A model generated the notes under the pieces. It did no database searches. It saw only the letters and a list, made by a program, of their open reading frames with translations, and was not told where the DNA came from. The position numbers and the translations under genes are program-made. A DNA stretch of 56,850 bases. Source: Acidimicrobiaceae bacterium. Lineage in GTDB: Bacteria; Actinomycetota; Acidimicrobiia; Acidimicrobiales; Aldehydirespiratoraceae. Positions 1 to 56,850 of the stretch are shown piece after piece. The stretch lies in NCBI GenBank assembly GCA_009843735.1, contig VYCW01000100.1, forward strand, positions 1-56,850. Reading direction: 5' to 3'. Numbering within the stretch: position 1 is the stretch's first letter; each line of letters opens with the position of its first letter.

Positions 1-640
1 GCCGGCTGGCGTGGTAGGGGTCGTTGAAGTTCTCCATCATGACCTTCCAGTTCCAGGGAAGGTCCGGGATGGTGGCGCCCTCCCGGGTGGTGGTCGACTC
101 CAGCCCGTAGTTGGCCAGCATCTCGTCGATCTTGGTCATGGTCGGGCCGAAGGGGCGGGCGTCGTGGTCGAAGTTCGCCATGATGAAGCCCTGCCATATC
201 TCCACCTTGAGCTGGGGGAGCGGATGCTCGGACTGGTCGAAGTCGACGGCCCGGTCCATGGCCGGGGTGCCCAGCAGGGTCCCGTCGAGCCCGTAGGTCC
301 AGTGGTGGTAGGGGCATGTGAACCGGCGGCAGTTGCCCGAGCCCTCGGCGATGACCATGCCCCGGTGCCGGCACACTGCCGACATGACCCTCAGCTCGCC
401 GGCGGAGTCGCGGGCCGCGAGCAACGGCTCACCCGCGATGGTGATGCAGCGGTAGTCGCCCGGTTCCTTGAGCTGGTCTTCCCGGCCCACGCAGAGCCAC
501 TCCCGGTGGAAGATGGCCCGCCGTTCGAACTCGTAGAACTCCGGCGACGTGTACAGCACCGGCGGCAGGAGCCGGGCCTCGTCCACCGGGCCGACCGAGT
601 CGTCGAAGCTGGCTAGGAGGTCGTCGGTCAGCACTGTCAT
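1..640 (-). CDS. Rieske [2Fe-2S] ring-hydroxylating oxygenase, alpha subunit (C-terminus cut by window edge)
   Basis: The first 213 residues of a Rieske non-heme iron oxygenase large subunit are present; the rest runs off the left edge. The Rieske cluster ligands are visible as C90-x-H92 (context VCRHRG) and C109-x2-H112 (context CPYHHW). Near the edge the start of the catalytic-domain iron motif is seen (ENFNDPYH), so the facial-triad histidines begin at about residue 210. Such enzymes hydroxylate or demethylate substrates using electrons from a ferredoxin/reductase; none is visible nearby. The start is the ATG at 640, following MTVLTDDLL. It is the last gene of the minus-strand series that includes the PKS, 124 bp below the amidase, so it may be a tailoring oxygenase or an unrelated catabolic gene. 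Family assignment is firm; substrate is unknown. Confidence 0.93.
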   Translation of the reverse strand, partial: MTVLTDDLLASFDDSVGPVDEARLLPPVLYTSPEFYEFERRAIFHREWLCVGREDQLKEPGDYRCITIAGEPLLAARDSAGELRVMSAVCRHRGMVIAEGSGNCRRFTCPYHHWTYGLDGTLLGTPAMDRAVDFDQSEHPLPQLKVEIWQGFIMANFDHDARPFGPTMTKIDEMLANYGLESTTTREGATIPDLPWNWKVMMENFNDPYHASR

Positions 641-764
641 TCGGCTCGTGTCTCCGCTGGGTCTGGGAGCGTGCGGGAGGAGGCTCCGGCGGGCTGAACC
701 TAGTCCGTGGGCCCAAGCCACCTCATATTGGGCGTGCCAGGTGCCGAGTGTGGGAGCGTACGGA

Positions 765-2357
765 TCAGGATGCTCTCTGGAGGGCCGTGCCGACCCGCAG
801 GCACAGGGCGTCGGCATGGGGCGGGGCGACGATCTGCACGGCGGCCGGCCGCCCCTCGTCGAGCCCGGCCGGCATCACCAGCGCGGGCTGGCCGGTGACG
901 TTGAACGGCAGGAACGTCCGGGCCACCTTGTCGAGCCAGAGCCGGTCACCGTCGTCGAAGAAGGTGGCCGGGTCGGGCGCCGTCGTCGGCGTGGCCGCGG
1001 TGACCAGCACGTCCACCCGGCCGAAGACGGTGTCGAGGTCGTTCTGAACCAGGCTGCGGGCCTGCAGCGCCTTCAGGTAGTCGGAGGCACTGGTCCGGGC
1101 TCCGGCCGCAAGCCGGCAGGCCGCGGATCCGGTTAGCTCGCCTATGCGACCCATGGTGCCGGCGTGGTGGGCGGCGAACTCCACCACCGTGATGACCCAG
1201 GCGACGATCCCAGCCAACTCGGCGTGCCGGAACGGGACCGGCTCGACCGTGCAGCCGAGCTCCTCCAGCCGGCCCAGCGCGCCGGACAGGGCTGTGTCCA
1301 CACCCGGCGAGCAGCCCTCGGCCAGCCATCCCTCGACCACTCCAACGCGCAGGCCCTGGACCGATTCGGCTGTTTGGCCGTAGTCGGGCACGGGCCGATA
1401 GGAGGCGTACGGATCGGTGTCGCACCCGCCTGCGATCACGCCCAGCACCAGCCCAAGGTCCTCGACGGTGCGGGCCATGGGTCCCACATGGTCCAGCGTC
1501 CACGACACCCCGAAGACGCCGTCGCGGGGCACCCGCCCGAACGTCGGCTTGATCCCGCTCACCCCGCAGTACGAGGCAGGGACCCGGATGGACCCACCGG
1601 TGTCGCTGCCGAGCGCGACCGGAAACAGCTCGGCGGCCAGTCCCGCGGCCGATCCCGACGAGCTGCCGCCCGCCCACCGGCCCGGCGCGTTGCGGTTGGC
1701 AACACCGTCACCGGACTCGTCGCCGAAGGCGAACTCCGGGGTGGTGGTCTTGGCCACGATCACCGCGCCGGCCTCCCGGAGCCGGGCCACGACGGTGGCG
1801 TCGGCTGAGGGCACGTGGCCGGCGAACAGCGTCGAACCGGCTTCGGTGCGAAGCCCCCGGGTGTTGATGATGTCCTTCACGCCGACGGGGACGCCCTCCA
1901 GCGGCCCGGCGTCGCCGCTGCGCCACCGCTCGGCCGACAAGGCGGCCTGCCGCCGGGCCGCATCGTCGTCCCGGGCGGCCACCGCGCCGATGTCCCCGTC
2001 GAGGTCATCGATCCGGGCGAAGCAGGTGTCGACCACCTCGACCGGGTCGAGCGTCCCGGTCCGGTATCCCTCCAGCAGGGCTGCCGCGCTCATGCCGGCC
2101 GGGTCGTCACCGGGCTGTGGAGGTCCCTCCCCCGAAGGCCCTGGTGCCGCGGTGGCGCCGGACGCGGCTGTGCGGGGCTCGAGGTCGGAGATCCAGCGGT
2201 CCCCGGCCACCGGACCGACGATGTGGGGGAACGGTTCGCTCAGCGCGCGCAGCACAGCGAGCTTGTCGCCCAGCGTGGCCTGGGCGGCCGCGGCCGCGGC
2301 CAGCACCCCCTCGGGGATGGCGGCGGCTCCGTCGGTGACAGTCCAATCGCCGGCCAT
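765..2357 (-). CDS. Amidase signature family hydrolase
   Basis: A 530-residue amidase signature (AS) enzyme that hydrolyses an amide or related C-N bond. The Ser-cisSer-Lys triad can be read: K161 (context GVPVGVKDI), cis-Ser S232 in the GGSSSGS loop, and nucleophile S256 in SDTGGSIRVP. The spacing S232-S256 (24 residues) matches the family. About 85 residues precede the catalytic core, with an alanine-rich start and a Pro/Gly-rich linker (residues 64-88). Overall length is slightly above the usual 460-500. It lies 60 bp downstream of the PhyH gene on the same strand. It could release or modify an amide in the PKS pathway, or belong to the general amide-catabolism theme of the window; the sequence does not decide. 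Confidence 0.93.
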   Translation of the reverse strand: MAGDWTVTDGAAAIPEGVLAAAAAAQATLGDKLAVLRALSEPFPHIVGPVAGDRWISDLEPRTAASGATAAPGPSGEGPPQPGDDPAGMSAAALLEGYRTGTLDPVEVVDTCFARIDDLDGDIGAVAARDDDAARRQAALSAERWRSGDAGPLEGVPVGVKDIINTRGLRTEAGSTLFAGHVPSADATVVARLREAGAVIVAKTTTPEFAFGDESGDGVANRNAPGRWAGGSSSGSAAGLAAELFPVALGSDTGGSIRVPASYCGVSGIKPTFGRVPRDGVFGVSWTLDHVGPMARTVEDLGLVLGVIAGGCDTDPYASYRPVPDYGQTAESVQGLRVGVVEGWLAEGCSPGVDTALSGALGRLEELGCTVEPVPFRHAELAGIVAWVITVVEFAAHHAGTMGRIGELTGSAACRLAAGARTSASDYLKALQARSLVQNDLDTVFGRVDVLVTAATPTTAPDPATFFDDGDRLWLDKVARTFLPFNVTGQPALVMPAGLDEGRPAAVQIVAPPHADALCLRVGTALQRAS

Positions 2358-2417
2358 CGCCGAAACGTAATCAAGTCGCCCCCGACACGCCCAGAGGGCG
2401 CAGGCCGGCGCGGCGTA

Positions 2418-3344
2418 TCAGTTCCAGTCTCCCGGCGACCACACCAGGGGGAACACGTCCCCGAAGGAGTCGAGGGTCTGGCCCGTCTGCGGTTCGTGCT
2501 CAGCGAGGCCGGGAGGATCCGGGACCATCTGTCCGACGCGCTTGATGTAGCGGGCCTCCGGACCGGCGAACAGGGCGGCGTACGCCCGCCGGTCGCGGTC
2601 CAACGTCACGCCCTCGGCCGTCCCGTGAAGGAGGTCTCCGTGGAACAGGATCACGTCGCCGGGCTCGTAGTCCCATCCCATGATGTCGAACGAATCCCGG
2701 TCGCGGGGCACATCCGGCGTGGGGGGCAGCGACTTGTCCATCACGACGCTGCGGTAGGCGAATCCGGCGCCCCCCTTCTCGTAGACGCCGCGCTTGCGGG
2801 CCAGCGCCATCCGCAGTGCGTTCTCCTCATCCGACATGTCGGGGTCGCGGCCCACCATCGGGCGGTAGGTGACGTTCCACCGGTGCGATCCCCGGACCAC
2901 CTCGAGGCTGGCCCGGCGGGGTACCGGGTCGGGCGATGCCCAGGCTCGCACCAGGTCGGTGCCCTCCACGTTGTGGTAGCTGGTGTCCTGATGCCACGGG
3001 GTGGGAGCCATGGGGCCTGCCCTCCGGAAGAACATCTGGTCCATGTAGAAGCGCACCGGGCCGGCCACGACGGAGCCCACGAGACCACCGACGGGAGATT
3101 CGTTGGCGAAACGGCGCAGGCTGGGTGACCGGGCCGCGAGCAGCTGGTCCGCCCTCACGGTCGCGCCCTGGGCCACCACCTCACTGGACATGTGGTCGCG
3201 TTCGGCGAAGCACTCCTCCAGGCCGTCGGCGATCAGGCTCACCCACTCGGGTGCCAGCACCCCGGTCAGCAGCACGGCTCCGTCGCGGTGGAATGCCGCG
3301 ATCTCGGCATCGGTCACCCCTCGGATGGGGGCAGCCGAAGTCAT
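2418..3344 (-). CDS. PhyH-family Fe(II)/2-oxoglutarate-dependent dioxygenase
   Basis: A 308-residue protein of the phytanoyl-CoA dioxygenase family, which hydroxylates substrates with O2 and 2-oxoglutarate. The iron ligands fit H118-x-D120 (context PWHQDTSYH) and distal H240 (context GDLLHGT), with an arginine pair at 252-253 suited to bind 2-oxoglutarate. The frame is open further upstream, but the ATG at 3344 is preferred: AGGAGG lies just upstream and the ATG overlaps the stop of the phosphopantetheinyl transferase gene (ATGA), implying translational coupling. That coupling is the best argument that this oxygenase belongs to the PKS pathway, probably hydroxylating the acyl product. Exact substrate unknown. 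Confidence 0.93.
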   Translation of the reverse strand: MTSAAPIRGVTDAEIAAFHRDGAVLLTGVLAPEWVSLIADGLEECFAERDHMSSEVVAQGATVRADQLLAARSPSLRRFANESPVGGLVGSVVAGPVRFYMDQMFFRRAGPMAPTPWHQDTSYHNVEGTDLVRAWASPDPVPRRASLEVVRGSHRWNVTYRPMVGRDPDMSDEENALRMALARKRGVYEKGGAGFAYRSVVMDKSLPPTPDVPRDRDSFDIMGWDYEPGDVILFHGDLLHGTAEGVTLDRDRRAYAALFAGPEARYIKRVGQMVPDPPGLAEHEPQTGQTLDSFGDVFPLVWSPGDWN

Positions 3345-4051
3345 GGCCCTTCCTCCTCTTGGGCGACCGCGGCCGCGAACCGATTCGTGCCGATGTTGGT
3401 GAGTCTCCATGCCACCTCAGGCATGCCCGGCATCCACAACACGCCGCTGCGGGCGCCGTTGCGAATGTCCGGAGGGATCTCGAAACTCGAGACGTCCAAC
3501 GAGAGGCCCAGCCCGTGAGCCTTGCTGAGCGCTTCCTTCAGAGTCCACAGATCGAGGAACACGTCGAGCTTCTGGCGCCCGCTCGCCGCCATCACATCGG
3601 CCCGCTCACGGGGACCGAGGACCGCATCGATCAGCACGTCGAGATTGCGTTGCGCGGCCCGTTCCTCGACATCAACACCCACCCGTCCCCGCGGCGCCAT
3701 TGCGATCAGGCCGTGCTGCCCACTGTGGCTGACGTTGAATGCGATGGGAGCCTCAAGTCCGTCGACCGTGGCGAAGGGCTTGCCGTGCTCGGAAGCGCCG
3801 AGGGCGAGCTGCTGGTTGCGGCAGTCGAGCGTGCCGCAGAGCAGCGAGCGCAGCGATGCCCGGCACAGGACGTACCGGCGTCTGGCGCCGGTGTGCTGGA
3901 AGCGGAGGGCTCGGCGACGCTCCTCGCCGTCGAGCCAGGTCCAGGCCTCCTGCTCTTTGGTCTCGCCGGGCACCAGGTCGACGTGCGTCACCAGGACATC
4001 GTCAAGCTGGGTGAACGGCACCCACCAGTCGGTGGCTAGAGCGGGAGCCAT
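3341..4051 (-). CDS. 4'-phosphopantetheinyl transferase, Sfp type
   Basis: A 236-residue enzyme that moves the phosphopantetheine arm of CoA onto carrier-protein serines, activating PKS, NRPS or fatty-acid carrier domains. Family motifs are complete: FNVSHS (105-110), the Mg-binding GVDVE (D127, E129), and W169-T-x-K172-E173 with K177 in the WTLKEALSKAHG segment. Length matches the Sfp class rather than the short AcpS class. It sits directly below the free acyl carrier protein gene (78 bp) and is coupled by a 4-bp overlap to the PhyH gene. Presence inside the cluster suggests a dedicated activator for the PKS ACP domain (S2523) and the free ACP (S40). Confidence 0.96.
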   Translation of the reverse strand: MAPALATDWWVPFTQLDDVLVTHVDLVPGETKEQEAWTWLDGEERRRALRFQHTGARRRYVLCRASLRSLLCGTLDCRNQQLALGASEHGKPFATVDGLEAPIAFNVSHSGQHGLIAMAPRGRVGVDVEERAAQRNLDVLIDAVLGPRERADVMAASGRQKLDVFLDLWTLKEALSKAHGLGLSLDVSSFEIPPDIRNGARSGVLWMPGMPEVAWRLTNIGTNRFAAAVAQEEEGP

Positions 4052-4114
4052 AGCGGTGCTACGGGTCCGTGCCGATCGGTGATCCGGGAGTCGGACCGCC
4101 TACCGCGCGGTTGT

Positions 4115-4133
4115 CTGAACCGAGTGTGTTCAG
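4115..4133 (-). terminator. Hairpin at the acyl carrier protein stop codon
   Basis: CTGAAC and GTTCAG form a 6-bp stem with a 7-nt loop that overlaps the stop codon of the free acyl carrier protein gene. A second self-complementary stretch (CCGCGCGG, 4103-4110) follows on the minus strand. There is no U tract, so this could be a weak terminator, an attenuator or an mRNA-stabilising stem between the ACP and transferase genes. Confidence 0.3.
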
Positions 4134-4372
4134 CTGTGGGAGTCGAGGTATGCGATCAGGTCGCTCGGCGTCAGCAGCTCGGCGAACTCCTCGGCCGAGA
4201 TGTCCACGCCGAACTCCTCGCAGACCAGTCTCCAGAACGCCACCACGTCGGTGGAGCTCACACCCGCATCGATGATGTTGAGATCGGGCGTGAGCGGCTG
4301 GCCCGCAGACCTGCCCTCGATCTGGAGATTGGCGTCGACGAGGGCTCGAATTCGTTCTTCGGTTGAGGCCAT
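4130..4372 (-). CDS. Free-standing acyl carrier protein
   Basis: An 80-residue acidic, helical protein with the size and layout of an acyl carrier protein. The usual DSL attachment motif is replaced by SST in the context AGVSSTDVV, with S40 the expected phosphopantetheine site; hydrophobic helix-2 residues (VVAFWRLV) follow. A GAAAGG ribosome-binding site lies upstream of the ATG at 4372. It is 77 bp below the PKS and just above the phosphopantetheinyl transferase. Since the PKS ends in a KS with no AT and no ACP of its own, this discrete ACP is the obvious partner for that KS, as donor of an extender or acceptor of the chain. That role is inference. Confidence 0.88.
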   Translation of the reverse strand: MASTEERIRALVDANLQIEGRSAGQPLTPDLNIIDAGVSSTDVVAFWRLVCEEFGVDISAEEFAELLTPSDLIAYLDSHS

Positions 4373-4449
4373 CGGTGGTGGTACCTTTCAGTGGATCGGC
4401 TTCGGAGGTTGGCGAGAGCCTACGAAGGCGCCACCGGCTCGTCAACCCA

Positions 4450-7400
4450 TCAATTCGACTGCAACGGCTGCACCCAGTGCCGTCGACGCTGGAACGGGTA
4501 TCCCGGCAGCGAGATCCGGCGCGGTGTTTCGTCTTGGAACAGCGCGCCGAAGGTCACGTCGAGCCCGGCCTCGTAGTCGGCTGCTGCGTCCGTGACCGCG
4601 CCGTGTCCGGGAGATCCGCCCGATCCCGGTGCTTGCCCCCCGTTCCCGTCCACCACTGCTTGCAACCCGGCGCGCAGCGACTCGACGTCGTCGAACACCA
4701 CCGCGGCCCGCTCGGCGAAGTGGGTGCGCCCCACGCTCGCAGTCCACGCCACGTCGCGCAGCAACGCTGCCGGGTCCTCGCCCTCCTCGGAGAGCTCCGA
4801 GACCCGTTCGCCGAGCCAGGATCCGAACTGCACGGCAAGCTCGCGCAGAGCCTGCTCGGACTGCGCCGATAGGGGAAGCATCCGGGTTCGGCTCACCGGC
4901 TGTGAACTGGTGCCGGATCCGGCTGTGTCCGCCTGGCGGGTCCCGATGTCATGCCCCTCGAGAACCAGGTGGGCGTTGGCGCCTGAGATCGCGAACGAGT
5001 TGACCGCCGCCAGCCGGGGCCGTCCACCTGTCTCGGGCCAGTCCATCGCTTCGGTGGTCACCCGCACGGGCAGCCGCTCCCAGTCGATCTGCTCGCTCGG
5101 CTCGCTCAGGTGCAGATGCTTGGGGATCTTGCCCCGGTTCATGGCCAGGACCGTCTTGATGAGGCCGGCCACCGCCGAGGCGCACTCCAGGTGGCCGATG
5201 TTGGTTTTGACCGAGCCGACCAGCAGAGGCCGGTCATCGTCGCGGCCGGTGCCGTACACGGTGGCGGCCGCGTTCATCTCGACCGCGTCGCCGAACACCG
5301 ATCCCGGCCCGTGCGCCTCGAGATAGTCGACATCGGCCGGGACTCGCGCCGCTCGGTCCAGCGCCTGCTTCATCGCCTGCATCTGTGCGGGGCCGTTGGG
5401 CTGGGTGAGGCCCAGGCCGGTGGCGTTCTGGTTGACCGCCGTGCCCCGCACCACCGCCCAGATGCGGTCGCCGTCGGCGATGGCGTCCTCCAGCCGCTTG
5501 AGTGCCACCATGCCGCAGCCCTCGCCCCGGATGTAGCCGTCGGCGGCCGCGTCGAAGGCCCGGCACTGCCCGCTGGCCGACAGCATTCCCGTCTCGGCCA
5601 GGAACGTCGTGATGGACGGGGACAGGACTGCGTTGGCCCCGCCGGCCAGAGCCAGGTCCACTTCGTCCTGCTGCAGCGCCGACACCGCATGGTGGACGGC
5701 GACCAGTGACGATGCGCACGCCAGGTCGAAGGGCACGGCCGGGCCGGCCAGGCCCAGCGTGAATGCGATGCGCCCGACCGCCACGCTGGCGGTGGTGCCG
5801 AAATAGCTGTCGCCCCGGCCGGCGGCCGCGATGACCCTGCGGTACTCGCTGCTGCCGCCGATACCGGCGTACACCCCGGTGCGGCTCCCCTTGAGGCCGG
5901 CGGGGTCGATGGCGGCGTCCTCCAGTGACTGCCAGGCCGTCTCCAGGAGCATGCGCTGCTGGGGGTCCATCATGCGGGCCTCGATCGGCCTGATCCGGAA
6001 GAAGCCCGCGTCGAACTGGTCGATGCCCTCGATATAGGCGCCGACCCGGCTGGCGGGATCCGGGTTGGCTGGGTCTCCCGAGGCTCCGTTCCAGGGGCCG
6101 GGATCCCGACGTCCGTCCGTGACCGCGTTCTCGCCCGCCTCCAACTGGCGCCAGAAGCTGCTGAGGTCCGGAGCGCCGGGGAACCGGCAGGCCATCCCCA
6201 CGATGGCGATCCCGTCGTTGCCGGTCGCACTCGACGGCACAACGGCTGCCGCGACCTTCGGCGCCGAAGGCTCTGCCACGTCGGCCTGCTGCTGGTCCCG
6301 CTGGTCCTGGCCCGGCTGAGCCGCGGCTTCCAGGACCGGCCCGCTGGGGCCGGTGCCGGCGGGCGCTTGTATGGCGAAGCGGGCGCCATCGGTGCCCTCG
6401 GGTGCTTCGATGCCGCCCGACTCGGCGAGCTCGGACGCCAGGTAGGCGGCGAGGCTCTGAACGCTCGGATAGTCGAACACCACGGTGTTGCCGGCGGTGT
6501 ACTCGCCCGCGAGGCCCCGGTTGATGCGGTTCCTCAACTCCACCGCCATCAGGGAGTCCATTCCCAGGTCGGCGAACTCGACCGACGGCGCCGGACGGTC
6601 CGGCAGGCGCATCACCGCCTGCAGCTCTCCCTGCAGGAACCCGGCCAGGATCTGCTCGTGCTCCGTCGCGGGCGACGCGCCCAACTCCGACAGCAGGTCG
6701 GCCTGAGAGTCTTGGCGGCCTCCAGCCTGGCTCGCCACCGCGGCCAGCAGGTCCTCCAGCAGCGGTGAACGGTTCTCGTAGTCCTCGGCCACCATCTGCC
6801 AGTCCACGGCGGCCACCATGGGCGCGGTCGTGTCCTGGCGGACGAGGTGGTCGAAGGCCCTCAAGCCGTGCTGCGGGGTGATCCAGCCCGTACCGGCGGC
6901 CTCGAGCTGTGCGGCTATCCGCTCGCGTTGCTCCTCGGCCTCGCCGAGTCCCGACCATGCTCCCCAGGCGATGGACTGCCCGGCCAGCCCACGCGAGCGC
7001 CGGTGGGCTGCGAGCACGTCGAGGAAGGCGTTGGCTGCGGCGTGGTTGGCTTGGCCGGGGTTGCCCAGCACGCCGGCCACGCTGGAGAACAGCACGAACA
7101 TGTCGAGATCGCGGTCCTCGGTGGCTCGGTGCAGGTGCCAGGCTCCGAGCACCTTGGGCCACAGCACCCTCTCGAAGCTCTCCCAGCTCTGGTTGGTCAG
7201 GGCCGCGTCCGACAGGACTCCCACGCTGTGGATCACGCCCGCGAGCGGAGGCAGCGTGTCGGAGATGCGGGCCAGCATGGCGTCGACGGCGTCGGCGTCG
7301 GTCATGTCGGCCAACTCGACGCTTACCGTCGCCCCTCGCTCTCGCAGCTCGGCTATGGCTGCGGCGGCTTCGGGGTCCGGGTCGCGCCGGCCGTTGAGCA

Positions 7401-10400
7401 CGATGGCGCCCGCACCACGGTCGAACAGCCATCCGGCCACCGTGCAGCCGATGCCGCCCAGGCCGCCCGTCACCAGGTAGGTCCGGTCGCCGCGCAGCTG
7501 CCCGGTCTCGAGCGGAGAGGCCGCGAACACGATCTTGCCGATGTGGCGGGCGGCTCGCATGAACTTCATCCCGGGGCCGACCTCGGCCAGCGACCACCTG
7601 GTGTGAGTCAGCGGGGCCAGCTCCCCGGCGTCCAGGCGCTGCATCACCCGCCTGAGGGCGTTGCCCGGCTGGGCGGGGTCGTGCTCCTTCAGCACGTCCA
7701 GCTCCAGGATCCAGTAGCCCGCATCGGGTCGGGCCTGTCTCATCTCGCTGTGGCTCAGGATGTCCACCCTGGCCAGCTCCACGAACCTGCCCTCCCGGGC
7801 CAGGCACGACAGGCTGGTGTCGATAAAGCCGGGACCGGTGAGGCTGTTGAGCACCACGTCGACGCCTTCACCCCCGGTGGCCTCGAGGATCTGCTCGCCG
7901 AAGGCCGTCGATCGGCTGTCGAATACGTGCTCGACGCCCAGCGAGCGCAGGTAGGCCTGCTTCGGAGCGCTGGCGGTGGCGAACACCTCGGCTCCGGCAG
8001 CCTGGGCCAGCTGGACGGCAGCCAGGCCGACCCCGCCCGCGGCCGCGTGGATGAGCACCCGCTCGCCTGCGGCCAGTTCCGCCAGATCGAACGACAGCGC
8101 GGCCGACACGAACGCGGTGGGCATCGTCGCCAGTGCCGTCACACCGATGTTCGGCGGCGCCGGAGCCACCATCTCCTCGCGCGTCACCGCCTCCGCCGAG
8201 AATGTGCCGAAGGCAAGGCCGACCACCCGGTCGCCGTCGGCGACCGTGCTCACTCCGGGCCCGATCTCCAGCACCCGGCCGCAGAACTCGCCGCCTAGCA
8301 GGCCCTCATCGATCACGCCGAGCGATCGGAACATGTCCCAGAAGTTGAGTCCGGTTGCCTCGACAGCCACCCGGACCTCGCCCGGCTCCAGCGATCGGGC
8401 CGGCGCGGCCTCCACCCGCAGCTCCTCCAGCGCTCCGGCCTCGTCGGGCTCGACCATCCAAGCCGACTCGCCGGCCGGCTCGGGCAGATGCAGCCGTTCG
8501 GTGCCTTCACCGGCACGGACCAGGCGGGCCGCTTGGCGGTGCCCTCCCCGGTAGGCGATGTGCGTCTCGGAATCGGGGTGCAGCAACTCGTCTGAGATGC
8601 TCTGCGGCAGTTCAGCAACGGCCGGGTCCAGATCGATCATCCTCGGCTGGAGATGGGAGGCCTCGCGGGCCGCGACCTTCCCGAAACCCCACAGCACCGC
8701 GCCGGCGACGCCCTCGACGGATTCGTGCTCGAGCACCTGGCCGCCACGAGTGACGAACCACACGCCCTTGGCGGCGGTCGCGTCGGCGTCGGCTAGGCCC
8801 TGCATCAGCGCCAGCGCGCTGGCGGCGGCCCGCCTCACCGCGGTCGCCATCTGCCCGGTGGTGGCCTGCACACCGTGGGTGTCGGTCGCCGCGAGGTGCA
8901 CGACCCCGTTCAGAGGGAGGCCGGGGGGAAGGGTCCCGAGCAGTGCCTGCCACTCGGTCCGGTTCTCCATGTCGATCGCCGCGGCAACAACTCCGTCGGG
9001 CACCGAGACCGGGTCGGGCGACGACTCATCGCTGGCCATTACCACTGTCTGGTTGAGGGCCTCCAGCCGCTCGGCCAGTTCGGCGGCCAACCCGCCCCGG
9101 TCGGCGGCCAGGACCCACGCTCCCGGCCGTTCGGCCACCTCGGCCGGACCCTGGGCGAGGATCACGCCCCGGTCGGGCTCGGCGTCAGGATCGGTCTCAT
9201 CCGCGCCCAGGACCTCGACCCCCTCGAAGCCGGCGTCGTCGAGCGCCTGCCGCCAGACCGCGGGACTGGCCAGTGCATGGTGGGGACGGCAGGCGTCGGC
9301 GAAGCGCCACCATCCGTCCAGCTGCCCGAAGGTCAGGTCCAGCCAGCCCTGCCCTCTCAGGTTCTCCAGAGCCACCAGATGGCCCGACGGCGCCAGCAGA
9401 TCCCGGCAGTGCTCGAGCGTTTCGGACAGGTAGCGGGTGGCGTGCAGCACATTGGACGCGATGACCAGGTCGTAGGCGTGGTAGTCGAAGCCCTGGGAGC
9501 CCGGGTCGTGCTCGATGTCGAGCACCCGGTACTCGATAGACGCCTCCCGCCCGCCGAAACGGCTCTCGGCCTCGGCGAAGAAGCCCGCGGAGATATCGGT
9601 GTAGGTGTAGTCGAAGCGTCCCTCAGGCAGTTCGGGCAGCACCGCGGCGGTGGCCGATCCCGTGCCCGCGCCGACCTCGATCACCCGCAGCCTCCGCCCG
9701 TCCGGCAACTGCTCGAGCAGTGCTGCCACCGCGTCGGCCAGCATCTGGTTGGCCGCCCTCGCCACCGGTGCCTTCAGGTAGAGGTCGGCCGCGGTGGGCT
9801 CGCCGCTGCTGAACAGCAGCGTCAACGGGTCGGCATCGCCCACCAGCACATCGGCCAGGGCTCCGGCGCTGCGCTGGAACAGCCCGATCTCGGTCGAGCC
9901 GTGCTCGTAGCGCTCCGCCATTTCCGAACCGAGCTCCCCGGGGTCGTCGGGCAGCATCTGGGTGCCGTGATCCTCGGAGCCCGGCACGACGACGAAGGTG
10001 TCACCGTCGGCTTCGACCACACCGGCTCGGGCCAGCATCTCGAAGAGCCGGCGGAACAATCGACTGTGCTCGGGCAGCACCCCGAGCCGCTCGCGTAGCC
10101 CATCAGGCTCCACCGACTCGCCCGCGGTGCGCTGCCAGCCCAGGCGCTCCAGCGTCATCAGCGCATAGGACCATGACAGCCGCTCGAGGTCGTTCAGCAG
10201 GTCGGCCCGGCTGGTCTTGTCGACGCCCGCGGCCTCCAGGTACGCCGCGAAGGTGTCCGAGCGGGCTGCCACCGCGGCCGGGCTGGCAAGGAAGCCGGCC
10301 CCGACGACGCCGGGTGGCAGCGGCCGGTCCCGCCACACCACCTCGTACAGCAGGTCGTCGAGACTCTCGGTCGCCGATAGCAGGGCGGCCCGCGTGGCCC

Positions 10401-13400
10401 GCTTGACCGTGTAGCCGTCCAGCCTGCCCAGCTCCGTGCCGTCGGACGCGTAGAAGCGCAGGTCGGCGGCTATGACCTCGCGGGGCGCGGCCGCCTGGTC
10501 GTCTCCGCTGGCGCCCCCCGGCTCGCGCAGGCGGGCATGGCAGACCAGCCGATCGGGAAGCGGTCCGTGAAGCACCAGCCGCTCCCACCCGAACGGCAGG
10601 TAGGGAGTGCCGTCCTCGTCACCGGAGGCTCGTCGGGCCGCGGCCATCACCTGGAAGCAGCCGTCCAGCAGCAGCGGATGCAGCTCAGCGCCGCCGCGGT
10701 CCATCCCGTCGGGCAGAGCGACCTCGCCCAGAGCCCCGCCGTCGCGGGCCCGCAGCGAGGCCAGTGTGCGGAAGGACCCCCCGAGGTCGACGCCGGCTGC
10801 GGCCCGGGCCCGGTAGAACCCGGCGACGTCGACGGGGTCGAGGCCGGCTCTCAGGTCCTCCAGGTCGGCACGCTCGCTACCCGAAGGCGAGCCGGTGCTC
10901 GCTGACACCATGCCCTGGGCGTGCAGCGTCCAGCCGTCCTCGGCGTCGGACCGGCTGAACACTTCGAACTGGATGGGACTCCTGGCGTCGGAGCCGTCGA
11001 GCACGAGCTGCACGCTGCGCCCCGACACGTCGGCGGCGTCGGCGGGATCGTGCTCGTCGAAGACCATCGGGCTATGGAGCTGGAAGTCCTCCACGACGAG
11101 CTCCCCGTTGCAGCCGCCCAAGCTGCCGGCCGCGGCGGCCATCGAGCCGTACAGCGCGCCCGGGGTGATGACCCGCCCGTACACCCGGTGGTCGTCGAGC
11201 CAAGCCGGGTCGGTCACGAACACCTCGGTGGCATAAAGGGTCTCGCCTCGCGGCGAGTCGTGGCGGGTGCCCAGCAGCCGGTGGTCCGAGGCCTGCCTCC
11301 TCCGGCGTGGCTGCTCCACCCAGTGACGGTGGTGCTGGAACCGGTAGCCGGGAAGAGCGACCCGGCGTCGGGCCTCGCCCGCGTACAGGCCCTCGAACGA
11401 CACGTCGAGCCCGGCGCCGTAGGCGGCTGCGACCGCGTCGAGGAATCCGCTGCCGTCGGCCGGGTCGGGCTTGCTGGCCGAGGGCTGGCGCATGCTGGAG
11501 GCGATGACCGGTTCGGCCGAGCCGGCCCCCTGCGGCCAGGCAGTCGCGACGGTGGGGCCGAGGACGGTGTCGGGACCAATCTCGATCACTGCGTCCACGC
11601 CGATGGTGGCCAACGTCTCCACGCAGGTCCGGAAGGCCACCGGCGCCCGGGCCTGGCTGCGCCAGTACCGACCGTCAAGGGTCGCGCCCACCTCCAGCGC
11701 CTCGCCGGTCATGCTGCTCACGTAAGTGACCTGTGGGGCTGCTGTCTCGATTCCGTCGACCACGGTCTCGAGGTCATCGAGTGCCGGCTCCACCAGCGCG
11801 CTGTGGTAGGCGGGGCTCCTGCGCAGCCGGCGCACCCACGCCTTCTCGGACTCGAAGCGCTTCAGCAGGCTGTCGACCTTGTCCGCTGGGCCACTGATCA
11901 CCTGGTGCATCCCGTTGTCGGCCGCCACGCTCACCGGAGAGCCCTCGGTCGAGGCGTTGAGCTTGTCGACCGCGGCCGCCACCCGCTCCGGGGTTGCGAA
12001 CACCGCAGCCATGGCCCCGTCCTCGCCCAGCGCGCCCATGAGCGCGCCCCGGGCGGCCGCGAACCGCAGGCCGTCCTCCAGGCTGAACGCCCCGGCGGCC
12101 TGCGCAGCCGCGATCTCTCCCAGGCTGTGGCCGACGACCACATCGGGCCGGACGCCGATGCTCGACCACAGCGCGGTCAAGGCGCACTCGATGGCATAGA
12201 TGCACGGCTGCGTCCAGGCCGGGTCGTCCAGCTCCTCCTCGGAGCCGAACGTGACGTCGAGCAGCGACGCCCCACGCTCCTGCTGGAGCACCTCGTCGCA
12301 GCGGTCGAGGACGGCTCGGAAGACGGGCTCGCTCTCGTAGAGGGCGCGTCCCATGCCCACCCACTGGCTGGCCTGGCCGGTGTAGGCGAAGGCGACTGCG
12401 GTCGCGGCCCTGCCCGTCGGCAGGTCACCACCTCCGGCGACTGCCTCCAGCGACTCCCGCAACGAAGCCTGGTCGGTGAACACCACTCCGGCGCGATGGG
12501 TCATGTGGCTCCGTCCGATCCCTGCGGTCCAGGCAGTGTCAGACAGCAGTTCGTCGGCGTCCTTGTCGCCGGACGCGCCCTTGAAGCGCTCCTCGAGCCA
12601 CTCCAGGTAGCCCGCGGCCGTCTCTCGCAGGGACTCGCCGGTCTTGGCCGACAGGGGGAGCAGGCGGGCGGGGCGGTCTGCGGGCGTGGGGGCTGCCGCC
12701 GGCTCCGGAGGTGCCGCCGGTGGGCTGATCGCTACCCGGACGGGAGGCCCGGAGACCCACTGCCTCGGATCGGATGCTCCGGTTGACGCATGCGGCGTTC
12801 CGTAACCCTCCACCACGACGTGGGCGTTGGTGCCTGACCAGCCGAACCCGCTCACACCGGCCAGCGGCTGGCGGTCGGGACGGAGAGGCCAGGGGGTCGG
12901 CTCCGAGGTGACCTGCAGTGGGAGCCGGTCCCAACCGATCTCCGGATTCGGGTCCTGGAAGTTGAGGTGTTTGGGGATTACCCCCCGATTCATGGCCAGC
13001 ATCACCTTGATCAGCGCGGCCGCGCCGGCCGCCGACTCCAGGTGGCCGACGTTGGTCTTGACCGACCCGATCAGCAGCGGCCGGTCCGGATCCCGCCCCG
13101 TGCTGTAGGCCGTGCCGGTGGCTTCGGCCTCGATCGGGTCGCCGACCGGCGTACCGGTGCCGTGAGCCTCCACATAGTCGACTTCCGACGGCTGCACGCC
13201 GGCCCAGGCCAGCGCGTCGGCGATGACCCGCTCCTGGGCCTCGCCGTTCGGAACGGTGAGCCCCTGGCTGGCGCCGTCCTGGTTGAGGGCTGTCCCCCGG
13301 ATCACGCCCCAGATGCGGTCTCCGTCGGCCTCGGCTTCGGTTAGACGCTTCAGGACCAGCAGCCCGCATCCCTCGCCCCGCACGTAGCCGTTGGCGGCCT

Positions 13401-14121
13401 CGTCGAAGGTCTTGCAGCGCCCGTCGGGGGCCAGCATCCCGGCGTTGCCCCGCAACTCGAACAGCCGGCCGGACAGGATGGCGTGGACCCCGCCGGCCAG
13501 GGCCAGGTCGGCCTCGCCCCGCTGAAGTCCGGCCACCGCCTGATGCACGGCCGCCAGCGACGACGAGCACGCGGTGTCGACGGCCAGAGCCGGTCCCTGC
13601 AACCCGAGCGCGAAGGCGACCCGTCCGATGGCGGTGTTGAAGGAGGTCCCGGCTACGGAGTAGAGGCTGGCCGCCGGCTCGGCAGTGTCGTTGCATTCCA
13701 GCACCAGGGTCCGGTACTCGTTGTTGCTGATACCCGCGTAAACCCCGGTCCGGCTGCCCTTGAGCCCGTCAGGGTCGATGCCGGCATCCTCCAGCGCGTG
13801 CCAGCTCACCTCCAGCATCAGCCGCTGCTGTGGGTCCAGCAGCTGTGCCTCCACCGGCGATATCCGGAAGAAGGCGGCGTCGAACTGGTCGATCTCGTCG
13901 ATGAAGGCCCCGAACCGGCAGGCGTCGTTCTGGGTCCTGGCGTCGGTGAACAGCTCGCCCACCCGGCCCACACCCGAGCCAGGGACGCCCTCGGTTACCG
14001 CACTCGAGCCTGTCTCGAGCAGCCGCCAGAAGGCTCCGACGTCCGGCGCGCCCGGGAACCGGCACGCCATCCCCACCACCGCGATGGGCGAACGATCCGC
14101 CCCCTGCGCCGGGTCAGGCAA
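4450..14121 (-). CDS. Type I polyketide synthase: KS-AT-DH-MT-ER-KR-ACP-KS with AT-deleted end
   Basis: A 3223-residue PKS. Domains in order: KS1 about 10-440 (C185 in DTACSSS, H320, H360); AT 575-870 (S666 in GHSLGE; PAYHS where malonyl-type ATs read HAFHS); DH 940-1235 (H978-x3-G-x4-P987, D1153-x3-Q1157); C-methyltransferase about 1380-1650 (EVGAGTGSA at 1482); structural KR half 1660-1890; ER 1890-2200 (HAAAGGVG, 2025); KR 2205-2440 (GGLGGIG, 2219; S2347, but H2360 where the catalytic Tyr is expected); ACP 2490-2565 (S2523 in GMDSL); KS2 2637-3060 (C2802, H2937, H2977); then the KS-AT linker joined directly to the post-AT linker and stop. No thioesterase. Such a module normally makes a reduced, methyl-branched chain, possibly iteratively. 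The start is a TTG at 14121, overlapping the upstream hydrolase by 8 bp, just before the KS. Confidence 0.96.
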   Translation of the reverse strand: MPDPAQGADRSPIAVVGMACRFPGAPDVGAFWRLLETGSSAVTEGVPGSGVGRVGELFTDARTQNDACRFGAFIDEIDQFDAAFFRISPVEAQLLDPQQRLMLEVSWHALEDAGIDPDGLKGSRTGVYAGISNNEYRTLVLECNDTAEPAASLYSVAGTSFNTAIGRVAFALGLQGPALAVDTACSSSLAAVHQAVAGLQRGEADLALAGGVHAILSGRLFELRGNAGMLAPDGRCKTFDEAANGYVRGEGCGLLVLKRLTEAEADGDRIWGVIRGTALNQDGASQGLTVPNGEAQERVIADALAWAGVQPSEVDYVEAHGTGTPVGDPIEAEATGTAYSTGRDPDRPLLIGSVKTNVGHLESAAGAAALIKVMLAMNRGVIPKHLNFQDPNPEIGWDRLPLQVTSEPTPWPLRPDRQPLAGVSGFGWSGTNAHVVVEGYGTPHASTGASDPRQWVSGPPVRVAISPPAAPPEPAAAPTPADRPARLLPLSAKTGESLRETAAGYLEWLEERFKGASGDKDADELLSDTAWTAGIGRSHMTHRAGVVFTDQASLRESLEAVAGGGDLPTGRAATAVAFAYTGQASQWVGMGRALYESEPVFRAVLDRCDEVLQQERGASLLDVTFGSEEELDDPAWTQPCIYAIECALTALWSSIGVRPDVVVGHSLGEIAAAQAAGAFSLEDGLRFAAARGALMGALGEDGAMAAVFATPERVAAAVDKLNASTEGSPVSVAADNGMHQVISGPADKVDSLLKRFESEKAWVRRLRRSPAYHSALVEPALDDLETVVDGIETAAPQVTYVSSMTGEALEVGATLDGRYWRSQARAPVAFRTCVETLATIGVDAVIEIGPDTVLGPTVATAWPQGAGSAEPVIASSMRQPSASKPDPADGSGFLDAVAAAYGAGLDVSFEGLYAGEARRRVALPGYRFQHHRHWVEQPRRRRQASDHRLLGTRHDSPRGETLYATEVFVTDPAWLDDHRVYGRVITPGALYGSMAAAAGSLGGCNGELVVEDFQLHSPMVFDEHDPADAADVSGRSVQLVLDGSDARSPIQFEVFSRSDAEDGWTLHAQGMVSASTGSPSGSERADLEDLRAGLDPVDVAGFYRARAAAGVDLGGSFRTLASLRARDGGALGEVALPDGMDRGGAELHPLLLDGCFQVMAAARRASGDEDGTPYLPFGWERLVLHGPLPDRLVCHARLREPGGASGDDQAAAPREVIAADLRFYASDGTELGRLDGYTVKRATRAALLSATESLDDLLYEVVWRDRPLPPGVVGAGFLASPAAVAARSDTFAAYLEAAGVDKTSRADLLNDLERLSWSYALMTLERLGWQRTAGESVEPDGLRERLGVLPEHSRLFRRLFEMLARAGVVEADGDTFVVVPGSEDHGTQMLPDDPGELGSEMAERYEHGSTEIGLFQRSAGALADVLVGDADPLTLLFSSGEPTAADLYLKAPVARAANQMLADAVAALLEQLPDGRRLRVIEVGAGTGSATAAVLPELPEGRFDYTYTDISAGFFAEAESRFGGREASIEYRVLDIEHDPGSQGFDYHAYDLVIASNVLHATRYLSETLEHCRDLLAPSGHLVALENLRGQGWLDLTFGQLDGWWRFADACRPHHALASPAVWRQALDDAGFEGVEVLGADETDPDAEPDRGVILAQGPAEVAERPGAWVLAADRGGLAAELAERLEALNQTVVMASDESSPDPVSVPDGVVAAAIDMENRTEWQALLGTLPPGLPLNGVVHLAATDTHGVQATTGQMATAVRRAAASALALMQGLADADATAAKGVWFVTRGGQVLEHESVEGVAGAVLWGFGKVAAREASHLQPRMIDLDPAVAELPQSISDELLHPDSETHIAYRGGHRQAARLVRAGEGTERLHLPEPAGESAWMVEPDEAGALEELRVEAAPARSLEPGEVRVAVEATGLNFWDMFRSLGVIDEGLLGGEFCGRVLEIGPGVSTVADGDRVVGLAFGTFSAEAVTREEMVAPAPPNIGVTALATMPTAFVSAALSFDLAELAAGERVLIHAAAGGVGLAAVQLAQAAGAEVFATASAPKQAYLRSLGVEHVFDSRSTAFGEQILEATGGEGVDVVLNSLTGPGFIDTSLSCLAREGRFVELARVDILSHSEMRQARPDAGYWILELDVLKEHDPAQPGNALRRVMQRLDAGELAPLTHTRWSLAEVGPGMKFMRAARHIGKIVFAASPLETGQLRGDRTYLVTGGLGGIGCTVAGWLFDRGAGAIVLNGRRDPDPEAAAAIAELRERGATVSVELADMTDADAVDAMLARISDTLPPLAGVIHSVGVLSDAALTNQSWESFERVLWPKVLGAWHLHRATEDRDLDMFVLFSSVAGVLGNPGQANHAAANAFLDVLAAHRRSRGLAGQSIAWGAWSGLGEAEEQRERIAAQLEAAGTGWITPQHGLRAFDHLVRQDTTAPMVAAVDWQMVAEDYENRSPLLEDLLAAVASQAGGRQDSQADLLSELGASPATEHEQILAGFLQGELQAVMRLPDRPAPSVEFADLGMDSLMAVELRNRINRGLAGEYTAGNTVVFDYPSVQSLAAYLASELAESGGIEAPEGTDGARFAIQAPAGTGPSGPVLEAAAQPGQDQRDQQQADVAEPSAPKVAAAVVPSSATGNDGIAIVGMACRFPGAPDLSSFWRQLEAGENAVTDGRRDPGPWNGASGDPANPDPASRVGAYIEGIDQFDAGFFRIRPIEARMMDPQQRMLLETAWQSLEDAAIDPAGLKGSRTGVYAGIGGSSEYRRVIAAAGRGDSYFGTTASVAVGRIAFTLGLAGPAVPFDLACASSLVAVHHAVSALQQDEVDLALAGGANAVLSPSITTFLAETGMLSASGQCRAFDAAADGYIRGEGCGMVALKRLEDAIADGDRIWAVVRGTAVNQNATGLGLTQPNGPAQMQAMKQALDRAARVPADVDYLEAHGPGSVFGDAVEMNAAATVYGTGRDDDRPLLVGSVKTNIGHLECASAVAGLIKTVLAMNRGKIPKHLHLSEPSEQIDWERLPVRVTTEAMDWPETGGRPRLAAVNSFAISGANAHLVLEGHDIGTRQADTAGSGTSSQPVSRTRMLPLSAQSEQALRELAVQFGSWLGERVSELSEEGEDPAALLRDVAWTASVGRTHFAERAAVVFDDVESLRAGLQAVVDGNGGQAPGSGGSPGHGAVTDAAADYEAGLDVTFGALFQDETPRRISLPGYPFQRRRHWVQPLQSN

Positions 14122-15019
14122 GGCCGATCGGCTCCAGGAAGTCCCGCATGACCTTGATGCACTTCTCGGGCTTCTCCAACTGGAGGAAATGGGTCGAGTC
14201 GGGCAGGAAGTCGTAGTCCACGGTCAGCATCTCGCCGAAGTCCAGCGTCGGGAGGTACGAGTAGGGAAGGGTCGGGTCGGCTCCGATCACCTTGGTGGGG
14301 CATTGAAGCGCGTCCAGGTCGACCAACACCGCGAAGATCCGTGCGTGGGCCATGATCTGGGCCTCGTGTTCCCGCGGGAAGCGGAGTTCGTAGCCGGAGC
14401 CGTCCGCGGACTCGCGCAGCGTGGTTCTCGCCAGCAGGTCGATGACGCCTGGGACGGTATGCCGGAACGCGGGCAGGAAGGCGAGCAGGTCGGTGTAAGC
14501 CTTCAGCGTCTTGAATTGGGATGTGCGCTGCTCGGCCATCCTGGCGGCTCGCTTGATGGCCTCGTCGAACTCGTTGCGGGTCTCCACCGGCTTGCGCAGG
14601 GGAGGGTCGAACAGGACGAGGGCCGAGAAACGGCTCCCTTCGGTGGTCGACAGCAGCGGCGCCAGCGACGAGACCGAATGAAACACGCCCACCTGTGGCT
14701 TGGTGCCGTAGTGGGTGTCGATTGCGTCAAGCACCCGGTCATGGTCATTGATGAACGTGGGGATGGTGTGGTCCGCCAGGGGACTGACCGCGTTCCAGCC
14801 GTGGCTTCTCAGGTCGTAGACGACGACGTCGAACTCCTCGGTCAGCATGGACCAGTACGGGTAGTAGAGGTCGATGGCCAAGCCGATTCCGTGGGACATG
14901 ATGAGTCGTGTGCCGTCCGGGTTGCCGTGCCGGCGCAGGATGATGGTGGCGCCGCCCTCCACCGGGACCTCGTATGTGGACCGAGGCTCGGGCACGGTCC
15001 AGACCGCGTCTGACGTCAT
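14114..15019 (-). CDS. Alpha/beta-hydrolase fold protein, possible release or editing hydrolase of the PKS
   Basis: A 301-residue alpha/beta hydrolase. Seen: oxyanion-loop HG (MSHGIG, about 42-46), the RSHGWN turn, nucleophile-elbow candidate S115 in FHSVSS, and a terminal catalytic-histidine segment (DSTHFLQLEKPE). The elbow reads S-x-S where the family has G-x-S-x-G, so one glycine is replaced by serine. The start is taken as the ATG at 15019, where the conserved protein begins; upstream codons in the same frame look like non-coding shadow. Its stop overlaps the PKS start by 8 bp, so the two are translationally coupled. As the PKS lacks a thioesterase, this is the best candidate for hydrolytic release or type-II editing; an unrelated esterase role remains possible. 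Confidence 0.85.
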   Translation of the reverse strand: MTSDAVWTVPEPRSTYEVPVEGGATIILRRHGNPDGTRLIMSHGIGLAIDLYYPYWSMLTEEFDVVVYDLRSHGWNAVSPLADHTIPTFINDHDRVLDAIDTHYGTKPQVGVFHSVSSLAPLLSTTEGSRFSALVLFDPPLRKPVETRNEFDEAIKRAARMAEQRTSQFKTLKAYTDLLAFLPAFRHTVPGVIDLLARTTLRESADGSGYELRFPREHEAQIMAHARIFAVLVDLDALQCPTKVIGADPTLPYSYLPTLDFGEMLTVDYDFLPDSTHFLQLEKPEKCIKVMRDFLEPIGLA

Positions 15020-15062
15020 CGCAGCGATCGTAACTGGTGGGGGGCCATGTGCTTTGAGCGGG

Positions 15063-16814
15063 CTAGCCCGCCGCTCTGACTTGCACTGTGACCACGTCCA
15101 GCCCGTGGAACTTCTGATGGTGCACGGACGAGGCGTAGTGACGCAGAAGCCTGAGCGGGATCTCACCCTCCTCCACGCCAGCGGTGCTCTGGGATTCCTC
15201 ACTGAGGTGGGCCAGCCGGTCCTCCAGGTTCTCTTCATCGAAGACGGCTAGGAACTCCATCTCGACCGTCGCGCCGCTGTGACGGGCCGCCAGAATCAGG
15301 CTGGGCGCGTCGGCTTCCGAACGGTCATCGCCCTGCTGGAGAAGGCTCATCAGCGTCTCCTCGCCGGCGGAGCGCAGGCGCTGCGCGGCCGGGTCATCCC
15401 ATCCGATATCGGCCGCGAACCCTCGTAGGAACTCGTCGACCTCGGTCACAGACGACGGGTGAAGGTCGACCCTCAGACGTCCTCGCCGGCTCCGGCTGGT
15501 CAGTTCCACGAACCGGGTCATCACCACCGCGGCGACCGCTCCGGCCAGCATTCCGTTGTCTATCAGCGGACCCCACGTCTCTCCCAGCAGGTCTGCGCCG
15601 ATGGTCTGGTTGTCCAGACCCACCCCCACGGAGAAGGCGATCCCAACCGTGAGGGCCTTGCCCCGGTCGAGCCCGTCGGCCACAACCGTCTGTATGCCGC
15701 TCACGAAGAGCACCCCTATGGCGGTGACCAGGTAGGCGCCCATGACCGGGCTGGGGATGCTGAGTAGCACCGCCGTCAACTTGGGCAGCAGGGAGAGCAC
15801 GACCATCGCAGCCCCGATGGCGTAACCGACACGCCGGGCGGCGACGCCGGTGAGATTGACCAGCAGTGGACTGGACGACGAATAGACCGATGTCGGCGGT
15901 GTTCCGGCCAGGCCCGAGAGAAGGATGCCGACGCCGTTGGTGTTGAGCGATCCCTGCACCAGCCGGTAATCGGTCACCCGCGGCTTGCGCCACGAGACCT
16001 GCTGGATGGCGATGTAGTCCCCGATGTTCTTGACGCTGCCGACCAGGGCGATCACCACGAAGGCGGGCAGCAGGGCCCAGAACTCGACGCCCGGGGTCAG
16101 GTCGATCCCCGGGAACCCGCCCTCTGGAAGGCCGACCCAGCGGGCGTCGCGAATGGGTTGGACCTCGTACGCGCCGAACATGACAGCCACCGCGCAGCCG
16201 GCCGCTATGCCCATGAGCGGCGACCAGACGCGCCAGGCCCCGGAGACCCGCAGGGCCAAAGCCACAACTGCGGCGAGAGTCACCAGAGCTACGACGGGGC
16301 CGGCTGCGCCGGGGGCGGACTCGGGCACCTCGCTCACCCGGCCGAGCGCGACGGGCAGGATCGTGGCCGCCAGCAGCATGAGCACGGTGCCCGACACGAC
16401 CGGGGTGATGATCCGGCGCAGCAGCGGCAGCCAGACGGACAGCAAAAGGTAGAACAGCGCCGCCGCCACGGTGAGGCTGGCCAGCAGGGCCGGCCCGCCC
16501 GCGGCCAGCGCCAGCACCGAGACGGCGACATAGTTGGGCGTCGGTCCCATGATCAGGATGTGGCCCGCGCCGAACCGCCCGAAGCGGCCTGCCTGCAGCG
16601 CGGTGAGGCCTCCGGCGATGACTAGGGAGGCGAACACCGCCCAGGTGAGGTAGCTGTCATCCTGGCCGCCCGCCCGGGCGGTGATGGCCACGATCAGCAC
16701 GATCGTCGCCAGCACAAGCATGACCCCCTGCAACCCGACGCCCAGCGCGATCAGCGGAGGGCAACGCTCGTCGGGCTCGTAGCGGATGGCGTCGTCGGCT
16801 CCAGGGGTGCTCAT
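15063..16814 (-). CDS. NCS2-type nucleobase/xanthine-uracil permease with C-terminal GHKL/anti-sigma-like domain
   Basis: A 583-residue protein. Residues 20-455 hold many hydrophobic segments and the nucleobase:cation symporter-2 layout, including a PPTSVYSSS segment where relatives read PTTxYxEN and a SGIQTV segment after the last long helix pair. Expected role is uptake of a purine, pyrimidine or similar heterocycle across the inner membrane. Residues 456-583 are not a transporter tail: they resemble an RsbW/SpoIIAB-like ATPase fold, with a helix like an N-box (AGEETLMSLL) and an end like the family's last helix and strand (LRLLRHYASSV...VVTVQV). The usual DxGxG box is not recognisable. It lies 43 bp above the hydrolase-PKS pair. 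Substrate and the role of the extra domain are unknown. Confidence 0.85.
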   Translation of the reverse strand: MSTPGADDAIRYEPDERCPPLIALGVGLQGVMLVLATIVLIVAITARAGGQDDSYLTWAVFASLVIAGGLTALQAGRFGRFGAGHILIMGPTPNYVAVSVLALAAGGPALLASLTVAAALFYLLLSVWLPLLRRIITPVVSGTVLMLLAATILPVALGRVSEVPESAPGAAGPVVALVTLAAVVALALRVSGAWRVWSPLMGIAAGCAVAVMFGAYEVQPIRDARWVGLPEGGFPGIDLTPGVEFWALLPAFVVIALVGSVKNIGDYIAIQQVSWRKPRVTDYRLVQGSLNTNGVGILLSGLAGTPPTSVYSSSSPLLVNLTGVAARRVGYAIGAAMVVLSLLPKLTAVLLSIPSPVMGAYLVTAIGVLFVSGIQTVVADGLDRGKALTVGIAFSVGVGLDNQTIGADLLGETWGPLIDNGMLAGAVAAVVMTRFVELTSRSRRGRLRVDLHPSSVTEVDEFLRGFAADIGWDDPAAQRLRSAGEETLMSLLQQGDDRSEADAPSLILAARHSGATVEMEFLAVFDEENLEDRLAHLSEESQSTAGVEEGEIPLRLLRHYASSVHHQKFHGLDVVTVQVRAAG

Positions 16815-16869
16815 ATCGGTTGCATTGTCTCACCATCAAGCAGCGTGATGCGCCTGCAGCGTCGAACTC

Positions 16870-17796
16870 ATGCGAGAATCGGGCATGGCTCGGATCGATC
16901 TGGTGCATCCGGACAACGCCGATGGGTCTTGGTTCGTAGACACCCGCTGCATCCGCTGCGACGCGGCCCGGCACTGGGCGCCCGGGCTCATTGACATGGA
17001 CGACGAGGGGCTCTCCTTCGTGGCCCGCCAGCCCGAGAATCCCGAGGAGGTCTCGGCGCTGTGGAGAGCCGCGGTGGCCTGCCCGACCCAGTCCATCGGT
17101 ACGACCGAGGCCCGCCGCCCGCCCAGCCCCGCGTTCCCGTACGAGCTGACGCCGGGCGTGTATGCGCTGGGACACAACGCCCGGTCCTCGTTCGGGGCCC
17201 ACTCGTACCTGGTGTCTCGGGCCGGCGGGAACCTGATGGTCGACTCGCCCCGGTTTACCCGCGGCTTGGCTGAGCTCGTCGACGACCTCGGCGGCGTGCG
17301 CCACGTGCTGCTGAGCCACCGCGACGACGTGGCCGACGCCGACCGCTGGGCCGAACGCTACGGCGCCGACGTATGGATCCACGAGGCCGACGCCGACGCC
17401 GCGCCCTACGCCACGGTCGTCCTGGAGGGCGACGAGATCACCGATGTCGCGCCGGGCGTGGTGTCTGTTCCGACTCCGGGCCACACCGAGGGCTCGGTCG
17501 CCTTCCACATCGACGACAAATGGCTGCTCACCGGCGACACCTTGCACTGGAACCACCGGCGCGGCGAGCTCGACGTGTTCGCCGGCGCGATGTTCCATTC
17601 GTGGGAGGTGCTGGCCGACTCGATGGACCGTCTTGCGACTCTGGAGGTGGAGTGGGTATTCCCCGGCCACGGCAACTGGCATCAAGTCGGCCCGGCCCTG
17701 TACGCCGAGCAGATGACCCGCCTGGGACCGGCCATGCGCGAGATCGGCCGTGCTGGCTGGTCCGACCGCGCTGCCACCGCCTACGACTGGTTCTAG
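16870..17796 (+). CDS. MBL-fold metallo-hydrolase with N-terminal ferredoxin-like segment
   Basis: A 308-residue protein (303 if the second ATG at 16885 is used; neither has a clear ribosome-binding site). Residues 20-80 resemble the ferredoxin-like N-terminus of a known MBL subfamily, with C27, C30 and C71-P, but A33 stands where the third CxxCxxC cysteine is expected. Residues 90-300 form a metallo-beta-lactamase domain: the first metal motif is the divergent SHRDDVAD, followed by PGHTEGS, TGDTLHW and PGHGNW. It is the first plus-strand gene after the divergent permease, 61 bp before a Rieske oxygenase gene, and probably heads that operon. Function beyond hydrolase fold is unknown. Confidence 0.85.
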   Translation: MRESGMARIDLVHPDNADGSWFVDTRCIRCDAARHWAPGLIDMDDEGLSFVARQPENPEEVSALWRAAVACPTQSIGTTEARRPPSPAFPYELTPGVYALGHNARSSFGAHSYLVSRAGGNLMVDSPRFTRGLAELVDDLGGVRHVLLSHRDDVADADRWAERYGADVWIHEADADAAPYATVVLEGDEITDVAPGVVSVPTPGHTEGSVAFHIDDKWLLTGDTLHWNHRRGELDVFAGAMFHSWEVLADSMDRLATLEVEWVFPGHGNWHQVGPALYAEQMTRLGPAMREIGRAGWSDRAATAYDWF

Positions 17797-17857
17797 GCAG
17801 GGCGGCAGCGTTCCGGCTGCTTGGACTGGCCGCAGAGCGCTCCGGTAGGGTCGCGGC

Positions 17858-19039
17858 ATGATCGCGGACCTGCACGCCGAGCCGGCGGTGGAGCGCCTGC
17901 AGCGCAGGGTGGCCGAGACCACCGGCCTGGTAAACGCCCCGCTCGACAGCCCGATGCTGCAGCCCTACGAGGTGTTCGACCGGGACCTGTTCGACCTGGA
18001 GATGGTGCGGGTATTCGGGCGGTCGTGGGTGTGGTTGGGCGACACCGAGGACCTGACCGAGCCCGGCGACTACATCACCGGCACCATCGGCTACCAGCCG
18101 GTGATGGTGATCCGCCAGGAGGACGGCTCGGTGCGGGGATTCCTCAACAACTGCCGCCACCGGGCGTCGGGGCTGCTGTTCGAGCCGGCCGGCAACTGCG
18201 GCAAGACCATGACCTGCCCCTACCACAACTGGGCCTACGCCATCGACGGCCAGCTCATCGGCATACCCGACCGGGCCCGCATGTACCCCGACGGCATGCC
18301 CACCTCCGACTACGGCCTGGTGGAGATACGCATCGAGCTGGCCTGGGACAAGCTCGTGTTCGGATGCCTGTCACGGAAGGCGCCCCCGTTCCGGGAGTGG
18401 ATCGCCCCGCTGGCGCAGCGCTACGCCCTCTACAACTTCGACACCTTCACCCGGTACCACCGGGAGCTCGACCAGACCTACCCGATCAACTGGAAGGCCT
18501 TCGCCGAGAACTCCAACGACGACTACCACGTCCGCTTCGTGCACCGGCGACTCAACAAGCTGCGCAAGCAGATGGACACCATCGTGCGCTTCGAGGGCCG
18601 CACCTGCAGCGGCTTCAAGCCTCACTCCGAAGAGGAGGACGCAACCGGCGGGCGCACCGATCTCACCCATGAGCAGCTGCTCGGCCACTACGCCGACTTC
18701 ATCTACCCCAACCTCACGCCGCTGCCCTACCCGACGCAGCTCATCCTGGTGCGGGCCGACCCCCTCGCGGTGGACCGCACCCGGCTGTTCAGCCGCATCT
18801 ACGGGATCGACAAGTCGATTGAGGAGCAGGACTTCGAGCTGGACCGCCTGGCCACCACCAACCTCGAGGACACCAACATGGTGACCGAGCTGATGAAGAA
18901 CCTGCGCTCGCCGTTCTACCGGGTAGGGCCGGCCTCGACCTGGGAGGGCCGGGCCGCCCACGTGATGAAGCTGGTTCGGGCCGATGTGGCCTCCCCGCTG
19001 GCTGACGACGAGTTCAGCGGGCCGCTGCCGGCCAACTGA
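17858..19039 (+). CDS. Rieske ring-hydroxylating dioxygenase, alpha subunit (first copy)
   Basis: A 393-residue oxygenase large subunit. Rieske ligands are C99-x-H101 (NCRHRASG) and C120-x2-H123 (CPYHNW). The mononuclear iron motif is H224-x4-H229 in DDYHVRFVH, preceded by the NWKAFAENSND segment that also contains the bridging aspartate. Length is a little short for alpha subunits (400-460). It is followed 23 bp later by a DhnA-type aldolase, then a beta subunit and a second alpha subunit, indicating a catabolic operon that attacks an aromatic or related ring and cleaves a product carbon chain. No reductase or dedicated ferredoxin gene is in the operon, so electrons must come from elsewhere. 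Confidence 0.95.
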   Translation: MIADLHAEPAVERLQRRVAETTGLVNAPLDSPMLQPYEVFDRDLFDLEMVRVFGRSWVWLGDTEDLTEPGDYITGTIGYQPVMVIRQEDGSVRGFLNNCRHRASGLLFEPAGNCGKTMTCPYHNWAYAIDGQLIGIPDRARMYPDGMPTSDYGLVEIRIELAWDKLVFGCLSRKAPPFREWIAPLAQRYALYNFDTFTRYHRELDQTYPINWKAFAENSNDDYHVRFVHRRLNKLRKQMDTIVRFEGRTCSGFKPHSEEEDATGGRTDLTHEQLLGHYADFIYPNLTPLPYPTQLILVRADPLAVDRTRLFSRIYGIDKSIEEQDFELDRLATTNLEDTNMVTELMKNLRSPFYRVGPASTWEGRAAHVMKLVRADVASPLADDEFSGPLPAN

Positions 19040-19062
19040 ACCGGACGAGAGGAAGAACGTCC

Positions 19063-19854
19063 ATGAGCACGGCTGGCCCTCCGGCCTCGGCGGTGTCGGC
19101 GGGAAAGCGCCGACGCTTCCGTCACATCTTCCGCGCCGACGGCCGGGCTGTCTTCGTGGCCATGGACCACCCCGCCTACATGGGCATGGGTGTCGCGCCT
19201 TCCGCCGCGGCCGCGATCGCTGACGGCCGGCCCGACGCCGTCCTCGCTACCTGGCATCTGGCCCGCACTCGACCCGAGGCCTTCGCTGGCGCGGGGCTGG
19301 TGCTGCGGGTCGACGGCGGGATTTCCGATCTCGGCGACCCGCCCGCCAGCGACACGACCTCGTTGCTCTACTCGGCCGAGCAGGCGATGGTGGTCGGTGC
19401 CGACGCCGTAGTGATCATGGTGTTCCCCGGCACCCCCGACGAGGAGCGCTCGCTGGGGCGGCTGGCCCGCCTGGCCGCCGAGTGCGAGCTGCTCGGTCTG
19501 CCAGTGATGGCCGAATCGATACCGGGAGGCTGGCCCCGCACAGTGCCCTGGACCGCGGAGAACGTCAGCCGGGGGGCCCGGCTTGCGGTCGAGCTCGGCG
19601 CTGACATCGTCAAGACCATGTGCCCCGGTCCCCCCGAGGAGTTCGCGGCGGTGGCCGAGGCCTGCCCCGCACCGGTCGTGGCCCTGGGCGGTCCCAAGGT
19701 CGACGACGAGGACCAGGTCGTCGCGCTGGCCCGCGGCGTGGTCGAAGCGGGTGGTGCCGGTGTGGCCTTCGGCCGCAACGTCTGGGGATCCGACGATCCG
19801 GCTGCGCTGGTCGGCCGCCTGCTCGAGGCTGTCCACGGTGCTGAGTCGGCCTGA
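19063..19854 (+). CDS. DhnA/LsrF-type class I aldolase family protein
   Basis: A 263-residue TIM-barrel protein of the DhnA-type fructose-bisphosphate aldolase / LsrF group. Diagnostic pieces are AMDHP (34-37), the Schiff-base lysine candidate K184 in ADIVKTMCPG, the VALGGPK strand and a C-terminal phosphate-binding-like segment (GGAGVAFGRNVWG). The family carries out aldol or retro-aldol and thiolytic reactions on phosphorylated or keto substrates. It sits between a Rieske alpha gene and the beta gene, and its stop overlaps the next start (TGATG), so expression is coupled to the oxygenase. A retro-aldol step on the ring-opened product is a reasonable guess. Confidence 0.88.
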   Translation: MSTAGPPASAVSAGKRRRFRHIFRADGRAVFVAMDHPAYMGMGVAPSAAAAIADGRPDAVLATWHLARTRPEAFAGAGLVLRVDGGISDLGDPPASDTTSLLYSAEQAMVVGADAVVIMVFPGTPDEERSLGRLARLAAECELLGLPVMAESIPGGWPRTVPWTAENVSRGARLAVELGADIVKTMCPGPPEEFAAVAEACPAPVVALGGPKVDDEDQVVALARGVVEAGGAGVAFGRNVWGSDDPAALVGRLLEAVHGAESA

Positions 19855-20417
19855 TGGACGCGCCCGCGGCGTCAGTGCTCGACGATCGCCTGTATCAGCG
19901 GCTTGTCGAGCTGGCCGCGCCGGACGGAGCCGAGCGCGGGCCCGGTCGTCCCGATCTGCGGCCTGCGGTTGAGCAGGCCCTCCACCATGAGGCCCGACTT
20001 CTGGACGAGCGCCTCTACCGGGCCTGGCTGGACCGGTTCACCCAGGACTGCGTGTACTGGATTCCGCTTGACCCCGCCGGCGATCCCCGCACCCGGGTCT
20101 CGTACCTGCTGGATGACCGTCGCCGCATGGAGGACCGCATCGGGCTGCTGGAGACCGGGTGGGCTCATGCGCAGGAGCCGCCGTCGCGTACCTGTCGCAT
20201 CGTGTCCAACGTGGAGGCATGGCCTCTCGGAGACGGCGACACACTGGCCCGGTGCTCGACCGTGGTCTGGGAGTACCGCAAGGATCGGTTGACGCCGTTC
20301 GCGAGCCGCAACGACTACGTGCTAGCCACGCTGGGCGAGAACTGGTCGGTGAGATTCAAGATCGTGCGCCTGGTGGACAGCCGCAGCGACGTCCGCAAGT
20401 TCTCGTTCGTGCTATAG
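19854..20417 (+). CDS. Ring-hydroxylating dioxygenase beta subunit
   Basis: A 187-residue protein with the NTF2/SnoaL-like fold of dioxygenase small subunits. Family-like features are the helix HHEARLLDERLY (residues 44-55), the strand with FTQDCVYWIP, and the terminal RRLVDSRSD-type motif seen here as IVRLVDSRSDVRKFSFVL. The beta subunit normally stabilises an alpha3-beta3 hexamer and carries no metal. It begins at the ATG that overlaps the aldolase stop by one base and is followed after 23 bp by the second Rieske alpha gene. Which of the two alpha subunits it pairs with cannot be told; the immediately downstream one is the more usual arrangement. Confidence 0.92.
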   Translation: MDAPAASVLDDRLYQRLVELAAPDGAERGPGRPDLRPAVEQALHHEARLLDERLYRAWLDRFTQDCVYWIPLDPAGDPRTRVSYLLDDRRRMEDRIGLLETGWAHAQEPPSRTCRIVSNVEAWPLGDGDTLARCSTVVWEYRKDRLTPFASRNDYVLATLGENWSVRFKIVRLVDSRSDVRKFSFVL

Positions 20418-20440
20418 AGGCCGCGAAGACAGGTGCCGCC

Positions 20441-21754
20441 ATGGACGCTCTCGACACGCTGATACAGCCCCACCGGGTGCACCGCTCCCTCTACACCGAT
20501 CCGGACATCTTCGTCACCGAGATGGAGAAGGTCTTCGGCGGCGCCTGGGTCTATCTGGCCCACGAGAGCCAGCTGCCCGAGCCGAACGACTTCATCACCG
20601 CCCGGATAGGCCTGCGCCCGCTGATCCTCACCCGTGACGACGACGGCGGGCTGCACGGGCTGTTCAACCGGTGCGCCCACCGGGCCTCGACCGTGTGCCA
20701 GTCCGAGTGCGGATCGGCCCGGCGCTTCCAGTGCTCCTACCACGGGTGGACGTACTCGAATCGGGGCGAGCTGGTGAACGTGCCCTTCGCCGAGGGCTAT
20801 CCGCCCGATTTCGACCTGTCCGACCACGGCCTGGCCCAGGTGCCGCGCCTGGGCACCTACCGGGGCTTGATCTTCGGCACGCTCAACGTCGACGCCCCCA
20901 GCCTGGCCGACTGGCTCGGCCCGGCCGGCCCCCTGATCGACGAGTTCGTGGACCGCTCGCCCTCCGGGCGCATAGAGGTGCGCAACTGCCAGCGGATGGT
21001 CTACCGCGGCAACTGGAAGCTGGCCTGGGACAACGCCGGCGACGGGCTGCACCCCACCTTCGCCCATCGGAGCTTCGTGATCCTCAACGAGCGCCAGCAC
21101 GGCGGCGCCCGGTCGCTGTCGCAGTTCAAGGCCAGTCCCGATGACACCGGGATGTACGGAGCCGACCTCGGCAACGGTCACATGTTCGTGGACCAGAGGC
21201 CCGGGCTCAACCAGTCCTTCTGGGAGACCCAGCGGCCGGTGCCGGGGCGGGAGTGGTACGCCGAGCAGATCGAGCAAGCCTGCGGGGACGGCGCCGCCGA
21301 TGTGCTGGAGGTGGCGCCGGGATCGATGATCAACCTGTCGATCTTCCCCAACCTGCTCATCAAGGGCAACCACTTCGAGACGGTCGACCCGGTCAGCGTG
21401 GCGGAGACCCGGCTCCACACCTGGATGGTGGCCGCGGAAGGCGCCCCCGACGAGGTGAACGTGCTGCGGATGCGGATTGCGGAGGACTTCCCCAGTCTCG
21501 GGAATCCTGACGATCTGGAGCTCTTCGAGCGCTGCCAGGAGGGCTTGGCCATCGCCGAGGTGGAGTGGGTGGACATGAGCAAGGGGCTCGGGCATGAGGC
21601 CGAGGAGGTCTCCGCCGACGGCGTGGTCAGGGCGCCGGTCACCTACGAGGGACCGATGCGCGGCTACCTGCGGGCCTGGCTCGACCTGATGTCGTCGGAT
21701 GTGAAGCTGACGACGGCCGCCGCGGGCGAAGTCACCTGCGAAGTGGCCGCATGA
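20441..21754 (+). CDS. Rieske ring-hydroxylating dioxygenase, alpha subunit (second copy)
   Basis: A 437-residue oxygenase large subunit, only distantly similar to the one at 17858. Rieske ligands are C78-x-H80 (RCAHRAST) and C98-x2-H101 (CSYHGW). The catalytic iron motif is visible as GDGLHPTFAH after WKLAWDNAGD. Length is typical of alpha subunits of two-component dioxygenases. The ATG at 20441 (MDALDTL) is preferred although the frame is open further upstream, because it follows the beta-subunit stop and is where family similarity begins. It is the fourth gene of the Rieske operon. Confidence 0.95.
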   Translation: MDALDTLIQPHRVHRSLYTDPDIFVTEMEKVFGGAWVYLAHESQLPEPNDFITARIGLRPLILTRDDDGGLHGLFNRCAHRASTVCQSECGSARRFQCSYHGWTYSNRGELVNVPFAEGYPPDFDLSDHGLAQVPRLGTYRGLIFGTLNVDAPSLADWLGPAGPLIDEFVDRSPSGRIEVRNCQRMVYRGNWKLAWDNAGDGLHPTFAHRSFVILNERQHGGARSLSQFKASPDDTGMYGADLGNGHMFVDQRPGLNQSFWETQRPVPGREWYAEQIEQACGDGAADVLEVAPGSMINLSIFPNLLIKGNHFETVDPVSVAETRLHTWMVAAEGAPDEVNVLRMRIAEDFPSLGNPDDLELFERCQEGLAIAEVEWVDMSKGLGHEAEEVSADGVVRAPVTYEGPMRGYLRAWLDLMSSDVKLTTAAAGEVTCEVAA

Positions 21755-21788
21755 TCCTTCCCGCTGGCGCTGCCTGTGACACAGTTGC

Positions 21789-22427
21789 ATGACCACTAGC
21801 GACCGGGTGATCCTCCAGGAGGCGGTCGTGCCCCGCTGCGAGGGCCGGGCCGTGGAGGTGCGGGCCGGCCAGGTGCTGCGGATCGTCGCGCTGGACGGGC
21901 CCCAGGTGGCCGACTCCACCTTCCTGGCGCTCGACAACCCCCGCGAGGGCTACCACGCCGGGCAGACGGTCGCGCTGAACATGCTGGCCGGCACCGGATC
22001 GATGCGCAGGATCACCACGCTGTGGTCCCGGCCACCATACGAGCGGCCGATGATGACCGTCATCGACGATCCGGTCGGCGTCCACTTCGCCTGGAACGGG
22101 GGACGCTGCTCGGCCGGGGTGTACGCCGTCCGCGACGGCATCGAATCGGGCCACCGGACCTGCCAGGGCAACCTTGAGGAGGCGGTCAGGCCTTGGGGTG
22201 TGGACCCCGACCTGATCCCGGACGTGTTCAATGTGTTCATGTACACCGATGTGGTGGACGAGCAGCGGCTGGTGTTCCGGGAGTCGCCCGCGGCTGCCGG
22301 CGACTACATCGACCTCAGGGCGGAGATCGACGTGCTGGCCGCGGTGTCGGCCTGCCCCAGCGAGACGTCGGCGTCCAACGGCGGCGAACCCAAGCGGATA
22401 GGCCTCGAGGTTCACCGAAGGGAGTGA
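21789..22427 (+). CDS. DUF1989 (urea-carboxylase-associated type) protein
   Basis: A 212-residue protein with the features of the DUF1989 family often annotated as urea carboxylase or aminomethyltransferase associated: an early (V)xAGQxLRIVxLDGPQVAD strand pair, central DVFNVFMYT, and a late CPSE...NGG...RIG segment (residues about 188-207). Proteins of this family accompany urea/allophanate metabolism and other amine or amide pathways, with poorly defined biochemistry. Here it follows the second Rieske alpha gene by 34 bp and precedes a small unknown gene by 5 bp. It supports a nitrogen-containing substrate for the operon, but only by association. Confidence 0.85.
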   Translation: MTTSDRVILQEAVVPRCEGRAVEVRAGQVLRIVALDGPQVADSTFLALDNPREGYHAGQTVALNMLAGTGSMRRITTLWSRPPYERPMMTVIDDPVGVHFAWNGGRCSAGVYAVRDGIESGHRTCQGNLEEAVRPWGVDPDLIPDVFNVFMYTDVVDEQRLVFRESPAAAGDYIDLRAEIDVLAAVSACPSETSASNGGEPKRIGLEVHRRE

Positions 22428-22432
22428 CGGCA

Positions 22433-22738
22433 ATGGTGAGGATGGTTCGGAAGGCCCAGGTCGACTCCAGCGATGTGGCCCGGGTGCGGGAGTGGATCCA
22501 GCGGTACACGGCCTATATGGCTGCAGCCGACCCCGAGCGGGTGACGGTCACGTCGTGGATGGAGGCCTACGGCGCCTACGGCAAGGTCTACTGGATGATC
22601 GACGCGCCCGATCTGGGCACCCTCGACGAGTTCCTGGAGCGGCTGCCCACCGAGGACGCCTACCGGGAGATCCTCAAGGCGGGCAGCGAGCTGTTCGTCT
22701 CGGGCCAGACCAGCGACCTGCTGCTCAAAGAGGTCTGA
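22433..22738 (+). CDS. Small protein of unknown function, possible dimeric alpha-beta barrel
   Basis: A 101-residue protein I do not recognise. The ATG at 22433 has a GAAGGGAG ribosome-binding site lying over the end of the DUF1989 gene, and the stop is 4 bp before the transporter start, so it is a real member of the operon. The sequence has an N-terminal helix (SSDVARVREWIQRY), two strands around VTSWMEAYGAYGKVYWMI, and a helix rich in Asp/Glu (residues 60-84). This alternation, and an aromatic central strand, resemble NIPSNAP/EthD-like small barrels that bind or transform hydrophobic ligands. That is a fold guess only. Confidence 0.7.
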   Translation: MVRMVRKAQVDSSDVARVREWIQRYTAYMAAADPERVTVTSWMEAYGAYGKVYWMIDAPDLGTLDEFLERLPTEDAYREILKAGSELFVSGQTSDLLLKEV

Positions 22739-22742
22739 GTCC

Positions 22743-23954
22743 TTGACCGACCGGGCCGGCGCGGCCCCGCGCCGGCGATTCCGTAACGACCTGCTGCCCT
22801 TCCAGGTGCTGATGGGGGTGACCGCGGGCGGCATCGGCGGGATCGTCACCGTGCTCGGCGAGCTGCGCGACCAGCTGGGCTTCAGCGGCCCCGGCATCGG
22901 CGTGATGGTGGCCGGCGGTTTCGTCGCGGCCCTCGTGTCGCAGGTCGCACTGGCCCGGCTGGCCGACATGGGCCATGCCCGGACGATGGCCACCGCGGGG
23001 ATCGGCCTCAGCGCGGCGGCCATGGTGATGATGGTCTTCGCCGAGGGTCTGGCGGTCTGGGTGTTGAGCAGGGCTGTTCTCGGGTTCGGGGGAGGGCTGA
23101 TCCTTCCGGGCGTGCGCCGAGCGGCGGCGGTTCACGATCCGGCCCGGGCCGGGGAGAACCTCGGGCGGATGGTGGTGGCCGAGACCACCGGGTTCATCTT
23201 CGGACCGGTGCTGACGGCCCTGCTGGTCGGGGTCGGCGGGATCCGGGCGCCGTTCGCGGTGTTCGCCGGGGCCATGCTGCTGTTCGTTCCGGTTGCGGTG
23301 CGCCTGCCGCCCGACCGGGGCCTGCTCGACGCCTCCCGGCGGGCGACGTCGTTCGACCTGCTGTTCTTGCGGCGCCTGCAGGGCGCGTTGATCATGGTGG
23401 GCGGCTACTTCATGGTCATCGGCGCCTGGGAGGCGGTTCTGCCGGTGATGTTCGCCGACCGGGGCGCCGGCGCGACCGCCACCGGGATCGCCTTCACGGT
23501 GGTCGCTCTGCCGATAATGCTGGTGGGTAGGCGAGCTGGGCGTCTGGCCGACCGGGTGGGACCGGTGCGGGTGACGATGGCCGGGCTCGTGGTGGTGAGC
23601 CTCCTGACCATGACCTACGGCGTGATTGGTGGCGTGGTCCCGATCGTGGTGGCGATGGTGCTTGTGGGCTTCGGTGACGGCTACGGCTTCACCGCGGCCC
23701 ACGCGGTGGTGGCCCGGGCCGTGCCGGAGCAGCGGCAGGCGGCCGCGCTGGGTCTGATGGGCGCGGCCGAGGTGGCCGGGGCGGGCGCGGCGGCGCTTCC
23801 GGCGGCCTGGCTGTATGACAGCTTCGGACCCGGTCCCACCTGGGCCTCGGTCGGCTTGACCGTGCTGGCGCTGGTGGTGGCGGGCTGGCTGCGCATCCGG
23901 GGCACCGTGCCTGCCTCGGGCCCGGATGCCCCCTGCCCCGATATGTCTACATGA
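22743..23954 (+). CDS. Major facilitator superfamily transporter
   Basis: A 403-residue membrane protein with about 12 hydrophobic segments and MFS spacing; a basic loop with RLADMGHAR (near residue 80) stands where the first-half signature loop is expected, and GRRAGRLADRVGP occupies the equivalent second-half position. The start is a TTG at 22743, four bases after the previous stop, with AAAGAGG upstream. It closes the Rieske operon and probably imports the substrate or exports a product. Its 3' end overlaps the convergent acetamidase gene by 8 bp, so both transcripts run into each other. Confidence 0.9.
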   Translation: MTDRAGAAPRRRFRNDLLPFQVLMGVTAGGIGGIVTVLGELRDQLGFSGPGIGVMVAGGFVAALVSQVALARLADMGHARTMATAGIGLSAAAMVMMVFAEGLAVWVLSRAVLGFGGGLILPGVRRAAAVHDPARAGENLGRMVVAETTGFIFGPVLTALLVGVGGIRAPFAVFAGAMLLFVPVAVRLPPDRGLLDASRRATSFDLLFLRRLQGALIMVGGYFMVIGAWEAVLPVMFADRGAGATATGIAFTVVALPIMLVGRRAGRLADRVGPVRVTMAGLVVVSLLTMTYGVIGGVVPIVVAMVLVGFGDGYGFTAAHAVVARAVPEQRQAAALGLMGAAEVAGAGAAALPAAWLYDSFGPGPTWASVGLTVLALVVAGWLRIRGTVPASGPDAPCPDMST

Positions 23955-25137
23955 AGTCGCGCTTGGCGATCAGGCAGTGGACGCCCTTAACGTCGTTGAC
24001 CACCTGGGTGACCTCGAAGTCGGCCGCGCAGCTTAAGTAGGCGTAGGCGATGTGGCGGGGCAGGCCGAGCCGGCTCTCGCAGAAGCGGAGAGCCTCCCGC
24101 ACCGCCTCCCGCATGGCCTCGTCGAGGTCGGCGTGCAGCCCGACCGGAATCCAGTGGTCGTCGGTCTCGCCGAAGGGGTTCTCGATCAGCCCGCAGGCCC
24201 GGCGGGCCTCTGGCCCCCGTAGCACCGATAGGCGCAGATCAGCCCTCAGGGAGCCCTCCAGCGCGGTCAGGGCTACCTCACCGTTGCCCTGGGCGAAGTG
24301 GGGATCGCCCACCGCGAAGCCGGCCCCCGGCACTTGGACCGGGAGGTACAGCGTGGCGCCCTGTACCAAGTGCTTGATGTCGAGGTTGCCGCCGTGGCGG
24401 CCCGGCGGTCGGGTGGCCACCGGGTCGCCGACATCGGGGGCCACGCCCATCATCCCGAGGAACGGCGCGATCGGGTAGCGCACCGTGCCGCCGGTGCCGT
24501 AGCGCAGCACGGCGGTGCCCCCTCCGGCATCGCCTTCCACCTCGGTGAACACCGACACGGTGCCGTGCCCGGTGCCGGGCGTGAGCGTGTCCGGCGGCTC
24601 GGCCCCGTCGGGCATCTCGCCGGGCAGCGCCCCCAGCCCATGCCGGTTGGATGTGACGCCGTAGGGCACCCTCAGAGCGAAGCCCAACACGTCCACTCGC
24701 AGCAGGTCGCCGGGCTCGGCCCCCCGAACCTCAATCGGGCCGGTCACCACATGGGGACCGTCGACGCCGAAGGTGTGGGGCACGTCCCTGGCCATCTCGA
24801 CGGCGTCTTCGAGCACCCCGGACCGGTCAATGCCGCGGGCACCGAAGAAGGCGGCCGGGTCGCGGCCCTGGTCCTCGAGGATCCCCTCGTGCGACAGCGT
24901 GTCCACGGTGAGGACGGATCCGCTGTCCACCGACATCACCGCAGCGGTCTGGCGGTTCGGCCACCAGCCCCACCGGCTGTTGCCCGGGGTGGCCGGGAGG
25001 TAGTGGTCGCCGTCGATGCGGCCCTGGCCGGGATTCAGGATCAAGGGCGCGCCCCGCGTACCGGCGGCGTCACCGAGATGTGCGCCCCGGCGGACGTCGG
25101 CGGGGTTGTTGGAGCCTGCACCCGTTGATTCTCGCAT
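23947..25137 (-). CDS. Acetamidase/formamidase family protein
   Basis: A 396-residue protein of the FmdA/AmdA family, which hydrolyses formamide, acetamide or similar short amides to ammonia and acid. The family hallmarks are the GAEPGDLLRVDV strand, the GGNLDIKHLVQGATLYLPV segment and the VGDPHFAQGNGEV motif containing the metal/catalytic residues. Length fits the family. It is transcribed divergently from the amidohydrolase at 25165 with only 27 bp between starts, so promoters must overlap or lie inside the genes, and it converges on the transporter with an 8-bp overlap. Substrate not determinable from sequence. Confidence 0.93.
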   Translation of the reverse strand: MRESTGAGSNNPADVRRGAHLGDAAGTRGAPLILNPGQGRIDGDHYLPATPGNSRWGWWPNRQTAAVMSVDSGSVLTVDTLSHEGILEDQGRDPAAFFGARGIDRSGVLEDAVEMARDVPHTFGVDGPHVVTGPIEVRGAEPGDLLRVDVLGFALRVPYGVTSNRHGLGALPGEMPDGAEPPDTLTPGTGHGTVSVFTEVEGDAGGGTAVLRYGTGGTVRYPIAPFLGMMGVAPDVGDPVATRPPGRHGGNLDIKHLVQGATLYLPVQVPGAGFAVGDPHFAQGNGEVALTALEGSLRADLRLSVLRGPEARRACGLIENPFGETDDHWIPVGLHADLDEAMREAVREALRFCESRLGLPRHIAYAYLSCAADFEVTQVVNDVKGVHCLIAKRDFM

Positions 25138-25164
25138 GGGCGCAGCCGCCTATGCTCGGCGGCG

Positions 25165-26580
25165 GTGACCGCCGAGACCGCCGACAACGCCCCCGCGCCG
25201 GGTCCGGTGACGCTCCTGGTGGCGGGCGGGGACATCGTGACGATGAACCCGGCCCGGGAGGTGCTCGTAGGCGGGGCGGTGGCGGTGGCCGGAGACGTGA
25301 TCGCCGCGGTCGGCTCGAGCACGGAACTGGCCGGTCGCTATCCCGAGGCCGAAGTGATCGACGCCACCGGCTGCGTAGTCACGCCCGGGATGGTCAACGC
25401 CCACCAGCACCTGACCGGTGATCCCCTCATCCGTAGCTGCATCCCCGATCTCCTGCCTCCGGGAGCGTCGATCTTCGAGTGGTCGGTGCCGGCCCACGGG
25501 GCCCACACCGGAGACGACGACGAGCTGTCGGCGGTGCTGTCCTCGGTCGAGAACCTGGCCAACGGGGTCACCACCGTGGTGGAGGCGGGCACGGTGGCCA
25601 ACCCCCATCGGGCCGCGGCGGGGATGCGGCGGGCCGGCATCCGCGGCACGATGGGCGTCTGGGGCTGGGACATCGAGGAGGGTCCGTTCACCGCTCCGGC
25701 CGCGGAGACGCTCGACCGTCAGCGCGAGGTGGTGGACTCCTTCTCCGACGGCGGGCTCATCGACGGCTGGGTGACCCTCGTGGGTCACGATCTTGCCTCC
25801 GACGAGCTCCTGGCCGGAGCCGCCGACCTGGCCCGGGACCTGGGCACCGGCCTCACCATGCACATGTCGCCCACCTCGTCGGATCCCGAGCGCTACCTGG
25901 CCCGCACCGGCCGCCGGCCCCTGGTCCATCTGGACGCGCTGGGCGTGCTGGGACCGCACCTGCTGGTGGGTCACGGCGTCTGGCTCGACGACTCCGAGGT
26001 GGAGTTGGTGCTGAGCACATCGACGGCCATCGCCTACTGCCCGTGGGCGTACCTGCGCCTGGGCCAGGGAGTGGCCGGTCACGGTCGCCACGCCGAGATC
26101 GTGGAGCGGGGCGGGCGGGTAGCGCTGGGCTGTGACGCGTCCAACGCCGGCGACACCTCCGACATCCTGCGGACCGCCGCGCTGGCTGCCGGGCTGGCCC
26201 GCGACACCCGGGTGGATCCCGAGCGCTTCGGCGCCCACACCGCGTTCGAGCTGGCCACCATCGCCGGGGCCGCCGCCATCGGCATGGACGGCCGGATCGG
26301 GAGCCTCGAGCCGGGCAAGCAGGCCGACATGGTGGTGCACGACACGTCGTCGATCGGCTGGGCGCCCCGGGGCGAGACGGTGCTGCATCTCGTGTGGGGG
26401 ACCGACGGGCGCTCGGTGCGCGACGTGGTGGTGGCCGGTCGCCAAGTCATCCGGGACGGCACCTGCACGACGGTGGACATTGCCGACCTGCGGGCCGAGG
26501 CCACCGCCGCCCAGCAGTCGCTGCTGGCGAGGGCCGGACTGGAGATCTCCCATAGCTGGCCCCACATCCCCAGTGCCTAG
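25165..26580 (+). CDS. Metal-dependent amidohydrolase (chlorohydrolase/cytosine-deaminase-like), copy 1
   Basis: A 471-residue amidohydrolase-superfamily enzyme of the SsnA/AtzA/TrzN type. Metal ligands: H80-x-H82 (VNAHQHLTG), H233 (TMHMSPTS), H270 (LLVGHGVW) and D324 (LGCDASNAGD). No lysine-carbamate feature, so mononuclear metal is expected, as in deaminases and chlorohydrolases. Starts at a GTG (25165). A paralogue lies at 35177, with the same N-terminal layout (VTMNPxR) and the same HMSP segment. Likely reaction is hydrolytic deamination or dechlorination of a heterocycle. It faces the acetamidase and is followed by a zinc alcohol dehydrogenase 29 bp downstream. Confidence 0.92.
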   Translation: MTAETADNAPAPGPVTLLVAGGDIVTMNPAREVLVGGAVAVAGDVIAAVGSSTELAGRYPEAEVIDATGCVVTPGMVNAHQHLTGDPLIRSCIPDLLPPGASIFEWSVPAHGAHTGDDDELSAVLSSVENLANGVTTVVEAGTVANPHRAAAGMRRAGIRGTMGVWGWDIEEGPFTAPAAETLDRQREVVDSFSDGGLIDGWVTLVGHDLASDELLAGAADLARDLGTGLTMHMSPTSSDPERYLARTGRRPLVHLDALGVLGPHLLVGHGVWLDDSEVELVLSTSTAIAYCPWAYLRLGQGVAGHGRHAEIVERGGRVALGCDASNAGDTSDILRTAALAAGLARDTRVDPERFGAHTAFELATIAGAAAIGMDGRIGSLEPGKQADMVVHDTSSIGWAPRGETVLHLVWGTDGRSVRDVVVAGRQVIRDGTCTTVDIADLRAEATAAQQSLLARAGLEISHSWPHIPSA

Positions 26581-26609
26581 AGTCGCGGCATCGCCGAGAT
26601 AGGAGCGTC

Positions 26610-27626
26610 ATGCAGGTAGCAGTGGTCACCGGACCGGGAGCGGTCGAGCTCCGCGACGAGCCCCGGCCCCGCCCCGGCCCCGAGGACGTGTTGATAGAGG
26701 TGGGCACCTGCGGCCTATGCACCATGGAGCGGCGCCTGTTCGCCGGGACGAAGCCCATATACCCCGTCGCCCCGGGCCACGAGGCCGCGGGCCGGGTCGT
26801 AGAGGCCGGCGAGGCGGTGGCATCGCTCCCGGGAGCGCCAAGGGTCGGCGACCTGGTCACCATGGACCTGCTGACCCGCTGCGGAACCTGCCACATGTGC
26901 CGCCGAGGCCGCAGCGCGCTGTGCAAGCGGCCCCAGGGCGGGACGCTCAGCGACGGCACCATCTCGATGGGAGCCGGGCTGGCCGAAGTGGTGAGGGTGG
27001 CCGCGGCCCAGACCTACTGCGTGGGCGAGATCCCCGTCGAGCACGCCGCCATGGGAGAGCCGGTGGCCTGCGTGGTGCACTCGGTGCGGTTGAGCGGCTT
27101 CCGGGCCGGCGACCGGGTGGCCGTCATCGGCGCGGGCTACATGGGTCGCCTCCATCTGTCTCTCTGCCGGGCGTGGGGCGCGGCCTCGGTCGGCCTGATC
27201 GACGTGAGCGGCCAGCGCCGGGCTGAGGCGGCCGAAGCCGGCGCGGCCAGGGTGGCCGACCCCGCCGACGTAGCCGGCTGGCAGACCGATCACGACATCG
27301 TCTTCGTCACCGCGGGCGTCCCGGGCGCGGTGGAAATGGCCATGGACCTGTGCGACGACGCGGGCGCGGTGGTCCTTTACGGAGCCTTCCCCAAGGACAT
27401 CATGGCGTCGGTGGGCGCCGACCGCATCCACCATCACGAGCTGTCGATCATCGGGGTGTTCAGCCAGGAGCCGGAGGACTGGCGGACGGCTGCGGGCCTG
27501 CTGCAATCGGGCGCTCTGGCTGCCGACCTTGACCGGCTGGTCACCGCCCGCTACCAGCTGGCCGATGTCGCCGACGCTCTAGCCCTTACCGTCGAGCAGC
27601 CCGTCTACCGGGTGATGGTCGGTTGA
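26610..27626 (+). CDS. Zinc-dependent medium-chain alcohol dehydrogenase
   Basis: A 338-residue MDR dehydrogenase. Catalytic zinc ligands C34 (GTCGLC) and H57-E58 (PGHEAAG) are present, and the structural zinc lobe has four cysteines C91, C94, C97 and C105. The Rossmann glycine motif appears as VIGAGYMG. It probably oxidises a polyol, sugar alcohol or secondary alcohol with NAD(P). It is 29 bp after the amidohydrolase and 32 bp before an FGGY-kinase-like gene, a pairing typical of polyol catabolism (dehydrogenase plus kinase). Substrate unknown. Confidence 0.93.
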   Translation: MQVAVVTGPGAVELRDEPRPRPGPEDVLIEVGTCGLCTMERRLFAGTKPIYPVAPGHEAAGRVVEAGEAVASLPGAPRVGDLVTMDLLTRCGTCHMCRRGRSALCKRPQGGTLSDGTISMGAGLAEVVRVAAAQTYCVGEIPVEHAAMGEPVACVVHSVRLSGFRAGDRVAVIGAGYMGRLHLSLCRAWGAASVGLIDVSGQRRAEAAEAGAARVADPADVAGWQTDHDIVFVTAGVPGAVEMAMDLCDDAGAVVLYGAFPKDIMASVGADRIHHHELSIIGVFSQEPEDWRTAAGLLQSGALAADLDRLVTARYQLADVADALALTVEQPVYRVMVG

Positions 27627-27658
27627 GCGGCCATTTGAGCGGTTAGGAGCGAGTCGCT

Positions 27659-28966
27659 ATGAGTGCGGTGGTCGTCGGGGTCGACCTGGGGACCGGCGGT
27701 GAGCGCCACGGCGCGGTGAAGCTCTGGATGTACGAACCGTTCGAGGGCGCCTTGTCCTGGCCCCCGGGCCGGGCCGATCCCGCCGCCTGGCTCGACGGTC
27801 TGGGCCGCCTGCTGGCCAGGGTCAACGAATCCGGGCTGGAAATCGCCGCGGTGGGAGTCGGCGGGCAGAGCCCCACGACCGTGCCGCTGGACGGCGATGG
27901 GGGCAGGTCCACCGCGGCTATGGCCGCCACCTGCCGCCACCCGGCCGGGAACGGCCTGGGCCGCACCGAGCACCACCTCGCCCAGCTCGAGTTCCTCAGC
28001 GACGAGGTGGGACGCCCGCTGGCCGGAGCGCAGATCTGGGACTGGGCGCTGCGCTGCCTCGGCGCGGGCGACATCCAGGGGCTCTGGCCCGGCGAGGAGA
28101 CCATCGGTGGCTACGGAGACAGGGTGGAGGTGGGCACGGTCATCGGCGAGTGCGACGGCTCGCTGGGCCTGGCCGCCGGCACGCCCTTGGTGAGCGCGTC
28201 CAACGACGCCTACATGAGCTTCTGGGCTGGTGGGCTCTTCACTCACCGCAGGGGCCACGATCCCGGGGGCCGTACCGGCGGCTTGGGCGTGGCCGTGGAC
28301 GCCGCCAAGCGGCCACCCGACATGCTCGGTTTCTTCAGCCCGGTGGCGGGGGTCGAGGTGGTCGGGGGGGCCACCAACGGGCACGGGCAGCTGCTGGAGT
28401 GGTGGTCGGCCATGTCGGGCCGATCCATCGAGGAGTTGCTGGGGCTGGCCACCGGGGTGGCTCCCGGCGCGGGCGGGTTGCTGGTCCTGCCCTACCACGA
28501 CGGCGAACGTGCGCCTCGGTGGGAGGCCCGCCTGAGAGGGGAGATCCACGGGCGTACCTTCAATGCCGGCGTGGCCGAGATCGCCCGGGCCGTGCTGGAG
28601 GCGGCGGGCTACGGCCTGCGGCACATCCTCGCGGACCTGCGGGCCTCCGGCGTGGAGATGGACGTCATGTGCTGCGGAGGCTCACCGGCGCTCAGCCACC
28701 TGTGGTGCTCGATCAAGGCGTCGATCCTCGAAGTCGAGGTGGACATGCCCGACCGGCCCGATCAGCTCTCGGCCCACGGCTGCGCGCTGACGGCCGGCTC
28801 GGCGCTGGGATGGTGGGACCCCGTCGGCGCCGAGCGCTCGGACTCGTGGCCGCTGGCGGCCATGACCCGCATCGAGCCGTCCCCCGACGACGCCTACCGG
28901 GCCGCCTACGAGCGGTTCGTGGCTCTCGGCGACGCCGCAGTCGCCCGACTTGACGGTGCGGTCTAG
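27659..28966 (+). CDS. Atypical FGGY-family carbohydrate kinase-like protein
   Basis: A 435-residue protein, shorter than the usual 480-520, related to FGGY sugar kinases. Seen: N-terminal phosphate loop GVDLGTGGERHG (normally DxGTTSxK), GVGGQS (66-71), the catalytic-base candidate D183 in SASNDAYMSF, a GGRTGGLGV loop, GGATNGHG, and a C-terminal ATP-site remnant CCGGSPALSHLW. The substrate-binding WxDxR motif is not recognisable: the aligned stretch reads ATCR at 90-93. An AGGAGCGAG ribosome-binding site precedes the ATG. It follows a zinc alcohol dehydrogenase and may phosphorylate its keto-sugar product, but altered motifs make activity uncertain. Confidence 0.75.
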   Translation: MSAVVVGVDLGTGGERHGAVKLWMYEPFEGALSWPPGRADPAAWLDGLGRLLARVNESGLEIAAVGVGGQSPTTVPLDGDGGRSTAAMAATCRHPAGNGLGRTEHHLAQLEFLSDEVGRPLAGAQIWDWALRCLGAGDIQGLWPGEETIGGYGDRVEVGTVIGECDGSLGLAAGTPLVSASNDAYMSFWAGGLFTHRRGHDPGGRTGGLGVAVDAAKRPPDMLGFFSPVAGVEVVGGATNGHGQLLEWWSAMSGRSIEELLGLATGVAPGAGGLLVLPYHDGERAPRWEARLRGEIHGRTFNAGVAEIARAVLEAAGYGLRHILADLRASGVEMDVMCCGGSPALSHLWCSIKASILEVEVDMPDRPDQLSAHGCALTAGSALGWWDPVGAERSDSWPLAAMTRIEPSPDDAYRAAYERFVALGDAAVARLDGAV

Positions 28967-29027
28967 CGTGGTCGGCACCGACTAGTTCGACATCGACGAC
29001 CCGTCCAAACGCGAAGGAGCGACCGCC

Positions 29028-29420
29028 ATGGTGAACCCGCTGATCTTCGTCGATCTGCCCACGCCCGACCCCGAGGCCACCTCGCAGTTCTACGAGACGC
29101 TGTTCGACTGGAAGTACAAGCGCCGCCCCGCCGGCGAGTTCCACGAGGTGCTGCCGGGCGTGAAGCCCAACCTGGGAATCCACCTGGAGACCACCCCGGT
29201 GAGCGGACCGGTGCCCCGCATCTACGTGATGGTCGACGACCCGCCCGACAGGCTCGCCCTCGCCGTCGAGATGGGCGCCACCAAGATGTGGGACGAGGCC
29301 TACTGGGAGGAGTTCGACGCCCGCCACGCCGCCTTCCGCGACCCGTGGGGCAACGAGGTCGTGCTGTGGCGCAACAAGGGCACCTACGTGCCCGGATCGG
29401 CCTCCGAGAAGAACGCCTGA
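29028..29420 (+). CDS. VOC-family protein (glyoxalase/bleomycin-resistance fold)
   Basis: A 130-residue single-domain VOC protein: paired beta-alpha-beta-beta-beta modules beginning LIFVDLPTPDPEATSQFYE and ending FRDPWGNEVVLW, where the DPxGN turn is the family signature. AAGGAGCG precedes the ATG at 29028. It is closely similar in layout to the protein at 47716 (both begin with an LIFVD strand followed by FY and RPAG). VOC proteins are metal-dependent lyases, isomerases or dioxygenases, or ligand binders; no specific function can be assigned. It converges on the VOC gene at 29437. Confidence 0.88.
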   Translation: MVNPLIFVDLPTPDPEATSQFYETLFDWKYKRRPAGEFHEVLPGVKPNLGIHLETTPVSGPVPRIYVMVDDPPDRLALAVEMGATKMWDEAYWEEFDARHAAFRDPWGNEVVLWRNKGTYVPGSASEKNA

Positions 29421-29436
29421 TTGACCTCGGGGCAGA

Positions 29437-29934
29437 TCAGCCCAGGACCTGTTCCACCGAGAACTCGACGTTGTTGCCGTCGGGATCCTTGATCAGGCAG
29501 ATGTAGCCCACATCGGGGTTGCGGTACATCGGTCCGAGCACGAGGCAGCCGTCCTCGGCGGCCAGGCGGGCGACCTCGTCCACCTCGTCCCGGGTGTCCA
29601 GCGAGATGCCGAGGTGGGCAATGGAGGTGAGGAAGCCGTACTCCTCGACGATGTCGCCGGTGATCTGCTTGGGCAGGGCGCCCTCCATCAGCACGATCAC
29701 GAAGCGGGCCGCCCCCGGCGTGGTGATGTCGCGCTCGTTGGCCAGCCAGGCGGTGCGCATCCTGGTCTCCGGGTCGTGGCGCTCGGAGATCTTCACCAGG
29801 GTGGTGAACTTCTCGTAGAAGGCCAGCGTGTCGTCGAGGCTCCGCACCGGCAGCGCGATGTGGGTGAGCAGCGACGGCGGCGGCTCGGCGGCTGAAGACG
29901 CGGCCTCAGCGCCGGATGCGACGGTGTCAGTCAT
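29437..29934 (-). CDS. VOC-family protein, longer type
   Basis: A 165-residue VOC protein with an Ala/Ser/Glu-rich leader (residues 5-22) before the first module (LTHIALPVRSLDDTLAFYEKF). The second module includes HLGISL and ends in VGYICLIKDPDGNNVEFSV, the DPDGN turn and terminal metal-ligand Glu being typical of glyoxalase I-like proteins. It resembles the VOC protein at 47231 (shared GYIC..DPDGN and a TRDEVDE/SREEIDA helix). It is divergent from the VOC gene at 30061 and convergent with that at 29028. Specific substrate unknown. Confidence 0.88.
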   Translation of the reverse strand: MTDTVASGAEAASSAAEPPPSLLTHIALPVRSLDDTLAFYEKFTTLVKISERHDPETRMRTAWLANERDITTPGAARFVIVLMEGALPKQITGDIVEEYGFLTSIAHLGISLDTRDEVDEVARLAAEDGCLVLGPMYRNPDVGYICLIKDPDGNNVEFSVEQVLG

Positions 29935-30060
29935 GGCGCGACCCCCTGTGGGTCCGACATTACCGGCGAGCCGCGACCCTGGCTGAGGCGGGCGGATTTG
30001 GTCCGGTTGGCTCGTTGGGCATACCGTCCGGCCATCGGCTCGTGATTCAGGAGGAATCCA

Positions 30061-30429
30061 ATGTCAGCACCGAATCTGGGCAGCATCCTGGTGGGGTCGT
30101 CGCAGGTCGACGCCATGAAGGACTGGTACCGGGCCTGCTTCGGTCCCGACGAGAACGAGATGGGTGCGTTCGTGTTCGGAGGCATCCAGCTCTTCATCGA
30201 GGAGCACAGCGAGGTATCGGGCCCCAACGAGAACGGGCACCGGATCATCCTCAACCTCGACGTGGGCGACTGCCGGGGCCTCGAGGCGCACCTCAACGAC
30301 CAGGGCGTCAGCTGGGTCCGCGAGGTCGAGCAGATGCCCTTCGGGCTCATCGGCACCGTCGCCGACCCCGACGGCAACATGCTGCAGATCATCCAGTGGG
30401 GCGCCACCCCCGACGAGGGCCACGGCTGA
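30061..30429 (+). CDS. VOC-family protein
   Basis: A 122-residue VOC protein: first module LGSILVGSSQVDAMKDWYRACFG, second module HRIILNLDVGD and the closing TVADPDGNMLQIIQW. A consensus AGGAGG lies upstream of the ATG at 30061. The 126 bp before it separates it from a divergent VOC gene and must contain both promoters; I could not pick a convincing one. It lies 59 bp before the quinone-oxidoreductase-like gene and may share its transcript. Function not assignable beyond the fold. Confidence 0.88.
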   Translation: MSAPNLGSILVGSSQVDAMKDWYRACFGPDENEMGAFVFGGIQLFIEEHSEVSGPNENGHRIILNLDVGDCRGLEAHLNDQGVSWVREVEQMPFGLIGTVADPDGNMLQIIQWGATPDEGHG

Positions 30430-30488
30430 CCACTCCCGCTGAGGGTGGCTGCGGGCTGCCCGAGACACAGAGAGGGATCGACTGACCT

Positions 30489-31535
30489 ATGAAAGCGATG
30501 ATGTACCGCGCCTCGGGAGGGCCCGAGGTGCTGGAGTACGCCGACGTTGACGACCCGGTTCCCGGCGACGGCGACGTGGTGCTGGACGTCGCGGCCACCG
30601 CGCTCAACCGGCTCGACCTGCTCCAGCGCAACGGCTGGTACTACATGCCGGGATTCACCTTCCCCCACATTGCCGGCATGGACATCGCCGGCGTGGTGTC
30701 CGAGGTGGGGGCCGCGGTCACCGAGTGGCAGCCGGGCGACAGGGTGGTGGCCGATCCGTCCATGGCCGGGGTGCCCGAGAACTCGAAGCATGCGGGCCTG
30801 GGCGACCTCTACGGCGAGCTCGGCATCCTGGGTGCCACCCTTGACGGCGGCTACGCCGAGAAGTGCCTAGTCCCGGCCTCGCACTGCTACCGGGTGCCGG
30901 ACGGGGTGTCGCTAGAGCAGGCGGCCACGTTCCCCACGGTGTGGCTCACCGCCGGGCATGCCCTGTTCAACACGGGCGGGCTCTCGGAGGGTGAGACGGT
31001 GATGGTCCACGCCGCCGGGTCGGGCGTGTCGGTGGCTGGCATCCAGCTGGCCAAGCATGTCGGCGCCACCGTGCTGGCCACCGCCGGCACCGACGCCAAG
31101 TGCGAGCGAGCCCTTGAGCTGGGCGCCGACCACGTGCTCAACAATCGCACCGGCGACGTGACCGGCTGGGCCATGGGCGTCACCGAAGGTCGGGGCGTGG
31201 ACATGGTGTTCGACCATGTGGGAACTGCCCTGTTCACCCAGTCGATGTTCTCGCTGGCCATCGGGGGCCGGCTGGTCAACTGCGGCAACGCCTCGGGCGA
31301 CACCGCCACCATCGGTTCGCTCGGTCACCTGTTCCACAACGGGCTGCGGATCATGGGTTCCGACCCGTACCGGCCCGACGAGATGGGGCCGCTGTGGGAC
31401 ACCTTCTGCACCGAAGTCGCCGCAGGCCGGTTCACTGCGGTGATCGATTCGGAGTTCCCGCTGACCGAGGCGGCCGCGGCCCAGCAGAAGATGCTGGAGA
31501 GCGACTTCTTCGGAAAGATCCTGCTACGCCCCTAG
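30489..31535 (+). CDS. Zinc-binding dehydrogenase / quinone oxidoreductase-like MDR protein
   Basis: A 348-residue medium-chain dehydrogenase/reductase. It starts MKAMMYRASGGPEVLEY, the usual quinone-reductase opening, and has VXAAGSGVSVAGIQLAK as nucleotide loop (AAGSGVS in place of AAGGVG) and DMVFDHVG. The zinc-ligand cysteines of alcohol dehydrogenases are absent or not clearly placed; a loop with SKHAGLGDLYGELG replaces the structural-zinc lobe. Expected role is NAD(P)H-dependent reduction of quinones or enones. It ends 6 bp before the palindromic element at 31541. Confidence 0.88.
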   Translation: MKAMMYRASGGPEVLEYADVDDPVPGDGDVVLDVAATALNRLDLLQRNGWYYMPGFTFPHIAGMDIAGVVSEVGAAVTEWQPGDRVVADPSMAGVPENSKHAGLGDLYGELGILGATLDGGYAEKCLVPASHCYRVPDGVSLEQAATFPTVWLTAGHALFNTGGLSEGETVMVHAAGSGVSVAGIQLAKHVGATVLATAGTDAKCERALELGADHVLNNRTGDVTGWAMGVTEGRGVDMVFDHVGTALFTQSMFSLAIGGRLVNCGNASGDTATIGSLGHLFHNGLRIMGSDPYRPDEMGPLWDTFCTEVAAGRFTAVIDSEFPLTEAAAAQQKMLESDFFGKILLRP

Positions 31536-31540
31536 CCCCT

Positions 31541-31598
31541 GCGGAATCTCGGGTTGGTTCTGTGTCGTATATCCACAGAAGTCGTACCGAGATTCCGC
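31541..31598. repeat. Palindromic intergenic element, copy A (possible bidirectional terminator)
   Basis: A perfect 12-bp outer stem (GCGGAATCTCGG at 31541-31552, its complement at 31587-31598) encloses a second 7-bp stem (TTCTGTG at 31558-31564, CACAGAA at 31574-31580) with loop TCGTATATC. It fills the gap between two convergent genes. A related element in inverted orientation lies at 44271-44326, sharing GAATCTCGG, the core TGTGTCGTA at the same offset, and near-equal length. No U tract is present on either strand. It could be a REP-like repeat, a mobile palindrome or a factor-independent stem. Confidence 0.8.
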
Positions 31599-31627
31599 TG
31601 GTAGCGGGCTTGGCGCCCTCCCGGACC

Positions 31628-32863
31628 TCAGGGCGAGGTGCCGGCCAGGTCCAGGGCGGCGTGTAGCAGGACCTCGGCACCGCGGCCGGCGGCGTCGGGC
31701 TCGATGGACTCGGCCTCGTTGTGCGACAGCCCGTCCTGGCATGGCACGAAGATCATCCCCGCCGGTGCCCGCAGGGCCACATGGCAGGCGTCGTGGCCCG
31801 CGCCCGAGCCGATGCGCTCGTGGACGAAGCCGCAGCGTCGGGCGGCCGCCTCCACCGCGTCCACGCACCTCGGGTCGAACACGACCGGAGCGCAGTCGTT
31901 GATGACCTCGACCCGATACCCGCAGCCGTGGGCGGCGGCGGCATCAGCCACCAGGCGCCGTAGGGCGGCGTCCAGGTTCTCCAAGGTCTCGGCATCGGGA
32001 TGGCGCATGTCGATGGTGAACGTGATGTGGGCCGGAACGGTGTTGGACGACACCGGCTCGGAAGCGAACATCGCCGGGGTCAGCCGCACCAGCGGGGCGT
32101 GGGCGGCAGCCATCTCGTAGATCCCGCTAAGGGCGTCGGCCACCGAGCGGGCCGGGTCGTGGCGGCGGTCCATCGGCGTGGTTCCGGCGTGGGCCGGGAA
32201 CCCCTCGATGGTCACCCGGAACCAGCGGATCCCCTGCACGCCGGTGACCACACCGATCGACGAGCCGCTGGCCTCCAGGATCGGTCCCTGCTCGATGTGC
32301 AGTTCCAGGTACGCGCCCAGCGGCTTGCCGAACGCGGCGGCACCGGCCCAGCCGAGCCGGTCGAGCTCGTCGCCCACGGTGATGCCCGAGCGGTCACCGA
32401 TGGCCCGAACCTCGTCCAGCGGCAGCACACCGGCCCACACCGCGGAGCCCATCATCGACACCGGGAAGCGGGAGCCCTCCTCGTTGGTCCACACCGCCAC
32501 CTCCACCGGAGCCCGGGTCTCGACGGCGTGGTCATTGAGCGCCTCGACCACCTCGAGCCCGCCCAATACGCCGTACACACCGTCGAAGCGCCCGCCGGTC
32601 GGCTGGGTGTCGAGGTGGCTGCCGAGTACTACCGGAAGAGCATCGGGGTCCGTGCCCGGCCGCCGGGCGAACAGGTTGCCCACCCCGTCCAGCTCTATCG
32701 AGCAGCCGGCCTGCTCAGCCCATCCGATGAATAGCTCCCGTCCGGCCCTGTCGTCGTCCGAAAGCGCCTGCCGATTCGAGCCCCCAGCCGGCGTGGCTCC
32801 CACCTCGGCCATGTCCATCAACCGCGACCAAAGCCGCCCCTGATTCGTGTGCACATCAGTCAT
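31628..32863 (-). CDS. M20-family Zn hydrolase, N-carbamoyl-amino-acid / allantoate amidohydrolase type
   Basis: A 411-residue M20 peptidase-fold hydrolase of the hydantoinase/carbamoylase subfamily, which splits N-carbamoyl amino acids, ureidoglycolate or allantoate. Metal-site residues: H83 and D85 in GSHLDTQPTGGRFDG, D94, E128-E129 in WTNEEGSRF, followed by LHIEQGPILE and the GxxGxRW-type segment GVQGIRWFRV. Length equals the family norm when the ATG at 32863 is used; the open frame upstream of it reads as non-coding. It is divergent from the serine hydrolase at 32981. With the NCS2 permease and amidohydrolases it suggests turnover of ureides or pyrimidine-like compounds. Confidence 0.93.
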   Translation of the reverse strand: MTDVHTNQGRLWSRLMDMAEVGATPAGGSNRQALSDDDRAGRELFIGWAEQAGCSIELDGVGNLFARRPGTDPDALPVVLGSHLDTQPTGGRFDGVYGVLGGLEVVEALNDHAVETRAPVEVAVWTNEEGSRFPVSMMGSAVWAGVLPLDEVRAIGDRSGITVGDELDRLGWAGAAAFGKPLGAYLELHIEQGPILEASGSSIGVVTGVQGIRWFRVTIEGFPAHAGTTPMDRRHDPARSVADALSGIYEMAAAHAPLVRLTPAMFASEPVSSNTVPAHITFTIDMRHPDAETLENLDAALRRLVADAAAAHGCGYRVEVINDCAPVVFDPRCVDAVEAAARRCGFVHERIGSGAGHDACHVALRAPAGMIFVPCQDGLSHNEAESIEPDAAGRGAEVLLHAALDLAGTSP

Positions 32864-32980
32864 GCCGTGAATTCTCTCCACTGGGATCAATTCGCCCAAC
32901 TCGCGCCCCAACGGTTCCCTGTTGAGGTCGACGCCTCGGGGTGACAGCCTTCTGACGGACTGGAGAGACTTGGTGTCGGC

Positions 32981-34006
32981 ATGCACATGGACGAAATACT
33001 CAGACGGTTTGTGCAGCGACACCGTGTTCCTGCCGTGGCTGCCGCGGTGGTTCCAGCTGAAGGCCCGGTTGAGGAACATGTCGTCGGTGTCCGGCGGCGG
33101 GGCAGTCGCGATGCAGCAACGGCATCGGATCGATGGCACATCGGTTCGTGCACCAAGACCTTCACCGCGGCGCTGTGGGGCCGCTTGGTGGAGCTCGGCC
33201 ACGCCGAGTGGGACATGCCGCTGGAGCAAGCCCTGGCCGACATCGCCGGCGACATGCATCCCGACTGGACAAGGCAGACCGTCGATTCGGTGTTCTGGTG
33301 CCGGGCCGGGTTCAAGGCGAACCTGAGCCCGGCCCAGATGAGGAAGGCTTGGGACGACTCCCGGCCCCTGGCAGACCAGCGCAGCGACGCCGCCAGGCAG
33401 GCATTGAGCGATCCACCGGATCGGCCCGATGAGTTCCGCTACTCGAACCTGGGGCTCATCGTCGTCGGCGCCGTCATTGACCGCTTGGCCGGTGCGACAT
33501 TCGAGCAGGCTCTCGACGCCCATGTGCTAGCACCCCTCGGCATCGAGTCCGTTGGTTACGGACCGCCCGGTGAGATCTGGGGTCATCCGGCAAGGTTCCG
33601 GCTCGGCAACTTCACCGTCCTCACCGGACCGCCCGCCGACCCCGCCGATCCGTTCAGCGACAACCCCGCGGTGTTCTCGGCCGCGGGGACGATGCACATC
33701 ACCATGGCCGACTGGGCCAAGTTCGTGCGGGTCTTCATGGTCGGCGGCTCGAGCCTGCTGCATGCCTCCACCGTTGATCGCCTGCTCCGGACGCACCATG
33801 GCGGCGAGTACGGGATGACCATGGGCTGGTCAAGGACTGGCGTCCTTCCGCGGGTCGGGTACGCGATGCAGGGCTCCAACACGATGTGGTCGACCGCCGC
33901 CCTAATCGACAGCGACCGCCAACGCGCCGCGCTGGTCGCCTGCAACGACGGCCGCAGTCGCGTCCTCACCGGCACCGCCCGTCTAGCCGCCAGCCTCCTG
34001 CCATAG
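32981..34006 (+). CDS. Beta-lactamase-fold serine hydrolase (class C / esterase EstB-like)
   Basis: A 341-residue penicillin-binding-fold hydrolase without a signal peptide, so probably cytoplasmic. Catalytic motifs: S-x-x-K in IGSCTKTF (residues about 50-57), Y-x-N in RYSNLG, and the third-motif position YAMQGSN replacing the canonical K/HTG. This pattern fits EstB-like esterases and D-amino-acid amidases/peptidases rather than true beta-lactamases. Two in-frame ATGs lie six bases apart (32981, 32987). It faces the M20 hydrolase across 117 bp. Confidence 0.88.
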   Translation: MHMDEILRRFVQRHRVPAVAAAVVPAEGPVEEHVVGVRRRGSRDAATASDRWHIGSCTKTFTAALWGRLVELGHAEWDMPLEQALADIAGDMHPDWTRQTVDSVFWCRAGFKANLSPAQMRKAWDDSRPLADQRSDAARQALSDPPDRPDEFRYSNLGLIVVGAVIDRLAGATFEQALDAHVLAPLGIESVGYGPPGEIWGHPARFRLGNFTVLTGPPADPADPFSDNPAVFSAAGTMHITMADWAKFVRVFMVGGSSLLHASTVDRLLRTHHGGEYGMTMGWSRTGVLPRVGYAMQGSNTMWSTAALIDSDRQRAALVACNDGRSRVLTGTARLAASLLP

Positions 34007-34053
34007 CCGTCCGCTGGTGAACGCTGGTCGGCGATCAACCATCATGAGCGCCG

Positions 34054-35145
34054 ATGTTTGAAGGTCCCCGGGATGCTCCTTATCCGGAGTTGAAGAAGAC
34101 CCACACGATGGCCCACGTGGGCCGGCCGTTCACGGACTACAAGCCGCCCGCGGCCGCGCCGGTGTGGGCCGTGATCGAGGGGCTGGGCCGCTACCACGTG
34201 CTGCTCGCCGCCCTGGAGCTCGGCGTGTTCGAGGCCCTGGACGAGGCTCCAGACACCGGGATGACGGCGGGGGAATTGGCCGGACGGCTGGGCCTTCCGG
34301 AGCTGCACGTGGAGTCGCTGCTGGACTCGGTGGTGGTCCTCGGCCTGCTCGACCGGGTGGTCGACGGCTTCAGGCTCAACGACGCCGCCCGCCGCTACCT
34401 GCTTGTCGACGGCGCGGCCTCGATGGCCGGGCTGATCCCGGTAGCCCCCGGACCCCATGAGAACTGGACCCGCCTGGCCGACACCGTCCGCTCGGGCCGG
34501 CCCGCCACCCCCATCGACGACGACCCGGCCGCCTTCTACGTGCCGCTAGTGGAGGGAACCTTCACCACCATGTGGCGCTGCGCCAGCCGCGCCGACTTCA
34601 AGATGCGCTACAGCGCGCTGGCCGCACCCAGGATTCTCGACCTCGGCGCGGGCGGGGCGCCCTGGTCGATCGCCATGCTGGAGGCCTGCGCCGATGGCCG
34701 GGCCATGGTTAACGACCTCGACGGGGTGATAGACGTGGCCCGGCGCAAGACGGCCGAGCACGGCGTGGCCGACCGCTGTGAGTTCCGGCCCGGCGACTTC
34801 CACACGGTCCCGCTGGAGGACGGCGCCTATGACGTCGTCGTGCTGGGCCACGTCTGCCGCACCGAGGGCCCGGACGGCGCCCGCCACCTGGTGGAGCGGG
34901 CCTACGCGGCCCTCCGGCCCGAGGGCCGGGTGGTGTTGGCCGACTACTTCGTCGGACCCAACCACAAGACCAACCCCCACGCGGTGCTGATGGGTATGAC
35001 CATGATGGCCAGCACCGTCAACGGCTTCGGAGTCACCACCGAGACAGCCACCGGCTGGCTAAGGGGCGCCGGATTCGAGGCACTCCGGCTGATCGAGCCC
35101 ATCGGCTTCCAATTCGCCTACGTGGCCTCCAAGCCCAGAGACTGA
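34054..35145 (+). CDS. SAM-dependent methyltransferase with N-terminal winged-helix dimerisation domain
   Basis: A 363-residue protein with the two-domain layout of small-molecule O-methyltransferases. Residues about 45-115 form a winged-helix region (LLAALELGVFEALDEAP ... LPELHVESLLDSVVVLGLLDR), and residues 190-330 a Rossmann domain with motif I ILDLGAGGAP (about 193-202), acidic NDLDGV, and GRVVLADYF. The family methylates hydroxyl groups of aromatic or polyketide-like acceptors. The start is uncertain: ATG 34054 or ATG 34108. It precedes the second amidohydrolase by 31 bp. Confidence 0.87.
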   Translation: MFEGPRDAPYPELKKTHTMAHVGRPFTDYKPPAAAPVWAVIEGLGRYHVLLAALELGVFEALDEAPDTGMTAGELAGRLGLPELHVESLLDSVVVLGLLDRVVDGFRLNDAARRYLLVDGAASMAGLIPVAPGPHENWTRLADTVRSGRPATPIDDDPAAFYVPLVEGTFTTMWRCASRADFKMRYSALAAPRILDLGAGGAPWSIAMLEACADGRAMVNDLDGVIDVARRKTAEHGVADRCEFRPGDFHTVPLEDGAYDVVVLGHVCRTEGPDGARHLVERAYAALRPEGRVVLADYFVGPNHKTNPHAVLMGMTMMASTVNGFGVTTETATGWLRGAGFEALRLIEPIGFQFAYVASKPRD

Positions 35146-35176
35146 AGCCCGACGACACCCTCGGCAGGAGACAGCA

Positions 35177-36571
35177 ATGAGCGAGCGGGAGCGCATCGAC
35201 ACCCTCATCAAGGGCTGGTACGTGGTGACCATGAACCCGACCCGCGACATCATCCGCCACGGCGCGGTCGCCATCAGGGGCAACGAGATCGTGGCCGTGG
35301 GCAAGGCGTCGGACCTGGAGGCGGCCTACGACGCGGCCGAAACGGTGGGCGGCGACCGGTTCGTGGTCACCCCCGGCCTGATCAACACCCATATCCACAT
35401 CACCGGCGAGCCCCTCACGAGGGGCTACGTGCCCGACGACACTCCCTTCGAGGAGAACGTGTTCATGTGGCTTTGCCCCCTCTACTCGGTGTACACCGCG
35501 GAGGAGGAGCGGCTGTCGGCCCAGCTCGCCGCGGTCGAGATGCTCAAGTCGGGCACCACCACGTTCCTGGAGGCCGGGACCATCCGCTTCACCGACGAGG
35601 TCATGGACGGGCTGGTGGAGGCCGGCATCCGGGGCCGCATCGGCAAGTGGGTGTGGGACCTGCCGCCCGAGCCCGACGTCTATCGCCAGAGCACCGACAC
35701 CGCCATCGCCAACCTCAACGACACCATCGAGCGCTACCGCGGCACCGCCGGCGGCCGCCTGGAGGCCTGGTCGATGGTGGTGGGCCACACCACCTGCTCC
35801 GATCCGCTGTGGCGGGCCGCCCGGGAGGCCGCCGACCATCACGGCGTGGGCCTCAACTTCCACATGAGCCCGGCCAAGCTCGACCCCGACGGGTTCATCG
35901 CCGAGTTCGGGCAGCGACCCATGATCCACCTGGGCGAGCTGGGCGTGCTCGGGGCCGACACCTCCATGACTCACTGCGTCCACGTCGACGACAACGAACT
36001 CGACGTGATGGCCGCGGCCGGCTGCTCGGTGGAGCACTGCCCGACCACCGCGCTCAAGGTCAGCTACGGCGTCACCCAGATCGGCAAGATCCCGGAGATG
36101 GTGATGCGGGGCATCAACGTGAGCATCGGCATAGACGGCAACAACGCCTCCAACTACGCCGACATGCACCGGGCCACCTACCTGGTGGCCGGGCTGTTCA
36201 AGGACGCCCGCATGGACCCCCAGATGTTCCCGGCCGAGAAGGCCTACGAGATGGCCACCCTCGGCGGTGCCCGCACCATGCTCATGGAAGACGAGATCGG
36301 CTCGCTGGAGGCGGGCAAGAAGGCCGACGTGGTGCTGCACGACACCGACCGGCCCGAGTGGCGGCCCCTGCTCAACGTGATGAACCAGCTGGTGTGGTCA
36401 GCCGACGGCAGGGGAGTTCACACCGTGTTCGTGGACGGCGCCAAGGTGGTCGACGGCGGCCGCATGACCACCATCGACGAGGACACCTTCTACGCCCGCT
36501 GCCAGGCCGCCGGCGAGGCCATCACCGCCCGCTCCGGTCTCCCCGACAAGGCCAAGTACCCCATGCTCTAG
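35177..36571 (+). CDS. Metal-dependent amidohydrolase (chlorohydrolase/deaminase-like), copy 2
   Basis: A 464-residue paralogue of the protein at 25165. Metal ligands: H72-x-H74 (NTHIHITGEP), H229 (LNFHMSPAK), H266 (SMTHCVHVDD) and D320 (GIDGNNASNY). An AGGAGA ribosome-binding site precedes the ATG. The segment ENVFMWLCPLYSVYTAEEE and the GNNASNYADMHR loop differ from copy 1, so a different substrate is likely. The reaction is expected to be hydrolytic deamination or ring/side-chain hydrolysis of a heterocycle. It ends 4 bp before the convergent YeiH-type gene. Confidence 0.93.
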   Translation: MSERERIDTLIKGWYVVTMNPTRDIIRHGAVAIRGNEIVAVGKASDLEAAYDAAETVGGDRFVVTPGLINTHIHITGEPLTRGYVPDDTPFEENVFMWLCPLYSVYTAEEERLSAQLAAVEMLKSGTTTFLEAGTIRFTDEVMDGLVEAGIRGRIGKWVWDLPPEPDVYRQSTDTAIANLNDTIERYRGTAGGRLEAWSMVVGHTTCSDPLWRAAREAADHHGVGLNFHMSPAKLDPDGFIAEFGQRPMIHLGELGVLGADTSMTHCVHVDDNELDVMAAAGCSVEHCPTTALKVSYGVTQIGKIPEMVMRGINVSIGIDGNNASNYADMHRATYLVAGLFKDARMDPQMFPAEKAYEMATLGGARTMLMEDEIGSLEAGKKADVVLHDTDRPEWRPLLNVMNQLVWSADGRGVHTVFVDGAKVVDGGRMTTIDEDTFYARCQAAGEAITARSGLPDKAKYPML

Positions 36572-36575
36572 CCCG

Positions 36576-37853
36576 CTACAGGTCGGGCACCGCGAAGACC
36601 GAGCCGCCGAACAGCAGCCAGGCCAGCAGCAGCGTCCACGCCACGTTGGCGGCCTGGGCGAGCACGAACGCGATGGCGGGCCGGCCGCCCTGCATCGACA
36701 GCAGGTCGCGCAGCCGGGTCTCCAGGCCGATGCACACGAACGCCAGCGCGAACAGCCACGTCCTCATGCCCTTCAGCACGCTTGAGGTGGCGTCCACCAG
36801 CGCGTCGCTGAGCCCGAAGGAGAACAGCAGCGACGTCGCCAGGAAGCCGAGCACGAACTTGGGGAACCGCTCCCAGATCACCGCCGCCGACACCTCGGGC
36901 GTGTCCGCCCCCGAGGCGCCGCCCCGCACCGTCCACCAGACCGACAGGCCGAAGGCGGCCACGCCCAGCAGGGCGTTCTGGGAGAGCTTGACGATGGTGG
37001 CCGCGTTGGTGGCCGAGTCTCCGATGCTCTCACCGGCCACCACCACCGCTCCGGTGGTGTCGATGGTGCCGCCGATCCAAGCCCCGCCGACGATGTCCGA
37101 CAGCCCGAGCCAGTCCACCGCCAGGGGCATCAGGATCATCATCGGCGCGGCCACCACCAGCACCAGCGAGGTCACGTACGAGAGCTTCTTGCGGTCCCCG
37201 GCGATGGCGCCGCAGGCCGCGATGGCGGCCGACACCCCGCAGATCGACACCGCGGTGGCCATCATGGCCGAGAACTCCTCGTCCACCCTGAGCTTGCGGG
37301 CGATCCAGAAGCACAGGTACCAGATCACTGCGATGACCGCGGCGGCCTGCACCATGCCGTACATGCCGGCCTCAAGCACCCGGCTGAACAGCACGCTCGA
37401 GCCCAGGATCACCAGTCCGGCCTTGATGTAGTACTCGGTGCGCATGGCGGCGCGGAGCCAGTCCGGCACCCCGATCACGTTGGAGATGAACAGGCCCAGT
37501 GCCAGCGAGGTGATGGCGTAGTTGACGCCGCGGTTGCTCAGGGCGGAATCGCAGGACACAGCCCGTGCCGCCCAGGCCAGCACGAACAGCCCGGCGAAGC
37601 CCGGAGCGAAGCCGCGGACCGAGCCGTCCATGAGCCGGACTCCGGTGAGGCACAGCACCAGCAGCGCGGCGCCGACCCCCAGCGTCGTTGCCAGGCTGCT
37701 GCCGGAGAACAGCCCGCCCACACCGTCGCTGCACGACAGGCCGGCCTTCTCCGGTCGGACCCCTACCACGACAAGAGCGATGATGGCGGCGCCCATCCAC
37801 ACCGAGACCCAGTCCTCGGCGCGCAGCAGGCTGCTCATGGCCCCCTTCGCCAT
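36576..37853 (-). CDS. YeiH-family putative sulfate/sulfonate exporter
   Basis: A 425-residue integral membrane protein with about 11-12 hydrophobic segments and the YeiH (PSE family) signatures: YYIKAGLVILGSSVLF, MMATAVSICGVSAAIAACGAI, and GAWIGGTIDTTGAVVVAG. Relatives are predicted to export sulfate or sulfonate-derived anions, mainly from gene context. The protein starts at an ATG (37853) facing the VOC gene at 37913 across 59 bp. It is a single-gene minus-strand unit between plus-strand neighbours. Confidence 0.92.
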   Translation of the reverse strand: MAKGAMSSLLRAEDWVSVWMGAAIIALVVVGVRPEKAGLSCSDGVGGLFSGSSLATTLGVGAALLVLCLTGVRLMDGSVRGFAPGFAGLFVLAWAARAVSCDSALSNRGVNYAITSLALGLFISNVIGVPDWLRAAMRTEYYIKAGLVILGSSVLFSRVLEAGMYGMVQAAAVIAVIWYLCFWIARKLRVDEEFSAMMATAVSICGVSAAIAACGAIAGDRKKLSYVTSLVLVVAAPMMILMPLAVDWLGLSDIVGGAWIGGTIDTTGAVVVAGESIGDSATNAATIVKLSQNALLGVAAFGLSVWWTVRGGASGADTPEVSAAVIWERFPKFVLGFLATSLLFSFGLSDALVDATSSVLKGMRTWLFALAFVCIGLETRLRDLLSMQGGRPAIAFVLAQAANVAWTLLLAWLLFGGSVFAVPDL

Positions 37854-37912
37854 GGCCCCAAACCTAGAGGCCGAGCCGATAGGAGCGAATGGATGAGCGG
37901 TAGGGTCGGGCC

Positions 37913-38278
37913 ATGGCAGAGTTCAGAGTCATCTTCGTCGCCAACGACTACGACGGCACCGTGGGGTTCTTCACCGACGTGATGGGCCTGGAGGTGGAGC
38001 GATCCTTCGGCGAGATCTTCAGAGGGACGATCCTGCGGGCCGCGGACGGCCGCATCGAGGTCATCGAGGACGGCGGCGGATGGGACCGGCCCGGGGTGTC
38101 GGGCGTCTCGGTGTCATGGGAGATCACCGACGCCGACGCCGAGCACGCCCGGCTGGTCGCCGCGGGCGCCGAGATCGTGCGCCCGCCTGAGATGCAGCCG
38201 TGGGGCCACAAGAGCCTCGAGGTGGCCGCCCCCGATGGCCTGAGGATCATCCTCTTCGAAATAGTCACCGCCCAGTAG
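37913..38278 (+). CDS. VOC-family protein
   Basis: A 121-residue single-domain VOC protein: FRVIFVANDYDGTVGFFTDVMGLE opens the first module, and GVSVSWEITDADAEHARLVAAG plus EVAAPDGLRIILFEI make the second. The signature turn is APDGLR. It precedes the luciferase-like oxidoreductase by 16 bp and is probably co-transcribed with it. No specific activity can be proposed. Confidence 0.87.
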   Translation: MAEFRVIFVANDYDGTVGFFTDVMGLEVERSFGEIFRGTILRAADGRIEVIEDGGGWDRPGVSGVSVSWEITDADAEHARLVAAGAEIVRPPEMQPWGHKSLEVAAPDGLRIILFEIVTAQ

Positions 38279-38294
38279 CGGCTAGACAGTCGCC

Positions 38295-39221
38295 ATGCGA
38301 TTCGGATTCTGGGCATCGACCAAGAACGATTGGGAACACATACTGGCGGTTAGCCGGGCCGCGGAGGCCAGCGGCTGGGACGGCCTGTGGCTGCCGGATC
38401 ACTTCATGCCGCCGGAGGCGGGCTACGGCGACGAGCCGCCCGGCATCCCCCCTGAGCTGCTGCCCAACCACGAGTGCTGGACGCTGATGGCTGCCCTGGC
38501 CATGGCCGTGCCCCGGGTGAGGATCGGGGCGATGGTCACCGGCAACACCTACCGCCATCCAGCGGTGCTGGCCAAGCAGGCCGCCTCCCTCGACCATGTC
38601 AGCGGGGGACGCTTGGTGCTCGGTCTAGGCGCGGGATGGCAGGAGAACGAGCACCGCCGCTACGGCATCGAGTTCGGCACCGTCCGAGACCGGGCCGACA
38701 TGTTGGATGAGGCCTGCGCGGTGATCTCCGGCCTGTTCGCCAACGAGCGCACCGACTTCGACGGGGTCCACTACCGGCTTCAGGGCGCTCCGCTGGTGCC
38801 CAAGCCTTTGCAGGATCCGCTGCCCATCATGATCGGCGGCAGAGGCGAGCGCCGCACGGTCCCGACCATGGTGCGCTGGGGTCACGAATGGAACGGATGG
38901 TGCACACCCCGGGACATGGGTCACTACAACGCGCTCATCGATCGGCTCTGCGAGGCCGCCGGCCGGGATCCGCGAACCATCGCACGCTCGGCCGCGACGC
39001 TTCTGTTCCTGTGCGAATCCGAGGCGGAGGTGGCCCGGGTTAGAGCCGAACCGACCGGGTATCCCCGGCTGATCGGCACGCCCGATCAGCTTGTCGAGCG
39101 GGTGGCCCGCTACGCCGCGGCCGGAACCGACGAGCTGATCATCCCCGATTTCAACCTGGCGCCCGAGCAGACCGCCGAGATCGTTGAGCGCTTCATGACC
39201 GAGGTAGTCGCCGCCCTGTGA
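38295..39221 (+). CDS. LLM-class flavin/F420-dependent oxidoreductase
   Basis: A 308-residue luciferase-like monooxygenase-fold (TIM barrel) protein. Typical pieces: MRFGFWAS, RAAEASGWDGLWLPDH, VRIGAMVTGNTYRHPAVLAKQAASLDHVSGGRLVLGLGAGW, and IMIGGRGERRT. The GNTYRHPAVLAKQAA cis-peptide region is typical of F420-using members in actinobacteria, though FMN cannot be excluded. It probably carries out a hydride-transfer reduction or dehydrogenation on an unknown substrate. It sits behind a VOC gene and 70 bp before the class III aminotransferase. Confidence 0.92.
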   Translation: MRFGFWASTKNDWEHILAVSRAAEASGWDGLWLPDHFMPPEAGYGDEPPGIPPELLPNHECWTLMAALAMAVPRVRIGAMVTGNTYRHPAVLAKQAASLDHVSGGRLVLGLGAGWQENEHRRYGIEFGTVRDRADMLDEACAVISGLFANERTDFDGVHYRLQGAPLVPKPLQDPLPIMIGGRGERRTVPTMVRWGHEWNGWCTPRDMGHYNALIDRLCEAAGRDPRTIARSAATLLFLCESEAEVARVRAEPTGYPRLIGTPDQLVERVARYAAAGTDELIIPDFNLAPEQTAEIVERFMTEVVAAL

Positions 39222-39291
39222 ACGGTTGCGGGGGCTCCCGGCGGCGGCCCGCGCTAGCGTCCGGCGGCGTAGCCACCATGGGAGTAGCGCA

Positions 39292-40749
39292 ATGACCGAG
39301 ACTGTGTTCGACAGGGACGTGCCCGCGGTGGTGCAGTCCGCACCGAGCCGCTTCGACGCCTACGACACCGCCGACCTGTGGCGCAAGGACGTCGACCACT
39401 ACATCCATCCCTTCACCGACTTCGCGGTGTGGGACTCCGAGGGAGCCCTGGTGATGGCCGAGTCGGAGGGCGCCTACGTCTACGACTCCGACGGCCGGCG
39501 CTACCTCGACGCCCAGGGCGGGCTGTGGTGCGTCAACGCCGGCTACGGCCGGGCCGAGATAGCCGACGCCATGGCCGAGCAGGCCCGCAAGCTGGCCTAC
39601 TACTCGCCGTTCACCAACACCACCTCGGTGCCGGGCGCCACCCTGGCCCACAAGCTGGCCTCCCTGGCGCCGGGAGACCTCAACCACGTGTTCTTCGGCC
39701 TGTCCGGGTCGGATGCCAACGACACCGCAGTGAGGATCATCCACTTCTACTTCAACCGTCTCGGCCAGCCCGACAAGAAGACCATCATCACCCGGGTGAA
39801 CAGCTACCACGGCTCCAGCTACCTGGCCATGTCGCTCACCGGGGTGGCCTACGACCACATCGGTTTCGACATCATCGGCGAGCCGCTCATCACTCGGGTG
39901 GAGGGCCCCGACATCTACCGGCGATCCGACGGCATGACGCCCGCCGAGTACACCGACCACCTTGTCGACGAGTTCAGGACCAAGGTCGAGGAGCTGGGCG
40001 CGGAGAACGTGGCCGCCTTCTTCGCCGAGCCGATCATGGGCGCGGGCGGGGTGCTGGTGCCGCCGCCCGGCTACCTGCCCCGGATGCGGGAGGCCTGCCG
40101 GGAGTTCGGGATCCTCTACGTCTCCGACGAGGTGGTCACCGCCTTCGGCCGGCTCGGCCACTTCTTCGCCAGCAAGGACGTGTTCGACATCCAGCCCGAC
40201 ATCATCAGTTCCGCCAAGGGACTCACGTCCGGGTACGCGCCGCTGTCGGCCAGCCTGCTGTCCGACGAGATCTACGAAGTGATCTCGGTGCCGCAGGCGC
40301 CCGGCGCGGAGTTCGCCCACGGCTACACCTACTCGGGTCACCCGGTGTCGTGCGCAGCCGCTCTGGCCAACATCGAGATCTTCGAGCGTGAGGACCTTTG
40401 CGGACACGTGCGACGGGTAGGCCCCTACTTCGAGGAGCGTCTGCGCACCCTCAGCGATCTGCCCATCGTGGGCGACATCCGCGGCAAGTGCTTCATGATG
40501 TGCCTGGAGAACGTGGCCGACACCGAAACCAGGGAGATGTTCCCACCCGAGGTGGAGATCGGCCGGCGCATCTCCGACGCCTGCGACGCTCGGGGCCTGC
40601 TGGTGCGTCCCATCGGACGCCTCAACGTGCTGTCGCCGCCGCTAGTGCTGACCACGGACCAGATCGACTGGCTGGTCGACACGCTGCGGGCCGGCATCGA
40701 GGAGGTCATGGCCGGCCTCGAGCGCGAGGGCCTCTGGAGGGGCGACTGA
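39292..40749 (+). CDS. Class III PLP-dependent aminotransferase (omega-amino acid:pyruvate type)
   Basis: A 485-residue fold-type I aminotransferase. The PLP lysine is K309 in SSAKGLTSGYAPLSA; the cofactor aspartate is in LYVSDEVVTAFGR; the N-terminal substrate loop reads GLWCVNAGYGR. It acts on omega-amino groups (beta-alanine, taurine, polyamine or similar) with pyruvate or 2-oxoglutarate as acceptor. The ATG at 39292 is preferred: it follows GGGAGTAGC and is where similarity begins, although the frame is open to 39226. With a sulfate-exporter-like gene nearby, taurine-like substrates are conceivable, but this is speculation. Confidence 0.93.
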   Translation: MTETVFDRDVPAVVQSAPSRFDAYDTADLWRKDVDHYIHPFTDFAVWDSEGALVMAESEGAYVYDSDGRRYLDAQGGLWCVNAGYGRAEIADAMAEQARKLAYYSPFTNTTSVPGATLAHKLASLAPGDLNHVFFGLSGSDANDTAVRIIHFYFNRLGQPDKKTIITRVNSYHGSSYLAMSLTGVAYDHIGFDIIGEPLITRVEGPDIYRRSDGMTPAEYTDHLVDEFRTKVEELGAENVAAFFAEPIMGAGGVLVPPPGYLPRMREACREFGILYVSDEVVTAFGRLGHFFASKDVFDIQPDIISSAKGLTSGYAPLSASLLSDEIYEVISVPQAPGAEFAHGYTYSGHPVSCAAALANIEIFEREDLCGHVRRVGPYFEERLRTLSDLPIVGDIRGKCFMMCLENVADTETREMFPPEVEIGRRISDACDARGLLVRPIGRLNVLSPPLVLTTDQIDWLVDTLRAGIEEVMAGLEREGLWRGD

Positions 40750-40752
40750 GGT

Positions 40753-40858
40753 TAAGGGCGCATGCGCCGTTAGCCTGTGGATATCCAGCCGGGACGTCCG
40801 GCTGGCGGGTTCGCAGACGGGTGTTGGTTCTTCCGGTCATCGTGAACCGACCCGACAC
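40753..40858 (+). promoter_or_regulatory. Structured leader of the DEAD-box helicase gene
   Basis: The 182 bp between the aminotransferase and the helicase holds three dyads. At 40753-40772 an imperfect palindrome centres on GGCGCATGCGCC. At 40785-40805 an 8-bp stem CCAGCCGG/CCGGCTGG encloses the loop GACGT. At 40821-40858 GTGT plus GGTTC pairs with GAACC plus ACAC. No U tract follows any of them. DEAD-box helicase genes often carry long structured leaders controlled by cold or by the helicase itself; whether that holds here is inference. Confidence 0.4.
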
Positions 40859-40931
40859 CAGCAAGGCCTCCTGACTCATCGAGGCGCCACCGAACCTGTG
40901 ACTGGCCTGCACGACGCGGGCAAGGAGAGAA

Positions 40932-42293
40932 ATGTCCCCCACCTTCGCCCAGTTGGGCGTACCCGAATCCATAGGCCGCGCCCTCGCGCAGCGCGGCATC
41001 AACGAACCGTTCGAGATCCAGTCGGCCGTCCTGGCCGACGCCCTGGCCGGATACGACATCTGCGGCCGCGCCCCCACCGGGTCAGGCAAGACCCTGGCCT
41101 TCGGCATCCCGCTGGTTGCCAACGTCGACCGGGCCGTGCCGCACGAGCCCAGGGCACTGGTTCTGGCTCCCACCCGCGAGCTGGCCGACCAGATCAAGAC
41201 CGAGGTCCAGTCCTTCGCCGGAAGTATCCGAGTGGCCGTCGTCTACGGCGGTGTGGGCTACGACGCCCAGCGCAGGGCGCTACGCCGGGGCGTCGACATC
41301 CTGGTGGCCTGCCCCGGCCGCCTCGAGGACTTGATCGATCAGCGAGAGGTCAGCCTGTCCGCAGTCGACAGAGTCGTCATAGACGAAGCGGACCGGATGG
41401 CCGACATGGGGTTCATCCCCGCGGTGCGGCGCCTGCTCGACCAGACCGCGCCGGAGCCGCAGACGATGCTGTTCTCAGCCACGCTCGACGGTGATGTGGC
41501 GTCGCTCACCCGTGACTACCAGTACCGCCCCGTCCGCTGCGAGGTCGGCGAGGAGACGCCCGACGTCGTGGCGGCCGACCACGTGTTCTGGAACGTGGCC
41601 AACAACGAACGCACCGAGGTCACCGCCGACGTGGTGTCGGCCTCCGGCTCGGCGATCGTGTTCTGCCGGACCCGCCACGGCTGCGACCGGCTGGCCCGCC
41701 GGCTCGATCGGATGGGCCTCCAGACGGCCGCGATCCACGGCGGACGCAGCCAGAACCAGCGGACCCGGGCACTGGAGGCCTTCGCGGCCGGCAGGGTCCA
41801 GGCGCTGATCGCCACCGATGTCGCCGCCCGGGGCATCCATGTGGAGGGCGTTGACGCTGTCATCCACTACGACGCTCCTGCCGACCACAAGACCTACCTC
41901 CATCGCTCGGGACGGACCGCGAGGGCCGGCAAGGGCGGTGTCGTGGTGTCGCTGGTCCAGCCCGATCAGGTCAAGGAACTGCGGCAGATGCAGCGCGAGC
42001 TCGACATCCAGCAGCCGGTCACCGATGTGGATCTGAGTGCCGTCCGGCGGCTCGACGGTGGCGTGGATCGCGCCGTGGCTCCCGCTGTTCGGGCCGAGAA
42101 GAAGCGTCAGCCCGCGGCGGACTCGCGGCCGCGACGCACCGGTCCCAAGCCGCGAGGCTCGGCCCCCAAGCCGCGACCTCGCAAGTCTCAGCGCCCAGGC
42201 GCTAAGAACCAGTCACGTCGCCGTCGGAACAACAACCGCAGGCCGAGGCCGGCCAACACCCGCAAGCAGACACTGGCCAAGACGGGCACCTGA
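40932..42293 (+). CDS. DEAD-box ATP-dependent RNA helicase
   Basis: A 453-residue helicase with all core motifs: Q motif (FAQLGV ... Q30), motif I APTGSGKT (47-54), Ia PTRELA (80-85), II DEAD (151-154), III SAT (172-174), and HRSGRTARAG as motif VI near residue 325. The last 65 or so residues form a very basic, Arg/Lys/Pro-rich tail suited to non-specific RNA binding. A strong AAGGAGAG site precedes the ATG. It unwinds short RNA duplexes in ribosome assembly or RNA decay, commonly in the cold. It stands alone between a structured leader and a convergent SDR gene. Confidence 0.96.
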   Translation: MSPTFAQLGVPESIGRALAQRGINEPFEIQSAVLADALAGYDICGRAPTGSGKTLAFGIPLVANVDRAVPHEPRALVLAPTRELADQIKTEVQSFAGSIRVAVVYGGVGYDAQRRALRRGVDILVACPGRLEDLIDQREVSLSAVDRVVIDEADRMADMGFIPAVRRLLDQTAPEPQTMLFSATLDGDVASLTRDYQYRPVRCEVGEETPDVVAADHVFWNVANNERTEVTADVVSASGSAIVFCRTRHGCDRLARRLDRMGLQTAAIHGGRSQNQRTRALEAFAAGRVQALIATDVAARGIHVEGVDAVIHYDAPADHKTYLHRSGRTARAGKGGVVVSLVQPDQVKELRQMQRELDIQQPVTDVDLSAVRRLDGGVDRAVAPAVRAEKKRQPAADSRPRRTGPKPRGSAPKPRPRKSQRPGAKNQSRRRRNNNRRPRPANTRKQTLAKTGT

Positions 42294-42298
42294 TCTTC

Positions 42299-43009
42299 CT
42301 AGGCCCAGGCCTCCAGGCGGCAGCCGATCAGCAACTCCGACACCGACGCGGTGTTGGGTAGCGCGATCACCGTGGCCACCAGATCGGCCACGTCTTCGGG
42401 CTGGGTGATGGTGTCGTCGTCGGGATCCATCATGTCGGTGGCCACCGGACCGGGGCAGATGGCAGTCACCCGGACGCCGTCGTCCCAGCCGATCTGGCGG
42501 ATCGCGTGGGACAGGGCGAGCAGCGCGTACTTGGTCATGGAGTAGCCAACGATCGAGTCGCCCTTCACCCGCTTGGCCGACAGCGAGGCCATGTTGACCA
42601 CCCGGCCCGACCCGGACCGGCGCAGATGGGGCAGCGCCTGCCGGATGAGCCGCAGCGGTCCCTTCACGTTCACGGCCCACATCTCGTCGAGCACGGCCTC
42701 TTCCACGCTCTCAAGCCCGGTTCGGTCGACGATGCCGGCGTTGTTGACCAGCACGTCGATGCCTCCGAAGTGGTCGACGGTGGCCTGCACCCAGTCGCGA
42801 GCCGAGTCGAAGTCGGTGGCCTCGTGGTAGTTGAGCAGCACCCTGTCGGGTCCGATGTCGGGCGCGACCTGAGCCAGGGCATCCAGCCGGCGGGCTCCGA
42901 GGCTGAGCCGGTACCCGTCGGCGGCCAGCCTCGTCGCGATGGCGGCTCCCATGCCCCGGTTGGCCCCCGACAGCATCACCACCCGGCCATCTGCGCTGAT
43001 TGAACTCAT
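42299..43009 (-). CDS. Short-chain dehydrogenase/reductase (SDR)
   Basis: A 236-residue classical SDR. Cofactor loop GANRGMG (15-21), NNAG (89-92), catalytic serine in MASLSAKR (142/144) and Y156-x3-K160 (GYSMTK) are all present. The arginine following the first glycine suggests NADP(H) preference. It oxidises or reduces an unknown hydroxyl/keto substrate. It starts at the ATG at 43009 and converges on the helicase gene with a 5-bp gap. Confidence 0.94.
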   Translation of the reverse strand: MSSISADGRVVMLSGANRGMGAAIATRLAADGYRLSLGARRLDALAQVAPDIGPDRVLLNYHEATDFDSARDWVQATVDHFGGIDVLVNNAGIVDRTGLESVEEAVLDEMWAVNVKGPLRLIRQALPHLRRSGSGRVVNMASLSAKRVKGDSIVGYSMTKYALLALSHAIRQIGWDDGVRVTAICPGPVATDMMDPDDDTITQPEDVADLVATVIALPNTASVSELLIGCRLEAWA

Positions 43010-43229
43010 CGCCTACCTCGAATCCTGGTCGAACTCATGCGGGCGCCGCCCCGATGGGGCGCCACCCGCACCGCCGATTATCGTCGGCCGGCGTGCGGGG
43101 GGCGAAGCGGGGCGCCAGAGGCCGAGCGGATGAGGCGGCACCATTGCCACGACCCCGAGAGGCTCTGAGCGAGGCCGTGGCCCGAGCGGCCCGTGAGCGA
43201 AGCGAACAAGAGCGGGGAACCGCCGACCT
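43010..43229. other. Intergenic region between divergent SDR and LLM genes, no gene seen
   Basis: This 220-bp gap is the largest in the window. It must hold promoters for the SDR (minus) and LLM (plus) genes, but I could not pick convincing hexamers in such GC-rich sequence. A short hairpin CGCCCC/GGGGCG with loop GAT lies at 43047-43061. A plus-strand open frame through the gap has no ribosome-binding site or recognisable family and is not called. Confidence 0.5.
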
Positions 43230-44255
43230 ATGACGGTCACGCTGGAGGCCGAGATCAGCCCGGGCATGGGCCCGGACGCCTGCGTCGAGTTGGCGAGACG
43301 GTGCGAGCGGGCCGGGTTCGACCGGTTCGGCCTGTCGGACGTGGTGTTCTGGCCCGACTGCTTTGTGTTGCAGGGCCTGGTCGCCCAGGCCACCAGCCGG
43401 ATCCATATCGGCTCGATGGTCACCAACCCCTACTCCCGCCACCCGGCGATGCTGGCCGGCGCGGTGGCCACCCTCCAGGAGCTGTCGGGCGGGCGCATGT
43501 TCCTCGGCATCGGCGTGGGCGCCGGGCTGGAGGACCTCCGGATCGACTACCCGAGGCCGGTGCGAGCGCTGCGTGAGGCCATCGTCGGCATCCGGGGCCT
43601 GCTGGCGGGCGGGACGGTCGACTTCGACGGGGAGATGTTCCCCATCGACGGTGGCCGGCTCGTGCGCCCGCCCGAGGTGCCGGTGCCGATCTCGGTGGGC
43701 ACCCGCAGCCCCCAGGTGATGCGCCTGGCCGGTGAGCTGGCCGACATCGCCCTGGTGGGGGCCCGGCACTTCACACCGGAGATCGCCCGGCAGTACCGCG
43801 GCTGGCTGTCCGAGGGCGCCGCCCGATCCGGCCGCGAGCTGGCCGACATCGACGTAGCCCCCCGCCTCACCCTGTGCGTGTCGGCCGACGGCGACCTGGC
43901 CCGGCGGTCGGTGGTGCGCTACGTGGCCCACTATCTCGCCATCATCCGGCCCGCCGAGATGGATCCCGACCGGCTGGCCGCCATCGACGACGCCTTGGGC
44001 CGGGCCACCGGCTGGTACTTCGACCTGGACCGCTTCGACCCGCCGGAGCTGTTCGACCTGGTCACCGAGGACTGGATCCGCCGCTACGCGATAGCCGGAG
44101 CGCCCTCGGAGATCCCCGAGCAGGTGAAGACGGTCACTGATCTGGGCTTCAGCAGCGCCAGCTTCAACCTGGCTGCAGTTCTGCGCCCCTCCGCGGCCGA
44201 GGGCTACGCCGAGACCATCGACGGCTTCGCGTCGGTGATCGACGACTGCCGCTAG
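43230..44255 (+). CDS. LLM-class flavin/F420-dependent oxidoreductase (methylene-H4MPT-reductase-like)
   Basis: A 341-residue luciferase-like TIM-barrel oxidoreductase, a different subtype from the one at 38295. Seen: GFDRFGLSDVVFWPD, RIHIGSMVTNPYSRHPAMLAGAVATLQELSGGR, GIGVGAG, and VPISVGTRSPQVMRLAGELAD, the last being typical of Mer-like F420 enzymes. A 75-residue C-terminal extension after VAPRLTLCVS is largely helical. The substrate is unknown. It ends 15 bp before the second palindromic element (44271). Confidence 0.92.
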   Translation: MTVTLEAEISPGMGPDACVELARRCERAGFDRFGLSDVVFWPDCFVLQGLVAQATSRIHIGSMVTNPYSRHPAMLAGAVATLQELSGGRMFLGIGVGAGLEDLRIDYPRPVRALREAIVGIRGLLAGGTVDFDGEMFPIDGGRLVRPPEVPVPISVGTRSPQVMRLAGELADIALVGARHFTPEIARQYRGWLSEGAARSGRELADIDVAPRLTLCVSADGDLARRSVVRYVAHYLAIIRPAEMDPDRLAAIDDALGRATGWYFDLDRFDPPELFDLVTEDWIRRYAIAGAPSEIPEQVKTVTDLGFSSASFNLAAVLRPSAAEGYAETIDGFASVIDDCR

Positions 44256-44270
44256 CGATTCCGCCCGCTG

Positions 44271-44326
44271 GAGAATCTCGGGTGAGAAACAGTGCCTCTA
44301 CGACACATAAGTCAACCGAGATTCTC
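44271..44326. repeat. Palindromic intergenic element, copy B (inverted relative to copy A)
   Basis: A perfect 11-bp stem (GAGAATCTCGG at 44271-44281, complement at 44316-44326) encloses 34 nt. Read on the minus strand it aligns with copy A at 31541-31598: shared GAATCTCGG, TTG, and TGTGTCGTA at the same distance from the left arm. The internal stem of copy A is reduced here to GTG/CAC. As with copy A it occupies the short gap between two convergent genes, starting 16 bp after one stop and ending 9 bp before the other. Confidence 0.78.
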
Positions 44327-44334
44327 GCGGGACG

Positions 44335-45153
44335 CTAGCCCGGCCTCGTCGCGATCACCTCGCCGTTGAGCCAGGCCCAGAAGCCGCTGGGGTGGTCGGC
44401 CCAGCGACGGAAGGCAGCCGAGATCGCCACCAGGTCGCCCCGCATCGCGAATCCGCCGTCTGTGGCGTGATCGGCGAAGTCGCTGTCGGTCACCCGCACC
44501 GCCCACATGCCTCCCCAGAGCTCGCGGCGGGCCGCGTCGGCGTAGGTGGTGGTGCTGGTGGTGACGACCGGGTCCACGAAACCGGCCGCGTTGACCCATC
44601 CAGGCAGGAACCGCCCGGCGCAGGGCTCGCCGCCGTTGCTCCTCGCGACCTCTTGATACAGGCGGAGCCAGTGCTCGAGGGCCGACTCGACCGGAGCGTG
44701 GACCATCGTCTGGTAGTCGGAGTCGCGCACCGCCACCAGCCCGCCGGGCCGTAGCACCCGCCGGGCCTCCCGCAGCGCCCGGACCGGGTCGGACAGGTGC
44801 TGCATCAGCTGGTGGGCGTACACCACGTCGAAGCTAGCGTCGTCGAACGGCAGCTCGTAGACCGAGCCCACCTCGAAGCTGGCGTTGTCGACGCCCTCCT
44901 CGCGGGCCCGGTGCCGGGCCGACTCGACCACTTCGGCTGAAGAGTCCACGCCGATGACCGTCCCCGCCCGGCGGGCCAGCCCGACGGTGATCGTGCCGGG
45001 GCCGCATCCCATGTCCAGCACGGAGGCGTCGGGCTGCAGGTGGGGCAGCAGGAAGGCGGCGCACACCTCGGCGGTCCGCTGCCGGTAGAACTCGAGGATG
45101 ACCTCGTGGTAGCCGTGGGTGTACTTCTCGCCCTCGGGCCGCTCAGCGGTCAT
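44335..45153 (-). CDS. SAM-dependent class I methyltransferase
   Basis: A 272-residue methyltransferase (Methyltransf_11/25 type). Motif I is VLDMGCGPGTI, followed by an acidic residue in VIGVDSSAEVV, and post-motif VVYAHQLMQHLSDPVRALREARRVLRPGG. It resembles enzymes that methylate small molecules, ubiquinone-like rings or sterol-like substrates; the C-terminal 90 residues (aromatic-rich) are not assignable. The ATG at 45153 is chosen because the open frame upstream of it reads as shadow of the peptidase gene region. It lies 43 bp below the M1 peptidase gene. Confidence 0.9.
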   Translation of the reverse strand: MTAERPEGEKYTHGYHEVILEFYRQRTAEVCAAFLLPHLQPDASVLDMGCGPGTITVGLARRAGTVIGVDSSAEVVESARHRAREEGVDNASFEVGSVYELPFDDASFDVVYAHQLMQHLSDPVRALREARRVLRPGGLVAVRDSDYQTMVHAPVESALEHWLRLYQEVARSNGGEPCAGRFLPGWVNAAGFVDPVVTTSTTTYADAARRELWGGMWAVRVTDSDFADHATDGGFAMRGDLVAISAAFRRWADHPSGFWAWLNGEVIATRPG

Positions 45154-45196
45154 GGGCGGGACAGGCCGGAGTCCGGGCGGTTCGCGACTCGACCGC

Positions 45197-46780
45197 TCAC
45201 AGGGTGTCGGGGACCGCCTCGTCGTACAGCCAGGACTCGACCAGGTCCACCGCGTCCGGTCCGGCCATCTCGTCCACCAGCGCGAGGAACTCGGTGGTGT
45301 TGGTGGTTCCGCCGGCCGACCGGTCGTAGTGGGCCCGCAGGATCCCGAAGAAGGTCTCGTCGCCGGTGTGCAGGCGAAGAGCGTGCAGCGTGGCCGCGCC
45401 CCGGTAGTACACCGAGAAGCCGAACAGATCCTGCAATTCGATGCCCTTCGGCGGGCCTGTGCCTTCGGTGGACAGATGTGCATGAAGCCCGCCCATGAAC
45501 TCGTTGAAGTCCGCTTCGAAGTGCTCTGCCTCGAACATGAGGTGCAGGTAGGTGGCGAAGCCCTCGTTCAACCAGATCTCGCGCCAGTCCTCGGGTGACA
45601 CAGAGTTGCCGAACCACTGGTGCGCGGCCTCGTGGGCGATGATGCCGGGACTGATGGTTGCCGGTCCGTGGATGGAGAGCGTCTGGTTCTCGAGTGCAAA
45701 GCCGAGCGGGAACGGCATCACGATCGTCCCGTAGGCGTCGAACGGGTAGGGGCCGAGCAGTTCTTCCAGGAAGGCGAACACATCCGGGGTCACCGCAAGG
45801 GCCTCGGCCACCTCGGGAGAGGAGTTGCTGGGCACGTAGTCCCGAAGCAGCGGACCGCCCTCGTACAGTGGCCCGTGGTCGATCCGCTCGAAGTCGCCGA
45901 CATAGACCGCGGCCAGGTAAGTGGCCATCGGATCGTCCATCCGCCACTCGAAAGTGGTCCTGCCGCCGGTGGTCGTCTCTGAGGTGAGGAGGCCGTTGGA
46001 CGCCGCAACCAGGCCCTCAGGCACGGTTATCCGGATCTCGAAAGTGGCCTTGTCGATCGGGTGGTTGTTGGACGGGAACCACGTCATCGCCCCGGAGGGC
46101 TCGCTCGCGGTGTAGATCACACCTTCCCGATGGAGCCAGCCCATCCTGGCGAAGGGCACGCCCGGATCATCGAGTGGCTCCGGTGAGCCCGAGTACACGA
46201 TCTCCACTTCGAACTGCGAGTTGGCTGAGACGGGACTTGTCGGGTGGACCGCCAGCTCGTGGCCGTAGCGGTCGAACTCGGCGTGGGCTCCGTCAACGGC
46301 CACCGAGTGGACCTCCAGGCCCAACAGGTCGAGGTTGAACGCCTCAAGGTCCTCAACGGCCAGGGCCTCGATCGTGGTGGACGCTGAGATGGCGTTCATC
46401 TCCGTATCGACGTCCAGGTCGATGTCGTAGTGCAGGACGTCGTAGCCGCCGTTGCCCAGGAACGGGTAGAAGCCGTCACCCAGGCCCTCCGCCTCCGTGG
46501 GCGGCCGCGTCGTGGTCGGCGCCGGCAGTTCCTCCGGTACGGGTGCCGGTGTCGTAGTCGGCTCGGTTGTGGTGGGTGCCGACGTAGTGGCCGGCTCGGT
46601 TGTGGTGGACGCAGGTGCAGCGGCCGGCTCGGTCGTGGTGGGCGTTGAATCTTGCGTGGTGGTGGTGACGGCGACGGAGGTGGCCGGGGCTGCGTCCGGA
46701 GTCTCATCGACGGCCGTGCTGCTGCAGGCCGCCGCCAGCAGCGCCACAGCCACGACGATCGGCCGCGTTCGAGGAAGCAT
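45197..46780 (-). CDS. M1-family zinc metallopeptidase, secreted lipoprotein
   Basis: A 527-residue extracytoplasmic aminopeptidase-like protein. A lipoprotein signal ends in the lipobox LLAAAC with C19 as the lipidation site. Residues 20-95 are a Thr/Pro/Ala-rich spacer with three 11-residue TTTEP repeats. The M1 zinc site is H383-E-x2-H387 with E406 (HEAAHQWF ... NEGFA), and GFALENQ (360-366) is the equivalent of the GAMEN exopeptidase motif. The large C-terminal helical domain of ERAP/PepN enzymes is absent; the protein ends about 120 residues after the zinc site. It is expected to trim peptides outside the membrane. Confidence 0.95.
   Translation of the reverse strand: MLPRTRPIVVAVALLAAACSSTAVDETPDAAPATSVAVTTTTQDSTPTTTEPAAAPASTTTEPATTSAPTTTEPTTTPAPVPEELPAPTTTRPPTEAEGLGDGFYPFLGNGGYDVLHYDIDLDVDTEMNAISASTTIEALAVEDLEAFNLDLLGLEVHSVAVDGAHAEFDRYGHELAVHPTSPVSANSQFEVEIVYSGSPEPLDDPGVPFARMGWLHREGVIYTASEPSGAMTWFPSNNHPIDKATFEIRITVPEGLVAASNGLLTSETTTGGRTTFEWRMDDPMATYLAAVYVGDFERIDHGPLYEGGPLLRDYVPSNSSPEVAEALAVTPDVFAFLEELLGPYPFDAYGTIVMPFPLGFALENQTLSIHGPATISPGIIAHEAAHQWFGNSVSPEDWREIWLNEGFATYLHLMFEAEHFEADFNEFMGGLHAHLSTEGTGPPKGIELQDLFGFSVYYRGAATLHALRLHTGDETFFGILRAHYDRSAGGTTNTTEFLALVDEMAGPDAVDLVESWLYDEAVPDTL
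46541..46639 (-). repeat. 33-bp in-frame tandem repeat in the M1 lipoprotein spacer
   Basis: Three consecutive 33-bp units encode 11-residue repeats starting TTTEP (residues 48, 59 and 70). On the plus strand the most conserved part, GGCTCGGTTGTGGTGG, recurs at 46560, 46593 and 46626, with one mismatch in the last. The period is exact. This is a flexible surface spacer that could vary in copy number by slippage. Confidence 0.85.
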
Positions 46781-46823
46781 CGGGTCGGAGCCTACGGTCG
46801 ACCCGTCGAACGCGGCAGGGGAC

Positions 46824-47225
46824 TCAGGCCTGGCCGGTCTGTTGCAGGAAGCTCAGGCTGTCGAAGTAGTCGGTGCGGCGCTCGACCAGCCCGTCGCGGA
46901 CAGTCAAACGCATCACCCCGCGGATCTCGAAGGGTTTGCCGTCGGCCCGGGCCCGCATCACGTAGGCCGCGGCCACCCGGTCACCCTCGACGAGAATCTC
47001 CTCGGCCTCGTAGGTCAGGCCGACGAACGTCGCCAGGAAGTCGGCCAACCGGGCCCGGTACTCGGCTCGGCCCTGGCTGGGCAGACCCAGAGCGCTGGTG
47101 TGCACGTTGGAGAAGCCGTCGCTCACATGGGCGGCCACCGCCTCCGGATCACCCGAGGCGAAGGAGGCCAGATAGGACGCCGCCACGGCCCGGGGGTCCG
47201 CGCCGGCGGGCGGGCCGGGCTCCAC
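46824..47225 (-). CDS. SnoaL/NTF2-like small protein
   Basis: A 133-residue protein with an NTF2-like fold: helix AVAASYLASFASGDPEAVAAHVS, strand FSNVH, helix AEYRARLADFLATFVG, and a set of strands YEAEEILVEGDRVAAAYVMRARADG ... GVMRLTVRDGLVERRTDYFDSLSF. This is the SnoaL-like (polyketide cyclase / limonene-epoxide-hydrolase-like) pattern. The start is taken as GTG 47225, five bases after the VOC stop, so the two genes are coupled; the ribosome-binding site would lie inside the VOC gene. Function is open. Confidence 0.82.
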   Translation of the reverse strand: MEPGPPAGADPRAVAASYLASFASGDPEAVAAHVSDGFSNVHTSALGLPSQGRAEYRARLADFLATFVGLTYEAEEILVEGDRVAAAYVMRARADGKPFEIRGVMRLTVRDGLVERRTDYFDSLSFLQQTGQA

Positions 47226-47230
47226 TGCGC

Positions 47231-47710
47231 TCAGCGCATCACCTTCTGGGCGTGGGCGTACACGCCCTGGTCGTAGCTCAGCTCGATCATGTTGCCGTCG
47301 GGGTCGCTGATCATGCAGATGTAGCCGATGGGCGGCGGCATCTCCGTGGGCGGCATGGCCAGGCAGCCCTCGGCCCGGGCCCGCTCCGCGGCCGCGTCGA
47401 TCTCCTCGCGGCTGGTGACCTCCACACCCAGGTGGGCGAAGGGCGCCAGCGTGGCGATGGGGGCGTCCTTGAACGGGTCGGACTCCGGGAAGAACTGGGC
47501 CAGAACCAGGATGAAGGGCTTGTCGGGAGAGTCGTCGTGGCCCAGCCAGGCGCCGTACCCGTCGTCGTCCTCCCGCTTGTCCAGCAGCTTGATCGGGGTG
47601 TGGGTGGTGTACCACTCGATGCTGGCGTCGATGTCGGTGACCCGCAGCGCCACATGAGTCCACCGCGCGTGGGGCGGGTGCACGGCGTAGGTGTCGGAGG
47701 TGTCAGTCAT
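47231..47710 (-). CDS. VOC-family protein, longer type
   Basis: A 159-residue VOC protein: RWTHVALRVTDIDASIEWYTTH, AHLGVEVTSREEIDAAAERARAEG and GYICMISDPDGNMIELSYDQG. It is the same type as the protein at 29437 and, like that one, stands next to a short VOC protein (47716), five bases downstream of it. The ATG at 47710 is used since similarity begins there; the frame stays open upstream by chance. A glyoxalase-like metal site is expected; the substrate is unknown. Confidence 0.9.
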   Translation of the reverse strand: MTDTSDTYAVHPPHARWTHVALRVTDIDASIEWYTTHTPIKLLDKREDDDGYGAWLGHDDSPDKPFILVLAQFFPESDPFKDAPIATLAPFAHLGVEVTSREEIDAAAERARAEGCLAMPPTEMPPPIGYICMISDPDGNMIELSYDQGVYAHAQKVMR

Positions 47711-47715
47711 GGCCG

Positions 47716-48213
47716 CTACTCCGCCGTCCATCCCTCGGGGAGTTGGGGATCGTCGCCGCCGTAGGTCCACAGCACCAGGGTGTTGCCCCACGGGTCCTTG
47801 AAGGCGTTGTTCCTTCCGTTGAACTCGCCGAAGTAGTGGTGCCGCCACAGCTCGGTGGCGCCGTTGGCGACGGCCCGGTCGGAGATGGCGTCCATGTCGT
47901 CGTCGGCGGACACGAGGATCCAGATGCGCACGGTGTGGCCGTCGCGGCTCAGGTGCCGGGGCTCGAGGCCCTCGTCGGTGGGGTGGGGCCGGCGGTTGGC
48001 GACGTTGGTGATGCCCAGGTGGAGGTTGCCGGTCGGTCCCTGGGTGCCGTCGGGCAGCTTGAAGTTCTGGCCGGGCACGATCCGGTAGAACGATCCGGCC
48101 GGTCGGGGCTCCACCTCCCAGCCGAACACGTTGCGGTAGAAGTCGGCCGCCTTCTCGGGCTCGTCGGTGGGGAAATCGACGAAGATGAGGGTGTTCGGGT
48201 AGGGCTCGCTCAT
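47716..48213 (-). CDS. VOC-family protein
   Basis: A 165-residue VOC protein: TLIFVDFPTDEPEKAADFYRNVFGWEVEPRPAG opens it, HTVRIWILVSADDDMDAISDRAVANGA and FKDPWGNTLVLWTYGG close it. It is clearly related to the 130-residue protein at 29028 (LIFVD, RPAG, DPWGN shared) but has an insertion with NLHLGITNVANRRPHPTDEG in the middle. It forms a tight three-gene unit with the next VOC and SnoaL-like genes. Confidence 0.9.
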   Translation of the reverse strand: MSEPYPNTLIFVDFPTDEPEKAADFYRNVFGWEVEPRPAGSFYRIVPGQNFKLPDGTQGPTGNLHLGITNVANRRPHPTDEGLEPRHLSRDGHTVRIWILVSADDDMDAISDRAVANGATELWRHHYFGEFNGRNNAFKDPWGNTLVLWTYGGDDPQLPEGWTAE

Positions 48214-48311
48214 AGTGCGCTCCAGGGCTCGGCGGCAAGGTCGGGCGGGCGGCTCAACCTAGCATCCGCCCGCGGAACGCTGTAATCCGGGACCGGCGCG
48301 GGGACTCGATC

Positions 48312-49157
48312 TCAGCGCAAGCGGGGCTTGATGCGCTCGCCGGTGGCGAAGGCCTCCTGGCCCTCGGCCAGGGCCTCGGGCCGGGTTCCGGTGGTCAGGA
48401 TGGACGGGGCCATCGCCAGGGCGTCGAGCCGGCCCATGTCGTTGGCCGCCCAGATGGCCCGCAGCGAGCCTTGGACCGCGTCGGGAGGCTGTGACGCGAT
48501 GATCGCTGCGAGCCGATCCGCGGCCTCCTGAAGCTCACCGGATCCGACGACCTCGGAGACCAGCCCGATGCGCAGCGCGGTCTGGGCGGTCATCCGTTCG
48601 TGGCTGCCGAGCAGGGTGAGGCGCAGCACCTCGCCCAGCGGCATGCGCTGGGCCATCTTGATGGGCTCGTACACAGCCGCCATGCCGTAGGTCACGTGGG
48701 GGTCGAAGAAGGTGGCGTGCTCGGCGGCGATGATGATGTCGCACTCCGCGATCAGGTAGAAGGCCCCGCCGCAGCAGACGCCGTTCACCGCCGCGATTAC
48801 CGGCTTCCACAGGTCGCAGGCCTTGGGCCCCAGGTCGTTGCCGGGATCGTCGTACATGAAGTCGTTGGACGTCCCGTAGAGGCCGCTGCTCCCGGCCAGG
48901 GCGGGCATGTCCGCGTCCCGGTCGATGCCCGCGCAGAACGCCCGGTCGCCCGCAGCGGTGAGCACGGCCGCTCGCACGTCGTCGAGCTCTCGCAGGGCCC
49001 GCCACGTGGCCCGCACCTCCTGGCGCATGCGGTCGTTGAAGGCGTTCATCGCCTGGGGCCGGTCGAGCGTCACCCGGCAGACATGATCCGCGATCTCAAC
49101 TCTTATCGTCTCGAACCGCTCCGGCTCGAAGGTCACGGTGCGATCAGATGACGCCAC
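48312..49157 (-). CDS. Enoyl-CoA hydratase/isomerase (crotonase) family protein
   Basis: A 281-residue crotonase-fold protein. Oxyanion-hole segments AVLTAAGDRAFCAGID and AAVNGVCCGGAF are present, so a CoA thioester substrate is likely. The two glutamates of true enoyl-CoA hydratases do not appear at the expected places (GGAFYLIAECD and FFDPHVTYG), so it may be an isomerase, hydrolase or other crotonase activity. Start GTG 49157. It is 24 bp below the XRE regulator and probably co-transcribed with it, suggesting regulation of acyl-CoA metabolism. Confidence 0.9.
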   Translation of the reverse strand: MASSDRTVTFEPERFETIRVEIADHVCRVTLDRPQAMNAFNDRMRQEVRATWRALRELDDVRAAVLTAAGDRAFCAGIDRDADMPALAGSSGLYGTSNDFMYDDPGNDLGPKACDLWKPVIAAVNGVCCGGAFYLIAECDIIIAAEHATFFDPHVTYGMAAVYEPIKMAQRMPLGEVLRLTLLGSHERMTAQTALRIGLVSEVVGSGELQEAADRLAAIIASQPPDAVQGSLRAIWAANDMGRLDALAMAPSILTTGTRPEALAEGQEAFATGERIKPRLR

Positions 49158-49181
49158 GATCCCGAATCCTACCGATCGGTC

Positions 49182-50033
49182 TCAGGTGATCTCGGATCTG
49201 AGCTTGCGCAGCAGGCGTGGCATGTCGGGCGGCTGGACAACCGCCACCCGGATGAGGTCGTCGAAGTGCTTGACGAAGGTCGTGACGTGGCGCCGGTTGT
49301 TGAGGACCATGTACATCTGGCCGAGATACAGCACCGCCCGCTCGAGGCCGAAGATCGTGATCGCGCTGGTGTAGCGCTGGCGGGAATCGTAGAGGAACCA
49401 CCGGAACGTGGGGTACAGCTCCTCGCACAGCTCGATCATCCGGTCGAGCTGCGCCACCCGGTGCCGGTGCTCCAGGGAGGCCCAGACGTCCCAGCCCCGG
49501 GCGAAGCCCTCGATGGCCTGGATGGAGTTGCAGCACTCGAGGTCGCTGCCCGGCGCCCGGGCCAGTTCCAGGGGGGCGGTGGAGGTCTCGATTCGCTGCT
49601 CGGGCCTGACCGTGGCGTAGCGCTGCACTTCGTGGCGGATCACGGCCTCGGTCTTGACCAGATCGGGCAGGGAGGCGGGCAGGGTGCGGATCTTCGAGCC
49701 GGCGGACTGCTCGTGCCAGTCAATCCAGGTCTCGTCGAGGGAGCTCAGCTCATCGAGGTTCAGGGCGAACTCCTCGTGGACGATGTCGGCCCGGGACGGT
49801 CCGCCGTCGGTGAGTCCCAGCAGCCAGTCCACCGAGGCCCCGGATGCCTCGGCGATGGCTGCGAGAGTTTCCGCTCGTGGGAGGCGGCGGTCCCCGGCCG
49901 AAAGCAGCTGCGACAGGGTGGACCGGTCGATGCCGGCCTCGGCCGCGAAGTCCGACTGGGATCGTCCCGAGTCGGCGAGAAGCTCTCGGAGCCGTTCCCG
50001 GAAGCGGCTCGCAAACTCGGCTTGACCGATCAT
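49182..50033 (-). CDS. XRE-family transcriptional regulator with uncharacterised C-terminal domain
   Basis: A 283-residue regulator. Residues 8-75 are a Cro/C1-type helix-turn-helix (RLRELLADSGRSQSDFAAEAGIDRSTLSQLLSAG). The remaining 200 residues contain a conserved-looking block (RWFLYDSRQRYTSAITIFG, AVLYLGQMYMVL, FDDLIRVAVV) that I have seen only as a domain of unknown function, probably sensory. The ATG at 50033 sits nine bases after a perfect TATAAT, so the mRNA should be leaderless; the open frame upstream of it is not used. A dyad covers its promoter, arguing for autoregulation. Confidence 0.9.
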   Translation of the reverse strand: MIGQAEFASRFRERLRELLADSGRSQSDFAAEAGIDRSTLSQLLSAGDRRLPRAETLAAIAEASGASVDWLLGLTDGGPSRADIVHEEFALNLDELSSLDETWIDWHEQSAGSKIRTLPASLPDLVKTEAVIRHEVQRYATVRPEQRIETSTAPLELARAPGSDLECCNSIQAIEGFARGWDVWASLEHRHRVAQLDRMIELCEELYPTFRWFLYDSRQRYTSAITIFGLERAVLYLGQMYMVLNNRRHVTTFVKHFDDLIRVAVVQPPDMPRLLRKLRSEIT

Positions 50034-50037
50034 TGTG

Positions 50038-50071
50038 TGGTGATTATACAACAAATGATGTGTATTCACCA
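50038..50071. promoter_or_regulatory. Inverted-repeat operator over the XRE promoter
   Basis: Left arm TGGTGATTATACA (50038-50050) and right arm TGTGTATTCACCA (50059-50071) are complementary at 11 of 13 positions, separated by the 8-bp spacer ACAAATGA. The element is conspicuously AT-rich for this genome. It covers the -10 region of the XRE gene and part of the upstream region shared with the divergent desaturase, so the XRE protein is the natural candidate to bind it. Confidence 0.72.
50043..50048 (-). promoter_or_regulatory. -10 element (TATAAT) of a leaderless XRE promoter
   Basis: On the minus strand a perfect TATAAT ends nine bases before the ATG at 50033, which puts the transcription start within about three bases of the start codon. 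A weak -35 candidate (TGGTGA, 17-bp spacing) falls inside the right operator arm. Leaderless mRNAs are common in actinobacteria. Confidence 0.65.
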
Positions 50072-50205
50072 TAAGACTTGCGTTTAGTTCAGAAATGCTA
50101 CGAATTATGCGCATCCCATCACGCATCTGAAGCGCTCTTTCCCTACTCTGAACGGCAGCAGATGGAGGGGGCAACCCGACTGCGCCTTCGACAGAGGGGG
50201 GTTCG

Positions 50206-51120
50206 ATGGCTTCGAGCGCGACCGGGCCGGGCGTCGAGTGGCGCACGGTCGCGGTCGCGGTCGCAGTGCACGGCCTGTGGCTGGCCGCGTTGGCCCTGCA
50301 CGGTTCAATGCCGTGGCCGGTGACCGTCCTCGTGCTTGGTGTGGTCGCCACGTGGCACGGCTCGCTGCAGCATGAGACCATCCACGGCCACCCGTTCCGC
50401 AGCCAGCGGCTGAACGCTCTGCTGGGCTCGTTGCCCGTATCGCTGCACCTGCCGTACCTGGTCTACCGGCGCTACCACTGGGCGCATCACGACTGCCCCG
50501 AACTGACCGATCCGACCGACGACAGCGAGAGCTTCTACGTGACCGCGGACGCCTGGGAGTCGATGGGTCGGGTCCGCCGCGCCATCGTGGTCGCCCACCA
50601 CACGCTGCTGGGCCGCCTGGTGCTGGGACCGATCCGCTACATCGCGGGCGTGCTTGCCCACCAGGCCCGCGAGATCCGCCGGGGCGACCGGGAACTGGCC
50701 CGGTGGTGGGCCGCCCACATCGTGGCTGCGACCGCGTTGGTTGTCTTCGTGGTCATGGTGATGGGGGTGCCCTGGTGGCAGTACGTGCTGGGCGCCACCT
50801 ACCTCGGGAACGCAGGGACCCTCATGAGGTCCTACTGCGAGCACCGCTGGGTGGAGGGCGCCACCCGCTCCGCGGTCGTGCGGTCGGGCCGCTTCTTCAG
50901 TGTGCTGTACCTCTACAACAACCTCCACCATGTCCATCACGCCGATCCCGGCGTCCCCTGGTACCGGCTGTCGGCCCACGCCGACGCCACCGGCGGCTAC
51001 GAGGAGGCTGCCGCCGGGGCGGGGCTCTACCGCGGCTACTTCGAGTTGGCCCGCCGCTTCCTGGTGCGGCCCTTCGACCACCCGGTGCATCCCCTCGAGC
51101 GGCCCGGGATTCTCACCTGA
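50206..51120 (+). CDS. Fatty acid desaturase / carotene-hydroxylase-like membrane di-iron enzyme
   Basis: A 304-residue membrane protein with the histidine boxes of the FA_desaturase family: H56-x3-H60 (HETIH), H91-x2-H94-H95 (HWAHH), H213 (CEHRW) and H241-H242-x-H244-H245 (HHVHH). Hydrophobic segments flank them (residues 14-50, 168-198). It would insert a double bond or hydroxyl into lipid chains at the membrane. The ribosome-binding site is a G-rich AGAGGGGGG before the ATG. It is divergent from the XRE regulator across a 172-bp region with an operator, which suggests control of lipid desaturation by that regulator. Confidence 0.9.
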   Translation: MASSATGPGVEWRTVAVAVAVHGLWLAALALHGSMPWPVTVLVLGVVATWHGSLQHETIHGHPFRSQRLNALLGSLPVSLHLPYLVYRRYHWAHHDCPELTDPTDDSESFYVTADAWESMGRVRRAIVVAHHTLLGRLVLGPIRYIAGVLAHQAREIRRGDRELARWWAAHIVAATALVVFVVMVMGVPWWQYVLGATYLGNAGTLMRSYCEHRWVEGATRSAVVRSGRFFSVLYLYNNLHHVHHADPGVPWYRLSAHADATGGYEEAAAGAGLYRGYFELARRFLVRPFDHPVHPLERPGILT

Positions 51121-51142
51121 CCAGCGCCTGAACCGTCGCTGG
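51121..51142. terminator. Weak hairpin between convergent desaturase and SulP genes
   Basis: CCAGCG (51121-51126) and CGCTGG (51137-51142) form a 6-bp stem with a 10-nt loop in the 28-bp gap between the two stop codons. No U tract. Possible bidirectional terminator. Confidence 0.3.
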
Positions 51143-51148
51143 GAGGGG

Positions 51149-52843
51149 CTAGTCGAGTAGCCGTTTGGCTATGACTCGGGCTTCGTCGAGGCTCTCGACG
51201 AAGTGGTCCTCGGGGATCTCACGCAGAACGTTGAGGGCGTGCAGGCTGGTGCCGGTCATGCCGGACATGCCCATGACGATGCACTGGGTGTCGGCGTCCC
51301 GCGCCGTGTCCGCCAGCTGACCGATCGCCAGAGCGGCGCTGTCGTCGATGTGGACGGTGTCGGTGAAGTCGAAGATCACCACCTCGTGCTCGGCCATGTC
51401 GTGGTTGATGACCTTGAAGAGCCTCGTGGACGAGGCCGCGGTGAAGCTGCCCCGCAGCGACAGCAGCCCGCAGCGGGCTGCGAACGGGTCGGCGTCGTCG
51501 TCGTCGAGATCCAGGTTGAGGCCGGCGAACGGGTCGTCGTCGTCCTCGTCGTCTGCTTCGGGGTCGGCCAGGAAGGTCATGTCGAGCAGCGGGGTCGAGA
51601 TCACCTTGTCCAGCTCAAGCCGCTCTACCTGGCGGGCTCCGGTCAGCGCAGCCACGACCAGGCCAACCGCCACCGCGATCACGAGATCCGAGATGATCGA
51701 CAGACCGAGGGTCAGCGCCAGCACCACCACGTTCTCCCGCGGGACGCGGTGGATGTGGGAGAGGTAGCGCCAGTCGATTATGTCGAACCCGATCTTGATG
51801 AGGATCCCGGCCAGGACCGCGTGGGGTATGGAGTCGACGTAGCGCCCCAGTCCCAGGACCAGCGCGGCCAGAATGGTGGCGCACAGCACCCCGGACGCCC
51901 TGGAGCGGCCCCCGGCACGCACGTTGGCCACTGTGCACGACGTGGCCCCCGCGCCCGGGACTCCACCGACGAACGCCACCAGCACGTTGGCGAGGCCCAC
52001 GCCCATCAGCTCACGGTTGGGGTCGTGGCTCTCGCGGGTGAGCGAGTCCGCCACCCTCGCGGTGAGGAGGCTGTTGATGGAGCCGAGCAGGGCGAGCGTG
52101 ACCGCGGCGGCCAGGGCGCTGCCCAGGTCACCGAGAACGAGCTCGGGCGTGTGGATGTCGGGGAGGCCGGTGGGCACTTCTCCGATGGTGGGCGCGTTGC
52201 TGAGCCACAGCACACCCGCGAGAGTCCCGATGATCAGGGCAGCCACCGACGGCGGCAGGTACCTCTTCAGCTGCCCCGGCCAGAAGATGCACACCGCCAG
52301 AGTGATGAGGCCGAGTGCGAGCGCGCTCGGATCGATGTTGGCCACCGCGTCGGGCCACGACCGCAGCGACTTGAGGGCCCCGCCGAGGGCCACCTCGGTG
52401 CCGAAGAAGGGAAGCACCTGGACCACGATGATGATCACGCCGACCGCGGAGGTGAATCCTGACACCACCGCATAGGGCGTGTAGGCCACGAAGCTGCCCA
52501 GTCGCAGCGCTCCGAGCAGCACCTGGATGATCCCGGCCATCACCACGATGGCCAGTGCCTTGGCTAGGTCGCCGTCGGCGTAATCGACGAATACCACCGC
52601 CATGGCCACCGACAGCGGCGCGGTGGGTCCCGAGATCTGGGTTCTCGACCCGCCGAGCAGCGCGGCGAGCATGCCCACCACGACGGCGCTGTACAGCCCC
52701 TCGATCGCTCCTAGCCCTGAAGCGACACCGAAGGCGAGGGACAGCGGCAGGGCGACCACGGCCGCGGTCAGCCCGCCGAAGACGTCTCCCCGCAGTCCTT
52801 GGAGCTTGTCGCTGACTTGCAAGCTCATGCCACTCAGTGACAC
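51149..52843 (-). CDS. SulP-family anion transporter with STAS domain (possible bicarbonate/sulfate permease)
   Basis: A 564-residue SulP protein: SDKLQGLRGDVFGGLTAAVVALPLSLAFGVASGLG is the typical N-terminal transport segment, followed by about 12-14 hydrophobic segments and a C-terminal STAS domain (residues about 458-564, with DFTDTVHIDDSAA). Between them an unusual acidic linker (about 425-453) is rich in Asp/Glu. The family moves sulfate, bicarbonate or dicarboxylates. Start GTG 52843, or ATG 52828. The gene begins 4 bp after bioD and is therefore part of the biotin operon, which makes bicarbonate an attractive substrate. That is inference. Confidence 0.92.
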   Translation of the reverse strand: MSLSGMSLQVSDKLQGLRGDVFGGLTAAVVALPLSLAFGVASGLGAIEGLYSAVVVGMLAALLGGSRTQISGPTAPLSVAMAVVFVDYADGDLAKALAIVVMAGIIQVLLGALRLGSFVAYTPYAVVSGFTSAVGVIIIVVQVLPFFGTEVALGGALKSLRSWPDAVANIDPSALALGLITLAVCIFWPGQLKRYLPPSVAALIIGTLAGVLWLSNAPTIGEVPTGLPDIHTPELVLGDLGSALAAAVTLALLGSINSLLTARVADSLTRESHDPNRELMGVGLANVLVAFVGGVPGAGATSCTVANVRAGGRSRASGVLCATILAALVLGLGRYVDSIPHAVLAGILIKIGFDIIDWRYLSHIHRVPRENVVVLALTLGLSIISDLVIAVAVGLVVAALTGARQVERLELDKVISTPLLDMTFLADPEADDEDDDDPFAGLNLDLDDDDADPFAARCGLLSLRGSFTAASSTRLFKVINHDMAEHEVVIFDFTDTVHIDDSAALAIGQLADTARDADTQCIVMGMSGMTGTSLHALNVLREIPEDHFVESLDEARVIAKRLLD

Positions 52844-52847
52844 TAGA

Positions 52848-53543
52848 TCAAGTGCCGCCGCTGAACCGGCTTAGAGAGTGTGTGCGCACGATTTCGGCCA
52901 GTTCAGCCAGGCTGGTTGCTACTGCGAGGCCGGTGTCGCGCAGCCACCGGACATTCAGGCCGTGGACCTCGGTCCGGGGATCGAACCGGTTGCAGAAGAC
53001 AGCCCGCCGGACTGACGGCAACGGCAGCGTGCACGCCATGGTGTCGTGGATGCCGCCGAGCTCGGCCGACGCCACCACGATCACCAGATCGGGCTGGATT
53101 CTCTCGATCAGGTCGAGGTTGTGTCCGTCGGTGGCGATCGGCGAGTAGAGGCCACCCACTCCCTCCACCAGGCCCACGTCCACCGTGGCCGCGAAACGGC
53201 AGTTCGAGGCCATCTCGTCGAGGGTGGGGCAGGTCGTCTGCAGCTTGCGAGCCGCCATGGGTGGAGCCAGCGGCACCGGGTAGGAGCAGTCGGGCGGGCA
53301 TATTGCGTCGGGGTCCTGGCCGGTGGCCGCGGCCAGGACCCCGGCGTCGGTCGGGCCGCCCGTGTCCGGGTCGTAGGACTGCACCGGCTTGCAGGCCGCC
53401 ACGGTCCGCCCGGAGTCCATCAGCAGCCGGGCCAGCCCCGCCGCGGCCCAGGTCTTGCCCACCTCGGTCCCGGTTCCGGTGACGAAGACGACGCTGGTGC
53501 GGTCGGGGTGCCGGCCCTCCGGCGCGGCCGGCGGATCAGACAT
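52848..53543 (-). CDS. bioD: Dethiobiotin synthetase BioD
   Basis: A 231-residue P-loop enzyme that closes the ureido ring of dethiobiotin from 7,8-diaminopelargonic acid, CO2 and ATP. Seen: FVTGTGTEVGKTW (P-loop about 20-32), ACKPVQSYDP, and EGVGGLYSPI, all BioD hallmarks. It overlaps the 3' end of bioF by 8 bp and precedes the SulP gene by 4 bp. bioB is not in the window. Confidence 0.95.
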   Translation of the reverse strand: MSDPPAAPEGRHPDRTSVVFVTGTGTEVGKTWAAAGLARLLMDSGRTVAACKPVQSYDPDTGGPTDAGVLAAATGQDPDAICPPDCSYPVPLAPPMAARKLQTTCPTLDEMASNCRFAATVDVGLVEGVGGLYSPIATDGHNLDLIERIQPDLVIVVASAELGGIHDTMACTLPLPSVRRAVFCNRFDPRTEVHGLNVRWLRDTGLAVATSLAELAEIVRTHSLSRFSGGT

Positions 53544-54660
53544 CGATTCCGGCGCGGTGGAGGGCTTCGGTGAGCCGTTTCAGATCGTCGTCGGTGTGGG
53601 CGGCCGAGACCGTCACCCGCAGCCGCGAAGTTCCCACCGGTACGGTCGGGGGCCGGATGGCGGGCACCAGGATGCCCTCGGCGGCCAGCGCTGCGGACGC
53701 GGCCAGGGCCTGATCCTCGTCGCCGACGATGATCGGGATAATCGGGCTGGGATGGCCGAGCCGGAGGCGGTCGATGTTGGCCCTGAGCCGCGCCTTGAGC
53801 CCCTCGCCCTCGCCGGAGTCGATCACGTCGATGGCGGCAATGGCGGCCGCGGCCGAAGCTGGCGCGGCCGCTGTGGTGAAGATGTAGGAGCGGGCCTTGT
53901 TGACGAGCAGGTCGGTGAAGGTCCTGGGCCCGCACACGAAGCCGCCCAGCGACCCGACCGCCTTGGAGAGGGTTCCCACCCTGAGCACGCGGCAGCCCGG
54001 ATGGAGCGGCTCGGGATGGTTCAGCACGAGGTGGGCGTCGTCGAGGATGAGCAGCGCCCCGTGCCGGGCGCACACCGAGGAGAGGTCGGCCAGCGGGGCG
54101 AGGTCGCCGTCCATGGAGAAGACCGAGTCGCTGACCACTATCCCGGGGCCGCTGGCGTCGCCCAGCAGCCGGTCGACGGCCGCGGCGTCGCGGTGGGCGT
54201 AGACGCGGGTCGGGGCCCGGGCCAGGCGGCACCCGTCGATGATGGAGGCGTGGTTGAGTTCGTCCGAGCAGATCACCGACGCCCAGCGGCCCATGGTGTC
54301 GAGAACGCCCAGGTTGGCCGCGTACCCGGTGGTGAACAGCACGGCCGCCTCTGCGCCGCGCCAGACGGCGGTGCGCTCCTCGAGCCGGCTGTGAACCGGG
54401 CGGGATCCCACGATCAGGCGAGCCGATCCCGAACCTGTGCCGTAGGCGTCCACCGCGGCGCGGGCTGCGGCCCGCACGGCCGGGTGCTGGGTGAGCCCGA
54501 GGTAGTCGTTCGAGGCGAACGACACGACCGGCTGTCCGGTGCTCGACAGCACTGTGTCCGGCTTCCCGCCGTCGAGGTCCCGGGGTCGGCGCAACTGGTT
54601 GGCGGCGGCCACGGCCTGCAAGGCGTCGTCCGCGACGGCGTCCCAGCTGCTTGCGGTCAT
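53536..54660 (-). CDS. bioF: 8-amino-7-oxononanoate synthase BioF
   Basis: A 374-residue alpha-oxoamine synthase that condenses pimeloyl-thioester with alanine. PLP lysine K233 in [12 protein letters not shown], and D207/H210 in LDDAH, with the substrate segment [14 protein letters not shown] at 47-60. The ATG at 54660 overlaps the bioA stop (ATGA), so translation is coupled. Length is typical of the family. Adjacent to bioA and bioD, the assignment as BioF rather than another oxoamine synthase is safe. Confidence 0.96.
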
Positions 54661-55985
54661 GCCCCGGCTTCCCCGCCGGCCACTTCGGTGATGGCTGACA
54701 CCAGGGTCCGGCCGATGGTCTCGATCTCGTCGTCGGTGATCGACAGCGGGGGCATCACCACCACCACGTCGCCTAGGGGCCGCAGCAGCACGCCGGCCCT
54801 CACGGCCGCGGCGCACACCTTGCGGCCCCACTTCGAGGCACCCGGAGGCGGGTCGAGTTCGATGCCGGTCATGAGGCCCCTGCGGCGCACCTCCTTCACC
54901 GCAGGCAGGGCCTCGACCGCTTCGAGAGCCGCGCCGAGGCGCCCGGCGGCCCGGCGGGCCGCATCGATCAGGCCGCGCTCGGATATCAGCTCCAGATGGC
55001 GGGTGGCCACCGCGCAGGCCAGTGCGTTCCCGCTGTAGGAGTGGCCGTGGTAGAAGGTGCGGGGTCCGAGATCTTCGCCGAGGAAGGCCTCGTACACGTG
55101 GGAGGCGGCCACGGTGGCCGACAGGGGCAAATAACCGCCGGTGATGCCCTTGCCCAGGCACATCAGGTCGGGCCGGATCCCGCACAGCTCGCTGGCGAAC
55201 AGTGCGCCGGTGCGGCCGAACCCGGTGGCCACCTCGTCGCAGATGAGCGGCACTCCGCGGGCTTGGACCGTCGCCGCGAAGGCGGCCACCGCCTCGGGGT
55301 CGGTCACCAGCATCCCGGCTGCACCCTGCACCAGGGGCTCGATCACGACTGCGGCCAGCCTCCGGTGGTGTCTGTCGACCGCGGCGACGGCCTTGGCGGC
55401 CCAGTCACCGTCGTCGTAGCCGGGGGTGCGTATCACCGGGAACCGCAGCGGGTCGAACAGGTCGGTGCCGAAGCCGCCGTCTCCCACCGACAGCGACCCG
55501 ACCGAGTCGCCGTGGTAGGCGTGACCGAGGGCCAGGTAGGCGGTGCGGTCCGTGACATCCTGGTTATGCCAGTACTGGAAGGCGATCTTGACGGCCTGCT
55601 CCACCGCGGCCGCGCCGTCCGACGCGAACAGGCAACGGGCGCCGTCCACCGGCACGACCTCTCGGAGGGCCTCGGCCAGGGTGATGGCGGCGGTGTTGCC
55701 GTTGCCGAGCAGGGTGGAGTGGCTGATGCGGTCGAGCTGCCCGCGGGCGGCCCGGTTCAGGTCGGCGTCGGCGTGGCCGAGGGTGATCACCCACAGAGAC
55801 GAGATGGCGTCCAGGTAGCGGCGGCCGTCCGTGTCGTAGACGTAGTTGCCCTCGCCCCGTTCCACGATGACCGGCGTGGAGTCCTCGTAGACGGCCATCT
55901 GGGTGAAGCCGTGCCACACCGCCGCGGCGTCGCGCCGGGCCCACTCCGCCGCGCTTGTGCCGCCGGCGCCCTCGGACCGGTTCAC
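54657..55985 (-). CDS. bioA: Adenosylmethionine-8-amino-7-oxononanoate aminotransferase BioA
   Basis: A 442-residue class III aminotransferase making 7,8-diaminopelargonate from KAPA and S-adenosylmethionine. PLP lysine K279 (MCLGKGITGG), cofactor D250-E251 (LICDEVATGFGRTG), and the BioA-type N-terminal motif WHGFTQM (24-30) with SSLW near 62-65. The start is a GTG at 55985. It leads the bioA-bioF-bioD-SulP run, 43 bp below the nitroreductase gene. No BirA operator dyad was evident upstream. Confidence 0.95.
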   Translation of the reverse strand: MNRSEGAGGTSAAEWARRDAAAVWHGFTQMAVYEDSTPVIVERGEGNYVYDTDGRRYLDAISSLWVITLGHADADLNRAARGQLDRISHSTLLGNGNTAAITLAEALREVVPVDGARCLFASDGAAAVEQAVKIAFQYWHNQDVTDRTAYLALGHAYHGDSVGSLSVGDGGFGTDLFDPLRFPVIRTPGYDDGDWAAKAVAAVDRHHRRLAAVVIEPLVQGAAGMLVTDPEAVAAFAATVQARGVPLICDEVATGFGRTGALFASELCGIRPDLMCLGKGITGGYLPLSATVAASHVYEAFLGEDLGPRTFYHGHSYSGNALACAVATRHLELISERGLIDAARRAAGRLGAALEAVEALPAVKEVRRRGLMTGIELDPPPGASKWGRKVCAAAVRAGVLLRPLGDVVVVMPPLSITDDEIETIGRTLVSAITEVAGGEAGA

Positions 55986-56028
55986 GATGTGGAGCCGGCC
56001 GGGCGCCGGAGGTCGTCGTTGCCGCTCA

Positions 56029-56700
56029 TCAGGACGGCGGGGCGCCGCCCCAGGCGTCCCAGTGCAGGACCTCCGACATCGGCTTGCGGAGTCCTGGCCG
56101 GAAGTCGGTGCCGATGGTGTGGGCGATGGGAATGAGCGCCACCTGCGAGCACTGCTCGTAGGGGATCTGTAGGACCTCGGCGGCCTGCTGCTCGTACGCC
56201 AGATGGAGCGTGGTCCAGCATGTGCCCAGTCCCCGCTCCCGGGCGGCCAGCATGAAGCTCCACGACGCCTGGATCACCGATCCGAGCCTCGACGCCGCCC
56301 CACCCCACGACGGCCGGTCGGCGCGGCTAACGCTCAGGCACGGGATCAGGAACGCGGGCGCCCGCTCGAGGTTGTCGGCCAGGTACTGGGCCGAGTCCGC
56401 GATCCGTTCATATGAGGCCTGGACAACGGGGTTCTTGCGGGGCGGGGCGTTGGTGGGGAAGTAGGGCGACTGGACGTAGGAGGCCCACGACTGGCGGTAC
56501 AGCTCGGCCAGCGCGGCCTTCTTGTCCGGGTCGGTCACCACCATCCATTGCCAGTCCTGGAGATTGCCCCCGGTGGGGGCTTGCAGCGCGATGCCCAGGC
56601 ACTCGGTGATCAGCTCGGGGTCGACCGGGCGGTCGAAGTCCAGACGCTTGCGCACAGCCCGCGTCGTCGTGAGAAGTTCGTCGGCCGACAGTCCCAACAT
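56029..56700 (-). CDS. Nitroreductase-family flavoprotein
   Basis: A 223-residue FMN-binding nitroreductase-fold protein. FMN-site motifs: RAVRKRLDFD near residue 15, QAPTGGNLQDWQWMVV (37-52), and GTCWTTLHLAY later. These enzymes reduce nitro groups, enones, quinones or flavins with NAD(P)H. The ATG at 56700 has AGGAGG eight bases upstream, which fixes the start. It is the first gene of the run leading into bioA. A -10-like TAGGGT (56735-56740) lies upstream on the minus strand. Whether the enzyme has any part in biotin synthesis is unknown. Confidence 0.92.
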   Translation of the reverse strand: MLGLSADELLTTTRAVRKRLDFDRPVDPELITECLGIALQAPTGGNLQDWQWMVVTDPDKKAALAELYRQSWASYVQSPYFPTNAPPRKNPVVQASYERIADSAQYLADNLERAPAFLIPCLSVSRADRPSWGGAASRLGSVIQASWSFMLAARERGLGTCWTTLHLAYEQQAAEVLQIPYEQCSQVALIPIAHTIGTDFRPGLRKPMSEVLHWDAWGGAPPS

Positions 56701-56850
56701 TCTTAGCCTCCTGCATCGGCGGTAAGAGCAGTCAGACCCTACGACTTTCGACCACGAACCGACAGGCCGGCGGGTGGCACGGGCGGCGGGCGGCGAAGCG
56801 CGACTGGCAAGGCCGGGGGGTGGCGGCGAGGAACGGCCGACCGACAATGG

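Follow-up and report, generated by a model that had tools for sequence, protein, structure and literature searches.

Small polyketide synthases (PKSs) of the Sup type, described as monomodular and abundant in sponges, have been proposed to make branched fatty acids (PMC4245539), with methyl-branched fatty acids as the product class put forward (PMC4245539, PMC9864124), and Sup clusters are described from MAGs of several phyla, independent of taxonomy (PMC9426513). A permease named SupE is listed from a published clone (PMC3908369, Table 1), and the same source gives SwfA as KS-AT-DH-ER-KR-ACP, without a methyltransferase (MT) or a second ketosynthase (KS) and followed by swfB and swfC (PMC3908369). 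In trans-AT PKSs, a KS is followed by the KS-AT linker and then by the post-AT linker, with the acyltransferase (AT) absent between them (PMC11907408, PMC5089993). Algal PKSs are described in which the AT is displaced in trans and terminal KSs have altered HGTGT motifs; module duplication and AT loss have been proposed for them, in an order that is called unclear (PMC4661987). Here we analyse a PKS gene that ends in an AT-less KS, located in a stretch of 56,850 nucleotides (the window, to which all coordinates refer unless another locus is named), and compare it with its relatives and with these systems.

Organization of the PKS gene

The PKS reading frame, as called and translated, occupies positions 4450-14121 of the minus strand and encodes a type I PKS of 3223 aa from a TTG start. 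Pfam and NCBIfam profiles gave the order KS-AT-DH-MT-ER-KR-ACP and, behind it, another KS together with its C-terminal extension and a KS-AT linker; they detected only one acyltransferase stretch in the whole protein. The first module, like all features described here on the minus strand, comprises KS1 (12802-14094, residues about 10-440, with C185, H320 and H360), AT1 (11482-12399, residues about 575-880, with S666 in GHSLGE and H773), a DH domain with the HxxxGxxxxP motif (10357-11214, residues about 970-1255), a C-methyltransferase domain (9142-10224, residues about 1300-1660), an enoyl reductase domain (ER; 7522-8454, residues about 1890-2200), a ketoreductase domain (KR; 6922-7494, residues about 2210-2400) and ACP1 with the motif LGMDSL (6427-6654, residues about 2490-2565). 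The TTG start overlaps the end of the adjoining alpha/beta hydrolase gene by 8 nt (14114-14121), which suggests translational coupling.

The second ketosynthase, KS2 (4942-6213, residues 2637-3060), is intact, with the full catalytic set of C2802, H2937 (in HGPGS) and H2977, residue for residue as an earlier note on this DNA had stated. It is followed by a KS-AT linker (4654-4869, residues about 3085-3156), a Gly/Ser/Pro-rich join of about 28 residues at the AT2 gap (4570-4653, residues about 3157-3184) and a post-AT linker (RRISLPGYPFQRRRHWV; 4453-4569, residues 3185-3223). The same note had claimed that AT2 was removed in frame between two kept linkers, and the alignment of the tail with module 1 agrees: the KS-AT linker matches at 40% over 122 columns (E 5e-20) and the post-AT linker, as a piece of its own, at 53% over 47 columns (E 6e-14). 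A 40-residue piece of the post-AT linker scored 43.9 bits versus a best score of 19.6 in 100 shuffles, and the PDB sequence matches 6mhk, 4wky and 4ope span the KS2 tail. Structural modelling of the AT-less KS2 region gave low confidence (mean pLDDT 54), and the model was left unused. The layout had thus been read correctly, but the note had missed that trans-AT KSs usually look like this, with a KS-AT linker and a post-AT linker in the absence of an AT.

Relatives of the window PKS

Genomes were compared in a set of 61, the window's own plus 60 relatives, and a single scan of genome contigs with the KS2 alignment gave 524 relatives, of which the best 80 were kept; the frequencies below are therefore those of the nearest KS2 relatives and not of the whole family. 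Four loci on the same contigs as congener stretches (L046, L047, L049, L060) and an unrelated PKS (L042) were left out of the counts, and KS2 is present only in part in L041. The best 80 of 524 and the congeners together provided 87 non-duplicate loci with a usable KS2. For counts of AT2, six were set aside, five at a contig end (L040, L064, L068, L119, L122) and one with a stop codon (L070), leaving 81.

The titles of the best 80 of 524 loci name at least eight phyla, with the host not stated, and the groups named are Acidimicrobiia, Chloroflexi, Gamma- and Alphaproteobacteria, Acidobacteria, Gemmatimonadetes, Nitrospira, Latescibacteria and Rhodothermales. From their bin names, we take many of these relatives to come from sponge metagenomes; the name Candidatus Poriferisocius, for example, points to a sponge. 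The bacterium of the window is probably a sponge symbiont as well. Among the best 80 and the congeners, the order KS1-AT1-DH-MT-ER-KR-ACP-KS2(-AT2) was found wherever the frame was long enough, and the relatives form one PKS family.

Nine further complete PKSs with the same AT-less end were found among the 61 genomes, seven from congeners and two from separate species of a second genus in the same family; in two further congeners (G007, G013) the PKS is cut by a contig end. One of the seven congeners (G001, locus L037) has lost the KS-AT linker too, so that KS2 runs straight into what is left of the post-AT linker, about its last 20 residues.

Several loci depart from an unbroken gene. In L053, L055, L061, L072, L095 and L121, the PKS is broken into two or three frames, through decay or sequence errors, and two of these six loci (L061, L121) are AT-less. 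L070 has an in-frame stop just after its position 11998 (plus strand), inside the AT2 relic, and the frame resumes behind it, as a mutation or a sequence error would leave it. Most of the PKS cluster is lost in two congeners, G003 (L043, about 7800-9200) and G004 (L044, about 9000-9550), where short scraps of the hydrolase, KS2, PPTase or PhyH genes are left between the permease and the amidase.

The KR of the window reads GQANHAAAN. At the position of the usual catalytic Tyr, His (GQ.NH) stands in all of the 82 sequences with listed motifs, out of 83 family KRs from the best 80 of 524 and the congeners, and the 12 motif types among these 82 are without Tyr throughout.

Decay and repeated excision of AT2

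The removal of AT2 reported in the earlier note holds, but it is not peculiar to the window gene. Among the best 80 of 524 relatives and the congeners, AT2 is absent in 18 of the 81 non-duplicate members with a readable end, and the remaining 63 end in an AT2 relic and a post-AT linker. Aligned to AT1, all 63 relics lack the catalytic His column; positions 160-199, which include this His, are missing from every one of them, and most are also without much of positions 124-159. The missing stretch presumably corresponds to the small ferredoxin-like subdomain of the FabD fold. The catalytic Ser column reads Gly in 55 relics, Asp in 5, and Ala, Asn and Ser in one each, so that the Ser is lost in 62 of 63 and kept in L111, whereas AT1 has GHSxGE in all 71 non-duplicate members in which it was compared (L042 left out; best 80 of 524 and congeners). 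Because AT2 is a dead relic in all 63 of the AT2-bearing relatives examined, its excision is best seen as the completion of a decay that had begun long before. The deletion of the His region is common to all of them and may go back to one event before the family spread, which suggests that AT2 was already dead in the common ancestor.

The AT2 relics evolve faster than the KS2s to which they are attached, with dN/dS of 0.21-0.53 versus 0.05-0.16 and the higher value on AT2 in 13 of 13 close pairs; dN/dS of the relics is below 1 throughout. The KS-AT linker region by KS2 evolves as fast as AT2 (0.20-0.68), and fast change is thus by itself no mark of AT2 death. In a structural model of KS2 with an AT2 relic, only the linker and AT2 part was confident, and the PDB entries matched by this model were ordinary KS-AT didomains that superposed poorly on it (TM about 0.4).

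A single excision, with all 18 AT-less members in one clade, was rejected (p-AU 7e-47), as was one clade of the 15 AT-less members formed by the Acidimicrobiia plus L050 (p-AU 4e-4). The KS2 tree requires six changes of AT2 state, or four without L061 and L121, the two AT-less members with broken PKS frames; the MT-ER-KR tree (70 members, with L048 and L061 outside) requires four, or three without L121, and unites the 13 Acidimicrobiia-type members in one clade (91). L052 and L061 share a near-identical AT-less junction and gene order, yet their KS2s are distant in the KS2 tree (p-AU 3e-4), and KS2 may have recombined with its tail there. These trees point to at least three independent excisions of AT2 (Acidimicrobiia, L050, L052); the exact number is unsure and may be as high as six.

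Constraint and kinship of KS2

Among the best 80 of 524 relatives and the congeners, the nucleophilic Cys of KS2 and the His of the NIGH motif are kept in 87 of 87 sequences, and the His of the HGTGT motif (HGxGx) in 83 of 87. Loss of this last His marks a KS0, and it is present in the window KS2 (H2937). The first Thr of HGTGT is found in only 14 of 87 KS2s versus 72 of 72 KS1s from the same set of best 80 and congeners; this widespread loss of the Thr and the four KS2s without the His indicate that some KS2s are probably unable to condense. In these four (L065, L067, L083, L123), the His is replaced by Asn or Gln while the Cys and the other His are kept, and they look non-elongating. KS2 is under purifying selection (dN/dS 0.05-0.18 in 19 pairs), with values as low as those of the MT and AT1.

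With 12 KS1s as outgroup, all KS2s fall into a single clade of their own (SH-aLRT 100). A reference KS tree was calculated with 46 KSs from seven plasmid loci and relatives, typed only by whether an AT follows, and in it a single clade (100) unites KS1 with KS2. This clade lies inside a 47-row set (90) that otherwise comprises eight KSs with an AT, one that lacks it and one at the end of its protein; AT-less Janthinobacterium KSs form a clade immediately outside this set (the larger set has 97), and the other AT-less groups are further off. KS2 is nearer to cis-AT than to trans-AT ketosynthases, and its kinship with KS1 makes KS2-AT2 best read as a copy of KS1-AT1. Descent of KS2 from trans-AT PKSs is without support in the KS tree, in which KS1 and KS2 fall outside the main AT-less clades.

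The discrete ACP and neighbouring genes

As the earlier note had indicated, a gene for a free acyl carrier protein lies 77 nt past the PKS stop (4130-4372, 80 aa, GVSSTD). It is followed by genes for a 4'-phosphopantetheinyl transferase (PPTase; 3341-4051), a PhyH-type oxygenase, an amidase and a Rieske oxygenase; upstream of the PKS are an alpha/beta hydrolase (14114-15238, with the true start probably inside the reading frame) and a nucleobase-type permease (Xan_ur_permease; 15063-16814). Homologues of the PPTase, the hydrolase and the permease were found in 36, 64 and 47, respectively, of the 87 related loci from the best 80 of 524 and the congeners.

When both sides and either strand were searched in the best 80 of 524 and the congeners, a candidate free ACP was found in 70 of 88 locus stretches and in 56 of the 60 loci with at least 1500 nt of flank on each side; contig ends cut most of the 18 stretches in which none was seen, and among the 60 well-flanked loci none was seen in four. 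All 70 candidates have the attachment Ser. The frequency among loci with adequate flanks supports the proposal in the earlier note that the free ACP is the likely partner of KS2. A search of the downstream side only gave 35 of 88, and the ACP is directly downstream in 34 of the 80 loci with room for it, lying elsewhere upstream or on the opposite strand. For the 18 AT-less members, the ACP is downstream in 15 and upstream in L052 and L061, and none was seen in L050, whose contig starts inside the PKS.

The ACP and the PPTase follow the PKS in all seven complete congeners, and the permease and hydrolase lie upstream in eight of nine; in the ninth (G009), neither was found in the 2 kb upstream. 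The second genus keeps the order PKS then ACP, and the other neighbours of the window were not found there. A search of the genome with PF00698 returned only AT1 and a stand-alone frame of FabD size near a fatty-acid KS; with the genome at 84.6% completeness, a dedicated trans-AT may have escaped this search.

A possible role for KS2

The explanation that best accounts for these observations, and that we consider reasonably probable, is that KS2 is a working ketosynthase that forms, with the discrete ACP, an AT-independent terminal half-module. The KS-AT pair of an iterative-type cis-AT PKS would have been duplicated to give KS2-AT2, and AT2 would have lost its function early: the relatives examined are without its catalytic His region and most of its small-subdomain region, and the Ser, too, is gone in nearly all of them. 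Full excision in several lineages, including that of the window, would then have left the two linkers that pack on the KS. The KS2 Cys would take the fully reduced, C-methylated chain from ACP1, and KS2 would place it on the conserved free ACP, most likely with one last decarboxylative condensation on malonyl-ACP and less likely by plain hand-over for release. The malonyl group would be loaded on the ACP in trans, by AT1 or by FabD of the cell. We favour this condensation with trans-charged malonyl-ACP, to which we give an even chance, because the His of decarboxylation is kept in 83 of 87 KS2s.

The same conservation, maintained despite deep divergence, weighs against a non-elongating, KS0-like gate, in which KS2 would only move the finished chain off ACP1 and onto the free ACP and the conserved alpha/beta hydrolase would then release or transfer it. 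Such a gate would need no extender unit, which would make AT2 useless, and it would be consistent with the death of AT2 in 63 of 63 relics, with a hydrolase homologue in 64 of the 87 loci from the best 80 of 524 and the congeners, and with the four KS2s that have lost the HGTGT His but kept the Cys and the other His. For these four, plain transfer is likely; as an account of KS2 in general, the gate is the main alternative, credible but rather doubtful. That KS2 is a catalytically idle remnant, serving at most as a dimerization or structural element, appears very improbable: its AT partner has decayed, little of the cluster is left in two congeners (G003, G004) and the PKS frame is broken in six related loci, but the catalytic residues are conserved and dN/dS is as low as for the MT and AT1. 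Finally, although the genome around the window is a draft of 140 contigs, a collapsed assembly, frameshift or recent pseudogene can be dismissed with near certainty as the source of the AT-less end, since nine other complete PKSs have the same in-frame layout, in separate congener genomes and in the second genus, and AT-less ends also occur in Chloroflexi and Gammaproteobacteria loci among the best 80 of 524 relatives.

Comparison with known systems

The layout of an AT-less KS is in itself known, since it is the textbook trans-AT layout (PMC11907408). Against the literature searched, what appears new is a cis-AT, iterative-type PKS family spanning many phyla, in which AT2 is dead in the members examined and has been dropped more than once while KS2 and a discrete ACP are kept. 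We lean slightly towards regarding this as a second, independent bacterial origin of AT-less logic, in which a KS-AT pair was duplicated, the His and small subdomain were lost in an ancestral deletion and the KS came to be fed in trans via a dedicated ACP, with stages ranging from a relic that keeps the Ser (L111) to repeated clean excision. The family also offers natural examples of how much of an AT can vanish with its KS still under selection.

Like SwfA, the window PKS is a single-module PKS with reducing domains and probably sponge-associated; it differs from SwfA by its MT and second KS. The family fits the published descriptions of the sponge Sup PKSs and probably belongs to them. Its domains, an MT and a full reductive set, suit the synthesis of methyl-branched fatty acids, and a permease adjoins the PKS here, a permease (SupE) being named from a published clone as well. 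However, the Sup PKSs are called monomodular in the literature, whereas the PKSs analysed here carry another KS whose AT is dead or missing, and the descriptions of Sup PKSs covered by the literature searched mention neither a second KS nor a dead AT. If this family is Sup, its conserved terminal KS, with an ACP of its own and no working AT, would change the expected product by one step or provide a new release route.

The end of the window KS2, with both linkers and no AT between them, resembles trans-AT PKSs. It differs from them in that KS2 is nearer to cis-AT KSs and lies behind a full cis-AT module, and in that no stand-alone AT was detected within the cluster or close to it in this genome, which is 84.6% complete. 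With the algal PKSs, the family shares a proposed duplication with AT loss and a terminal KS with an altered HGTGT motif; here, by contrast, the enzymes are bacterial and of iterative type, the duplication seems to have come first and the decayed ATs are still visible. The family thereby suggests an order of steps towards an AT-less module, from duplication through inactivation to excision, an order described as unclear for the algal PKSs (PMC4661987).
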